From NCBI GenBank assembly GCA_021824575.1, contig JAKAKJ010000024.1, positions 1-44,758 on the forward strand: a stretch of 44,758 nt of DNA, given 5' to 3'. Shown here piece after piece: positions 1 through 44,758 of the stretch. The notes beneath the pieces were generated by a model, which saw only the letters and a program-made list of their open reading frames with translations, was not told the origin of the DNA and made no database searches. The position numbers and the translations under genes are program-made. Numbering within the stretch: the stretch's first letter is position 1; the number at the start of each line of letters is the position of its first letter. Source of the DNA: Chloroflexota bacterium. Its GTDB lineage: Bacteria > Chloroflexota > Anaerolineae > Anaerolineales > Villigracilaceae.

Positions 1-1
1 T

Positions 2-634
2 CTGATGCACGATGGCCGCGTGGATTACACAACGGACGGCTCCGGTTCAATCGAAGATATGAATTTTGTTGAGTTGGAAAAATTGGATGCCGCTTACAAA
101 TGGTCACCAGACCATGGCGAGACATTCCCGTTCCGCGGACAAAATATCACCGTCCCGACTCTGGCGGAGGCTTTTCGCACATTTCCTGACAAACGCTTCG
201 TTCTGGATGTCAAGCTGACGCGGGCCCATTTGGAGACTCAGCTCTGTGACCTGATCCGCCAAAATCACATGCAGGACAGAGTTGTTGTGGCGTCATTGTA
301 CGATGCCATTGTCAGCCGGTTTCGCCAGGCCTGTCCGGAAGTTGCCACAGCCGCTTCGTTTGGCGAGTTCTCCGATTTTGTGATTTTTGAACACAGCTAT
401 TTCAGCAAATGGATGTCGCCGGATTACGCGTCCCTGGAAGGTCCCTTTGACCCGACGGGAATGTACGGCGACTTCGTCCTCACAAGTGATTATGTCCAGC
501 GCGCGCACGCGATGAATGTCAAAGTTGAGCCGTTGACGAATGATCCGAGCCTGATGCGGCATTATGTTGACATCGGCGTGGACGGCATCATCACAGATCG
601 CCCCGATTTCTTGCTCAAGATATTGAATCGTTGA
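2..634 (+). CDS. Glycerophosphodiester phosphodiesterase family protein (5' partial)
   Basis: The reading frame is open from the window edge, so the N-terminus is missing. The visible part opens with HDGRVDYTTDGSGSIEDM, the family signature in which His-Asp and the following residues shape the metal and phosphodiester site. It is followed by the LEKLDA motif, a PTLAEAFRTFP helix and FVLDVK strand typical of the GDPD TIM barrel, and it ends with the usual GVDGIITDRPD motif. Such enzymes cleave glycerophosphodiesters to glycerol-3-phosphate and an alcohol. The last 211 or so residues of a protein of probably 240-300 are present. A strong hairpin with a T-run follows immediately. The family is secure; the substrate is not visible. 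Confidence 0.88.
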   Translation: MMHDGRVDYTTDGSGSIEDMNFVELEKLDAAYKWSPDHGETFPFRGQNITVPTLAEAFRTFPDKRFVLDVKLTRAHLETQLCDLIRQNHMQDRVVVASLYDAIVSRFRQACPEVATAASFGEFSDFVIFEHSYFSKWMSPDYASLEGPFDPTGMYGDFVLTSDYVQRAHAMNVKVEPLTNDPSLMRHYVDIGVDGIITDRPDFLLKILNR

Positions 635-654
635 AGATGTTCGCTTGAAAATAA

Positions 655-687
655 AGGTCACGCTGAAAGCGTGACCTCCTTTTTTTA
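655..687. terminator. Bidirectional intrinsic terminator between GDPD gene and speE
   Basis: A perfect 9-bp stem (AGGTCACGC / GCGTGACCT) with a TGAAA loop is followed by a T-run at 680-687 on the plus strand. An A-rich stretch lies on the other side, so it can serve both the plus-strand phosphodiesterase gene and the convergent speE, whose stop codon lies at the edge of the T-run. Confidence 0.85.
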
Positions 688-1515
688 TCCGTACAATTCT
701 TTTCTAAAAAATTCCGGCAAGGCAAATGCCGCTTGATGAACATCAGGATTGATGTAATTGTTGATCCCCGGCGGATACGGATTCTTCAACCCATTTTCCC
801 ATGGCGTATCTGAAACATACATAAAACCGATCCCGCCGCCGGGATAGGTTGGGATGTGGGCGTAATAATACGCGGGATTCTTCGCCAGCGCTTTGGCTGA
901 TTTGTAAATCTGTTTTATTAATTCAGCATCGAAGAAAGGCTGTTCGCATTGCGTGGACGCCGCGCCGCCGGGCGTCAGCGCGCGAACCATCCGCTTGTAA
1001 AAATCATCCGAAAATAATCGCTCTGCCATGCCGATGGGATCGGTTGTGTCTGAGATGATGACGTCAAACTGTCGGGGGTTTTCTTCGAGAAATCCAAAGG
1101 CGTCGCGGACGATCAATTTGGCGCGCGGATCCGCCCACGGGTCCCCGAAGGACGCGGAAAAATATTGTCGCGACAAATCCACGACGCGTTGATCCAGTTC
1201 GCAGACCACCGCTTCCTCCACGGACGGATAGCGGAGCGCCTGCTGCAATGAGCCTCCGTCACCTCCGCCGACGATCAACACGCGCTTTGGCTTGCCAACC
1301 GCCAGCATTGGCACATGGACAAGCATCTCGTGATAGCCGCTGTTATCGCGCTCGGTCAGCTGGATGATGCCATCGAGGACCAGTGCATTGCCGAAGAACT
1401 CGGTTTCAAAGATCTGGATGTGCTGGTATTGCGTTTGTTCGTCTGCAAGAATTTTTTTAACGCGAAGACTTTTGCGATAGTAAGGATGCAGTTCTTCTGT
1501 GAACCAATTGTTCAT
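685..1515 (-). CDS. speE: Spermidine synthase (polyamine aminopropyltransferase)
   Basis: The 276-residue protein transfers the aminopropyl group of decarboxylated S-adenosylmethionine to putrescine in the cytoplasm. It opens with WFTEELHPYYRKSLRVK, carries the GGGDGGSLQQALRY nucleotide-binding loop and the DTTDPIG segment with the catalytic Asp, and has TQCEQPFF in the C-terminal half. All are hallmarks of SpeE, and the length is typical. It starts only 6 nt after the speD stop codon and has an AGGGAC ribosome-binding site, so the two form an operon. The combination supplies both the aminopropyl donor and the transferase. The exact amine acceptor cannot be read from sequence. Confidence 0.95.
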   Translation of the reverse strand: MNNWFTEELHPYYRKSLRVKKILADEQTQYQHIQIFETEFFGNALVLDGIIQLTERDNSGYHEMLVHVPMLAVGKPKRVLIVGGGDGGSLQQALRYPSVEEAVVCELDQRVVDLSRQYFSASFGDPWADPRAKLIVRDAFGFLEENPRQFDVIISDTTDPIGMAERLFSDDFYKRMVRALTPGGAASTQCEQPFFDAELIKQIYKSAKALAKNPAYYYAHIPTYPGGGIGFMYVSDTPWENGLKNPYPPGINNYINPDVHQAAFALPEFFRKELYG

Positions 1516-1521
1516 GTGTCC

Positions 1522-1911
1522 CTATACCGTGACAGTTGTCAACAGGGCGGGTTCGACATCCGCGTCCCGGTCCAGTTTGCGGACTGAAAAATTGTCCGCG
1601 CCGAGCGCAGATTTGATTTGCTGGATCAGCGGTAAAAGGTCCTTGCCGATCGCACAGGTGAACAGGTCAACAGCGCAGTAGCCGTATTCAGGCCAGGCAT
1701 GCAAGCTTGCATGCGACTCTGCGAGAAGCAAAAAGCAAGTAAAGCCGTGCGGGCTGAACTTGTAAAAGCCCTCGTCCACAACCGTGAGGCCGCTTTCATG
1801 CACAGCCTTCGAAAACAGTGAGCGGACTCTTTCGCTGTCCATCAGCAGCTGCCGGTTGCAGTTGGAGAGATCGCAAATGTAATGCTCTCCAAGTTTCAAA
1901 GTCGCGTTCAC
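1522..1911 (-). CDS. speD: S-adenosylmethionine decarboxylase proenzyme
   Basis: This 129-residue protein is a prokaryotic-type AdoMet decarboxylase. It shows the self-cleavage motif ESHASLHAWPEYGYCAVDLFTC at roughly residues 65-85. In that family cleavage occurs between Glu and Ser, turning the Ser into the pyruvoyl cofactor. The His and Cys needed for processing and catalysis are present. The start is GTG with GGAGGTG just upstream. It is the first gene of the speD-speE operon and provides decarboxylated AdoMet for speE. The C-terminal tail is slightly longer than that of minimal family members. Confidence 0.95.
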   Translation of the reverse strand: MNATLKLGEHYICDLSNCNRQLLMDSERVRSLFSKAVHESGLTVVDEGFYKFSPHGFTCFLLLAESHASLHAWPEYGYCAVDLFTCAIGKDLLPLIQQIKSALGADNFSVRKLDRDADVEPALLTTVTV

Positions 1912-2045
1912 TCACACCTCCATGAATTAAGTTAAAAAGATAAAGAACCCATCCGAAAACATAAGAATTAAATTTCACTCGATCTGCAAGATGTTGGCCT
2001 TGCATAACGCGTGAAACCGTCTTCGGATAGACTCTCTAGGCCGCA

Positions 2046-2073
2046 TTTATACTATTTTCTCTGTGAATGTCAA
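2046..2073 (-). promoter_or_regulatory. Sigma-70-type promoter of speD-speE
   Basis: On the minus strand TTGACA (2068-2073) and TATAAA (2046-2051) are separated by 16 bp. The transcript would start near 2039, giving a leader of about 128 nt before the speD GTG. That leader contains a small GCAAG/CTTGC hairpin but no riboswitch that I recognise. Confidence 0.7.
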
Positions 2074-2091
2074 TCTCTGACTGTCACAATT

Positions 2092-2121
2092 TTGTCACGG
2101 CAAAACCTGATGCGGTATACT
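2092..2121 (+). promoter_or_regulatory. Promoter of hemW, divergent from speD
   Basis: TTGTCA (2092-2097) and TATACT (2116-2121) have an 18-bp spacer. The expected start point near 2128 lies only about 7 nt before the hemW ATG, so the mRNA would be almost leaderless. The hexamers interleave with the divergent speD promoter. Confidence 0.55.
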
Positions 2122-2134
2122 GCATTCTTCCGTC

Positions 2135-3358
2135 ATGAAATATTCCCTTTATTTTCACATCCCATTCTGCGCGCATCGCTGCGCGTATTGTGATTTCAAC
2201 ACGTACGCGGGGCAAGAGGATTCCATTTCCGCGTATGTGGATGCGCTGTGTAGAGAGATTGAATTTGTGGGTTCCGGTTTCCCCTCTCCCAGCGGGAGAG
2301 GGGACAGGGGCGAGGGGGATAAAGTTCACACCATTTTCTTTGGCGGCGGGACGCCGTCGCTGCTTTCGCCAAAACAATTTGAATCGATCTTTCAAGCGAT
2401 TCACAACGATTTTGAATTAACGGAAGATGCCGAGGTCACAATCGAAGCAAATCCCGGCACGGTTTCGTTCGATGATTTAAAGGCGCTTCATTCGCTTGGA
2501 ATCAATCGCATCAGCTTCGGAGTTCAATCGGCCAATGCGGAAGAACTCCACATGCTGGAACGCGCTCACAACTTCTTTGATGTGATCGAGGCGGTCAGGT
2601 CCGCGCGCAAGGCGGGATTCGCTAATCTGAATCTCGACTTGATCTATGGCTTGCCGGAACAAACCCTGACGAGCTGGCGGACGACCGTTCAACGTATCTT
2701 GGATTTGCACCCTGAGCATATCTCCGCCTACGCGCTGACCCTCGAGCATGGCACGCCGTTTGGACGCTGGTCGGCGCGCGGGCTTCTGCCAATCCCCGAT
2801 CCCGATCTCGCCGCGGATATGTATGAGTGGGCAAGCGAAGTATTCGAAACCGCGGGTTATATTCAATACGAAATTTCAAATTGGGCGAAACCGAATCGAG
2901 AGTGCATCCATAACCTGCAATACTGGCGCGGACTTCCGTATCTTGGGTTGGGCGCGGGGGCGCATGGATATGCCAATGGTTATCGTTACTCGAATGTGCT
3001 GAGAATCAAGACGTACATTGAGAGACTGAATACTGACCGCTGGTCACTGAATACTGATTTCCCGCTTTCTCCGGCAGTTGTGAATCATCATCGTCAAACC
3101 GCGCAGGATGACATGTCCGAATACATGATGACCGGGCTGAGATTGACGCGCGAGGGAATTGCCGTGCCCGCTTTCCGTCAAAGATTCGGGCGCGAATTGT
3201 TGGAAGTTTATTCAAAGGAAATTCAAGATTTGATCCGGCTTGGTTTGCTCGAATGGCACAGCGAGACTTCCGAAGGGTTGAGTTCTTCGGAAGTCTTGAG
3301 ATTGACAAGGTGGGGCCGTTTATTAGGCAATCAGGTTTTCATGCGTTTTATTGAGTAG
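2135..3358 (+). CDS. hemW: Radical SAM HemW-type protein (coproporphyrinogen III oxidase-like)
   Basis: The 407-residue protein begins YSLYFHIPFCAHRCAYCDF, with the CxxxCxxC cluster motif of radical SAM enzymes. It also has FFGGGTPSLL, EANPGTV, RISFGVQS, NLDLIYGLP and a C-terminal HemN-like domain, matching HemW. HemW proteins bind heme and act in heme delivery; they are often misannotated as oxygen-independent coproporphyrinogen oxidase. Two dispersed repeat units sit inside the gene without breaking the frame, one before the GGGTPS strand and one after RYSNVLRIKTYIE. Both lie in variable loops and make the protein about 20 residues longer than usual. Divergent from speD. Confidence 0.9.
   Translation: MKYSLYFHIPFCAHRCAYCDFNTYAGQEDSISAYVDALCREIEFVGSGFPSPSGRGDRGEGDKVHTIFFGGGTPSLLSPKQFESIFQAIHNDFELTEDAEVTIEANPGTVSFDDLKALHSLGINRISFGVQSANAEELHMLERAHNFFDVIEAVRSARKAGFANLNLDLIYGLPEQTLTSWRTTVQRILDLHPEHISAYALTLEHGTPFGRWSARGLLPIPDPDLAADMYEWASEVFETAGYIQYEISNWAKPNRECIHNLQYWRGLPYLGLGAGAHGYANGYRYSNVLRIKTYIERLNTDRWSLNTDFPLSPAVVNHHRQTAQDDMSEYMMTGLRLTREGIAVPAFRQRFGRELLEVYSKEIQDLIRLGLLEWHSETSEGLSSSEVLRLTRWGRLLGNQVFMRFIE
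2281..2319 (+). repeat. Palindromic G/C-rich dispersed repeat inside hemW
   Basis: Arms CCCCTCTCCC (2281-2290) and GGGAGAGGGG (2294-2303) form a perfect 10-bp stem, followed by a purine-rich ACAGGGGCGAGGGGG tail. It is translated as a Ser/Gly/Arg-rich stretch (PSPSGRGDRGEGD) that has no counterpart in typical HemW proteins. From memory, this kind of sequence is a common intergenic repeat in several bacterial phyla. Confidence 0.7.
3025..3057 (+). repeat. Short direct repeat unit inside hemW
   Basis: ACTGAATACTGA occurs twice exactly (3025-3036 and 3046-3057) with a 21-nt period, that is seven codons. It encodes LNTDRWSLNTD in a loop after the conserved core. The composition differs from the surrounding coding sequence and resembles intergenic repeat units. 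Confidence 0.6.
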
Positions 3359-3395
3359 CAAAAGTGGGTACCTGCTTCGTTTTTGCTATTGAAAA

Positions 3396-4496
3396 TTAGT
3401 ACAGGATTACTTCACACCAGCAAGTATCCTGATGCCATATATACCATTGACCGGTACACCACGGCGGCGGCTGGCAAACGGGCGGCGGGGGCAAACCCGG
3501 CGTTACCGGTTGTCCTGGTTTTTTGGTTGGCGGTTCTTCGGTTGGGCAGATTAGCGGTTCATATCCGGTTGATTTGAAGCCAAACGCGGCACGGCAGGTA
3601 CTGTCCATTGAATACAAAGCTTTGATTGGATATTCGCTGTTATCGGTCTGCGGCGAACCGGCTTCGGCGATGGTATAACGGTCGTTATAACTGAACATCT
3701 CCGGTTTCTTCAAACTGGCATCTGCCCAAACACTCCACATGAAACTCTTGCCCGGCAAGGTCCGCTTGAACGCGAACTCGACTGTGTTTGCATTCTTCGG
3801 GTCAATTCTGACCCACGCCAAATCGGGATCATCTCCTTTGCCTTGGTCGAAGATGATGTTGTCGTATCCGTTGCCAGAGAACGGCGCATCGGATTGTTCA
3901 GTGGAAAGCCCGGCGCTGTCGTGGTTGGCGTCCGCGTAAACGGTGATGCCGCTTGTGGTCCAGGTCGTAGTATATGGCGGCTGCGCCCAGATCAGGTATT
4001 CGCCAAAGCCGTCTTTTTGTTGATCCAGTTCCACGCCGTAATCAATGTTCAGCGGATCGTTCGGGTTGGTGCCGATCAATTCAATGAAAACGTAATTCCA
4101 GTTGTCATCGGATGTGATGCGGAAGCGTTCGATGTCCACGTTGGGCAGATAGGTCATATCCGTTTGCGTAAAGGGACGTTCGAGGCGGTTGAGCCGGTAT
4201 ACGTCACCGTATGGCGCGCGGTGTTCTGGCCCGGTTCCTGAAGACTCAACATCGTAGTTGATGTTGCCTGCCAATGAAACATGGTTGGGCGTCATCAAAT
4301 GCGTGACCACGTAGGTTGGAGTTTCAGATGGCGCGGGCGGTGGGGATGTGGCAGTATCAGTCGGGCTTTGACTTTGGCTTGCAAGAATCGTTGTTGGAAC
4401 GGCGGGCGGCGTATTGGCTGGCGCAGGCATATTGCAGGACAGCACAATCAACAACACGATCACCGCCCCGAAGTAAACGTGCCTATGCTTACTCAT
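3396..4496 (-). CDS. Lipoprotein with conserved beta-rich domain (tandem paralogue 1)
   Basis: The start at 4496 is chosen because GGAGAGGAAGGA lies just upstream; an upstream in-frame ATG is possible but lacks this. The 366-residue product starts MSKHRHVYFGAVIVLLIVLSC, a lipoprotein signal with a lipobox Cys. A Thr/Pro/Ser-rich stalk follows (about residues 25-65), then a folded domain containing SSGTGPEHRAPYGD, WAQPPYTTTWTT and FDQGKGDDPDLAWVRIDPK, and a Pro- and Cys-rich C-terminus. It closely resembles the next gene over the whole folded domain, so the pair arose by tandem duplication. I do not recognise the domain; a secreted, surface-attached role is inferred. Confidence 0.8.
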   Translation of the reverse strand: MSKHRHVYFGAVIVLLIVLSCNMPAPANTPPAVPTTILASQSQSPTDTATSPPPAPSETPTYVVTHLMTPNHVSLAGNINYDVESSGTGPEHRAPYGDVYRLNRLERPFTQTDMTYLPNVDIERFRITSDDNWNYVFIELIGTNPNDPLNIDYGVELDQQKDGFGEYLIWAQPPYTTTWTTSGITVYADANHDSAGLSTEQSDAPFSGNGYDNIIFDQGKGDDPDLAWVRIDPKNANTVEFAFKRTLPGKSFMWSVWADASLKKPEMFSYNDRYTIAEAGSPQTDNSEYPIKALYSMDSTCRAAFGFKSTGYEPLICPTEEPPTKKPGQPVTPGLPPPPVCQPPPWCTGQWYIWHQDTCWCEVILY

Positions 4497-4579
4497 TGTG
4501 TCCTTCCTCTCCATGAAAATTATCCGCCTTTCGAGAGTCGGATTCAAGTAGGATAGGACTTATGGGCGATGGTCGCTAG

Positions 4580-4613
4580 CACAACGGCGAAGCCATTCGG
4601 CTTCGCCGTTGTG
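4580..4613 (-). terminator. Strong hairpin downstream of lipoprotein paralogue 2
   Basis: A perfect 15-bp stem (CACAACGGCGAAGCC with its complement) and an ATTC loop lie between the stop codon of the upstream lipoprotein gene and the start of the second. No clear T-run follows, so it may act as an mRNA 3' stabiliser or a partial terminator rather than a classical one. Confidence 0.55.
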
Positions 4614-4636
4614 AAGAAGTCGTTGTAGATTCTGTG

Positions 4637-5743
4637 TTACGGGATCACATAACAGGTACAGGCAGCGGGATTGAAGACCATTCCCTTGGCATTGCATATT
4701 GCATCGCTTAATTGGCAGGCGGGCGGCGGCGTTGCGCCTGGCGTCTTTGGCTTTTTGACTGGCGGCGGCGCGTTGCTTGGGCAAATGTGCGGCTCATATC
4801 CGGTTGGTTTGAAACCATACGCGGCCCAACAAGTATTGTCCACCGCATAAATCGCCTTGATCGGATACTGGACAGTTCCAGCAATGGGCGAACCTGCTTG
4901 TGCGAACGTGAACCGGTCGTTGTAGTTGAACTTCGATGGATCCTTCAAACCGGCGTCAGCCCACGCGCCCCACATGAACGAGTGGCTTGCCAGTGAAGTC
5001 TTGAATGCAAACTCAATGATTGTTGAATCTTTTGGATCAATTCTTACCCAGGCAAGATCAGGATCGCTGCCCTTCCCCTGATCGAAGATGACGGTTTCAT
5101 ATCCATCGCCCGGATAAGGCGCGCCAGTTGACGTGTTGGCGTCTGATTTCTCGGGCGACGCGCCGCCAGTGTCGTGGTTGGGATCGGTGTACACTTTGAC
5201 GCCATTGGTTGTCCAGGTTGTTGTATAAGGCGGCTGTGCCCAGACCAAAGTGTCACCAAAACCGTCTTTGTTTTTGTTCAGCTCAACGCCGTAATCAATG
5301 TTAATGGGATCGTTTGGGTTATTTCCAATCAAACCGATGAAGACGTAATACCATGTTCCATCGGTGCTGATCTGAAAAGTTGTTATATCCAAATTTGGAA
5401 CATAAGTCATATCCGATTGCGTGAATGGCCGCTCGAAAAGATTGAGATCGTACGCGTCGCCATAGGGCGCGCGGTGCTCCGGGCCGGTTCCAGATGAATC
5501 AACATCGTAGTTGAGTGTGCCTGTTGGGCTTACATCCGATGGCATGAGTTGATGAAGAACGGGTGGCGCGGTTGCTGTATCTGTTGCAGAAGGCGGCTGC
5601 GTGGAGGCAGCAGATACATTCCCTGAATTCGATTGTGGTTGGATGGTCGGCGGAACGGCGGTCGCGGAAGGCAGATTGCATGCAAACACAGCAACGATAA
5701 GGATCAACAGCAAATAGATAAAACGAGGCAATGCCTTTGGCAT
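4637..5743 (-). CDS. Lipoprotein with conserved beta-rich domain (tandem paralogue 2)
   Basis: This 368-residue protein starts MPKALPRFIYLLLILIVAVF followed by ACNLPS, a lipoprotein signal peptide with lipobox Cys. A low-complexity Ser/Thr/Pro stalk follows. The folded domain shares with its neighbour the motifs SSGTGPEHRAPYGD, RPFTQ-DMTY-PN-DI, NPNDP-NIDYGVEL, WAQPPYTTTWTT and FDQGKG-DPDLAWVRIDPK. An AAGGAG ribosome-binding site precedes the ATG. The C-terminal tail has paired Cys residues that could form a disulfide. Function is unknown. The two genes are separated by a hairpin and are probably transcribed together. Confidence 0.82.
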   Translation of the reverse strand: MPKALPRFIYLLLILIVAVFACNLPSATAVPPTIQPQSNSGNVSAASTQPPSATDTATAPPVLHQLMPSDVSPTGTLNYDVDSSGTGPEHRAPYGDAYDLNLFERPFTQSDMTYVPNLDITTFQISTDGTWYYVFIGLIGNNPNDPINIDYGVELNKNKDGFGDTLVWAQPPYTTTWTTNGVKVYTDPNHDTGGASPEKSDANTSTGAPYPGDGYETVIFDQGKGSDPDLAWVRIDPKDSTIIEFAFKTSLASHSFMWGAWADAGLKDPSKFNYNDRFTFAQAGSPIAGTVQYPIKAIYAVDNTCWAAYGFKPTGYEPHICPSNAPPPVKKPKTPGATPPPACQLSDAICNAKGMVFNPAACTCYVIP

Positions 5744-5808
5744 GGCAGGCTCCTTTCCTTTGGCTGCAATCCATTATGCGATTGTTGATAACCGCCTGCA
5801 AGAGTACT

Positions 5809-6732
5809 TTAGGCGGATGGGATGATGGATTGCATGATCCTCGGTGTGATCCCTGTCAAATCGGTCAACCCGGACGAGAAAGCGGCGCGTGCCTTCGATG
5901 AGCCGATCAGCAGTCCCGGCACTTTCGCATCTGTGTGCCGCCGCGTGGACAAGTCTTCCATGTTGCCATGATCGGATGTGATGAGAATCAAACCTTCACC
6001 ATCGTTCCAGGTTTCTGTCAAGCCGCTGAGCACGCCATCGAATGTTTCAAGTTGTTCGATAGCCCATTTCGTATCCTGTTTATGACCTGCATAATCGCTG
6101 GCCCAATATTCGAAAAGCGAAAAATCGTATTGACCTGCCAATTGAGATAACTTCTTGCCCGCATCATGCGGATTCAAAACCGGCGCATCTGGAAAGCCTA
6201 GCATGCCTGTCCATCCTGCGCCTGTGAAATCCGCAGACATTGCGCGGCCTGCATAGAAATCATCTTTTGTGAATAGAGGTAACCCTGCAGACGTGACCGC
6301 GAGTGGAATCGCAGAATATAAGCGCTTGCCCGAATCCACGCCGTGGAAATAACGCGGCGGATACGCGTTGAGCAAAGCGGCAGATTTGCCAGCTTTTGTT
6401 AATTGCGAAAATAGATTTCCGTTGAGCAAATATTTTGCCACCGCTGGGTTTGGCTTTGGTCCATAATGCTCGCCGATCTCCGCGGGAACATTGATTCCGG
6501 TTAGTAAAACTGCTTGCCCCGTTGCAGACTGCGGAAGTCCGTTCACGCCAAGCGCCGCGTCAAGCGGAAGCAATGTTGCGCGCCTGCCAACAAATGGCGC
6601 AGAGGCGGCCAATAATTTATGACCGCCTAATAGGTTTTCGAGTACGGGCATGTGGGCGCGGGCGAACGGATTAATTTCGGGATTGTCAGCGCCAAGCCCA
6701 ACGCCATCGAGGAAGATGAATAAGACACGCAT
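5809..6732 (-). CDS. Alkaline-phosphatase-superfamily metalloenzyme (phosphoglycerate-mutase-like)
   Basis: The 307-residue protein starts MRVLFIFLDGVGLG, where the Asp is a metal ligand in this superfamily. SATGQAVLLTG (about residue 68) gives the position of the nucleophile, and GHKQDTKWAIEQ and TSDHGNMED supply the remaining His and Asp metal ligands. It is much shorter than the roughly 510-residue independent phosphoglycerate mutase and lacks its inserted transferase domain. It is therefore better called a PglZ/GpmI-like metalloenzyme whose substrate is unknown. No signal peptide is seen. It lies downstream of a methyltransferase and the thioredoxin gene on the same strand. Confidence 0.8.
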   Translation of the reverse strand: MRVLFIFLDGVGLGADNPEINPFARAHMPVLENLLGGHKLLAASAPFVGRRATLLPLDAALGVNGLPQSATGQAVLLTGINVPAEIGEHYGPKPNPAVAKYLLNGNLFSQLTKAGKSAALLNAYPPRYFHGVDSGKRLYSAIPLAVTSAGLPLFTKDDFYAGRAMSADFTGAGWTGMLGFPDAPVLNPHDAGKKLSQLAGQYDFSLFEYWASDYAGHKQDTKWAIEQLETFDGVLSGLTETWNDGEGLILITSDHGNMEDLSTRRHTDAKVPGLLIGSSKARAAFSSGLTDLTGITPRIMQSIIPSA

Positions 6733-6751
6733 TTTGATTTACCGTTAATTG

Positions 6752-6780
6752 GTAGGGGCACAGCGACGCTGTGCCCCTAC
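6752..6780. repeat. Perfect 29-nt palindrome (dispersed repeat)
   Basis: Fourteen-base arms (GTAGGGGCACAGCG and its exact complement) surround one central base. It lies between two minus-strand genes, and its end provides the TAG stop of the methyltransferase gene. It can form a very stable hairpin in the transcript. Its G/C-rich style matches other dispersed repeats in the window. Confidence 0.8.
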
Positions 6781-7337
6781 GATTTCTGATACAAAAACCA
6801 CGCGGACGATCTTTCGCGTTTATCCCAGCCGTCCTTGCGCGAGAGCAGATGAAAGCCTTGGGCTTGGATTAAGTCTAAATCTGCCGCGGCCAGCCCCGAT
6901 CCGGTTTGATGCGGGTCGGACTTAAAGAATCCATACATCAACCAGTGTCCGCCCGAAGCGAGGACTCGATTTAGTTGATCAAGGTAAGCCGGCCGATTCT
7001 CCACTCCATGAAAGCAGCCCAGGTCGAGTGCCAAATCAAACGGGCCAATGATTCCATGTAATTTGGTTGCGTCGCCAACTTGCAAAACTGCGTTCACGTT
7101 TGCCTTTTGCGTTTTATGTTTTGCAATTTGAATCGCGCGCGGCGCGAAATCAATTCCAGTAACCTGCCATCCATGTTGGGCTAGTGTCACAACATTTGTT
7201 CCCGTGCCGCAGCCGATGTCAATTGCGCGGCCTGCTGGATGTTCGGCGATGAAATCAAAAAGTTCTGGAGGAGTAATGCCGCTGTCCCATGGCGGACGAC
7301 GATAATACCAAAAATTGAAATTGAGTCGGCGAAGCAT
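6777..7337 (-). CDS. Class I SAM-dependent methyltransferase
   Basis: The protein of 186 residues carries the SAM-binding loop AIDIGCGTGTNVVTLAQHGW, the GIDFAPRAI acidic strand, and DLALDLGCFHGV as motif IV. This is a compact class I methyltransferase of the TehB/UbiE-like style. The start is set at 7337 because the ATG overlaps the TAA of the upstream thioredoxin gene (TAATG), a translational coupling arrangement. A longer frame upstream merely runs through that gene. The substrate cannot be predicted. Its stop codon is donated by the palindromic repeat that follows. Confidence 0.85.
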   Translation of the reverse strand: MLRRLNFNFWYYRRPPWDSGITPPELFDFIAEHPAGRAIDIGCGTGTNVVTLAQHGWQVTGIDFAPRAIQIAKHKTQKANVNAVLQVGDATKLHGIIGPFDLALDLGCFHGVENRPAYLDQLNRVLASGGHWLMYGFFKSDPHQTGSGLAAADLDLIQAQGFHLLSRKDGWDKRERSSAWFLYQKS

Positions 7338-7822
7338 TATTGATTTACCGAGTCGCGCACGTGCTGTACATCGAGGCCGCCGACTTCGCGCCACAACTCG
7401 TTGCCCTGCGCATCGAAGAAAATGAATGTCGGCGTGTATTCGAAGTTGTAAACAGGCTCCAGCTCGTGACCAGCTTCGCTTTGAATGTTGACGTGGATAA
7501 CGTGGATTTTATCGCCCAATTCCTGTTCCAGCCCGTTCACGACGGGTTCTGTTGCGGTGCAGTAAATTCAGTAGGGAGATTGAAATTCGAGCAGGACAGG
7601 TTCGCCACCACCGATCATTTGTTGGACAGCTTTGGCGTCTGCCATCAAGGGCGTTTGCCGCGGATGCAAAATAATCCAGGTTACCACCAAGCCGGCCACA
7701 ATCGCGCCGAACGCAATGAAGTCCCTCCATTTCGGCTGATGTGTGAGTAAAACCAACCCCGCTGCGAGCGTCAGCCCCATCGCGAGCCAAAGGTATGAGT
7801 AATGCCAGAGAATCTCGTCCAT
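7337..7822 (-). CDS. Membrane-anchored thioredoxin-fold protein, candidate selenoprotein (TGA at codon 85)
   Basis: The frame runs 162 codons with one in-frame TGA at 7568-7570 (codon 85). Upstream are two membrane segments (about residues 5-28 and 36-55) and the strand EPVLLEFQSPY. Downstream are IYCTATEPVVNGLEQEL, HVIHVNIQ, the cis-Pro strand YTPTFIFFDAQG and WREVGG, a complete thioredoxin fold. The TGA sits exactly where the first Cys of CxxC should be, giving Sec-Ile-Tyr-Cys. A hairpin with the geometry of a bacterial SECIS follows 26 nt after the TGA. The start has AAAGGTG upstream, and the end overlaps the methyltransferase start as TAATG. It is probably a membrane thiol oxidoreductase facing outside. 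The alternative is a nonsense mutation or sequencing error at one codon. Confidence 0.75.
7529..7551 (-). promoter_or_regulatory. Candidate bacterial SECIS element
   Basis: On the minus strand CCCGT / ACGGG form a 5-bp apical stem with the 5-nt loop CGTGA. The stem extends by CAG / CTG across a 2-nt AA bulge. The loop begins 26 nt after the TGA and has G as its second base. These match the published general bSECIS rules as I recall them (short upper stem, G among the first two loop bases, about 16-37 nt spacing). Confidence 0.6.
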
Positions 7823-7851
7823 GTCACCTTTACGTTATGACAGTCCACACT

Positions 7852-7880
7852 TTGACAATTCAACTCTCTTCTTTTACAAT
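7852..7880 (+). promoter_or_regulatory. Promoter of the EF-G-like gene
   Basis: A consensus TTGACA (7852-7857) and TACAAT (7875-7880) are separated by exactly 17 bp. The start point near 7887 lies downstream of an earlier in-frame ATG at 7821, so it decides the gene start at 7920. Confidence 0.8.
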
Positions 7881-7919
7881 CATGCGGCTGGCATCATTCC
7901 ACTTATAGGAAGGGTTGTG

Positions 7920-10001
7920 ATGAAAGAGTATACCACTGAGTTTCTTCGCAACATTGCGCTTGTCTCACACGGGAGCGCGGGCAAGACGATGTTGGCGGAG
8001 GCGTTTCTGCACACGACGGGGGCGACGACACGTCTTGGCAAGATCGAGGATGGGACGACTATTTCGGATTACGACGAAGAAGAGATTCGCCGCAAGATTT
8101 CCTTGTACACTGGTGTTCTCCCAGTCGAGCATCGCGATCACAAGATCAATGTTCTGGATGCGCCGGGCTTCACCGATTTTATCGGCGAAGTCATTTCTGC
8201 GTTGAGCGTTTCGGACGGGGCGTTGGTTTTGGTTGACGCGGTGTCTGGTCTCGAAGTCGGCACCGAAATTGCATGGCGTCACATTGATGAATTCAAGCTG
8301 CCGCGCTTTGTTGTCATCAACAAGCTGGACCGCGATAATGCCAACTTTGAAAAGGCTTATGCCTCGATTGAAGAGTTTGCACATGCGGGCGGCCAGCGTT
8401 TGGTCAAAGTTCAATTGCCCATCGGAGAGAAGCACGATTTCAAAGGCGTGATTGATTTGATTTCAATGAAAGCCTTCCTGGGCGACGGCAAGACCGCATC
8501 GGAAATCCCGGCTGACTTGCAGGCCGCGGCGAAGGAAGCCCGCGGTGTGCTTATTGAGGCTGCCGCGGAAGGCGAAGACAGCCTGCTTGAGAAATATCTC
8601 GAGAACGGCTCTCTCTCGGATGAGGAACTGATTCGCGGTTTAAAAGATGTTGTCCATTTTGGAGCTTTTATCCCGGTCTATTGCGCCGCAGGCGCCCACG
8701 AAATTGGCGTGCTGCCGCTGTTGAATGGCATTGTGGATTTGTTCCCATCACCAGCTCAATCTCCGGCGCGCGTCGTCAATGGGAAAGACGGCGAAGAAAA
8801 ATTGACCGCAACTGACGCCGGCCCGCTGGCCGCGTATGTTTGGAAAACGACCGCCGATCCGTTCGTTGGCAAGATGACTTATTTCCGTGTGTTGTCTGGT
8901 TCCGTTCAAGCCGACGCGCATGTTTGGAATCAGAATAAAAACGCGGAAGAACGCATGTCTGGTTTGCATCTCCAGCGCGGCAAGGAACAGATTGCAGTCA
9001 AAGTGGTCCATGCCGGTGATATTGCTTCGGTTGCAAAGCTGACGGTCAGCGCGACGGGTGATACGTTCAGCGATAAGAATCATCCTCTGACGGTCACGCC
9101 GCCCAAATTCCCCGCGGCGTTGTTCCGCGTCGCGATTGCTCCGAAGACTCAGGCCGACGCAGCCAAGATCACGCCGACGTTGTCTCGTCTGTGTGAAGAA
9201 GATATGACGCTTTCCTGGTATAACGAGCGTTCAACGGGCGAGACGGTTTTGCAGGGCATGGGTGACCAGCATATTGATGTGGCTGTGCATCGTGCCCAAA
9301 CCAAATTTCAGGTTGGGCTTACGACGCGCGAGCCAAAGGTTCCATATCGCGAAGGGATCACAAGAAAAGCCTCCGCACAGTATCGTCATAAGAAGCAGAC
9401 TGGCGGTGCAGGACAATTTGGCGAAGTGCATCTTCGCATCGAGCCATTGCCATCTGCTGATTTCGAGTTCACGGATGAATTGGTCGGCATGAATCTTTCG
9501 CGGTCTTATTTGCCCGCCATCGAAAAAGGCATCAAAGCCACGCTGGATCAGGGTGCGTTTGCCGGTTACCCGATGAGCAACGTCAAAGTCATCGTGTACG
9601 ATGGCAAGGAACACCCTGTTGACTCGAAGCCGGTCGCATTCGAAATTGCCGGACGCGAGGCTTTCAGATTAGCCGTGCAGGACGCGGGCCCGGTGCTTTT
9701 CGAGCCGATCATGAATGTGCGTGTCGTTGTTCCCGATGCGAACATGGGCGATGTGATGGGTGATCTCAATACGCGCCGCGGACGCGTTCAAGGTACTGAG
9801 TCGGAACGCGGCAGCACGGTTGTCGTGGCGCATGTCCCGCTGGCGGAGATGCTGAGATACACGTCACAACTTCGCTCGATCACGGGCGGGCGCGGCTACT
9901 ATACGATGGAACTCGATCATTACGATATTGTCCCATCGAACATTGCGGCAAATATCGTCGAAGCGCACAAGAAGGAAATGGAAGCGAAGAAGGAAGAGTA
10001 G
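7920..10001 (+). CDS. Elongation factor G-like GTPase (EF-G2 type)
   Basis: The 693-residue protein has all EF-G domains: a GTPase domain with P-loop SHGSAGKT (residues 16-23), switch and G3 region VLDAPGF, and G4 NKLDRD. Domain II includes AYVWKTTADPFVGKMTYFRV. Domains III-V include the GGAGQFGEVHLRIEP and GRGYYTMELDHYDIVP segments. The P-loop lacks the usual AHIDAGKT form and G3 has DAPG rather than DTPG. That marks the divergent EF-G-like family found beside a standard fusA in many bacteria. The start is supported by the promoter and the AGGAAGG ribosome-binding site. Role in translocation or recycling is not settled for this branch. Confidence 0.9.
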   Translation: MKEYTTEFLRNIALVSHGSAGKTMLAEAFLHTTGATTRLGKIEDGTTISDYDEEEIRRKISLYTGVLPVEHRDHKINVLDAPGFTDFIGEVISALSVSDGALVLVDAVSGLEVGTEIAWRHIDEFKLPRFVVINKLDRDNANFEKAYASIEEFAHAGGQRLVKVQLPIGEKHDFKGVIDLISMKAFLGDGKTASEIPADLQAAAKEARGVLIEAAAEGEDSLLEKYLENGSLSDEELIRGLKDVVHFGAFIPVYCAAGAHEIGVLPLLNGIVDLFPSPAQSPARVVNGKDGEEKLTATDAGPLAAYVWKTTADPFVGKMTYFRVLSGSVQADAHVWNQNKNAEERMSGLHLQRGKEQIAVKVVHAGDIASVAKLTVSATGDTFSDKNHPLTVTPPKFPAALFRVAIAPKTQADAAKITPTLSRLCEEDMTLSWYNERSTGETVLQGMGDQHIDVAVHRAQTKFQVGLTTREPKVPYREGITRKASAQYRHKKQTGGAGQFGEVHLRIEPLPSADFEFTDELVGMNLSRSYLPAIEKGIKATLDQGAFAGYPMSNVKVIVYDGKEHPVDSKPVAFEIAGREAFRLAVQDAGPVLFEPIMNVRVVVPDANMGDVMGDLNTRRGRVQGTESERGSTVVVAHVPLAEMLRYTSQLRSITGGRGYYTMELDHYDIVPSNIAANIVEAHKKEMEAKKEE

Positions 10002-10030
10002 TAATAAAGCAAGTTGCAAAACGCAAATAG

Positions 10031-10068
10031 AACTCGCCCCGAATTTGTCTCGTGGGCGAGTTTCTTTT
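10031..10068 (+). terminator. Intrinsic terminator of the EF-G-like gene
   Basis: AACTCGCCC (10031-10039) pairs with GGGCGAGTT (10054-10062) and is followed by TTTCTTTT. Confidence 0.8.
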
Positions 10069-10069
10069 G

Positions 10070-10134
10070 GGACGCTGATGAACGCAGAGAACGCGGATTT
10101 TTTATATCTGCGTGTATCTGCGTTTTCCGCGTCC
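10070..10134. repeat. Imperfect palindromic dispersed repeat
   Basis: Outer arms GGACGC and GCGTCC enclose AACGCAGA and CTGCGTT pairs and a central ATATCTGCGTG. The pattern of alternating AACGC, GATT and TCTGCG blocks is a recognisable intergenic repeat style. It lies directly after the EF-G terminator. Confidence 0.65.
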
Positions 10135-10191
10135 AATTAAGTTTTGTAGTTTTTCATATTTTGTTTTCCTGGGTAGCGGTAAAATGGGAAT

Positions 10192-10464
10192 ATGCCCGTT
10201 TTGAAAGTCGGCGCGCTGATGCGCTACTACATCAATAATCAGGCAGAAGCTGCCGTTCACGGCGCGACGGTTTCAGATGCTTTACAAGACGCGGTCACTC
10301 AGTATCCTAATCTTCGATTTCATGTTTTTGATTCGGAAGGTAAGCTGCGCCGCCATATCAATGTTTTTGTGAATGATCAAAACGTTCGCGAGCTGGGTGG
10401 TTTGGAAACAAAGCTCAATGAATCTGATCGCATTACTTTGCTGGCTTCGATTTCGGGTGGTTAA
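10192..10464 (+). CDS. MoaD/ThiS-family sulfur carrier protein ending in Gly-Gly
   Basis: The 90-residue protein has the beta-grasp pattern of MoaD and CysO (RYYINNQAEAAVHGATVSDAL, then HINVFVND and ITLLASISGG). It ends in the required C-terminal Gly-Gly that becomes a thiocarboxylate. It is a paralogue of the carrier at 12633. Together with cysM, the JAMM protease and MoeZ downstream it points to carrier-dependent cysteine synthesis; a molybdopterin role is possible. A TAAAAT box at 10180-10185 would place the transcript start at the ATG, so the message may be leaderless. It is separated from the cys operon by the promoter at 10484. Confidence 0.85.
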   Translation: MPVLKVGALMRYYINNQAEAAVHGATVSDALQDAVTQYPNLRFHVFDSEGKLRRHINVFVNDQNVRELGGLETKLNESDRITLLASISGG

Positions 10465-10483
10465 TCATTTTCCAATTTTTATC

Positions 10484-10511
10484 TTGACAAAACAAGTAAG
10501 AATTGTAAAAT
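10484..10511 (+). promoter_or_regulatory. Promoter of the cysteine operon
   Basis: TTGACA (10484-10489) and TAAAAT (10506-10511) with a 16-bp spacer. The start point near 10518 lies 17 nt before the Cys leader peptide. Confidence 0.8.
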
Positions 10512-10534
10512 AGCCGACATCTCATAGATAACCT

Positions 10535-10579
10535 ATGATTAACTTTTCCTATTGCTCCTGTCTAAGGCGGGGTTCGTAA
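10535..10579 (+). CDS. Cysteine-codon leader peptide (14 residues)
   Basis: The short frame encodes MINFSYCSCLRRGS and stops with TAA at 10577-10579. Two Cys codons (TGC 10553-10555 and TGT 10559-10561) lie just before the first arm of a hairpin, the position of control codons in amino-acid attenuators. The stop codon falls in the loop region of that hairpin. It lies between the cys promoter and the terminator that precedes cysM. No strong ribosome-binding site is seen, so initiation is the weakest point. Its role as a sensor of charged tRNA-Cys is inferred. Confidence 0.75.
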   Translation: MINFSYCSCLRRGS

Positions 10580-10693
10580 CACCGCCTCTTCAAGAAGATC
10601 AGCCAACGAATTGAAGGACGGTGTGCGACTCCCGCATTCGATAAATCGAATCGGCGGCGCTGCATAGCGTCCTTTTTGTTTTCGCTGGCTGAT
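10565..10693 (+). promoter_or_regulatory. Ribosome-mediated attenuator of the cysteine operon
   Basis: Hairpin 1:2 joins AGGCGG-g-GTT (10565-10574) to AAC-a-CCGCCT (10578-10587). Segment 2 (ACACCGCCT, 10579-10587) can instead pair with segment 3 (AGG-a-CGGTGT, 10615-10624), nine pairs with one bulged A. Segment 3 otherwise pairs with segment 4 as terminator: AAGGACG (10614-10620) with CGTCCTT (10668-10674), extended by TGTGC/GCATA around an inner ATTCGA/TCGAAT hairpin, then TTTTTGTTTT. A further stem, ATCAGCCA-a-CGAA with TTCG-c-TGGCTGAT (10598-10610 with 10681-10693), encloses the terminator and is followed by TTTTATTT. Stalling at the Cys codons would cover segment 1 and allow antitermination. 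Confidence 0.75.
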
Positions 10694-10715
10694 TTTATTT
10701 CAACTCTCAGCGCGC

Positions 10716-10750
10716 TCCAGGCGGCGTCCTCGCCGCCGAGGACGGCGGCT
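10716..10750. repeat. GC-rich palindromic dispersed repeat before cysM
   Basis: GTCCTCG and CGAGGAC flank a CCGC centre, within alternating GGCGGC blocks. It lies between the attenuator and the cysM start. It may reduce or set translation of cysM, or be neutral. Confidence 0.6.
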
Positions 10751-10770
10751 AGAGCTTTAAATGGTATTGG

Positions 10771-11718
10771 ATGACACTTACACAGATACGAAAAACACAC
10801 TTTAAAGCGATTGAAGATGGACTCGAGGCGCGGGTGGGGAATACGCCATTACTCCCGCTTCGCCGCGTGACCTCGGGCCTGCCGCGCCAAATTCAAGTTT
10901 TCGCCAAAGCTGAATGGTTCAACCCCGGCGGCTCGGTCAAAGATCGGCCTGCGCTCAATATTATTCGCACCGCGATTGCAAATGGCGATCTTATTTCTGG
11001 CAAACGCTTGCTCGATTCGACGTCCGGCAACATGGGAATTTCGTACGCGACATTCGGCGCGGCAATGGGGATCCCTGTCACATTATGTTTGCCTGCCAAT
11101 GCCAGTCCGGAACGAATCACGATCTTGCGCGTGCTCGGTGCGGAAGTGATTCTGACCGACCCATCCGAAGGCTCAGACGGCGCGATTCGAGTTGCGCGTC
11201 AAATGGCCGCGGAAAAGCCCGATACGTATTGGTATGCGAATCAATACAACAACGATGCCAACTGGCAAGCCCATTATTTGACAACCGGCCCGGAAATCCT
11301 CGCCCAAACGAATGGGCAGGTCACGCACTTTGTCGCAGGACTTGGAACGTCAGGCACATTGATGGGAACTGGCCGTTATCTGCGCGAGCAACTGCCGAAC
11401 GTCAAGATCATTGCAGCGCAGCCTGATGCGCCGTTTCATGGTCTCGAAGGTCTCAAGCACATGCCGTCCGCGATCCAGCCCGGGATTTTTGATCCAGCCT
11501 TTGCGGACGAGACGGTCGAAGTCCAGACCGAAGCGGCGCACGAAATGGTTCGACGGTTGGCGCGCGAAGAAGGTCTATTTGTCGGAATATCATCCGGCGC
11601 GGCGATGGTCGCAGCGATGCAAGTTGCGTCTCGAATCAAAGAAGGCGTGATCGTGACTTTGTTCCCCGACGCAGGCTACAAATATCTGAGCGACAAAGCT
11701 TTGTGGGAAGGCAAATGA
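10771..11718 (+). CDS. cysM: PLP-dependent cysteine synthase, CysM type
   Basis: The 315-residue enzyme is a fold-type II PLP enzyme. RVGNTPLLPL opens the fold, NPGGSVKDRPALN contains the PLP Lys57, STSGNMGISYATFG is the substrate-carboxylate loop, and GLGTSGTLMGTG is the phosphate-binding loop. Residues NPGGSVKDRPA resemble mycobacterial CysM, which uses O-phosphoserine and the CysO thiocarboxylate. The adjoining JAMM protease, carrier and MoeZ genes support the same pathway here; classical O-acetylserine use cannot be excluded. Its stop overlaps the next start (ATGA). Expression is likely controlled by the Cys-codon attenuator. The ribosome-binding site is weak. Confidence 0.88.
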   Translation: MTLTQIRKTHFKAIEDGLEARVGNTPLLPLRRVTSGLPRQIQVFAKAEWFNPGGSVKDRPALNIIRTAIANGDLISGKRLLDSTSGNMGISYATFGAAMGIPVTLCLPANASPERITILRVLGAEVILTDPSEGSDGAIRVARQMAAEKPDTYWYANQYNNDANWQAHYLTTGPEILAQTNGQVTHFVAGLGTSGTLMGTGRYLREQLPNVKIIAAQPDAPFHGLEGLKHMPSAIQPGIFDPAFADETVEVQTEAAHEMVRRLAREEGLFVGISSGAAMVAAMQVASRIKEGVIVTLFPDAGYKYLSDKALWEGK

Positions 11719-12137
11719 TGCTGCGGCTTTCGAAAGATGTCTTGGCGCAAATTCACGCGCATGGCGAAGATGCCTATCCTGAAGAAGGCGCGGGCTTTTT
11801 GCTCGGCTCAGATGGAAATGAGCGCGCAGTGAAAACAATCCTGCCGTTGACGAATTCACGCGAAGACGCCGCGCGGCATAATCGTTATTTGATCACGCCG
11901 GAGGATTATCTCAAAGCCGAATTGGAAGCTGACCGCCTCGGGCTGAGTCTGATCGGCGTGTTTCATTCGCATCCCGATCATCCGAACCGTCCCTCGGAAT
12001 TTGACCGCGATTGGGCGCAGCCGTTTTTTTCGTACATCATCACGAGCGTGGATTCTGGAAAGGCAATTGAATCACGCTCGTGGCGGTTGATTGAAGATCG
12101 TTCGCAATTCGAAGAAGAAAAAATACAAATTAACTGA
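11715..12137 (+). CDS. JAMM/Mov34-family metalloprotease (Mec-like)
   Basis: The 140-residue protein carries the complete JAMM zinc motif: Glu in YPEEGAGFLLG (about residue 22), then GVFHSHPDHPNRPSEFDRDWA with HxH, Ser and Asp. In mycobacteria the Mec enzyme releases cysteine from the CysO-cysteine adduct. Some relatives trim the tail of a sulfur carrier to expose Gly-Gly. The start overlaps the cysM stop (ATGA), and a second ATG follows directly; both are possible. Its position between cysM and a carrier gene fits this role well. Confidence 0.88.
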   Translation: MMLRLSKDVLAQIHAHGEDAYPEEGAGFLLGSDGNERAVKTILPLTNSREDAARHNRYLITPEDYLKAELEADRLGLSLIGVFHSHPDHPNRPSEFDRDWAQPFFSYIITSVDSGKAIESRSWRLIEDRSQFEEEKIQIN

Positions 12138-12225
12138 TGTCGTTGCGAGGGAGCGGAGCGACCGAAGCAATCTCATGTTCTAGGAGATTGCTTCGTCGGG
12201 AAGAGCGCCCTCCTCGCAATGACAT
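12137..12225. repeat. Palindromic dispersed repeat within the cys operon (family A)
   Basis: Terminal arms ATGTCGTTGCGAGG and CCTCGCAATGACAT enclose a second pair, GCAATCTC / GAGATTGC. The unit begins on the last base of the JAMM gene stop codon. Related copies occur at 40631-40717 and 40793-40898, with a partial one at 14231-14258. It forms a strong hairpin in the operon transcript. Confidence 0.85.
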
Positions 12226-12247
12226 AAAAAACCAAAGGAGTTTCAAA

Positions 12248-12556
12248 ATGTCTCTCTATTTTGTTCGCCACCAGCATACTGCTGAGACCTGCCCGGCAAA
12301 GAATCCCGAAATGGGGCAGATGTTGCTGCAGCACTTGAGCAGGCAGAACGCACGCAAATACGGCGTGGATTTGATCGGCGATGCGGTGCTTGACAGCCAG
12401 CATACGTTGGTTTTGATTGCCGAGTCTGAAGACAAAGAATATCTTGAGAACTTTATGCAGCCGTTCGCGCAGGCCGGCTCAGTTGAAATCCTAGATGCCT
12501 CCACTTGCGAAGCAGTCGTGGAACGCGGTGGCTGCGAACCAGTTGCAGCGAGCTAG
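12248..12556 (+). CDS. Small uncharacterised protein, probable ferredoxin-like fold
   Basis: The 102-residue protein starts MSLYFVRHQHTAETCPAKNP and ends with a Cys-containing ERGGCEPVAAS. The start at 12248 is chosen because AAAGGAG lies upstream. The frame continues further 5' only through the palindromic repeat and would be spurious. The pattern of a strand, a helix with MLLQHLSRQNA, then TLVLIAESED and a C-terminal strand suggests a dimeric alpha-beta barrel, like DUF3303 or muconolactone-isomerase-like proteins. Function is unknown. Conserved-looking Cys and His residues and its place in the cys operon suggest a sulfur-related role. Confidence 0.75.
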   Translation: MSLYFVRHQHTAETCPAKNPEMGQMLLQHLSRQNARKYGVDLIGDAVLDSQHTLVLIAESEDKEYLENFMQPFAQAGSVEILDASTCEAVVERGGCEPVAAS

Positions 12557-12585
12557 TTGAAATTGGGGTGGATGAAGCATAAAAT
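12557..12585 (+). promoter_or_regulatory. Internal promoter in the cys operon
   Basis: TTGAAA (12557-12562) and TAAAAT (12580-12585) are separated by exactly 17 bp, starting right after the stop codon of the small protein gene. The predicted start near 12592 would let the carrier and moeZ be expressed without the Cys attenuator. Confidence 0.55.
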
Positions 12586-12605
12586 AGATTCGACTTCATC
12601 CACCC
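12566..12605 (+). other. Intercistronic hairpin in the cys operon
   Basis: GGGTGGATGAAG (12566-12577) and CTTCATCCACCC (12594-12605) form a perfect 12-bp stem with a 16-nt loop. There is no T-run. The element overlaps the internal promoter, and transcripts from that promoter start inside the loop and lack the 5' arm. It may mark a processing or stability point of the long operon mRNA. Confidence 0.65.
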
Positions 12606-12632
12606 TTGAAATCATTTTGAGAGAGGTTTATT

Positions 12633-13055
12633 GTGGCAACTCTAAAAATTCCAACTCCATTGCGTAGTTACACAAATGGTCAGGCCGAAGTCGCTGTTGA
12701 CGGTGCGAACGTCGCTCAAGCAATGGACAATCTGATCGAAAAATTTCCAACGCTGAGGCCGCATCTTTATAACGGTGACGGAAACCTGCGCCCGTTTGTG
12801 AATCTGTTCGTCGGCGAAAACAATATCAAGGACTTGCAGGGACTCGAGACACCGCTTGATGAAAATGCGCGCGTGATTCTGATCCCCTCGATTGCTGGTG
12901 GATCAGAGTCTCTTGAAATTTGTGGTGAAGGAAATTTGAACCGCCAAGCTCGCGAAGTGCGCGAAGAAAAAGCTTTTAAACTTGGCGTGCTTGGCGCTCT
13001 TCGCGGTTCGATTTTGACATTGTCGCAAGTCTCACCAAAGTCAAAAAGAATCTAG
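12633..13055 (+). CDS. CysO/MoaD-like sulfur carrier with C-terminal extension from a mobile element
   Basis: Residues 1-90 form a MoaD-type beta-grasp carrier (TPLRSYTNGQAEVAVDGANV, FVNLFVGE, VILIPSIAGG) with Gly-Gly at 89-90. Normally the protein would end there. Instead 50 further residues, rich in Arg, Lys and Glu, run to a TAG at 13053. These codons lie inside a 151-bp palindromic element flanked by a 10-bp direct repeat. Removing the element plus one repeat copy gives GGA-TGA, that is ...IAGG and stop, with the next gene's ATG overlapping as ATGA. The protein as encoded cannot form a thiocarboxylate unless the tail is removed, perhaps by the JAMM protease upstream. The start is GTG with GAGAGG upstream. 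Confidence 0.85.
   Translation: MATLKIPTPLRSYTNGQAEVAVDGANVAQAMDNLIEKFPTLRPHLYNGDGNLRPFVNLFVGENNIKDLQGLETPLDENARVILIPSIAGGSESLEICGEGNLNRQAREVREEKAFKLGVLGALRGSILTLSQVSPKSKRI
12904..13054. mobile_element. Small non-autonomous palindromic element (MITE-like) with 10-bp target-site duplication
   Basis: The sequence GCTGGTGGAT occurs exactly at 12894-12903 and again at 13055-13064, flanking 151 bp. Inside lies an inverted repeat whose arms begin GAACCGC and end GCGGTTC. Both arms are built from alternating CGCGAAG and CCAAG blocks around an AAAGCTTTT centre. There is no transposase gene. A nucleotide-level excision restores a carrier gene with Gly-Gly terminus and a stop/start overlap with moeZ, which strongly supports insertion. 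Confidence 0.85.
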
Positions 13056-13062
13056 CTGGTGG

Positions 13063-14226
13063 ATGATGCAGCCTTTTCTTCCCGGTTTGACACGTGATGA
13101 AATTTTGCGCTACTCGCGCCATCTTCTGATTCCTGAAGTGGGATTGGAAGGTCAGCGCAAGCTAAAAGCTTCGTCTGCGTTGATTATTGGCACGGGCGGG
13201 CTAGGATCGCCGGTCGCGCTTTATTTGGCGGCGGCCGGTATTGGTCACATCGGACTCGTGGATTACGATGTCGTGGATTCGTCGAATCTGCAGCGTCAGG
13301 TGATTCACGGAACGTCAACGGTCGGCAAACTAAAAGTCGAAAGCGCCAAAGCCAAGCTGTTGGATTTGAATCCCGATATCGAAGTGGATGTTTATAACGA
13401 GCCGTTCACATCCGGGAACGCCATGCGGATTGCGAAAGATTACGATATTTTGCTGGATGGCACGGATAATTTCCCGACGCGATATTTGACCAACGATGTC
13501 GCGGTGTTTCTTGGCAAGCCAAATGTGTATGCGTCGATCTATCGTTTCGATGGGCAGGTCAGCGTTTTCTATGCCAAGGAAGGCCCGTGCTATCGCTGTC
13601 TCTTCCCCGAACCGCCGCCGCCCGGACTCGTCCCTTCGTGCGCGGAAGGCGGCGTGCTCGGCGTGCTGCCCGGCACGATTGGAACCATCCAGGCAACCGA
13701 AGCGCTGAAAGTTTTGCTCGGTATCGGCGAACCATTGATCGGAAAGTTGTTGCTTTATAACGCGCTTGATATGTCGTTCGATTTTGTAAAGCTCAAGAAG
13801 AATCCGAATTGCCGCGTGTGCGGACCGAATGCCGATATCAAAGAGTTAATTGATTACGAGGAATTTTGCGGCGTGCCGAGTCATGACCACGATGAAGGTT
13901 CGGCTGGCGCGGGTTGGGACATTTCCGCACCCGAATTATCAGAGCGCTTAAAGCTGAATCATTTGAAACTTCTGGATGTCCGCGAGCCGCACGAGCTTGA
14001 AATTTCTGCGATTCCAAATGCGGTCAACATTCCGCTCGGACAATTGGCGGCCCGTTTATCTGAGCTTGACTCAGCGGAAGATATGGTTGTGTTTTGCAAA
14101 GCCGGTACGCGTTCCGCGCGCGCGTTGGAGTTGTTGGTCAGTGCCGGATTTAAGAAAGTGAAGAATCTCAAAGGCGGCATCAACGCCTGGGCAAAAGAAG
14201 TGGATACAAATTTGCCGATCTATTAA
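13063..14226 (+). CDS. moeZ: Sulfur carrier protein adenylyltransferase/sulfurtransferase (ThiF + rhodanese, MoeZ-like)
   Basis: The 387-residue protein joins two domains. The N-terminal E1-like adenylyltransferase (about residues 5-255) has GTGGLGSPVALYLAAAGIG for ATP binding, SSNLQRQV, and two CxxC zinc pairs (CYRC and CRVC). The C-terminal rhodanese domain (about 285-385) has VVFCKAGTRSARAL with the active-site Cys. Such proteins adenylate the Gly-Gly end of a sulfur carrier and then convert it to a thiocarboxylate. The natural clients here are the two carriers at 10192 and 12633. Two ATGs stand in tandem at 13063. Before the insertion upstream, the first would have overlapped the carrier stop. 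Confidence 0.92.
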   Translation: MMQPFLPGLTRDEILRYSRHLLIPEVGLEGQRKLKASSALIIGTGGLGSPVALYLAAAGIGHIGLVDYDVVDSSNLQRQVIHGTSTVGKLKVESAKAKLLDLNPDIEVDVYNEPFTSGNAMRIAKDYDILLDGTDNFPTRYLTNDVAVFLGKPNVYASIYRFDGQVSVFYAKEGPCYRCLFPEPPPPGLVPSCAEGGVLGVLPGTIGTIQATEALKVLLGIGEPLIGKLLLYNALDMSFDFVKLKKNPNCRVCGPNADIKELIDYEEFCGVPSHDHDEGSAGAGWDISAPELSERLKLNHLKLLDVREPHELEISAIPNAVNIPLGQLAARLSELDSAEDMVVFCKAGTRSARALELLVSAGFKKVKNLKGGINAWAKEVDTNLPIY

Positions 14227-14230
14227 TCGA

Positions 14231-14258
14231 GTCGTTGCGAGCGAAGCGAAGCAATCTT
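14231..14258. repeat. Partial copy of family A dispersed repeat
   Basis: GTCGTTGCGAGCGAAGCGAAGC followed by AATCTT matches the left half of the 12137-12225 unit. The right half is absent. Confidence 0.6.
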
Positions 14259-14290
14259 CTGTTGCATGGAAAGTAGAAAGTGGAGAGAAG

Positions 14291-14325
14291 AATCTCCCGT
14301 CGATAATTTTGGCGGGAGATTTTTG
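14291..14325 (+). terminator. Terminator of the cysteine operon
   Basis: AATCTCCCG (14291-14299) pairs with CGGGAGATT (14313-14321), followed by TTTTG. It closes the transcript running from cysM to moeZ. Confidence 0.75.
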
Positions 14326-14392
14326 TTCTGGTGAATGATTTTCGTTCCAATGTCTCGCTGGTAAAATTGCTCTTATTATCAAAGGAGAATGT

Positions 14393-15805
14393 ATGGCTGG
14401 TCTTCCCGTTTCCAACGAAAAACACGTTTACGATAATATTCTCGGCGCGATTGGCTGGACTCCGCTCGTGCGATTAGGACGTGTCGCTTCAAGCGTTCAG
14501 ATTCCAATCTATGCCAAACTGGAAAATCTAAATCCCGGCGGGAGCATCAAAGATCGCGTTGGTTTAAATATCATCGAGCAGGCGGAAAAACGAGGCGAAC
14601 TCAAACCGGGTGGGACGGTGGTCGAGGCGACATCGGGCAACACTGGCGTGGGGCTTGCGATTGCATCGGCTCTCAAAGGTTATAAAACCATTTTTGTCAT
14701 GCCCGATAAAATGAGCAACGAAAAGATCATGCTGTTGCGCGCATACGGGGCGAAGGTTGTCATCACGCCGACCGCCGTCGCGCCGGACGATCCGCGTTCG
14801 TATTATGAAGTCGCCAAAAAATTCGCGCGTGAAACGCCGAATGCGATTTTAGCAAATCAATATCACAATCCCGATAATCCCATCACGCACGAGTTGACCA
14901 CCGGCCCCGAAATTTGGGAACAGACCGACGGCAAAGTCACGGATGTCATTATCGGCATGGGGACGGGTGGAACGATTTCGGGCATTGGTCATTATCTCAA
15001 ATCGAAAAATCCAAAGATCAAAATTGTCGGCGTGGATATTGAAGGCTCGATCCTGACCGAGATTTGGCAGAACAAGGGGAAAGTCCCGGCGGGCGCGTAC
15101 CCGAAGACATACAAGGTCGAAGGCATTGGCGAGGATTTTTTGCCAACCACGACTGATATTTCGGTTGTGGATGACATTGTGCGCGTGAATGATCGCGAGT
15201 CGTTCTTGTGGGCGCGTCAGCTTGTGAGGCAGGAGGGAATCTTCGCGGGCGGCTCGACCGGCTCGGCTCTCGCGGGCACGATGAAATACGCGTCGAAATT
15301 ATCCGGCGAGCGTTTGATCGTCGTGATCTTCCCTGATAGCGGTTCGCGTTACCTTTCAAAGTTCTACGATAACAAATGGATGCGCGAAAACGGATTCCTC
15401 GAGATGGAATTTGGCGAAGTGACTCTCGGCGATTTGCTTTTCGTCAAGCCAAACAAAACGCTTCACATCGCGGCGTTGGGCGACTCGATGCGTAAAGTGA
15501 TAACGTCCATGCGACAGAACGCCATCTCACAAATGCCTGTTGTCGGCGCGGACGGAACTCTGGTTGGCACCATCGAAGAATTGGATTTGTTGAATCATCT
15601 GTTGGAAAGTCATCAACATAGTCATGATGAACCGATTGATCGCCTTGTGCAAAACGCCAAAGCAGTCTTCCCGCCGGAGACATCCCTTGACGAGGCGATG
15701 CCCATGCTTACAGATGGCTTTGCGCTGATTGTGGTTGAGCAGGGCAAGCCGGCAGGAATCCTGACCAAGATTGATGTTCTGGATTATGTTGCCGGAAGAA
15801 TTTGA
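14393..15805 (+). CDS. Cystathionine beta-synthase / cysteine synthase with CBS domains
   Basis: The 470-residue protein has a fold-type II PLP domain (about residues 12-335): IGWTPLVRLG, NPGGSIKDRVGLN with PLP Lys53, TSGNTGVGLAIAS and GMGTGGTISGIG. A pair of CBS domains follows (about 350-470), one with ISQMPVVGADGTLVGTIEE and one ending PAGILTKIDVLDYV. PLP-plus-CBS proteins act as cystathionine beta-synthase or cysteine synthase; the CBS pair often senses adenosyl compounds. AAAGGAG precedes the ATG. It stands just after the carrier-dependent cysteine operon but behind that operon's terminator, so it is probably a separate unit. Confidence 0.9.
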   Translation: MAGLPVSNEKHVYDNILGAIGWTPLVRLGRVASSVQIPIYAKLENLNPGGSIKDRVGLNIIEQAEKRGELKPGGTVVEATSGNTGVGLAIASALKGYKTIFVMPDKMSNEKIMLLRAYGAKVVITPTAVAPDDPRSYYEVAKKFARETPNAILANQYHNPDNPITHELTTGPEIWEQTDGKVTDVIIGMGTGGTISGIGHYLKSKNPKIKIVGVDIEGSILTEIWQNKGKVPAGAYPKTYKVEGIGEDFLPTTTDISVVDDIVRVNDRESFLWARQLVRQEGIFAGGSTGSALAGTMKYASKLSGERLIVVIFPDSGSRYLSKFYDNKWMRENGFLEMEFGEVTLGDLLFVKPNKTLHIAALGDSMRKVITSMRQNAISQMPVVGADGTLVGTIEELDLLNHLLESHQHSHDEPIDRLVQNAKAVFPPETSLDEAMPMLTDGFALIVVEQGKPAGILTKIDVLDYVAGRI

Positions 15806-16022
15806 ATAAATGTAAAAATTGTTCGGCATCGCGCATAACATTTTCGCGTATATCACGTTAAGCATATTTATCCTATTGTTCGACGCAATACTTTTACGAA
15901 TGAAGAATCTGTTATTGGGTTTTCATTTTTGTAGACACGTAACCTCCGGTATTGGTTTTCGACATGGTTATGTAAGTAGAGTAGAGGACTCTAACTTCTA
16001 ACTCAAATGGAGGTTCGTTGAA
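15806..16022 (+). other. Intergenic region, no clear element
   Basis: This A/T-richer stretch of 217 bp precedes the secreted-protein gene. It ends in a GGAGG ribosome-binding site. I found no convincing promoter pair or hairpin, and only very short frames. Confidence 0.4.
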
Positions 16023-16715
16023 ATGAAAAGTAAAACTGTTTTGGCGGTGCTGTTGGCTGTGGCCCTGGTGGCCGTAGTAGTTGCATCTGCTGCAGCGGCA
16101 GCGCCGTCGCAAGCCGTGTCAACAGATACGCCAACTGCAACGTTGACTGAAACACCCGCGCCCAGTGAGACGCCATCACCAATGCCGACCGCGAATCCTT
16201 GTATGGCGTCGGGCGGAACATCCAGTGGCGGCGGCACGCCTGTTGTTGTTGGAACTTCCACCGGCAGCGATTCTTCAGAGGGCAATGCCGGACAGCCGGT
16301 TGCCGAAGCCTTATGCAATTTCTTTAATACCAACCTGGGATTAACCTATGACGACATCACCGGCCTCCACCAACAGGGATTTGGCTTTGGCGAAATTGCG
16401 CAAGCCTGCTGGATGGCCTTGGAATTGCAGCAGGAAAATACCACTGGCGACACGACCCTGACTTGCCAGCAAATTCTGGATGCCAAGCAGGGCAATGACA
16501 TCAGTTCACTTGGTTTGGGCGTTAGCAACTGGGGCCAGTTGAAAAAGCTCGTCTTGAAGAACCCTCACATGAATCTTGGTTTTGTCGTGACTGGCCGAGC
16601 TGTTGGCTTGCTCAGCGGCACCAGCTTCCCCGGCAATGGTCATGGTCAAGGTAATGGAAATGGGCAAGGTGGCAATCCGGGGAATGGTCACGGTCATGGC
16701 CCAGGCGGCCATTAG
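16023..16715 (+). CDS. Secreted protein with low-complexity Gly/His-rich tail
   Basis: The 230-residue product begins MKSKTVLAVLLAVALVAVVV, a signal peptide ending in an Ala-rich cleavage region. A Thr/Pro/Ser stalk follows. The core has four Cys residues and the motifs EALCNFFNTNLGLTYDDI, GFGFGEIAQACWMALEL and CQQILDAKQG. The tail is made of Gly, Asn and His repeats (GNGHGQGNGNGQGG and similar). No enzyme motif is visible. The His-rich end could bind metal, which is an inference. A strong terminator follows. Confidence 0.78.
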   Translation: MKSKTVLAVLLAVALVAVVVASAAAAAPSQAVSTDTPTATLTETPAPSETPSPMPTANPCMASGGTSSGGGTPVVVGTSTGSDSSEGNAGQPVAEALCNFFNTNLGLTYDDITGLHQQGFGFGEIAQACWMALELQQENTTGDTTLTCQQILDAKQGNDISSLGLGVSNWGQLKKLVLKNPHMNLGFVVTGRAVGLLSGTSFPGNGHGQGNGNGQGGNPGNGHGHGPGGH

Positions 16716-16738
16716 TTTCAATTGAAAGTTCGCAAGCG

Positions 16739-16773
16739 AATATCCGAGTCTTCACGGACTCGGATATTTTTTT
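16739..16773 (+). terminator. Intrinsic terminator after the secreted-protein gene
   Basis: AATATCCGAGTC (16739-16750) pairs perfectly with GACTCGGATATT (16757-16768); a run of T continues to 16773. Confidence 0.9.
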
Positions 16774-16809
16774 ATTAGACGATGAACTCGCCGGTATAGT
16801 CATATTTCT

Positions 16810-16850
16810 GGCGTAATGTGATTGGCATTTTACGTTTTACGCATTACGCC
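16810..16850. repeat. Short inverted repeat upstream of alr
   Basis: GGCGTAATG and CATTACGCC are perfect 9-bp arms around a T-rich 23-nt centre. This is a likely dispersed repeat rather than an operator. It ends 13 nt before the alr start and could affect ribosome access. Confidence 0.6.
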
Positions 16851-16863
16851 TTAGAATCGGCCA

Positions 16864-17958
16864 ATGCGTCCAACTTATCTTGAAGTCAATCTTCCTCGTT
16901 TGAAACAGAATCTTGAAAATATCCGCGCACACGTCGCGCCTGCGAAGGTGATGGCTGTGCTGAAAGCCAATGCCTATGGTCATGGCATAGACGGCGTCGC
17001 GCCATATATCGCGCCGCACGCGGATTATATTGGCGTCGCCCTGGTGGAGGAGGGGATTCATTTGCGCGAGATCGGGATCCATAAACCGATTCTCGTCATG
17101 GGCGGAACTCTTCCCGAACAAATCCCGGCCTTTATCCAACACAATTTGACCCTCGCGGCTTCTTCGCTTGAATTACTGGATGCTGCGGAGCAAGCCGCAC
17201 AAAGTGCAAAAACAAAACTCAAGGTTCATCTTAAGATTGATACTGGCATGGAACGAATCGGTGTTCATGATTATGAAGCCGAGCCATTCCTTGAAAAATC
17301 CCTGTCGTGTAGCCATTTAGACATCGAAGGAATATTTTCTCACTTTGCAAACTCGGATGCGCCTGATCTCGTCCATGCCAAATTGCAACTGGAGCGGTTC
17401 AGCGAAGTTTTGTATTTCTATGAAAGGCGCAGTCTGCCGCGTCCGCCGATTCGTCACATGGCGAATTCGGGTGCGGTGCTGCAATTGCCGGAAAGTCATT
17501 TCGATATGGTGCGTCCGGGCCTGATGTTTTATGGAGTCTATCCGGGGCGCGATGTCAAACGTACAGTTGATGTCAAACCCGCGCTGACATGGCATTCGCG
17601 CGTCGCATACAGCAAAATCACACAGCCCGGACGGCCGGTCAGCTATGGGTCGCTGTGGCAGCCGCAAAGTCCCGCGCGAATCGTGACCATTCCGTGCGGA
17701 TATGCCGACGGCTATTTTCGCCGCATGACGAATCAAGCGCAGGTCATCGTCAATGGAAAAAAATATCCGCAAGTGGGACGCATTTGCATGGATCAATTCA
17801 TGGTCAATGTCGGCAATGATGACGCAGAGGCCGGCGACGAAGTTGTTTTGTTCGGCGATGGCATCACGGCTGAAGATCTCGCTGAATGGGCGGGCACGAA
17901 CGAATATGAAGTGATGACCAACATCAGTGCCCGGGTGCCGCGCGTGTTTGTTCGATAA
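16864..17958 (+). CDS. alr: Alanine racemase
   Basis: The 364-residue PLP enzyme makes D-alanine for peptidoglycan. KANAYGHG places the PLP Lys at residue 34. VSYGSLW carries the catalytic Tyr of the second domain, and the conserved PCGYADGY and GRICMDQFMVNV segments follow. Length and domain order are typical. It stands before lspA and rluD, a loosely cell-envelope-related cluster. The ribosome-binding site is weak, and an inverted repeat lies immediately upstream. No second alanine racemase is seen in this window. Confidence 0.94.
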   Translation: MRPTYLEVNLPRLKQNLENIRAHVAPAKVMAVLKANAYGHGIDGVAPYIAPHADYIGVALVEEGIHLREIGIHKPILVMGGTLPEQIPAFIQHNLTLAASSLELLDAAEQAAQSAKTKLKVHLKIDTGMERIGVHDYEAEPFLEKSLSCSHLDIEGIFSHFANSDAPDLVHAKLQLERFSEVLYFYERRSLPRPPIRHMANSGAVLQLPESHFDMVRPGLMFYGVYPGRDVKRTVDVKPALTWHSRVAYSKITQPGRPVSYGSLWQPQSPARIVTIPCGYADGYFRRMTNQAQVIVNGKKYPQVGRICMDQFMVNVGNDDAEAGDEVVLFGDGITAEDLAEWAGTNEYEVMTNISARVPRVFVR

Positions 17959-18010
17959 TCGGTGTAAAATAGGACGCGCCTTGAGCGTAGAAATTTCATG
18001 AGGTGAACGA

Positions 18011-18529
18011 TTGAATCGATATTTACGTGATTATTTGATATTACTGGTCCCGGCGGGTTTGATTGTCGCGCTCGATCAATGGACAAAGTGGCTGGTGCGG
18101 ACAAACCTGCCGTTTGAAGGCACATGGCTTCCCGGCTGGTTGAGTTGGTTGAGTCCGTATGCGCGCATCGTAAATTGGTCGAACAGCGGCGCGGCGTTTG
18201 GCTCGTTTCAAAATGGCAACGCGGTGTTTACTGTGCTGGCGATCCTGGTCATTATTGCGATCATCTATTATTTTCCGCGCGTTGAAGCCAGCGACTGGAC
18301 ACTGCGCGCCGCGATGTGTCTGCAAATGGGCGGCGCGGCTGGCAATCTGGTTGACCGCTTGTTGGCGGGCAAGGTCACGGATTTTATTTCCATCGGCACG
18401 TTTCCTGTTTTCAACGTGGCTGACTCTTCGATCACGGTCGGCGTGGTTGTGTTGTTGATCGGTGTTTGGATCAAGGAGCGTAGCGAAAAGAATAAAGCCG
18501 CGGCGACAAACGCTGGCACGGAGTCGTGA
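18011..18529 (+). CDS. lspA: Lipoprotein signal peptidase (signal peptidase II)
   Basis: The 172-residue membrane protein cleaves prolipoproteins after lipidation. It has four membrane segments, the VALDQWTKW motif at residues 19-27, the NSGAAFGSF motif, and the two catalytic Asp motifs NLVDRLLAGKVTDF and FNVADSSITVG. The start is TTG at 18011, supported by GAGGTG six bases upstream. A Lys/Asn-rich cytoplasmic tail ends the protein. Its stop overlaps the GTG start of rluD (GTGA). It would process the several lipoproteins in this window together with lgt. Confidence 0.95.
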   Translation: MNRYLRDYLILLVPAGLIVALDQWTKWLVRTNLPFEGTWLPGWLSWLSPYARIVNWSNSGAAFGSFQNGNAVFTVLAILVIIAIIYYFPRVEASDWTLRAAMCLQMGGAAGNLVDRLLAGKVTDFISIGTFPVFNVADSSITVGVVVLLIGVWIKERSEKNKAAATNAGTES

Positions 18530-19473
18530 CCGAGGACGTTTTCACGTTTCGCTTCAATAACCCGGACGGGGAGCGGCTCGACCATTTTTTGGTCCAGTCG
18601 CTTCCTGATTTTTCGCGCACGCGTCTGCAAGCGCTCATCAAGGATGGCTTTGTGCGTGTGAATGGCGCGCCCGCCAAAAAATCCGGGCAGATGCTCGAAC
18701 AAAATATGTTGGTCGAAGTTCGCATCCCGCCAACTGCGCCGACGGGTTTGATCGGCGAAGATATTCCGCTCGATATTGTTTTTGAAAATGATGATGTGAT
18801 CGTCATCAATAAACCCGCAGGAATGGTTGTCCATCCCGCCGCGGGTCACGATTCAGGAACGTTGGTCCATGCGGTGCTTGGGTATGATCCCGACATCGAA
18901 GGCATTGGCGGCGAAGAACGCCCCGGCGTTGTACATCGTTTGGATAAAGAAACATCGGGTTTGATTCTGCTGGCAAAGAACGATAGAGCGCATCGCTGGC
19001 TCCAGGATCAATTCCGATTGCGAAAAGTTGAAAAAACATATTTGGCTTTGGTTGATGGCAAACCGCCAACTCCCTCCGGCCGCGTCGAAGCCGCGATCGG
19101 GCGCGATTCAAATCATCGAAAGAAAATGGCAATCGTTTCAGAGCACAAAGGTCGCGAGGCAATCAGTGAGTACAAAACTTTAGAGTCTTTCCAAAATCAT
19201 ACACTGCTTGAATTTCATCCGTTGACGGGTCGCACACATCAAATCCGCTTGCACTGTGCGTTCCTTGGTTGTCCGATTGTTGGAGATGAAATTTATGGGA
19301 GGCAGAAATCTTCCATACCGATCGGCAGGCATTTCTTACACGCTCAAAAATTGAAAGTGATTTTGCCCGGCGAAAACCAGCTGCGCGTTTTTGAGGCACC
19401 GTTACCGGAGGAACTATCTAAAGTCATCGAAGCCCTGAGAAAGGAAAAAATGAAATGGAATTCATTGACCTGA
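18526..19473 (+). CDS. rluD: Ribosomal large subunit pseudouridine synthase, RluD family
   Basis: The 315-residue protein has an N-terminal S4 RNA-binding domain (about 15-75) and a RluA/RluD catalytic domain with [17 protein letters not shown], Asp140 being the catalytic residue. VHPAAGH and [11 protein letters not shown] are further family motifs. It isomerises uridines in 23S rRNA. The GTG start overlaps the lspA stop, so translation is coupled. The last 19 nt overlap the following aldolase gene. RluD is favoured over RluA or RluC by the S4 domain and motif set, but the target uridines are not certain. Confidence 0.92.
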
Positions 19474-20492
19474 GATCGGATACTGTTACGAAACCGACGC
19501 CTGAAATGCGCGAAGCGATGGCTGAGGCTGAAGTCGGCGACGATGTTTACATGGATGATCCGACCGTCAATAAGTTGCAGGAGAAAGCGGCGGAGATGCT
19601 CGGCAAGGAAGACTCGCTTTTCGTTCCGTCTGGGACGATGGGGAATCTGCTGGCTTTGCTGGTTCATTGCCAGCGCGGGGACGAAGCGATCGTCGGCGAT
19701 TGCTCTCATATTTATTTGAATGAAGCCGGCGGAATGGCGGCGCTGGGCGGCATCTATCCGCATGCGATCAAGAATCAAACCGATGGCACGCTTGCGCTCG
19801 ATGATATTCTCTCAGCGATTCAAAGCGAAAATGTTCACCACACGATTACGCGGCTGGTTTGCATAGAAAACACACAGAATGTTTGTGGCGGCGTTCCATT
19901 GACAGTCGAATACACACGCGCGGTTGGGAAGTTGGCGCGCGAAAATAATTTGCTGTTTCACATTGATGGCGCGCGGGTTTTCAACGCTGCAACCGCACAG
20001 AATGTGTCAGTGGAGGAATTGGTCGAACCGGCAGATTCGGTAATGTTTTGTTTGAGTAAAGGGCTTTGCTCGCCGGTCGGTTCCATGTTGGTGGGATCGA
20101 AAAAATTTGTTGCGCGAGCGCGCCATCTTCGCAAAATGCTGGGCGGCGGAATGCGGCAGGTCGGCGTGCTGGCCGCAGCTGGGTTGATTTCGTTGGAGAA
20201 AATGTCGAAGCGGTTGGGCGAGGATCACGCGCGGGCGAAGAAATTGGCCGATGGCCTGAGGCAGGTCAATGGTCTGGTTTTGGACGCGGGTACGCCGTTC
20301 ACGAATATGATCTATTTCGATTTGGCGAATGACGTTCGATTGAACGCGTTCCAAGTCACGGAGAAGATGAAGGAACGCGGCATTTTGTTGGATCCCGATA
20401 ACGACAGGCGTTTCCGGCTGGTGACACATTATTGGATTGACGATGCGGCAGTCGGTAAAACCGTTGAAGCGTTTGCCAAAGTTTTGAACTAA
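19455..20492 (+). CDS. ltaE: Low-specificity L-threonine aldolase
   Basis: The 345-residue fold-type I PLP enzyme splits threonine or allo-threonine to glycine and acetaldehyde. It starts [20 protein letters not shown], has [22 protein letters not shown] and [11 protein letters not shown], and carries the PLP Lys202 in [11 protein letters not shown]. Length is normal. It overlaps the end of rluD by 19 nt, with AAGGA upstream of its ATG, and forms the last gene of the lspA-rluD-ltaE set before a bidirectional terminator. Confidence 0.93.
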
Positions 20493-20497
20493 AAAAC

Positions 20498-20522
20498 AAG
20501 CCCGGATAAAGCCGGGCTTTTC
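20498..20522. terminator. Bidirectional intrinsic terminator
   Basis: AAGCCCGG and CCGGGCTT (20498-20505 and 20512-20519) form an 8-bp stem, followed by T on the plus strand and preceded by an A-run that becomes GTTTTTT on the minus strand. It separates ltaE from the convergent GGDEF gene. Confidence 0.85.
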
Positions 20523-22080
20523 ATTCGATTTTATCCAATTGCTTTTGATCTGGAGAGGGTTCGATTTGATTTCGCCCGCGTGCCTTTGCGATATAAAGAC
20601 GGCGGTCAGCGAGGTCTATCAGTTTGATTGCCTCGGTGGCTTCATCCGGAAACATTGCGACGCCCTGGCTGATGGTTGGCATGTGGATGGGATCTTTTTC
20701 GTGGTTTTGGATAGCCAGCGTGGACAGCGTTGAGCGAATCCGGTGGGCGATTTGCAGGGCTTGATCGGCATTGGCGTTGGGCAGGGAAATGACAAACTCT
20801 TCGCCGCCCCAGCGCCCAACGGCATCAGAAGCCTTGATGTGTTGTTTGATCGTAGCGCACAAAGATGTAAGTATTTCGTCTCCAGCCAGGTGTCCGTAGG
20901 TATCGTTATATTGTTTGAAGTAATCTATGTCGAGCATGATTAAGCTTAACGGCTGTTTATCTTGCAAGGCTTGGTCGGCTTGTTGTTTTAGCAGTTTCAA
21001 AAAGTATCCATGGTTGTAAACGCCCGTCAAACTATCGAGCCGGGTCTGGAATTCGACTTGTGAGTGGCGATAGGCGTTGTCGAGCGCCAGCGCCGCGTGC
21101 TGTGCCAGGTTCGAAAGCAATTCCAGATCGGCGCGGTCGAAGGCGTTCGGGCGATATGACCCGATCACGATGATTCCATCCACGCCAGTGCCGCGCATCG
21201 GGACGCCCATCCACGACAGGCTGGTCTTGTGCTTTCCAACCAGGATGAGCCGCACTCTTGGCAAAGTCACATCTTTGCGAAGGTCCGGAAGAAACAGGCT
21301 TTCCTGGTTCTCGAACACCCAGCCTGAAAGTGTTCCCTCCAGTTTGACGCGCTGGTTCTCGTAATATTGCTTGTCGTCATAGATCAGCTCGAGGCGCATT
21401 TCATCGCCTTCCCGCATGCCGACGAAGTACGTGTCGGCTTCCACAGCGTTTCGCAGGGCCGTGTTGAGAAGTTTCAAAACCTGCTGGGTTTCCAGCGACG
21501 AGACGATTTGGCGGCTGAACTCGGTGATCGTTTCGAGTTTGCGGATGCGGTCGCGCGACAGGTTCTTTAGCTGTCTGATCGTTTCAACTGTGATCAGCGC
21601 GATGATCGCGACACTTATGTGGAAAACCCAGCTCCGCATCGGAACTGTCCTTCCGCGTTCGAAGACCATGATGAGCGCGGTTGACAGGATCACCAACAGA
21701 TAAGCGGGCCCTCCTTCGGCGATGATGGAGGATGTAATGGCTGCCAGGATCAACAAAACGGCGATGTAAAGAGCGAGTTGGCTGCTGGTCAAAAAAGTAA
21801 GCGCGGCCAGCCCGGCAGCAATAAAGATCGCATTGAACCAGTTATAAATATCGCGGAAATGGGGAGAGGAAACCAGGAGAAAATTGAAGACAAACAAATA
21901 AACGATCCCGATGATGCCAAGGGTGATCAATGTAACGTTGGCGCCGGGGTTTTGGGGCCAAATTGCGACCCCGGTAAAGACGATGATTGCCAATGCGGCC
22001 ATGCCTGCAATGACGGATGGCCGCACCGAAATCCTATGTTCCTGAGGTGTAAATCCAGGCTTGGAAATTTTTGTAGGCAT
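20521..22080 (-). CDS. Membrane GAF-GGDEF diguanylate cyclase
   Basis: The 519-residue protein has about six membrane segments in the first 170 residues, a GAF domain (about 190-340) and a GGDEF domain (about 355-505). The active site is intact: GGEEF at 425-429, with DSLTGVYNHGYF and DIDYFKQYND as metal and nucleotide motifs. It should make cyclic di-GMP. The inhibitory RxxD site five residues upstream reads KASD, so product inhibition may be altered. It starts 4 nt after the stop of the HD-GYP gene, so synthesis and breakdown enzymes are co-transcribed. Confidence 0.92.
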   Translation of the reverse strand: MPTKISKPGFTPQEHRISVRPSVIAGMAALAIIVFTGVAIWPQNPGANVTLITLGIIGIVYLFVFNFLLVSSPHFRDIYNWFNAIFIAAGLAALTFLTSSQLALYIAVLLILAAITSSIIAEGGPAYLLVILSTALIMVFERGRTVPMRSWVFHISVAIIALITVETIRQLKNLSRDRIRKLETITEFSRQIVSSLETQQVLKLLNTALRNAVEADTYFVGMREGDEMRLELIYDDKQYYENQRVKLEGTLSGWVFENQESLFLPDLRKDVTLPRVRLILVGKHKTSLSWMGVPMRGTGVDGIIVIGSYRPNAFDRADLELLSNLAQHAALALDNAYRHSQVEFQTRLDSLTGVYNHGYFLKLLKQQADQALQDKQPLSLIMLDIDYFKQYNDTYGHLAGDEILTSLCATIKQHIKASDAVGRWGGEEFVISLPNANADQALQIAHRIRSTLSTLAIQNHEKDPIHMPTISQGVAMFPDEATEAIKLIDLADRRLYIAKARGRNQIEPSPDQKQLDKIE

Positions 22081-22084
22081 GGAT

Positions 22085-24301
22085 TTAGTCTGTCGCCATG
22101 AAATTCGGGAAAGGCTTGTTTACCATGATCTGGTTAAATGCGCTGACCACTTCAGGGTCGAACAGGATTCCGGATTGATCATTGATGAAGCTTACAGCTT
22201 CCGTCATCGAAACCTTGGACCGGTATGGGCGGTCGCTGGTCAGAGCGTCGAACGCGTCTGCAACCGCGAAGATGCGCGCGAGCAGTGGAATATCCTTGTC
22301 CTTTAACCCCAAAGGATAGCCGCTTCCATCCCAGCGTTCCTGGTGATAATGGATCACGGGCAGAGTATCCTGCAGAAATGGGATGTCTTCCACAATCTGT
22401 TTGCCGATGTCTGGATGCAGGCGCATGATCTTCCACTCTTCGCTATCCAGCGGGCCGGGCTTGTGGAGGATGGTATCGCTCACGCCGATCTTCCCAATAT
22501 CGTGCAGGAGCGAACCGCGTTCCAGTGCCTTGAGCTGGTGTTCATCCAGCCCCATTTGTTCTCCGAGGAAACCCGCAATTTGACTCACGCGTAAGCTGTG
22601 GCCTTCTGTTTCGCGGTCGCGCGCGTCCAGCGCGGACATGAGGGCGGCCAGCGTGCGATCGTAGGTGATCTCCAATTCCTCGTAAGCTGACTCGATTTGT
22701 TTGGCCTGTTTCCGCGATTCGTTGAGCAGGAGCGCGCGTTCCAGATGATTGACCAGCGTTTGCAGCGCCGCGGTATGGCGGGAGTCGTAATTAAGCGTCT
22801 CTGAGACTTTGAGCCACAATCCTCCATACCGCCGCACGTTGGTTTGCACTGGAAAGCAAACCTGGGTTGTGGTTTGATCCGAAAGGAAGATGCTTGTCCC
22901 GCTGTTCATGACCTGTTCGATCAGGTTGGTTGGGTGAGGGGTGTTGATTTGAATCCCGTTTGCGTCCACGGCCAGTTCGATGTCAATGTTGTTGTCCGGT
23001 GTAAATAATGTGACGCCCGCGGCGCCTGCATTGGCGACCTTGCAGGCTGTTTCGAGGATGAGTTTTACAGCCTCGCGCAAATCTTCGATTTGCAGAATTT
23101 GGAAACTGACTTGATATAACTGCGTTGTCGTGGTCAATGTGTTGCGTAGCTCCTGATAAAGCCAGGTGCTTTCCAACGCGGCGGCGGCTTGAGACGCGAG
23201 CAGAGTCCCAAGCGACTCGTCGTCTTCAGTGAAAAAGATTTCGTTCTCCTTGCCGAATGCCAGGATCGCGCCGACACTCAGCCGGTGCAGCCGAATGGGC
23301 AGGACCAGTGCGCTGCGCAGGCTGCTATTATCTATTTGTATATTTTCGGTCAGCGGATACTTTCGAATATCACGGATGCGGAATGGCTGTGATGCGTTCA
23401 GCGTGGCTTGCGTGATACTCTTATTGAGCGGCGTGTCTTCAAAATATTTGAGCAGCTTCGGAGCATGACCTGAATAGGCGTGCTGGCTGAAGTTGCCGGT
23501 CTGGTCGAGCAAAACGACATAGACGAATCGTGCGCTCAACGTTTGGCGGGTGATCGAAGCCACCTCGCGGACAACGGACTGCGGCTCGACCATGGTTGAC
23601 AGCGAGATGCCAGCCTGGATCAGTTCCGTCAAATTCTGGTGATAGCGCGAACGCTCCCAGGCGCGCGTCAATTCGTTGGCCGCGGCCTCGGCCAGTGAAA
23701 CATCTGCGCTGTGAAACGCGTCTGCCTGTTCGGCGTGGATGTTCAATATTCCATGCAGATAACCGTTATGGATAAGTGGAACGACGAGCGCCGATAAACT
23801 TGTTTCATGTTCGAACGGGAAAAAGTCAAAGTCGAGACGCGTGTCATTGCTCACCTGGGTCTTACGCAGGCGCGCCGCTCTTCCTGCAATGCCTCGCCTT
23901 ATGTTTTGCCGATAGCCCGGCGGAATGAGATGAGTCATTTGCCCTGCCGATGCCATGACCACGAACTCGTTTCTTTCCTCATCCACCGTATACAAACAAA
24001 CGTAGGAACATGCGATGCCGCGCTCCAATGTATTTACCACCAACTGCGCGGCCACCGGCGGATCGAGCAGGGTTTCCAACTGCCGGCTGAGTTCGCTTAA
24101 CAGTATTAATTGATTATTGCGCCGTTTTTCCTCTTCCAGTTGGCGCGTGAGGATTGCCAGCTGTTCGGCGATGGTGTTGGAGCGGACTGTCTCCTCCGAA
24201 CTTTGATCGGCCGTGTGGCGTGTTTTCCTGAGTGCCCCAATGATCTTTGTGACGGAAAAAACTTGTCCCATGGTTAAACCATAGGATAGCATAATAGGCA
24301 T
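22085..24301 (-). CDS. Multi-GAF HD-GYP phosphodiesterase
   Basis: The protein of up to 738 residues has an N-terminal coiled coil (about 40-75), two to three GAF domains (about 80-500), a second coiled linker, and a C-terminal HD-GYP domain (about 540-725). HDIGKIG at 600-606 and DGSGYP at 658-663 with intervening His residues form the metal site for cyclic di-GMP hydrolysis. No membrane segment is evident. A start at 24271 (MGQVFSVTK) is also possible; the longer frame has AAAGG about ten bases upstream. It is the first gene of a pair with the diguanylate cyclase. Confidence 0.9.
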   Translation of the reverse strand: MPIMLSYGLTMGQVFSVTKIIGALRKTRHTADQSSEETVRSNTIAEQLAILTRQLEEEKRRNNQLILLSELSRQLETLLDPPVAAQLVVNTLERGIACSYVCLYTVDEERNEFVVMASAGQMTHLIPPGYRQNIRRGIAGRAARLRKTQVSNDTRLDFDFFPFEHETSLSALVVPLIHNGYLHGILNIHAEQADAFHSADVSLAEAAANELTRAWERSRYHQNLTELIQAGISLSTMVEPQSVVREVASITRQTLSARFVYVVLLDQTGNFSQHAYSGHAPKLLKYFEDTPLNKSITQATLNASQPFRIRDIRKYPLTENIQIDNSSLRSALVLPIRLHRLSVGAILAFGKENEIFFTEDDESLGTLLASQAAAALESTWLYQELRNTLTTTTQLYQVSFQILQIEDLREAVKLILETACKVANAGAAGVTLFTPDNNIDIELAVDANGIQINTPHPTNLIEQVMNSGTSIFLSDQTTTQVCFPVQTNVRRYGGLWLKVSETLNYDSRHTAALQTLVNHLERALLLNESRKQAKQIESAYEELEITYDRTLAALMSALDARDRETEGHSLRVSQIAGFLGEQMGLDEHQLKALERGSLLHDIGKIGVSDTILHKPGPLDSEEWKIMRLHPDIGKQIVEDIPFLQDTLPVIHYHQERWDGSGYPLGLKDKDIPLLARIFAVADAFDALTSDRPYRSKVSMTEAVSFINDQSGILFDPEVVSAFNQIMVNKPFPNFMATD

Positions 24302-24431
24302 TTTTTATCTACCTTTTGTCCAAAGAAAATATTGAGTAAAGTGTATGCAAGTTGGCGCGGATTGTCCGAATCAGAAGATTCCTGCTGTCCCCCGATGCCC
24401 GGCATTGCTGCCGGGTTGTGAAATTTATTTC

Positions 24432-24440
24432 TGTTATAAT
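24432..24440 (+). promoter_or_regulatory. Extended -10 promoter of the purine nucleoside phosphorylase gene
   Basis: TGTTATAAT is a consensus extended -10 element; no good -35 is seen at the right distance, which is usual for this promoter class. Confidence 0.65.
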
Positions 24441-24447
24441 CGCTTCT

Positions 24448-24472
24448 GCAATTCCGTTTTGACAGGAATTGC
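24448..24472 (+). other. Hairpin in the 5' leader of the phosphorylase gene
   Basis: GCAATTCC (24448-24455) and GGAATTGC (24465-24472) are perfect 8-bp arms around GTTTTGACA, directly at the predicted 5' end of the mRNA. A C-run follows. It may stabilise the transcript. I do not recognise a known riboswitch. Confidence 0.55.
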
Positions 24473-24510
24473 CCCCCGAATTCCCCAATAAGACAGGTGG
24501 CAGCTTTAGA

Positions 24511-25347
24511 ATGATTTCCCATTTTTCCCTGGATCAAATTGATGAAAGTGTTGCTGCGCTTCAAGCGCGGACCTCGAAGAGACCACGCGTTGCGATCATC
24601 CTTGGCTCCGGCCTGAACGATTTGGCGGCGTCTGTCAAATCTCCCGATGCAATTTCCTTCGGTGAATTGCCGCATTTTCCGGTCTCGACTGTGTTCGGTC
24701 ACGCGGGCCGCATTGTGATTGGCGAACTGGAGGGTCAAACAGTTTTCGTGATGCAGGGCCGCATCCATTTCTATGAAGGATATTCCATGGCGCAGGTGAC
24801 GCTGCCGATCCGCATCATGCAGAGACTGGGCGTCGAGATTTTGATCGTCACCAATGCCGCGGGGGGCGTCAACCCCGATTACGTTCCCGGCGATGTGATG
24901 CTCATTACCGACAATCTCAATTTCCTCGGCATGATGGGACACAACCCTCTGATGGGTCCAAACTATGATGAGATCGGCCCGCGCTTCCCGGATATGAGCA
25001 GGCCGTATGATCGCGATCTCTGTGCGCTGGCGCGGACGGCGGCTTCAAAAAATAATATCAATCTTCGCGAAGGCGTTTACGCGGGGGTAAGCGGCCCATC
25101 GTTCGAAGGCCCTGCAGATTTGCGTTTCCTGCGGATGGCCGGCGCGGACGCGGTGGGAATGTCCACAGTGCCGGAAGTGATCGTTGCTCGTCACGGCAAC
25201 ATGCGCGTGCTTGGCTTTTCAGGCATCAGCAACAAAGCTAATCTCGACGGTTCCACTGTCACCACGCACGAAGAAGTCATCGAAGCAGGGAAAATCATCA
25301 CACCCAAGATCGAAAAACTGATTCGCGGCGTTTTACAACGGTTGTAG
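24511..25347 (+). CDS. Purine nucleoside phosphorylase (trimeric type)
   Basis: The 278-residue enzyme releases purine bases from nucleosides with phosphate. Motifs are VAIILGSGLNDL (phosphate loop), GHAGRIVIGEL, MQGRIHFYEGYS, TNAAGGVNPDY, SGPSFEGPADLRFLR and GMSTVPEVIVARH. All belong to the trimeric PNP family (DeoD2/PunA), and the length fits. The start at 24511 (MISHFSLDQ) has ACAGGTGG about ten bases upstream; the in-frame ATG 42 nt further up lacks this. It is followed closely by a membrane protein gene, probably in the same transcript. Confidence 0.93.
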   Translation: MISHFSLDQIDESVAALQARTSKRPRVAIILGSGLNDLAASVKSPDAISFGELPHFPVSTVFGHAGRIVIGELEGQTVFVMQGRIHFYEGYSMAQVTLPIRIMQRLGVEILIVTNAAGGVNPDYVPGDVMLITDNLNFLGMMGHNPLMGPNYDEIGPRFPDMSRPYDRDLCALARTAASKNNINLREGVYAGVSGPSFEGPADLRFLRMAGADAVGMSTVPEVIVARHGNMRVLGFSGISNKANLDGSTVTTHEEVIEAGKIITPKIEKLIRGVLQRL

Positions 25348-25358
25348 CAAGCTTTACT

Positions 25359-26039
25359 ATGGCGATGATTTATCAGTTCCTCAGCACTTATGAAGTGCTG
25401 ATTTATATTGTGCTGGCAATTGGAGCGTTGTTTGCGTTCCGCTGGTTGTGGCGTTCGTGGAATGAATGGCGCGAAGCGGTCTACAGTTTGGAGAAGGAAT
25501 TCGCGCTTCGACGGATGGGACAATCCATTGCGTTCGTCACGCTTATCATGGTTCTGTTCTGCGGGGAATTTATCGCGGCTTCCTTTATCATCCCCGGCCT
25601 GCCAGCTTCCTTTTTCATTGCCACACCAACGCTCGATCTATTCGCCACGCCGACCGGCACCATTTCCGCGGAACTCGCCACGCAGATCGCGCTCACGCCG
25701 CGTCCTGTTGCAACACTAAGCGGCACGAGCGGTTGTGTCGCGGATAAATTAATTATCACAGACCCAAAATCCGGCACGCAAATCTCCGGCAAAATTACTT
25801 TGCGGGGGACGGTTAATGTTCCGAATCTTGGCTTTTATAAATATGAAGTCGCTCCCTTGAATTCCACCACGTGGGCAACGATCTCAGCCGGACGCAGTGA
25901 GGTGGTCAACGGACCGCTTGGAGACTGGGATACTTCCACGCTGACGCCCGGCGATTACCAGCTTCGGCTGGTTGCCACCGATAATCAGGGAAATGCCCTG
26001 CCGCCCTGCATCATTCAAATCCGAGTAGGAGGACAATAG
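25359..26039 (+). CDS. Uncharacterised membrane-anchored protein with C-terminal Ig-like domain
   Basis: The 226-residue protein has two membrane segments (about 10-30 and 55-80) joined by a charged loop, then a Thr/Pro-rich linker. A beta-rich outer domain follows with CVADKLIITDPKSGTQISG, GTVNVPNLGFYKYEV and GDYQLRLVATDNQGN. This pattern resembles a bacterial Ig-like fold with one disulfide (two Cys). No enzyme motif is seen. It lies 11 nt after the phosphorylase gene and 6 nt before an acetyltransferase gene, so the three are likely one operon. Function is unknown. Confidence 0.78.
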   Translation: MAMIYQFLSTYEVLIYIVLAIGALFAFRWLWRSWNEWREAVYSLEKEFALRRMGQSIAFVTLIMVLFCGEFIAASFIIPGLPASFFIATPTLDLFATPTGTISAELATQIALTPRPVATLSGTSGCVADKLIITDPKSGTQISGKITLRGTVNVPNLGFYKYEVAPLNSTTWATISAGRSEVVNGPLGDWDTSTLTPGDYQLRLVATDNQGNALPPCIIQIRVGGQ

Positions 26040-26045
26040 TAAATT

Positions 26046-26582
26046 ATGTCTTCCATTCAAATTCGTCCGTCAATTGCATCTGATCTTCCCCGCTTGATGG
26101 GGCTGGATCATTCCGTCAGCAGCGAATACGTCTGGCAGTTGGATTTGCGCCGCGACGCGGGACAAATTGTCGCAACTTTTCGCGATGTTCGCCTGCCGCG
26201 CCCGATTCCGCTGGCGTATCCTCACAATCCATTTTCGCTCGCTGATGAATGGACGAAGAAAGCCATGATGCTGACGGCCATCGCTTCGGACGAGCCGATC
26301 GGCTATCTCTGTTTGACGGAGCGTCCCGCATCCGTGGCGTGGATAACCGACCTGGTTGTTTCGCCGCAATGGAGGCGCCGCGGGGTGGCGGGCGCCCTTT
26401 TGCAGGCCGCACAGGAATGGGGACTCGGACGCGGCCACCGCCGCCTGTTTCTCGAAATGCAGTCGAAGAATCAGCCAGCCATCCGCATGGCTCAAAAGCA
26501 CGGTTACGAATTCTGCGGTTATAATGACCATTATTATTTGACGCAAGACGTTGCTCTATTTTTTGCGAGGGCACTTAAGTAG
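26046..26582 (+). CDS. GNAT-family N-acetyltransferase
   Basis: The 178-residue protein has the GNAT core: DLVVSPQWRRRGVAGALLQAA is motif A with the acetyl-CoA R/QxxGxG/A loop. FLEMQSKNQPAIRMAQKHGYEFCGY covers motif B and the typical Asn-x-x-Ala-x-x-x-x-x-x-x-G-Y-E/F end. It resembles RimI-style enzymes, but the N-terminal region differs and the substrate is unknown. It follows the membrane protein gene by 6 nt. Confidence 0.88.
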   Translation: MSSIQIRPSIASDLPRLMGLDHSVSSEYVWQLDLRRDAGQIVATFRDVRLPRPIPLAYPHNPFSLADEWTKKAMMLTAIASDEPIGYLCLTERPASVAWITDLVVSPQWRRRGVAGALLQAAQEWGLGRGHRRLFLEMQSKNQPAIRMAQKHGYEFCGYNDHYYLTQDVALFFARALK

Positions 26583-26602
26583 GGCAGTTCTGGGAAGGTT
26601 TT

Positions 26603-28513
26603 ATGTTTAACGGTTGGACCGAAAATGTATTGGCGGGGATCCAAACTCTTAACCAGATCCTGACGGCGGGAATTGCCATCACGGCTTTTTCATTGTTTCT
26701 GTATGCCCTGACATTTAACTTACGGGACCGGGTCGCGCGTTCGTTCGCGATCATTTTGTTATGCGTGGTCGTCGTATTTACCACCGAAGCGCTTCAAAAT
26801 AAAACGGTCTCGAGTTGGGGGATTGATTTGCTCCTCCGCCTGCAGTGGCTGGGGATTGTTTTCCTGCCCGCTGCTTACGTTCACCTTTCGGATGCGGTTT
26901 TAGTTACTGCTGGTCGTCCTTCGCGTGGGCGGCGGCGATTGGCTGTCCGATTGATGTACGTCGTTTCGGTGGGATTCCTTCTCCTATTGGCGTTTGGCGT
27001 TTTGTTGGGTCCGCTCATCCCGGACGCCAAACCGGCTCCTCATCTTCAGCGGACTCTTTGGGCCGAGCTTTTTACCGCTTACTACATTGCGGCGATGATC
27101 TGGGCGGGAATCAATTTTGCACGCGCCTATTCCCGCATGTTGACGCGTCTGGGCCGCCGACGTATGTTGTATTTGATGGCCGGTGCGACTGCTCCCGCGC
27201 TCGGTTCTTATCCGTATTTGCTTTATGGCTCGTCTGTTGCGGCTCAATTTCCGGTTTTCTTCTGGGGCATCAGCACAATCCTCAACGTATTTGTCGGCGC
27301 ATTGATTGTCCTCATGGCCTACGCGGTGGCGTTCTTTGGCGTCTCCTGGCCTGACCGCGTTGTCAAGAGCCGTCTCTTCAAATGGATCATGCGCGGCCCG
27401 GTCACCGCATCACTGGCACTGGGGTTGATGACCATCGTTCGGCGCCTGGGGGTTTTGGTTGGCGATCCATATTCGGCTTTTGTCCCGCTGACCATGACGG
27501 TCACGGTTTTGTTGTTCGAACATGCCATTACGTTGTTTTATCCGCTATGGGAACGTTATCTTTTCTTTGGAAGCGACCGCGCCGAACTGCAAATCTTCCA
27601 GAATATGGAAGAACGCATGGTTACGCAAAGTGACCTCCAGCAATTTCTTGAGGCGATCCTGGCTGCCGTGCGTGACCACATGCAATCACCATCCGCGTTT
27701 GTTGCCGCGTTGGATGGCGACGACTTATCAATGATCGTGATGGCGGGAAATCGTTCGATTCTTGGACAGGAAGGGCTTTCGGGCGCGCTCGAAAAGCTGA
27801 ACGGTAATGGCGCACAGCATCATGAATTTGTCTGGGGGAAATATTGGGTCCTGCCGCTGCACCAACGCAAGCGCGGCGATATGGATCGCGACGAGATGCC
27901 GCCGCTTTTGGGTATTCTGGGCGTAGCACATAATGATCATCCAATTATGGAACACGACCAGCGCGAGGCTCTGTGGCTTTTGGCTGACCGCGCCGCGCTG
28001 GCGCTTGAAGACCGGCAATTGCAACAGCACATGTTTCGCTTTCTCGAAGACTTGCAGCCGCGTGTGGACATGATCCAGCGCATGCGCGCCGCGGGACGTT
28101 ATGATACCCGTGCGAGCATTTTGAACGAAGCCCTGCCGCCTGAAGCCGACCTCGCCAACTGGGTCAAAGATGCACTGACACATTATTGGGGCGGCCCGAA
28201 GTTGACCAATAGTCCGCTCATGCGCTTGCAAGTGGTTCAGGAGATGGCACATGAATATGATGGCAATGCGGCGAACGCGCTGCGCGCCCTGCTGCGAAAA
28301 GCCGTGGATCATGTCAGGCCGGAGGGTGAACGGCGCTTTACGACGGAATGGATTTTATATAACATCCTTGAAATGAAATTTATCGAAGGGCGCAAGGTCC
28401 GCGAAGTGGCTGACCGATTGGCCATGTCTGAAGCGGATTTGTATCGGAAGCAACGGGTAGCGGTTGAAGAAGTTGCTAAAGCCATCCTTGAGATGGAATC
28501 ACAGATGAGATGA
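26603..28513 (+). CDS. Multi-pass membrane sensor with GAF-like domain and C-terminal helix-turn-helix-like segment
   Basis: The 636-residue protein begins with about eight membrane segments (residues 15-310), similar in layout to 7TM sensor regions of histidine kinases. A GAF-like domain (about 335-485) follows with LQQFLEAILAAVRDHMQ and REALWLLADRAALALED. The last 150 residues hold no kinase, GGDEF or phosphatase motif. They end in FIEGRKVREVADRLAMSEAD then LYRKQRVAVEEVAKAI, which looks like a helix-turn-helix. GGAAGG precedes the ATG. It may be a membrane-bound one-component regulator or a partner-binding sensor; I do not know its output. Confidence 0.8.
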   Translation: MFNGWTENVLAGIQTLNQILTAGIAITAFSLFLYALTFNLRDRVARSFAIILLCVVVVFTTEALQNKTVSSWGIDLLLRLQWLGIVFLPAAYVHLSDAVLVTAGRPSRGRRRLAVRLMYVVSVGFLLLLAFGVLLGPLIPDAKPAPHLQRTLWAELFTAYYIAAMIWAGINFARAYSRMLTRLGRRRMLYLMAGATAPALGSYPYLLYGSSVAAQFPVFFWGISTILNVFVGALIVLMAYAVAFFGVSWPDRVVKSRLFKWIMRGPVTASLALGLMTIVRRLGVLVGDPYSAFVPLTMTVTVLLFEHAITLFYPLWERYLFFGSDRAELQIFQNMEERMVTQSDLQQFLEAILAAVRDHMQSPSAFVAALDGDDLSMIVMAGNRSILGQEGLSGALEKLNGNGAQHHEFVWGKYWVLPLHQRKRGDMDRDEMPPLLGILGVAHNDHPIMEHDQREALWLLADRAALALEDRQLQQHMFRFLEDLQPRVDMIQRMRAAGRYDTRASILNEALPPEADLANWVKDALTHYWGGPKLTNSPLMRLQVVQEMAHEYDGNAANALRALLRKAVDHVRPEGERRFTTEWILYNILEMKFIEGRKVREVADRLAMSEADLYRKQRVAVEEVAKAILEMESQMR

Positions 28514-28531
28514 TAGGGAAGGCAGGTTGAT

Positions 28532-29494
28532 ATGGCAAATCGCAAGAATGTTTCTGGAACGCCGATGCCCAATGTGGACGAAGGCTGGTGGGAGTCGGTT
28601 CTGGCCGACGAAAGCCGTCACTCCACGCATGCGTCGACTCATTCCCAGCCCCGGCCCGAGGTCCGGAACGAGGCGAAGGTTGAGGAGGCCGGCAAGATTT
28701 CACCGAACTGGGTGCAAGTCAAGGACCTCTATCTGCACGACCAGATCGTGGACTTGCATGTGACGGGCAGCAATCGGGGAGGATTGCTGGTCGAAGGCGA
28801 TGGGCTGTATGGTTTTGTGCCGTTCTCGCATTTGGTCGAGGCGGGTATGCAAGCCGATACATCTGACCGCGAAAAATATATGCAGGCTTACGTTGGACGC
28901 ACGCTTCGATTGAAAGTGATCGAGTGTGTGCCCGAAGACGGGCGCGTCGTCTTTTCGGAACGCGCCGCGCAATCCGAACCCGGAAAACGCGCAGAGTTGT
29001 TCCATTCGCTTCATTCCGGCGAGCGCGTAACAGGAACGGTCACGAACATTACGGACTTCGGCGTGTTCGTTGACCTCGGCGGCGTGGAGGGTTTGGTCCA
29101 CATCTCCGAGCTTTCGTGGGGACGCGTCGCGCATCCGAACCAGATCGTGAAGCTTGGACAAAAGATCGAAGTGCAGGTGCTCGATCTTTCGCCAGAGCGC
29201 TGCCGCGTGGCGTTGAGTCTCAAGCGATTGCAGCAGAATCCGTGGCTCAGGATTGATGATGAAATCAAAGTCGGCGACGTGGTGCCGGCCGTGGTTACGA
29301 GTGTCCTTTCGTATGGCGCGTTTGCCCGCCTCGATTTGGGCATCGAAGGGCTGATCCATGCTTCCGAGATGCCGCTTGCCGAAGGCGCTGCTGTCAAGGA
29401 TTTTTTGCAGGAAGGACAGCAAATCAAGGTGCGCGTCCTTCATGCCGACTCCGCGCATCAGCGCATGGGCTTGAGCATGAAACTCGACGCGTAA
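28532..29494 (+). CDS. S1 RNA-binding domain protein (RpsA-like, three S1 domains)
   Basis: The 320-residue protein has a charged, poorly ordered N-terminus (about 1-65), a divergent S1 repeat (about 70-145), and two canonical S1 domains (about 155-230 and 245-318). These show VTGTVTNITDFGVFVDLGGV with EGLVHISELSW, and PAVVTSVLSYGAFARLDLGI with EGLIHASEM. It resembles a shortened ribosomal protein S1 and could bind mRNA for translation, but other S1 proteins look similar. It follows the sensor gene by 18 nt and precedes ftsK by 31 nt. Confidence 0.88.
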   Translation: MANRKNVSGTPMPNVDEGWWESVLADESRHSTHASTHSQPRPEVRNEAKVEEAGKISPNWVQVKDLYLHDQIVDLHVTGSNRGGLLVEGDGLYGFVPFSHLVEAGMQADTSDREKYMQAYVGRTLRLKVIECVPEDGRVVFSERAAQSEPGKRAELFHSLHSGERVTGTVTNITDFGVFVDLGGVEGLVHISELSWGRVAHPNQIVKLGQKIEVQVLDLSPERCRVALSLKRLQQNPWLRIDDEIKVGDVVPAVVTSVLSYGAFARLDLGIEGLIHASEMPLAEGAAVKDFLQEGQQIKVRVLHADSAHQRMGLSMKLDA

Positions 29495-29525
29495 AAAAAT
29501 CATTTCGCCGCCCGCGCTTTGATTT

Positions 29526-31739
29526 ATGCCAACAAATTCCTCCCGCCGTTATGAACAGCAACCGCCATCCAATGATTGGCTGGATCGCCTCGCGCGTTTC
29601 AATCTGCATTTTGGCCGCTTCTTTCGCGATGCGCTCGGCGTTTTCCTGATGGCGCTGGCGCTCATGTCACTGCTTGCGTTGTGGGGTGTGACGGGCGGCA
29701 TCTTGTTAACTCCCTGGGCGGATTTCCTTTCGGTGTGGTTTGGATGGGGAAGTTATCTTCTGATCGCCGCATTCGGATACGGCGGATTCATGCTCATCCG
29801 ACGCAATAATAGCAAACTGGGTTGGACGCGTCTCCTGTCGCTGGAACTCGCCTCTTTCCTGACTTTGGGCCTGCTCGCCGTTATCGGAGGTGAATCTCTC
29901 GTCCGTGCCGAAGCCGGCATGGACGGCGGACGCCTCGGCTGGGGCATCGCGTATTTGCTTGGCATGTCAATGGGAATTTGGGGAATGATCCTGTTGGTTT
30001 TCCTGTGGCTGCTGACAGCCGCGACCGGTTTTGGACTCTGGGCTGTTCTCGAAGCGTGGTTATACCATCTGGCAGGGGAAACGCCGGCTGTGACCGGCGC
30101 GGCCACACTTGCACCTGAGGCAAGTGCAGGTGTCGCCCAGAAAGAAGCGCAGCCCGCGGTGGACGAATCGAATCCGAAACTTGCACCGAAAAAGAGACCC
30201 GCCGCGATCCCGCCTGAATTCCGTCCATCATCCATGAAGGCGTTCCAGAAGAAGAATGAGAAACCCGCCAAACCTGTTCTGCGTGAAGAAGGTTTGCCGC
30301 CGCTGAATATTTTGATGGCAGAACAATCGGTCAGCCCCGACGAACGGACGATCAACCAGACCGCCGGCATGATCATGAAGACGCTTTCAGAGTTTGGCAT
30401 TCCTGCGACGGTGATCGGTTATCGCGTCGGCCCGGCGGTGACTCAATTTGCAGTGCAGCCTGGCTTTATCAAAAAGGCGGGCGCGTCTGACGATGACGAT
30501 GTTCAACAAATGAAGGTGCGCGTGGCGCAGATTGCCAGCTTGCAAAAAGATTTGGCGCTGGCGCTTTCGGCGGAACGTCTGCGTATCGAGGCGCCGGTGC
30601 CGGGCAAGCCCTATGTCGGCATTGAAGTTCCAAACCCACATTCATCTGTTGTGCGGCTCAAACCCATTTTGGAAAGTGAGTCTTTCAATCGAATCGGTGC
30701 GCCGCTGGCGATTGCGCTTGGACGTGATGTTTCGGGCAATCCGCTCGTGGCTGACTTGGCGCGTATGCCGCATTTTTTGATCGCGGGCGCGACGGGTTCC
30801 GGCAAATCGGTCTGCATCACCTCGTTGGCCGCGTGTTTAGCAATGAACAACACGCCCGAAGACTTGCGAATGGTGATGATCGATTCCAAAATGGTCGAGT
30901 TGCTGCGTTTCAATGGGCTGGCACATTTATACGGGAAAGTCGAGACCAATATTGACCGCATTCTCGGCGTGCTGCGTTGGGTCGTCGTTGAAATGGAACA
31001 TCGCTATCGTTTGCTCGAGTCGGCTCACGCGCGCGATCTTGAAACATACAATCGCAAACAAGTCCGCAAACCGGATGGCGCGACGCTGCCGCGCATTGTT
31101 GTTTTGATTGATGAACTCGCTGACTTGATGATGTCCGCGCCGGATCAGACCGAACATAATTTGGTTCGCCTCGCACAAATGGCGCGCGCCACCGGAATCC
31201 ATTTAGTGGTCGCAACCCAACGCCCATCCACGGACGTTGTAACGGGTCTTATTAAAGCCAACTTCCCAGCACGCTTGGCATTTGCTGTCGCCTCCAGCGT
31301 GGATAGCCGGGTCATTCTCGATTCGACGGGCGCGGAGACTCTGCTCGGCCGCGGCGATATGTTGTTTCTAAATCCTGAAGTTGGAACTCCCACCCGCGCG
31401 CAGGGCGTGATGATTACCGATCTTGAGATCGAGCGCATTATTGATTACTGGCAAAAGAACAGCGAAGCGCCTGCGGAAGAAACCCCGCCATGGGAAAAGT
31501 TGCTCACCGAACCCGATGAAGATGAAGATGATGGCTTGATCGAGCAGGCAATATCCATCGTACACAGCACGCAGCGGGCGTCAGCTTCGCTCTTGCAGAG
31601 ACGACTGCGCATCGGATATCCGCGTGCGGCGCGGCTTCTGGATCAACTGGAAGAGATGGGCATTGTCGGTCCATCACAGGGCGGAGGCAGGGAACGGGAA
31701 GTGTTGCCATCCGAGGAAGAGGCGGAGGAAGGTAATTAA
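29526..31739 (+). CDS. ftsK: DNA translocase FtsK/SpoIIIE
   Basis: The 737-residue protein pumps chromosomal DNA through the division septum. It has four membrane segments (about 35-190), a short Pro/Ala-rich linker, and an alpha-beta motor with IAGATGSGKSVCITSLAA (Walker A near residue 421) and IVVLIDELADLMM (Walker B). ARATGIHLVVATQRPS is another FtsK hallmark. The C-terminal gamma winged helix contains ASASLLQRRLRIGYPRAARL, which reads KOPS-type polarity sequences. The linker is short compared with E. coli FtsK, as in SpoIIIE. All key residues are intact. Confidence 0.95.
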   Translation: MPTNSSRRYEQQPPSNDWLDRLARFNLHFGRFFRDALGVFLMALALMSLLALWGVTGGILLTPWADFLSVWFGWGSYLLIAAFGYGGFMLIRRNNSKLGWTRLLSLELASFLTLGLLAVIGGESLVRAEAGMDGGRLGWGIAYLLGMSMGIWGMILLVFLWLLTAATGFGLWAVLEAWLYHLAGETPAVTGAATLAPEASAGVAQKEAQPAVDESNPKLAPKKRPAAIPPEFRPSSMKAFQKKNEKPAKPVLREEGLPPLNILMAEQSVSPDERTINQTAGMIMKTLSEFGIPATVIGYRVGPAVTQFAVQPGFIKKAGASDDDDVQQMKVRVAQIASLQKDLALALSAERLRIEAPVPGKPYVGIEVPNPHSSVVRLKPILESESFNRIGAPLAIALGRDVSGNPLVADLARMPHFLIAGATGSGKSVCITSLAACLAMNNTPEDLRMVMIDSKMVELLRFNGLAHLYGKVETNIDRILGVLRWVVVEMEHRYRLLESAHARDLETYNRKQVRKPDGATLPRIVVLIDELADLMMSAPDQTEHNLVRLAQMARATGIHLVVATQRPSTDVVTGLIKANFPARLAFAVASSVDSRVILDSTGAETLLGRGDMLFLNPEVGTPTRAQGVMITDLEIERIIDYWQKNSEAPAEETPPWEKLLTEPDEDEDDGLIEQAISIVHSTQRASASLLQRRLRIGYPRAARLLDQLEEMGIVGPSQGGGREREVLPSEEEAEEGN

Positions 31740-31801
31740 CCCGTCGCTGTTTGGCCGGGCAGCCGATTTTTCGAGTATGATTGTGAAAATTTGTTGTGAG
31801 G

Positions 31802-32434
31802 ATGAGAGTGAGAAAAACTTTCACTGATTTTCTGCGCGTCACCTTCAAATGGTTTTTGGATCCCATCGGCGGTTTTTTGAATCGGATTGGACTAACGCCG
31901 AACTCAGTCACATTGTTGGGCGTGCTTGGCAATATCATTGCTGCGTTCTTTATAGCGCGCGGCCAAATTATGATTGGCGGCATCATCATTTTAATTGCCT
32001 GGCCCATAGATGCGCTGGATGGTACAATGGCCCGCCTGCGTGGCGAGGCCAGTGATTGGGGCGCGTTCGTTGACTCGGTCAGTGACCGTTATTCTGAATT
32101 GATCGTTCTGGGCGCATTGCTCTATTATTTTGCCATGAGCAACCAGCACATTGCCGAGGTGGTAACGTTTGCCGCGGCCGCTGGTTCGATTTTGGTCTCA
32201 TATGTCAAGGCCCGTGCCGAGGCGCAAAGCTTCAGCGCAAAGGAAGGTTTGCTGACTCGCGCGGAACGATATTTTGTGTTGGGCCCATCATTGGCTTTCA
32301 ACATCCCGGTTATTGGTGTGTGGATTATAGCTATACTTGCCAATTTCACGGCGCTCCAGCGCATCTGGGTGGTCCGCGCTCAAGCGCACGGGAGCGAAAA
32401 GAAAATTTCTGCCAAGGAGTACAAAAATGCCTGA
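31802..32434 (+). CDS. CDP-alcohol phosphatidyltransferase family membrane protein
   Basis: The protein of about 210 residues carries the family signature DALDGTMARLRGEASDWGAF followed by VDSVSDRYSE, matching DxxDGxxARxxxxxxxxGxxxDxxxD with all metal-binding Asp residues. Five to six membrane segments surround it. It makes phospholipid by joining a CDP-diacylglycerol and an alcohol such as glycerol phosphate or inositol phosphate. The LTPNSVTLLG N-terminal motif is typical. The start is unsure: GTG at 31796, ATG at 31802, or GTG at 31808, which has the best-placed GAGG. The end overlaps lgt by 8 nt. Confidence 0.9.
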   Translation: MRVRKTFTDFLRVTFKWFLDPIGGFLNRIGLTPNSVTLLGVLGNIIAAFFIARGQIMIGGIIILIAWPIDALDGTMARLRGEASDWGAFVDSVSDRYSELIVLGALLYYFAMSNQHIAEVVTFAAAAGSILVSYVKARAEAQSFSAKEGLLTRAERYFVLGPSLAFNIPVIGVWIIAILANFTALQRIWVVRAQAHGSEKKISAKEYKNA

Positions 32435-33407
32435 TGGTTTTGCAATTGGTCCGTTATATATTCGTTTTTACGGAATCCTTCTCATGCTGGGCGCGGTTGC
32501 CGGCGGATGGCTGGCTGCGCGCGAACTCAAACGCCGCGGTAAAGATCCCGAAATGGTTTGGGATTTGCTGGTATATCTCATCATCGGCGGTGTGATCGGC
32601 GCGCGGTTATGGCATATCTTTACGCCTCCGCCTTCCTCGATTGCTCAGGGTTTTACAACCCAATATTATTTGACGCATCCGCTGGATGCCATCGCGATCT
32701 GGAAAGGCGGCCTGGGAATTCCCGGCACGATCATGGGCGGACTGATTGCACTTTATTTCTATACTCGCAAATATAAGATCCCGACCTTTGTTGAATGGAC
32801 GGATATTGCTGCGCCGAGCATTGCGCTGGGGCAGGCAATCGGCCGCTGGGGAAATTTTTTCAACCAGGAACTTTACGGCGCGCCGACCAACCTTCCGTGG
32901 AAAATCTATATTGACCCGGCACACCGTCTTCCCGGATTCGAAAACGACGCATATTATCATCCGTTGTTCGCATACGAGTCCATCCTCGATTTGTTGAACA
33001 TGGCTTTATTGCTGTGGGTTGGGCGGCGCTACGCGGACAAACTCAAAAAGGGCGACCTCTTCAATATTTATCTGATCACGTACCCGGTTATCCGCTTCTC
33101 CCTGGACTTTTTGCGACTCGATGCTTCGAGAGTTTTTTCCATCAACATCAACCAGACTCTCAGCGCAGTGGTGGCTGTCCTTGCTGCGGCATTTTTTATC
33201 TGGCGTCACCGGAGCGGTGCCGCGGTCGAACAAACGGAACCCGCTTTGGCACCCGTCGAGGCGGCGGACAGCAGCGCGGTGGCGCTTGCCAGCGAGCCAA
33301 TTGTCGAAAAACCGGTGCGCAAACCGTCTCCTCGAAAATCAACGAGCGCACCTGCGAAGAGACCCGCAACCAGAAAAACGGCGACAAAGAAGAAAACAAG
33401 CGACTAA
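32427..33407 (+). CDS. lgt: Prolipoprotein diacylglyceryl transferase
   Basis: The 326-residue membrane protein attaches diacylglycerol to the lipobox Cys of prolipoproteins. It has about seven membrane segments, IRFYGILLMLG near the start, GRWGNFFNQELYGAPT (the Lgt signature) and YHPLFAYESILDLLN. The start at 32427 has AAGGAG upstream; the longer frame in front runs through the preceding gene. The last 50 or so residues are rich in Ala, Pro, Lys and Arg, an unusual basic cytoplasmic tail beyond the normal 270-280 residues. It works in sequence with LspA (18011) on the lipoproteins of this window. Confidence 0.95.
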   Translation: MPDGFAIGPLYIRFYGILLMLGAVAGGWLAARELKRRGKDPEMVWDLLVYLIIGGVIGARLWHIFTPPPSSIAQGFTTQYYLTHPLDAIAIWKGGLGIPGTIMGGLIALYFYTRKYKIPTFVEWTDIAAPSIALGQAIGRWGNFFNQELYGAPTNLPWKIYIDPAHRLPGFENDAYYHPLFAYESILDLLNMALLLWVGRRYADKLKKGDLFNIYLITYPVIRFSLDFLRLDASRVFSININQTLSAVVAVLAAAFFIWRHRSGAAVEQTEPALAPVEAADSSAVALASEPIVEKPVRKPSPRKSTSAPAKRPATRKTATKKKTSD

Positions 33408-33451
33408 AGCCAGCCGTCCTTTTATAAGCACATCGATACCTGCAATGTTCT

Positions 33452-33485
33452 CAGAGGACTGTTGTCTTATTGACGCCGTCCTCTG
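33452..33485 (+). terminator. Hairpin downstream of lgt
   Basis: CAGAGGAC and GTCCTCTG form an 8-bp stem with an 18-nt loop, followed by AATCTTTT. It overlaps the next promoter, so it is a weak terminator candidate. Confidence 0.45.
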
Positions 33486-33498
33486 AATCTTTTATGCT
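33470..33498 (+). promoter_or_regulatory. Promoter of the ABC exporter genes
   Basis: TTGACG (33470-33475) and TATGCT (33493-33498) have a 17-bp spacer. The start point near 33505 is only about 3 nt before the ATG, and no ribosome-binding site precedes it, so the mRNA is probably leaderless. Confidence 0.65.
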
Positions 33499-33507
33499 GG
33501 GCATCCA

Positions 33508-34452
33508 ATGATTGAAACACAGGATTTAAGCAAACAATTCAACGATTTTTGGGCCGTGGAGGGCGTTACGTTATCCGTAAAACCCGGGCAGATCCTTGCC
33601 TTGCTTGGGCAAAATGGCGCGGGAAAAACGACCACTGTTCGCATGTTGACCGCTCTTCTATCACCGACGCGCGGCTGGGCACGCGTGGCTGGTTATGATG
33701 TGTCACGGCAAGGCGGCAAAGTCCGTGCGGCGGTCGGCGTGCTGACCGAACAGCATGGTCTGTACATGCGAATGACCGGCGTCGAATACCTCGATTTCTT
33801 CGGAAAGGTTTATCGTCTTGACGCGGATGGACGCAAATCGCGCAGTGATTATCTGCTGGATTATTTTGGGCTGGCTCAGGCCAGCTCGCATCGCATTGGC
33901 GAATATTCAAAGGGGATGCGGCAGAAGCTGGCGCTGGCACGCGCTTTGATGCACGAGCCGCCGGTCTTACTGCTCGATGAACCGACTTCCGCCATGGATC
34001 CCGAATCGGCGCGGCTCGTGCGGGATGAAATTGCGCGTTTGAAATCGTCGCAGCGTACGATTGTAATTTGCACGCATAATCTGGCTGAGGCCGAAACTTT
34101 AGCCGATATTATTGCGATTATATATAAGGGGCGCATTCTGATGACTGGCACACTCGATGAGTTGAAACAAAAAGTGCTGGGCACGCCTGAATACGAAGCG
34201 CTATTTTCTTCACCATGGAAATTGAATGGAATGAAAGTTCCGGATGGCGCAACATTGATAGATCGAAGCGATTTCAGGCTGCGGTTCAGAATTGAAAATC
34301 CGCGTGAGATCAATCCACTCATGCTGCGCGAGTTGGCCGCCATGAATGCGCCGCTGGTTGCCTTTCAGGAAGTGCCGCGCAGTCTGGAACAGGTTTATCT
34401 CAAAGTCATGGCCGAGGTTCAAGCCTCACGCCCGGAGATGATCCATGCGTGA
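33508..34452 (+). CDS. ABC transporter ATP-binding protein (ABC-2 type)
   Basis: The 314-residue ATPase has Walker A GQNGAGKTTT (about 34-43), the signature YSKGMRQKLALARAL, Walker B VLLLDEPTSAMDP and the switch His in ICTHNLAEAE. The extra 90-residue C-terminal domain is typical of exporters of the NatA/CcmA/DrrA type. It overlaps the permease gene by 8 nt. The pair forms a complete exporter; the cargo is unknown, with Na+ efflux (NatAB-like) one option. Expression probably starts from a nearly leaderless message. Confidence 0.92.
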   Translation: MIETQDLSKQFNDFWAVEGVTLSVKPGQILALLGQNGAGKTTTVRMLTALLSPTRGWARVAGYDVSRQGGKVRAAVGVLTEQHGLYMRMTGVEYLDFFGKVYRLDADGRKSRSDYLLDYFGLAQASSHRIGEYSKGMRQKLALARALMHEPPVLLLDEPTSAMDPESARLVRDEIARLKSSQRTIVICTHNLAEAETLADIIAIIYKGRILMTGTLDELKQKVLGTPEYEALFSSPWKLNGMKVPDGATLIDRSDFRLRFRIENPREINPLMLRELAAMNAPLVAFQEVPRSLEQVYLKVMAEVQASRPEMIHA

Positions 34453-35875
34453 TGATTTGCGGGTGATCTGGCTGATTGCCAGCCGCGAGCTGCGCGATCA
34501 ATTCCGCGATTGGCGGATTTTGTCACCGCTGCTGATTTTGACGCTGGCGTTTCCGGTGTTAATGAATGAAGTGGCGCACCAGGCTGTTGCATTCTTTGCG
34601 AAATACGGGACGAATTTAATCGCCGACCGACTTGTGCCGTTTTCGGTTTTGATCATTGGATTCTTCCCGATTACGATTTCGCTGGTGGTGGCACTCGAAT
34701 CGTTTGTCGGCGAAAAAGAGCGCGGCACCATCGAACCATTGTTGAGCGCGCCGCTGGAGAACTGGCAGTTGTATTTTGGCAAATTGCTGGTGGGTATTCT
34801 CACGCCGCTGGCCGCGAGTTTCCTGTCCATCGGCTTGTACATGTTCATGGTTTCCCACCAGCGTTTGCACATGCCGAGTTTCTACACCATGATCATGTTG
34901 ATGACCCTGACCATCGCGCACGCGATCCTGATGGTCAGCGCGGCGATCGTGATTTCAGCACAGTCCACGTCGGTGCGGGCCGCGAATTTGCTGGCGTCGT
35001 TCATCGTGATTCCGGTTGCGGTTTTGATGCAGGGTGAAAGCGTCCTTATGTTTTGGGGGACTGATCAGGTTTTATGGCTGGCTGTCGCGGCGGTCATCGT
35101 CATGTCTGGATTGCTGGTGCGTTTGGGGATTTCCCATTTCGAGCGCGAATATTTGCTCGGGCGCGAATTCGACTCGTTGAATTGGCGCTGGATTTTGCGA
35201 ACGTTCTGGGTTTCGTTCCGGGGCGAGGCGAAATCTCCATTTGGCTGGTACCGCCTTGAGGTCCGGAAAGTGATGCGGCGGCTGGCTGTTCCGATGCTGA
35301 TCATCCTGACGCTGGCCGTTATGGGCTATTTCGCAAGTTATGACTGGGCCATGGTCAACATCCCAAGACTGCTTCCCAACGCCTCCACGCAGGACATGAA
35401 GGAACTTGTCAATGGCGCGCGGAATTCAACGGGCCTGGCCCAGACTGGCCAGCATTTGTCGGCAGCGTTCATTTTTGGAAATAATGTGCGCGCAACATTT
35501 TTGATTTTGCTCGGCGGTGCGGTTTCTTTCAGTGTGTTGGGATTGATCGTATATCTTGTGAATGTCGGGTTGATCGGCGCGGTGCTTGGAATCTTCAAAC
35601 TGCTGGGATATTCACCGGCAGTATTATTCGCCGCAGGGCTTCTCCCCCACGGCATTTTCGAAATTCCCGCGTTGATGCTTTCGAGCGCGATTGTCCTGCA
35701 AATTGGCGCGGCGCTGGTAACTCCGCAGACGGGCAAATCCATGGGGCAGGTCGTATTGGAATTGCTTGCGGATTGGGCTAAGATATTTCTGGGCGTTGTG
35801 ATTCCATTGCTTGCCGTCGCGGCAGTAATCGAAGCGTATGTCACGCCCTCCATTCTATTATCGGTTATGAAGTGA
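34445..35875 (+). CDS. ABC-2 type permease
   Basis: The 476-residue protein has about twelve hydrophobic segments in two halves. The first half resembles ABC-2 permeases (FVGEKERGTIEPLLSAPL is the family's cytoplasmic signature). The second half, from about residue 280, has a soluble outer loop and four to five segments like the stage II sporulation protein M / DUF95 family (FIFGNNVRATFLILLGGAVS, LLPHGIFEIPALMLSS). This looks like a fusion of a permease with a SpoIIM-like domain. It pairs with the upstream ATPase by an 8-nt overlap. Confidence 0.85.
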   Translation: MRDDLRVIWLIASRELRDQFRDWRILSPLLILTLAFPVLMNEVAHQAVAFFAKYGTNLIADRLVPFSVLIIGFFPITISLVVALESFVGEKERGTIEPLLSAPLENWQLYFGKLLVGILTPLAASFLSIGLYMFMVSHQRLHMPSFYTMIMLMTLTIAHAILMVSAAIVISAQSTSVRAANLLASFIVIPVAVLMQGESVLMFWGTDQVLWLAVAAVIVMSGLLVRLGISHFEREYLLGREFDSLNWRWILRTFWVSFRGEAKSPFGWYRLEVRKVMRRLAVPMLIILTLAVMGYFASYDWAMVNIPRLLPNASTQDMKELVNGARNSTGLAQTGQHLSAAFIFGNNVRATFLILLGGAVSFSVLGLIVYLVNVGLIGAVLGIFKLLGYSPAVLFAAGLLPHGIFEIPALMLSSAIVLQIGAALVTPQTGKSMGQVVLELLADWAKIFLGVVIPLLAVAAVIEAYVTPSILLSVMK

Positions 35876-35881
35876 GGAGTT

Positions 35882-36640
35882 ATGCCCAAAGTCATTGTGC
35901 TTGGCTCGTCCAATGCGATCCCCAGCTCGGATCACGAAAACACCCACATGGTTGTGGTCGGCAAGGAGCGCATGGTGCTGGTGGATTGCGTCGGCAACCC
36001 AATTTTGCGATTGGAAAAGGCCGGGCTTGACTTCAACGACCTGACTGATCTGATCGTGACGCATTTTCACCCCGATCATGTTTCCGGCTTGCCGCTTCTG
36101 CTCATGGACATGTGGCTGATGGGCCGCCGCAAGCCAATCAACATCTACGGCTTGCACCACACCCTCGACCGCGTCGAGAACCTGATGGGCTTTTATGGCT
36201 GGTCTGAGTGGCCGGATTTTTTCCCGGTGGCTTTTTACCGCCTGCCCGCGCAGGAAATGACAACCGTGCTGGATTGTCCCGATTTTCGAATTTTCTCTTC
36301 GCCTGTGCGCCACCTTTTGCCGACCATCGGATTGCGTTTTGAATTCAACCACACGAAAAAGACCATGGCATATTCCTGTGACACGGAGCCGTGCACCCAG
36401 GTGGTCAAACTCGCGGAAGGCGTGGATGTTCTGATCCACGAATCGGCGGGTGAGACGCGTGGGCATTCATCGGCAGCGCAGGCTGGTGAAATTGCCAGCC
36501 AGGCGGAGGTTGGAAAGCTATATCTCATCCATTACCCAACTGGAAAATACGCCACAAACGATTTGATTGCCGAGGCGCGCCAGCGCTATCAGGGTGATGT
36601 AAAACTGGCCGAAGATTTCATGGTTCTGGATTTTAGTTGA
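35882..36640 (+). CDS. Metallo-beta-lactamase-fold hydrolase (ribonuclease Z-like)
   Basis: The 252-residue protein has the metal motif THFHPDHVSGLPLL (HxHxDH), a further metal-binding His in SSPVRHLLPTIG, Asp in YSCDTEPCTQ, and a final His in YLIHYPTG. The pattern DVLIHESAGETRGHSSAAQAG matches RNase Z and related exonucleases. It is shorter than tRNA-processing RNase Z and lacks an obvious exosite arm, so an RNase-Z-like phosphodiesterase or general hydrolase is safer. It lies 6 nt after the permease gene and is followed by a strong terminator. Confidence 0.85.
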   Translation: MPKVIVLGSSNAIPSSDHENTHMVVVGKERMVLVDCVGNPILRLEKAGLDFNDLTDLIVTHFHPDHVSGLPLLLMDMWLMGRRKPINIYGLHHTLDRVENLMGFYGWSEWPDFFPVAFYRLPAQEMTTVLDCPDFRIFSSPVRHLLPTIGLRFEFNHTKKTMAYSCDTEPCTQVVKLAEGVDVLIHESAGETRGHSSAAQAGEIASQAEVGKLYLIHYPTGKYATNDLIAEARQRYQGDVKLAEDFMVLDFS

Positions 36641-36660
36641 TTCGCGCCATCCATTAAACA

Positions 36661-36691
36661 AAAACGGCGATGCGTTTAGCGTCGCCGTTTT
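36661..36691. terminator. Bidirectional intrinsic terminator
   Basis: AAAACGGCGA and TCGCCGTTTT are perfect 10-bp arms with a T-run or A-run on each side. It separates the metallo-hydrolase gene from the convergent HNH gene. Confidence 0.88.
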
Positions 36692-36704
36692 GATTCCCTT
36701 GCGC

Positions 36705-37208
36705 TTACCAGCCGTTGATGTATCGCTCCCATTCCTGATTTTCAGTGATGTGCCTGCCGAACATGTACCAGGCGCTGGCAGGCGGTTCTTTCGGAATATG
36801 GAGCAGGCGCATGTGCGCCTCTTCCGGTCTTCGTCCGCCCTTGTGATGATTGCAAGCCGGACAGGCCGCAACAACGTTCGTCCAAATATGAAGACCGCCC
36901 TGATGTCTGGGGATAACATGATCCACCGTCAAAGTGCCGTCGCGGCGTCCGCAATACTGGCAGGTATAATTGTCGCGTCGAAAAACTTCGCGGCGCGTCA
37001 GCTTGACGCGCGGGCGCGGACGATGGATCTGCAAATCGAGGCGGATAACCGAGGGGCGCGGGATCAGTACTTTGACAGTGTGAATGTAGCCGCGGCCGTT
37101 TGCCACCATCTCCGCTTTTCCGCCCAAAATCAGGCCGATGGCTCGCCGCGTCGTGCAAACGTTGATCGGTTCAAAATTTGCGTTGAGCACCAATACAGGC
37201 TCCTGCAT
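36705..37208 (-). CDS. HNH endonuclease family protein
   Basis: The 167-residue protein has a structural zinc pair (CQYCG and CPACN) and the HNH core TVDHVIPRHQGG then NVVAACPACNHHKGGRRP. This matches the common small HNH proteins that are widespread in Chloroflexota, Cyanobacteria and Actinobacteria and are not linked to mobile DNA. The N-terminus (VLVLNANFEPINV) is the usual start of that family. The start at 37208 has GGAGG five bases upstream; the longer frame has no support. A TGCTATAAT box upstream is the probable promoter. The cellular role is unknown. Confidence 0.9.
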   Translation of the reverse strand: MQEPVLVLNANFEPINVCTTRRAIGLILGGKAEMVANGRGYIHTVKVLIPRPSVIRLDLQIHRPRPRVKLTRREVFRRDNYTCQYCGRRDGTLTVDHVIPRHQGGLHIWTNVVAACPACNHHKGGRRPEEAHMRLLHIPKEPPASAWYMFGRHITENQEWERYINGW

Positions 37209-37229
37209 AGAGCCTCCACATTGGGCATG

Positions 37230-37238
37230 ATTATAGCA
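37230..37238 (-). promoter_or_regulatory. Extended -10 promoter of the HNH gene
   Basis: On the minus strand the sequence TGCTATAAT is a consensus extended -10. On the plus strand an overlapping CATAAT could serve the divergent epimerase gene, whose ATG follows at 37255. Confidence 0.6.
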
Positions 37239-37254
37239 TAATGGAGAAAGCCTC

Positions 37255-38142
37255 ATGAAAGTTTTGGTTGCGGGCGGTTCCGGTTTCATTGGAAGTGCGC
37301 TGGCAAAATCTCTTCGGGCGGGCGGGCATGAAGTTTGGATTTTGACGCGCCATGCTGTTACGCGTCCAAATGAAATTCAGTGGGATGGCCGCACAACAAA
37401 CGGATGGGGAACGCGCGTCGGCGAAATGGATGCGGTGATCAATGTGACCGGTTACGGACTCGAGCATTGGCCGTGGACTCAAAAACAGAAACAGCGCTTT
37501 CATGATTCGCGCGTCCTCCCGGGACTTGCGCTGGCCTCCGCCATAAAAGAATCGGCGCGGCGCCCGGACGTTTTCCTGCAAATCTCCGGCATCAATCGCT
37601 ATGGCTTGCGCGGCGATAGCGCCGACGAATCGACGCCGCCTGCCGATGATTACCTCGCACAATTAACTGTCCAATGGGAGGCCGCGACTCAACCTGTCGA
37701 AGAATTGGGCGTTCGCCGCGTGGTGGCTCGCACTGCGGTTGTGCTCGATGCGCGAGGCGGATTGTTTCCGCTGATGGCATTGCCTGTGCGGCTTTTCGCT
37801 GGCGGCCCGCTCGGCGATGGCAAACAAGCTGTTCCATGGATTCACATCGCCGATCAAATCAGTGCGCTGCGATTTTTGCTGGAGAATCGAAATGCAAGTG
37901 GCGCTTATAATTTGATCGCGCCAGAAGCGACTTCCAATGCGGATTTCATGCGCGGGATTGCGAAAGCTTTGCATCGTCCGTATTGGTTTCCAACGCCGGC
38001 TTTTTTAATGCGTGCTGTGCTGGGCGAGATGAGCGTTTTGATTCTCGATGGCCGCCACGCCCGGCCAAAGCGATTGTTGGAGGCCGGTTATCAATTTCAA
38101 TACCCGGCGCTTGAAAAGGCCCTTGAGAGTTTGTTTTGCTAA
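37255..38142 (+). CDS. TIGR01777-type NAD(P)-dependent epimerase (SDR family)
   Basis: The 295-residue protein has the Rossmann motif VLVAGGSGFIGSALAKSL at the N-terminus. NVTGYGLEHWPWTQKQK, a GINRYG segment replacing the usual Tyr-x-x-x-Lys region, and VVARTAVVLDARGG follow. The C-terminal DUF1731-like tail has RPKRLLEAGYQFQYPALEKAL. This set defines the YfcH/SDR39U1-like family, whose reaction is not well known. GGAGA precedes the ATG. It is divergent from the HNH gene and separated by overlapping promoters. Confidence 0.9.
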   Translation: MKVLVAGGSGFIGSALAKSLRAGGHEVWILTRHAVTRPNEIQWDGRTTNGWGTRVGEMDAVINVTGYGLEHWPWTQKQKQRFHDSRVLPGLALASAIKESARRPDVFLQISGINRYGLRGDSADESTPPADDYLAQLTVQWEAATQPVEELGVRRVVARTAVVLDARGGLFPLMALPVRLFAGGPLGDGKQAVPWIHIADQISALRFLLENRNASGAYNLIAPEATSNADFMRGIAKALHRPYWFPTPAFLMRAVLGEMSVLILDGRHARPKRLLEAGYQFQYPALEKALESLFC

Positions 38143-38169
38143 CATGGAATGAGTGATTGGAGATAATTA

Positions 38170-38856
38170 ATGAAATATCTTTTGGTTATATTGACAGCGC
38201 TCGCGATCGCCAGCGCGGCTTGCAGCCCGTCTTCAATTTCGCGGCCGCCTGCGTTCATAGCTCCGCAAAATTATGCGACGCCGGTCATCAACGCGACATC
38301 CTATCCTACTGTTCAGGCGCCGCAGGCGAATTCCAGCCAGAGTGTCAGTGGATTTGCAGTTAATCTTCAACGCGCCTGGCGCGATGGGAAACAAGTCTAC
38401 GCGGATGTGTGCTATACGCTTCCTGATTCGTCCGACTGGATCATCTGGAACGCACAACTCAGCTATGCAGATCAAAATATTACACAGTTCAGCATATCCA
38501 TGTTGAGCAAGCAGGACGCGACGAATGGGCAGCCCGGTCAGCGCTGTGATGAATTGACTTTCTACGTTCCACCCGATGCGAATTTATCCTCAGCCTCGTT
38601 GATCGTTCAATCGCTTGGCGCGCAACCCACACAGGATGAATATTGTTCGCTCCTGCTGCCCAAAATACAGGAAGCGCTCAACCAGCGCGGCATCGCAATC
38701 ACGCTCGGATGCAGTGATGTCAACGGGGCGATGACCATGCAAATCGTCAGCAAGCCCGCCTCGATGTCCGATCAGGAAGCGGATCAAATTGTTTATAGCG
38801 ACGAATTCTTCACGATCAGAGGTCCGTGGACGTTTCCGCTTAATCTTGGTCAATAA
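38170..38856 (+). CDS. Putative lipoprotein of unknown function
   Basis: The 228-residue protein starts MKYLLVILTALAIASAACSP, a short lipoprotein signal with Cys18. A Pro/Ser linker and a globular domain containing five more Cys and mixed strands follow (AVNLQRAWRDGKQVYADVCY, YTLPDSSDWIIWNAQLSYAD, QRCDELTFYVPPDANL). No enzyme motif is visible. GGAGAT precedes the ATG. It follows the epimerase gene by 27 nt, so they may be co-transcribed. Its end lies just before the tyrS promoter. Confidence 0.75.
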   Translation: MKYLLVILTALAIASAACSPSSISRPPAFIAPQNYATPVINATSYPTVQAPQANSSQSVSGFAVNLQRAWRDGKQVYADVCYTLPDSSDWIIWNAQLSYADQNITQFSISMLSKQDATNGQPGQRCDELTFYVPPDANLSSASLIVQSLGAQPTQDEYCSLLLPKIQEALNQRGIAITLGCSDVNGAMTMQIVSKPASMSDQEADQIVYSDEFFTIRGPWTFPLNLGQ

Positions 38857-38862
38857 GTTTGG

Positions 38863-38868
38863 TATAAT
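38863..38868 (+). promoter_or_regulatory. -10 box of the tyrS promoter
   Basis: TATAAT is followed after 7 nt by the ATG of the Tyr leader peptide, so transcription should begin at or one base before that ATG. The -35 region (TTAATC at 38840-38845) is weak. The leader peptide would be translated from a leaderless mRNA. Confidence 0.6.
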
Positions 38869-38875
38869 GGCCGCT

Positions 38876-38920
38876 ATGAATTCGGGTTTTGCCTTCACAT
38901 ATTATTATTCCCGCGCATAG
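38876..38920 (+). CDS. Tyrosine-codon leader peptide (14 residues)
   Basis: The short frame encodes MNSGFAFTYYYSRA. Three consecutive TAT codons lie at 38900-38908, and the TAG stop is at 38918-38920. The Tyr codons stand directly before hairpin arm 1, and the stop codon sits at the start of its loop, the arrangement of classical attenuator leaders. The ATG coincides with the predicted transcription start, so it is probably leaderless. The downstream gene is tyrosyl-tRNA synthetase, the enzyme that charges the tRNA read at these codons, which strongly supports the role. Confidence 0.88.
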   Translation: MNSGFAFTYYYSRA

Positions 38921-38964
38921 ACCATTGCGAGGGAATCATGACGCGCCCTCGCGGGCGCGTTTTT
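38907..38964 (+). promoter_or_regulatory. Ribosome-mediated attenuator of tyrS
   Basis: Hairpin 1:2 is ATTCCC-G-CGCA (38907-38917) with TGCG-A-GGGAAT (38926-38936), ten pairs and one G-A mismatch, loop 38918-38925. Terminator 3:4 is ACGCGCCC (38941-38948) with GGGCGCGT (38953-38960), loop TCGC, then TTTTT. The antiterminator pairs GCGAGGG (38927-38933) of segment 2 with CCCTCGC (38946-38952) of segment 3, seven perfect pairs, extendable by two G-T pairs. The 2:3 pairing excludes both others. A ribosome stalled at the Tyr codons would cover segment 1 and allow read-through into tyrS. Confidence 0.88.
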
Positions 38965-39001
38965 ATTTGCCTTTATCACGAACCATCTTGAGGAGGTTTC
39001 C

Positions 39002-40213
39002 ATGAATATTGATGAGCAAGTCGAACTTTTGATGCAGGGCACGGAATATGGCGATGAGGATTTGAAGAAGGCCATGACAACCGAGCTGCGGGCGCGCCTG
39101 GTCGAGGCACAAAAGGAGGGGCGGCCCTTGCGTGTCTATTGCGGTTACGACCCGCGCACATCTGATTTGCATTTGGGGCACACGATCACCATGCGTAAAT
39201 TGCGCCAGTTCCAGGACCTGGGCCATGAGGTGACATTCCTGATCGGCACCGGGACCAGCATGGTCGGCGATCCGTCGGACAAGGATAAATTACGCGCGGT
39301 GCTGTCGAAGGAAGAAACGGAATATAACGCCCGCACGTATGCCGAGCAGGCTTTCACGATTCTCGATCGCGAGAAGACAAAAGTGCGCTTCAATCACGAA
39401 TGGCTGCTGGATTTGAAACTGGCCGACATGATCAAACTTGGTTCGGCTTTTACCATTCAGCAATTTGTCACACGCGAAAACTTCAGGCTGCGCTGGGAAA
39501 AGGGCGAGCCGGTCTATTTGCATGAAACGTTCTACGCGCTCATGCAGGGTTACGACGCGGTTGCCATGAACACGGATGTCCAGGTGGGCGGCAGCGAGCA
39601 ATTATTCAATATCATTACTGCCGGACGCAAATTGCAGGAACTCTACGGCCAACGCCCGCAAATTGGTGTTTTGCTGGATATTCTTCCAGGCACGGACGGT
39701 GTCATACGAATGTCGAAGTCGTTGGGCAATCACATTCCAATCAAAGCCACGCCTGAAGACATGTATGGCAAAGTAATGAGCCTGCCCGACAGCGTGATGC
39801 TTACTTATTTCAAGCTTGCCACGCGTTACACACCGGCGCAGATCAAAGAAATCGAAGCCGCGCTGAAAAGCGGTTCGCGGCATCCGCGCGATATCAAGAT
39901 GGAATTGGCGCGTGAGATCGTTGACATCTTCCACGGGAAAGCCGCGGCGGAAGAGGCGGAAGGACAATTCAAGCGCGTCTTCCAGGAACGCGAAGCACCG
40001 GAGGAAATGGATGAATATGCCCTGAAAGCCGGGGCTACGGTCACAGATGTTTTAATGGGATCGGGCTTGGCGTCCAGCAAGAGCGAGGCGAAGCGGCTGA
40101 TTGATCAAAAGGGCGTTCGTCTCGATGGCGAAGCGCTGGAGCGCGGCGATATGCCGTTTCCGCATCCGGGGGTATTACAGGCCGGCAAGCGCAGGTTTGT
40201 CAGAGTCAAATAA
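39002..40213 (+). CDS. tyrS: Tyrosyl-tRNA synthetase
   Basis: The 403-residue class I synthetase attaches tyrosine to tRNA-Tyr. The HIGH-type motif is HLGH at residues 57-60, and the KMSKS-type motif is RMSKSLGN near residue 236. GTGTSMVGDPSDKDKLR and QVGGSEQLFNI match the TyrRS long-type (TyrZ-like) group. The C-terminal S4 domain (about 335-403) has LASSKSEAKRLIDQKGVRL. An AGGAGG ribosome-binding site lies seven bases before the ATG. It is preceded by the Tyr-codon attenuator and followed by a strong terminator. Confidence 0.96.
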   Translation: MNIDEQVELLMQGTEYGDEDLKKAMTTELRARLVEAQKEGRPLRVYCGYDPRTSDLHLGHTITMRKLRQFQDLGHEVTFLIGTGTSMVGDPSDKDKLRAVLSKEETEYNARTYAEQAFTILDREKTKVRFNHEWLLDLKLADMIKLGSAFTIQQFVTRENFRLRWEKGEPVYLHETFYALMQGYDAVAMNTDVQVGGSEQLFNIITAGRKLQELYGQRPQIGVLLDILPGTDGVIRMSKSLGNHIPIKATPEDMYGKVMSLPDSVMLTYFKLATRYTPAQIKEIEAALKSGSRHPRDIKMELAREIVDIFHGKAAAEEAEGQFKRVFQEREAPEEMDEYALKAGATVTDVLMGSGLASSKSEAKRLIDQKGVRLDGEALERGDMPFPHPGVLQAGKRRFVRVK

Positions 40214-40216
40214 AAA

Positions 40217-40250
40217 AACAAAGCGGATAACTTGTCCGCTTTGTTTTTTG
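40217..40250 (+). terminator. Intrinsic terminator of tyrS
   Basis: AACAAAGCGGA (40217-40227) pairs with TCCGCTTTGTT (40235-40245) over 11 bp and is followed by a T-run. Confidence 0.92.
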
Positions 40251-40265
40251 TTTATTTGCCTGTTG

Positions 40266-40336
40266 AGGCGTCGACGGGATTCGGACCCGTGATGAGGGTT
40301 TTGCAGACCCTTGCCTTACCACTTGGCCACGACGCC
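40266..40336 (-). tRNA. tRNA-Cys (GCA)
   Basis: A 71-nt cloverleaf on the minus strand. The acceptor pairs GGCGTCG with CGACGCC, the discriminator is U as expected for Cys, the anticodon loop is CTGCAAA between AGGGT and ACCCT, and the T-loop is GGTCCGAATCC-like. The CCA end is not encoded. It is the last of three tRNA genes in a row and is the tRNA whose charging the Cys attenuator should sense. Confidence 0.95.
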
Positions 40337-40387
40337 GTTTTGTTCATATTATAAAATGAGGATTGCTGATTTGCAATCCTCATCCAG

Positions 40388-40459
<72 letters not shown>

Positions 40460-40488
40460 GCTTCTTGGCCGTCCTTGCTGGCCGAGAG

Positions 40489-40561
40489 TGCCGAGACACA
40501 GAATCGAACTGTGGACACCGCGATTTTCAGTCGCGTGCTCTACCAACTGAGCTATCTCGGC
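40489..40561 (-). tRNA. tRNA-Phe (GAA)
   Basis: A 73-nt cloverleaf: acceptor GCCGAGA with TCTCGGC, discriminator A, D-arm TAGCTCAGTTGGTAGAGCA, anticodon loop CTGAAAA between GCGA and TCGC, T-loop AGTTCGATTCT. CCA is not encoded. It is the first tRNA behind the promoter. Confidence 0.95.
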
Positions 40562-40590
40562 CAGAACTATTTCTTTGTTAAGCGTGCGAA

Positions 40591-40619
40591 ATTTTACTAG
40601 ACGAACATGGTATTGTCAA
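40591..40619 (-). promoter_or_regulatory. Promoter of the Phe-Gly-Cys tRNA operon
   Basis: On the minus strand TTGACA (40614-40619) and TAAAAT (40591-40596) are separated by 17 bp, and the start point near 40584 lies about 23 nt before tRNA-Phe. Confidence 0.85.
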
Positions 40620-40630
40620 GCAACGTGCAA

Positions 40631-40717
40631 ATGTCATCGCGGGACGGCGCTTTTCCGCCGCGGCAATCTCCTCGCAGAATGGGAGATTACTTTGCGAAAA
40701 AATGCCCGCGATGACGT
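40631..40717. repeat. Palindromic dispersed repeat (family A copy 2)
   Basis: Arms ATGTCATCGCGGG and CCCGCGATGACGT enclose GGCAATCTC / GGGAGATTAC halves, as in the 12137-12225 unit. It sits between the tRNA promoter and the ffh promoter. Confidence 0.8.
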
Positions 40718-40731
40718 GATCGCCTCTTCTC

Positions 40732-40760
40732 TTGACCTCGGCCTGCTTCCGCACTACAAT
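40732..40760 (+). promoter_or_regulatory. Promoter of ffh
   Basis: TTGACC (40732-40737) and TACAAT (40755-40760) are separated by 17 bp. The start near 40767 leaves a leader of about 143 nt, most of which is a dispersed repeat. Confidence 0.75.
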
Positions 40761-40792
40761 CTCGAACCACTCTGAAAAGGGAATCTGCCAAC

Positions 40793-40898
40793 ATGTCGCT
40801 GCGAGTCTTCGAGAAACAATTTGCTTATCGCATCGGGGATTGCTTCGCTCGGTCTCGATATGCAAAAAGCGCTACTCGGCCATCGCCCGCAATGACAT
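40793..40898. repeat. Palindromic dispersed repeat in the ffh 5' leader (family A copy 3)
   Basis: The ends ATGTCGCTGCGAG and GCAATGACAT match the family A unit, with a more degraded middle. It occupies almost the whole ffh leader and ends 11 nt before the ATG. Confidence 0.75.
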
Positions 40899-40909
40899 AC
40901 AAATAACTT

Positions 40910-42232
40910 ATGTTTGAATCGCTTACGAATCGACTCAACCAGGTCTTTGACCAACTCCGACGCCGCGGGAAATTGTCCGAGGCGGATGTTGACGCGGCAA
41001 TGCGCGAAGTCCGCTTGGCGTTGCTCGAAGCGGATGTCCACTTCAGTGTTGTTAAAACTTTCATTGCGCGCGTGCGCGAGCGCGCTGTCGGCGCGGAAGT
41101 ATCAAAGGCGTTGAATCCGGGGCAGCAAGTCATCAAGATCGTCAATGAAGAATTGATCGCCACACTCGGCGAGCCTGCGCCGCTGAATCTGACTGGTCCA
41201 AAGCCGCGTGTGATTATGCTTGTCGGTTTACAAGGTTCTGGTAAAACAACTGCCGCTGGAAAGTTAGCGCGCCTGCTTCGCTCGAAGGGCGAGCGCGTGA
41301 TGTTGGTTGCAGGTGATCCATATCGTCCCGCGGCTGTCCAGCAGCTGCAACAACTTGGCGAGCGCCTCGATGTGCCTGTTGAATCGGATTTGAATCTTAA
41401 GCCGCCAGAGCTGGCGAAGCGCGCTTTTGAAAAAGCTGACAAGGGCGGATTTGGCGTCATGATTTTGGATACCGCTGGCCGGTCGCAGTTGGACGCGGAG
41501 TTGATGAGCGAACTAAAGTCCATCATCGCAAAAGTCCCGCCCGTGGAAACGTTGCTCGTGGTTGATTCGATGATCGGACAGGAAGCGTTGAACATCGCGC
41601 AGGGCTTCCGCGATAACGTGTCCATCACGGGTTTGATCCTGACCAAAATGGATGGCGACTCGCGCGGCGGCGCAGCCATCTCGATCCGGTCCGTGACCGG
41701 TGTACCAATCAAGTTCATCGGCACGGGCGAGAAACTCGACGCGCTCGAAACGTACGATCCATCTCGATTGTCATCGCGTATTTTGGGAATGGGCGACATG
41801 CTCGGCTTGATCGAAAGAGCCGAAGCGGCGTTCGATCAGCAGGCCGCACAAAAAACTGCCGAGCGCATGATGAAGGGCCAGTTCACGCTCGAGGATTTTC
41901 TCGCGCAGATGAAAGAGATGAAAAAGATGGGGCCGCTGAGTCAAATCATGGATATGCTGCCCGGCCAAATGGGGCAGGCCGCGCGTCAGGCGGACCCGAA
42001 AGAAATCGAAAAAGGCATGAAGCAATCCGAAGCGATCATCTCTTCGATGACGCTCAAGGAACGACGTAATCCTGATATCTTGAATGCGTCGCGCAGAAGG
42101 CGCATTGCGGCTGGTTCTGGCGTCGAAGTGCAGGATGTCAATAAGCTCATTAAGCAATTCCGCGAAACACAGAAATTGATGAAGACCTTGCAAAAGACCG
42201 GTGGAAAGGGATTGGGAAGATTGTTTGGTTAG
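40910..42232 (+). CDS. ffh: Signal recognition particle protein Ffh
   Basis: The 440-residue GTPase binds signal sequences and 4.5S RNA and brings nascent membrane proteins to FtsY. It has the N domain (about 1-90), G domain with P-loop GLQGSGKTTAAGKLA near residue 105, ILDTAGRSQLD (G3), LTKMDGDSRGGAA (G4), and a Met-rich M domain from about 325 (LEDFLAQMKEMKKMGPLSQI, ASRRRRIAAGSG). Length is usual. No clear ribosome-binding site precedes the ATG, and a palindromic repeat fills the leader. Confidence 0.96.
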   Translation: MFESLTNRLNQVFDQLRRRGKLSEADVDAAMREVRLALLEADVHFSVVKTFIARVRERAVGAEVSKALNPGQQVIKIVNEELIATLGEPAPLNLTGPKPRVIMLVGLQGSGKTTAAGKLARLLRSKGERVMLVAGDPYRPAAVQQLQQLGERLDVPVESDLNLKPPELAKRAFEKADKGGFGVMILDTAGRSQLDAELMSELKSIIAKVPPVETLLVVDSMIGQEALNIAQGFRDNVSITGLILTKMDGDSRGGAAISIRSVTGVPIKFIGTGEKLDALETYDPSRLSSRILGMGDMLGLIERAEAAFDQQAAQKTAERMMKGQFTLEDFLAQMKEMKKMGPLSQIMDMLPGQMGQAARQADPKEIEKGMKQSEAIISSMTLKERRNPDILNASRRRRIAAGSGVEVQDVNKLIKQFRETQKLMKTLQKTGGKGLGRLFG

Positions 42233-42309
42233 ATAGGCGGGTTTTGTCAGCTAGAAATTGAGCGATAACGGTCTGCTTCTTTCATCAAGAAGTTGGCAGA
42301 CACTTTAAG

Positions 42310-42356
42310 AGCGAGGCTGCCTGGAATGGTTTCTTCCGGGCAGCCTCGCTTCTTTT
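42310..42356 (+). terminator. Intrinsic terminator of ffh
   Basis: AGCGAGGCTGCC (42310-42321) pairs perfectly with GGCAGCCTCGCT (42339-42350), followed by TCTTTT. A smaller GTCTGC/GCAGAC hairpin lies just in front. Confidence 0.88.
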
Positions 42357-42475
42357 CCATTCGTCTGCTTTTGCTTCAGAACGGCCGCGACAGGATTTAA
42401 ATCGTTGAAGCTTAACCCTACCGATGAATTGTGCTGTCAAAGGCGGAGTTTGCATGTGCGTATTATTCCGGTCAT

Positions 42476-42560
42476 CACCTTTGATTGCTTAACGAACGCG
42501 CGCTGCTCAATTGCCGAGAGCGCGCAGCATTAAACAATTAATGACGAACATCAAAAGGTG
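42476..42560. other. Long imperfect palindrome in a gene-free stretch
   Basis: Between ffh and the next gene about 470 bp contain no supportable gene. Within it CACCTTTGAT (42476-42485) pairs with ATCAAAAGGTG (42550-42560, one bulge), enclosing GCGCGCT / AGCGCGC (42498-42504 and 42519-42525). The structure could be a small RNA, a mobile-element remnant or a rho-independent signal without T-run. Confidence 0.45.
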
Positions 42561-42653
42561 CAAATGGGGAGATGATATTTCCGCCGCGAACCGTCTAGGA
42601 CTTTTCTTAGACGACTTAAAACATGTCTTAGGGTGTCATTCTCACAAAATCCC

Positions 42654-42659
42654 TATAAT
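42654..42659 (+). promoter_or_regulatory. -10 box before the 42702 gene
   Basis: TATAAT with no convincing -35; the start point would be near 42666, giving a leader of about 36 nt. Confidence 0.45.
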
Positions 42660-42701
42660 GAAAACAAATTATTTCGCATCTTGTTTGATTCCCGGTGGAT
42701 C

Positions 42702-43106
42702 ATGCCCGCTAAATATTCTACTCGACGTTCGTCTCGTAAATCTCGCCTTCAGGGATTCTCCTGGCAGCAACTGTTTCTGGTTCTTGCAGCGATACCCGGC
42801 ACAGTGGGACTGTTGTTGATTCTCACTGCTGTGAGCGGTTTCATCGTGTGGCATTCAGCTCAAGAGCAGGCGATGATGGGCGGTTCTTACATTCTCTTCA
42901 GCTTTGTCGCATCCAATGCAATCCAAAAGGAATGGATGCTCGTCACAGGCTGGATGGCAGTGGGAGCGGCTGCGGTGTTGATATTAAGCCTGCCAGAGAT
43001 CGGGGCAAAGGTTGCCGCTGCGGCTTTGATAAGTATTGGTGTAACCCTCCTTGCAAAGGAATTTCTCCGGCGGCGGCAGCAATACCTTAACGAGAAGAAA
43101 AGTTGA
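42702..43106 (+). CDS. Small uncharacterised membrane protein
   Basis: The 134-residue protein starts MPAKYSTRRSSRKSRLQGFS with a very basic tail. Two or three hydrophobic segments (about 25-50, 75-95 and 98-112) and a basic end RRRQQYLNEKKS follow. The start at 42702 has GGTGG just upstream; the frame continues 5' without support. No family is recognised. It is 39 nt upstream of another membrane-anchored protein gene and may be co-expressed with it. Confidence 0.7.
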   Translation: MPAKYSTRRSSRKSRLQGFSWQQLFLVLAAIPGTVGLLLILTAVSGFIVWHSAQEQAMMGGSYILFSFVASNAIQKEWMLVTGWMAVGAAAVLILSLPEIGAKVAAAALISIGVTLLAKEFLRRRQQYLNEKKS

Positions 43107-43145
43107 CGCGCCCGGGCCGATAGCAAAGCGGAATAGGAATGCATC

Positions 43146-43832
43146 ATGCTGGCAACGTGGATTTTTGGATCACTCTTTTTCGTTTTCATCGTCTGCTTCA
43201 TTATTTATATTCTTGCAGCGGATACAAACCAGTCGCAATCTGCACTAGGGGAGATGGGAATTGACAAACCTTCGACCAGCGTCCCCGCATTGGATAACGG
43301 CCAGTACCGGATTTCCAGAGACTATCAAGTGATATTCAGTCCAAGGGTGTTTGTCAATTATCCGTTTGGAATCAAGATCGTGTTTCCAAAATCAAAAATA
43401 TCCGAACCGGCTATTTTGAAATCCGCGGAATCAAACGGAAATCCTCGCTCGAATGTCCAACGCGGTTTACGGGAAAACGAATACTACGGCTGGCCGCAAT
43501 CGGCTCTGGAAGACCCGGAGTTGACGGTCGTGGGAGGACACGTTGAATTCGAGTCGAAGAGGATAGAGCCGGTCATCCGTGTTGAGTTGAAGTCTGCCAG
43601 GGAATCCTTCCAGGCGATCAAGGCAGTGGATGAATGTGTCCTTAAACGTGACGAGGATGCAGTCTGCTCGTTCTGGTTAAATCCCCTCAAATCGGAGGCG
43701 GGCTCGCTTGCGATAAGTGTCTCCCAGCCTGCGGAATCAGTTGGGCCGGCAGGCAGCGAAGAAGACAAAGATGAACTGGCAGCGATCCGGTTGACAGTAC
43801 CGGTAACGTTCTTCCCAATTGTTTTACGCTAA
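43146..43832 (+). CDS. Uncharacterised protein with N-terminal membrane anchor
   Basis: The 228-residue protein begins MLATWIFGSLFFVFIVCFII, one membrane segment without a cleavage site. An exported domain rich in beta strands follows (YRISRDYQVIFSPRVFVNYP, GGHVEFESKRIEPVIRVELK, AIRLTVPVTFFPIVLR). It has few Cys and no enzyme motif. AGGA precedes the ATG. It lies downstream of another unknown membrane protein. Function is unknown. Confidence 0.7.
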   Translation: MLATWIFGSLFFVFIVCFIIYILAADTNQSQSALGEMGIDKPSTSVPALDNGQYRISRDYQVIFSPRVFVNYPFGIKIVFPKSKISEPAILKSAESNGNPRSNVQRGLRENEYYGWPQSALEDPELTVVGGHVEFESKRIEPVIRVELKSARESFQAIKAVDECVLKRDEDAVCSFWLNPLKSEAGSLAISVSQPAESVGPAGSEEDKDELAAIRLTVPVTFFPIVLR

Positions 43833-43843
43833 GAGGAGAATGC

Positions 43844-43891
43844 GTGAAAGTTTTCAAGCAAAAAAAAGGAGGCCCTATTCAAAAGACATAG
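43844..43891 (+). CDS. Possible 15-residue reading frame with strong ribosome-binding site
   Basis: GAGGAG stands five bases before a GTG that opens MKVFKQKKGGPIQKT and stop. An ATG at 43840 in another frame gives a 19-residue basic peptide. Either could be a leader peptide, a remnant of a lost gene or chance; the ribosome-binding site is the only real support. Confidence 0.25.
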   Translation: MKVFKQKKGGPIQKT

Positions 43892-43914
43892 CCACATGAT
43901 TCCGTAGGCATCGA

Positions 43915-43961
43915 GTCTGGCAACTTGGTCTTGCCAGACGCCAGACCTTGTAAAAGGCTGG
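43915..43961 (+). promoter_or_regulatory. Tandem hairpin leader before the YeiH-family gene
   Basis: Hairpin A is GTCTGGCAA / TTGCCAGAC (43915-43923 and 43931-43939, loop CTTGGTC). Hairpin B is CCAG-a-CCTT / AAGGCTGG (43941-43949 and 43954-43961, loop GTAA). The loop of A (GGTC) is complementary to GACC on the 5' side of B, so an alternative or pseudoknot pairing exists. No T-run follows. It lies about 90 nt before the transporter start and does not match a riboswitch I know. Confidence 0.5.
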
Positions 43962-44049
43962 TGTTTCGTCCCACCATCACAGATCAGTTCTCCAACTTAT
44001 GCATTATATGAAGGGCGCTGATCGACATGTATCAGGGAGAAGAAAAAAT

Positions 44050-44758
44050 ATGAAAAACCTGTTCAAGACTGAAGACTGGTGGTCGGTGTGGATTGGTCTG
44101 TTTGTCTTTATCGTCTCCATGTTCACTATGGTCGGAGCGGACCTTTTGGGGTGGGCGGTCAAGACGAACACATGGATCAACCTCTCCCAAGCCACCACGG
44201 CTTTTTCCAAAGCCTATGCGGGTCTACCCGGCATTGTTGCAGTCCTCCTCACGTACGTATTCATGCTTGCCATCACGAGCGTGGGCGCAAAAGTGCTGGG
44301 CTTTGACTTGGGCAAATTCATGGTTGGTTTCACCATCCTGTTCTGGATCGGATACGGGTGCTGGCTGCTTGGCAACTGGGCTCCTATCGCCGTGAACACC
44401 CCTACCGACATGAAGAAGTTTGGCATCAATTTCTCGCTTCGGCTCACAGCAGAATCTGGCTTCATCATTGCACTTCTGGTCGGTCTTCTCATTGGCAACC
44501 TCTTCAAGGGCTTTGCAGGCTTCCTTAAAGAGGCGACCAGGCCGGAGTGGTACATCAAGACAGCCATCGTGATCCTGGGCTCCACATTGGGCGTTAAGGC
44601 CGCCTCGGCTACCGGGCTGGCAACGGCTGTTATGTTCCGAGGGCTTTGTGCCATCGTGGAAGCCTATCTCATCTACTGGGCGCTGGTGTACTTTGTATCG
44701 CGGTACTTCTTTAAAATGAGTCGGGAGTGGTCGGCTGTCCTGGCTTCCGGCATCTCAG
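44050..44758 (+). CDS. YeiH-family putative sulfate exporter / UPF0324 membrane protein (3' partial)
   Basis: The frame is open to the window end (236 residues seen). It has about six membrane segments and the conserved EATRPEWYIKTAIVILGSTL followed by GVKAASATGL motif and RGLCAIVEAYLIYW, which match the YeiH/UPF0324 family. The extended N-terminal part with WWSVWIGLFVFIVSM is found in longer family members. The cargo is not established; sulfate or sulfur compounds have been suggested for relatives. GGGAGAA precedes the ATG, and a tandem-hairpin leader lies upstream. Confidence 0.85.
   Translation, partial: MKNLFKTEDWWSVWIGLFVFIVSMFTMVGADLLGWAVKTNTWINLSQATTAFSKAYAGLPGIVAVLLTYVFMLAITSVGAKVLGFDLGKFMVGFTILFWIGYGCWLLGNWAPIAVNTPTDMKKFGINFSLRLTAESGFIIALLVGLLIGNLFKGFAGFLKEATRPEWYIKTAIVILGSTLGVKAASATGLATAVMFRGLCAIVEAYLIYWALVYFVSRYFFKMSREWSAVLASGIS

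Follow-up and report, generated by a model that had tools for sequence, protein, structure and literature searches.

What controls the cysteine synthase cluster that begins at position 10771 of this contig from a Chloroflexota bacterium? The initial annotation placed a leader peptide with Cys codons, and an attenuator, directly upstream of the cysM-like gene. Our analysis of the 44,758-nucleotide contig (the window) and of related genomes supports this reading in substance and indicates that it was understated in scope. The element belongs to a cysteine-codon attenuator family that is widespread in Anaerolineae, and very probably acts by ribosome-mediated transcription attenuation in response to the supply of Cys-tRNA. 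The parts of the switch and the genes behind it are:

10484-10511, + strand: sigma-70-type promoter, TTGACA-16-TAAAAT (consensus scan, 11 of 12 matches)
10535-10579, + strand: leader ORF MINFSYCSCLRRGS*, 14 residues, ATG to TAA (sequence; frame and stop position kept in relatives)
10553-10561, + strand: control codons TGC-TCC-TGT, Cys-x-Cys (sequence, relatives)
10565-10587, + strand: hairpin 1:2, 10565-10570 with 10582-10587 (fold, -11.4 kcal/mol)
10567-10593, + strand: antiterminator 5' arm, comprising segment 1, the stop codon and segment 2 (duplex, covariation)
10611-10635, + strand: antiterminator 3' arm, which includes the terminator 5' arm (duplex, mutual exclusion in relatives)
10613-10682, + strand: predicted intrinsic terminator, stem 10613-10620 with 10668-10675 (fold, -31.7 kcal/mol)
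10597-10699, + strand: outer stem enclosing the terminator, 10597-10605 with 10686-10694 and 10607-10610 with 10681-10684 (fold)
10771-11718, + strand: CysM-like cysteine synthase, the putatively regulated gene (PF00291; best NCBIfam match TIGR01138 cysM, below its cutoff)
11703-12137, + strand: Mec-like JAB-domain hydrolase, second gene (PF14464 Prok-JAB)
12633-13055, + strand: CysO/ThiS-like sulfur carrier in the same cluster (PF02597 ThiS)

The consensus promoter and the 14-codon leader with two Cys codons ahead of hairpin 1:2 are as initially annotated. The codons are TGC (10553-10555) and TGT (10559-10561), and the loop of the hairpin holds the stop codon TAA (10577-10579). Among relatives, a regular expression found a TTGACA promoter in 29 of 30 cysM upstream regions. 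The proposed pairing of segment 2 with segment 3 is real and longer than first noted: 10567-10593 pairs with 10611-10635 at -33.7 kcal/mol as a duplex (-31.6 kcal/mol as a hairpin), in a helix whose 5' arm takes in the final codons of the leader, its stop codon and segment 2. The terminator that uses segment 3 was also recovered, with the U-tract TTTTTGTTTT at 10673-10682 directly after its stem. By computation, antiterminator and terminator are mutually exclusive in the window through their common use of the terminator 5' arm. The fold of 10517-10684, up to the first U-tract, has a z-score of -3.10 (1 of 200 shuffles equally stable), and that of 10517-10770 a z-score of -5.97 (0 of 200), the longer stretch taking in the outer stem and an unrelated palindromic repeat.

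Three features go beyond the initial annotation: the outer stem, a second U-run after it (10693-10699), and the repeat, a GC-rich palindromic dispersed sequence at 10714-10756, between attenuator and cysM, with 15 further matches in the genome. Two genus mates (L012 and L013) have no such repeat and carry an SD-like GGAG near their ATG; the window has no clear SD near the cysM ATG.

The ThiS, PALP and Prok-JAB domains found in the cluster bear out the CysO-CysM-Mec-like gene set that had been proposed. After the ThiS (CysO-like) gene comes a ThiF-rhodanese gene. Directly upstream of the promoter, 10192-10464 encodes a second small sulfur carrier, SAMP1/MoaD-like, just above the cutoff of NCBIfam NF041918. 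The cluster further contains a second cysteine synthase-like gene (14393-15805), 40% identical to CysM and with a C-terminal extension, at which covariance models R1 and R2 found no attenuator match.

The best argument against a chance arrangement is the recurrence of the element upstream of cysM in relatives, together with covariation of its helices. In 61 genomes, including the window's own, a protein search yielded 34 CysM-like places (E < 1e-100, identity at least 59%), and the upstream DNA of all 34 was inspected. The Cys codons are conserved in other Chloroflexota, as had been anticipated: a C-x-C element lies upstream of 30 of the 34 genes (29 among L009-L038, plus L129), and one more, L130, has Cys-Cys instead of C-x-C in its leader MLPLLVVRFQTGCCQRRGP, ending in TGC. 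At two of the 34 places (L131 and L132), inspection revealed no element upstream of the CysM-like gene. Upstream of cysM in L023/L133 (G056), the element is shortened to ATGGGGCGGGAATGTGCCTGCCCTTTTT, a short terminator hairpin enclosing TGT-GCC-TGC, which is perhaps a minimal attenuator. The CxC element also occurs at all 80 named CysM loci that were kept (the best 80 of 558 relatives), where 79 fit the pattern within 480 nt upstream and L209, one base off the pattern, was recognized by eye. All 80 carry the names Chloroflexi/Chloroflexota, Anaerolineae or related ones, and they share some genomes with the 34 places, so the two sets are not independent.

How far does the family extend? At E 0.01, covariance model R1 has matches in 77 of the 396 class genomes (unfiltered, with some weak matches false); R2, at E 0.001, has matches in 92 of the 396 (also unfiltered). 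By our own reading of the matches, the inspected elements span 22 family labels. A plain pattern search matched 101 of 298 class genomes but is unspecific, as a reversed-pattern control also matches many. When R2 was run on 400 genomes sampled from the phylum, 38 matched; outside the class it gave only two weak matches (G447 and G637), both inside coding genes, and this absence is weak evidence given the stricter filters and an unstated number of non-class genomes. Rfam 15 places no family on the leader at gathering score, and up to E 5 yields only one microRNA family and one lncRNA family, far below threshold. The architecture of the family is its own, not matched by Rfam 15 as searched.

The genes behind the elements are mostly related to cysteine and sulfur. 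We fetched 60 places, chosen from pattern matches (by eye) and R1 matches without taking all of them; 49 lie before recognizable cysteine or sulfur genes, 4 before DUF4395-thioredoxin genes and 7 in coding sequence. Dropped as coding sequence or for want of a leader were L100, L104, L109, L110, L117, L118 and L120. Behind the 53 elements are 22 CysM-like and 10 CysK-like genes (assigned by BLAST to the window's proteins), 10 genes for two-domain rhodanese sulfurtransferases (domains checked in 3), 6 for NIR_SIR sulfite/nitrite reductases (checked in 3), 4 for DUF4395 proteins (all checked) and 1 for cystathionine gamma-synthase (checked), the others being assigned by sequence likeness. CysE follows CysK in L074 and SufE follows the sulfurtransferase in L069; cysS was not identified among the 53 downstream genes.

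Two of these gene contexts deserve separate description. In L111 (G092:C3), the NIR_SIR protein encoded at 610-2535 carries a ThiS sulfur-carrier domain at its C-terminus, and the leader ahead of its gene contains three Cys codons (MCLCICPQRGP-). In L085, L090, L091 and L128, the same attenuator precedes DUF4395 membrane protein genes, each with a thioredoxin-like gene behind it (confirmed by Pfam in L085, L090 and L091, recognized by eye in L128); in L128 a PALP (CysK-like) gene comes next. The attenuator, the thioredoxin-like genes and, in L128, the PALP gene alongside suggest a sulfur-related role for DUF4395.

Is the leader ORF itself conserved? We compared 145 elements, reduced from 161 by removing those with identical first 120 nt. 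The set was picked by a regular expression requiring CxC, so that CxC is present by construction and information comes only from codon choice, frame, start and stop; L023, L037, L105, L130 and the seven dropped places are left out of it. An in-frame ATG lies at most 25 codons upstream, with no intervening stop, in 137 of the 145; the two alternative frames give 3 and 7. Stop codons are TAA (66), TAG (66) and TGA (13), and in 128 elements the distance from the first Cys codon to the stop is exactly 8 codons. At the first Cys position 126 elements use TGC and 19 use TGT; at the second, all 145 use TGT (outside the set, L130 ends in TGC). Cys codons in the long ORFs of the window are TGC 46 times and TGT 28 times. 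Incidental inspection showed no pairing partner that would account for the TGT. Additional Cys codons occur in L086 (MCCMC), L165 (CCMC), L208 (MCCRC) and L218 (CSCTC). An SD-like 4-mer was found in only 29 of the 137 leaders with a start, and where a promoter was called (97 elements, start sites predicted), 6 to 49 nt, most often 22-24, lie between the -10 box and the ATG, a distance that bears on whether the transcripts are leaderless, as considered for mycobacterial polycysteine leaders.

These features are consistent with the following sequence of events, modeled on classical attenuation. RNA polymerase would start near 10518, as judged from the promoter, and a ribosome would begin the 14-codon leader. 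With cysteine in supply, the ribosome would reach the stop codon and cover segment 2, as the stop codon is within the antiterminator 5' arm. When cysteine is scarce, the ribosome would stall at the Cys-x-Cys codons, which lie shortly before segment 1, and would leave segment 2 uncovered. The antiterminator could then capture the terminator 5' arm, and cysM and the following genes would be transcribed. The outer stem probably provides a further terminator, which would catch polymerases running past the first U-tract.

A ribosome-masking calculation on the 145 elements agrees with this order of events: mean antiterminator occupancy is 0.96 with the ribosome at the first Cys codon, 0.78 at the second and 0.19 at the stop, but the calculation is geometric, and the drop at the stop is partly due to the masking itself and is not independent proof. 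In equilibrium folding without a ribosome, the antiterminator has a mean occupancy of 0.90 over the same elements. Hairpin 1:2 is thus not supported as a strong protector in such folding. It is present as initially annotated and is conserved in relatives, but it does not out-compete the antiterminator, and its role as a protector is uncertain. As equilibrium folding favors the antiterminator, transcription kinetics must decide the outcome, and an untranslated leader might allow read-through.

Codon sensing alone explains neither the prevailing C-x-C nor the near-invariant UGU of the second codon. The fixed spacing, the UGU and the helix across the stop codon lead us to consider, as a small possibility, a two-position sensor. 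Here, stalling at the first or at the second Cys codon, or arrest through the chemistry of the CxC peptide itself, would give different outputs, and antiterminator and outer stem could coexist as a pseudoknot after read-through.

A related idea is that the CxC peptide arrests the ribosome by its chemistry in the exit tunnel (thiol, redox or metal), and that the RNA switch reads the arrest rather than the supply of Cys-tRNA. It would accommodate the prevalence of C-x-C spacing upstream of cysM, the UGU second codon in 145 of 145 elements, and the few leaders that the nearest in-frame ATG, by which lengths were set where one is present, would leave 9 residues long (MCxC plus 5). We consider it unlikely, as the residues before CxC and the middle residue vary widely among the 145 elements, and as other cysteine arrangements occur: Cys-Cys in L130, Cys-Cys-Cys in L105, and C-x-C-x-C in all six NIR_SIR leaders. 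Moreover, three leaders have Gln at the Arg position, and the downstream arm of each has CCCTG, which keeps the RNA pairing. The additional Cys codons and the kept pairing also count for the main reading: it is pairing that holds the bases of segment 1, and the Cys codons are held as codons.

The pairing was examined across relatives in alignment A3, whose 73 sources were chosen out of 98 offered, with sulfite/nitrite reductase leaders, among others, left out. Its 73 rows comprise 72 sense and one antisense (L009:1325-1483:-); the antisense row is counted in the covariation tests and in model R2, and excluded from the U-tract and mutual-exclusion counts. L106, though submitted, is absent from the aligned set. 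RNAalifold on a first MAFFT alignment gave only 10 pairs, because segments shift between families, and a covariance model with per-sequence duplexes was used in its place.

The stems covary, as had been predicted. For the terminator-state structure, to which A3 was fitted, 88.6% of cells are paired (76.3% in shuffles) and covariation is 0.396 (0.194 in shuffles, with 0 of 500 reaching it), and 17 of 19 pairs are changed on both sides. The terminator core helix (91.8% paired) and the outer-stem helix (92.4% paired) each have 6 of 6 pairs changed on both sides, and hairpin 1:2 (89.8% of cells paired) has 3 of 5. The antiterminator, to which A3 was not fitted, has 82.3% of cells paired (78.9% in shuffles) and a covariation of 0.140 (0.109 in shuffles, 0 of 500; maximum of 0.077 for slid versions). 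Both sides are changed in 9 of its 14 pairs, a number also reached by 20 of 500 shuffles. In 63 of 66 rows, the antiterminator takes half or more of the terminator 5' arm into its own pairing.

An arm-swap test points the same way. Over 75 non-redundant elements with corrected registration, own arms pair at a mean of -37.9 kcal/mol and swapped arms at -29.7 (sd 0.44), and 0 of 20000 permutations equal the own-arm mean; the own partner ranks first among the 75 for only 16 elements and in the top three for 30. This test supersedes an earlier one on 82 elements, at least four of them misregistered (L018, L020, L070 and L073), in which the median was -36.0 kcal/mol versus -24.7 for shuffles; of the 82, 41 paired better than every one of 100 shuffles and 14 better than every swapped partner.

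Could the switch act on translation instead, with the leader ribosome governing access to the cysM ribosome-binding site? This is how mycobacterial cysteine leaders are described (PMC13236596, in the part of that paper available), and the available part of PMC1262725 reports no conserved terminator hairpins for them; in L012 and L013, the gene starts within about 20 nt of the outer stem. The reading is distinctly unlikely here, given the distribution of U-tracts: at least 6 T in ten bases occur after the inner stem in 62 of 72 elements, after the outer stem in 51 of 72, and after either in 69 of 72. The SD-like GGAG of, e.g., L012, L013 and L017 lies after the second U-run and outside the stems, and in the window 76 nt, inserted repeat counted in, separate the outer stem from the ATG.

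The primary sequence is strongly conserved around GGCGGGG and CCCCGC, which might suggest a metabolite-binding riboswitch that merely overlaps a short ORF. The conserved bases, however, are the arms of two alternative helices and covary, the frame, start and stop of the ORF are kept, and no Rfam family matches the leader at gathering level, making a riboswitch very improbable. Finally, that the element is a mere terminator of the gene at 10192-10464, downstream of which it lies, with no regulatory role, is scarcely credible, as a promoter stands between the two and the element tracks cysteine and sulfur genes across relatives rather than the upstream gene.

How does the putative transcription attenuator compare with known systems? 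Three features of trp- and his-type attenuators are found in the window: a short leader ORF whose control codons specify the operon's product amino acid, an antiterminator and a terminator that by computation exclude each other, and an intrinsic terminator with a U-tract before the first gene (predicted on sequence alone). In the E. coli trp leader, the ORF has 15 codons and encodes a 14-residue peptide with Trp at codons 10 and 11, according to the portion of PMC1183508 that describes it. Shared with it, as far as that portion goes, are the 14-residue leader, two control codons shortly before the stop, and the 1:2, 2:3 and 3:4 segments. Unlike in trp, the antiterminator here includes the stop codon and the leader codons just before it, and the terminator sits inside an outer stem.

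The mycobacterial parallel drawn in the initial annotation is less close than it suggested. Mycobacterial polycysteine leaders are, like the window's, short ORFs with Cys codons before cysteine or sulfur genes, for which ribosome sensing has been proposed. In the accessible text of Seliverstov et al. 2005 (PMC1262725), their Cys codons come in runs close to the stop and conserved terminator hairpins are lacking, whereas here two Cys codons occur as C-x-C, five codons before the stop, and antiterminator and intrinsic terminator are conserved. The 2026 paper PMC13236596, in its available part, refers to Canestrari et al. 2020 when it describes cysteine genes as controlled by translation attenuation.

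In proteobacteria, uORFC-8-2 upstream of cysS is proposed to act by ribosome-mediated attenuation (PMC8632094, available part). It resembles the element described here in having a uORF with two conserved Cys codons and a U-run closing a terminator-like stem. In that part of the paper, its Cys codons are adjacent, usually at positions 14-15, inside the first stem and before the cysteinyl-tRNA synthetase gene, whereas the C-x-C here is upstream of the first stem and before sulfur assimilation genes. The likeness of MetL of Streptomyces lividans (MSTTSDRTPATEATTTPGARCMCRRMCAF, upstream of metNIQ; PMC8079986, available part) is one of peptide only, C-M-C-R-R in a leader ORF; unlike the window's element, it is filed there as methionine-dependent and without a clear intrinsic terminator.

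Leader peptide systems were previously known only in Proteobacteria and Actinobacteria according to a 2010 survey, which adds a Firmicutes case and, in the available main text, makes no mention of Chloroflexi (PMC2965389). The available part of PMC4833913 mentions Chloroflexi a single time, as having too few genomes. Among the titles listed from open-licence PMC papers, none reports such an element in Chloroflexi, Anaerolineae or Chloroflexota, which does not prove its absence from print.

What, then, does the attenuator family mean for these bacteria? It amounts to a predicted cysteine regulon without a regulatory protein, in a mostly uncultured bacterial class. One signal would tie together the CysO-CysM-Mec-like route and genes for sulfite/nitrite reductase, sulfurtransferase and thioredoxin. 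The approximately 145 natural variants offer material for testing how control-codon placement and helix competition shape an attenuator response, and the covariance model can find unannotated sulfur genes in Chloroflexota genomes.
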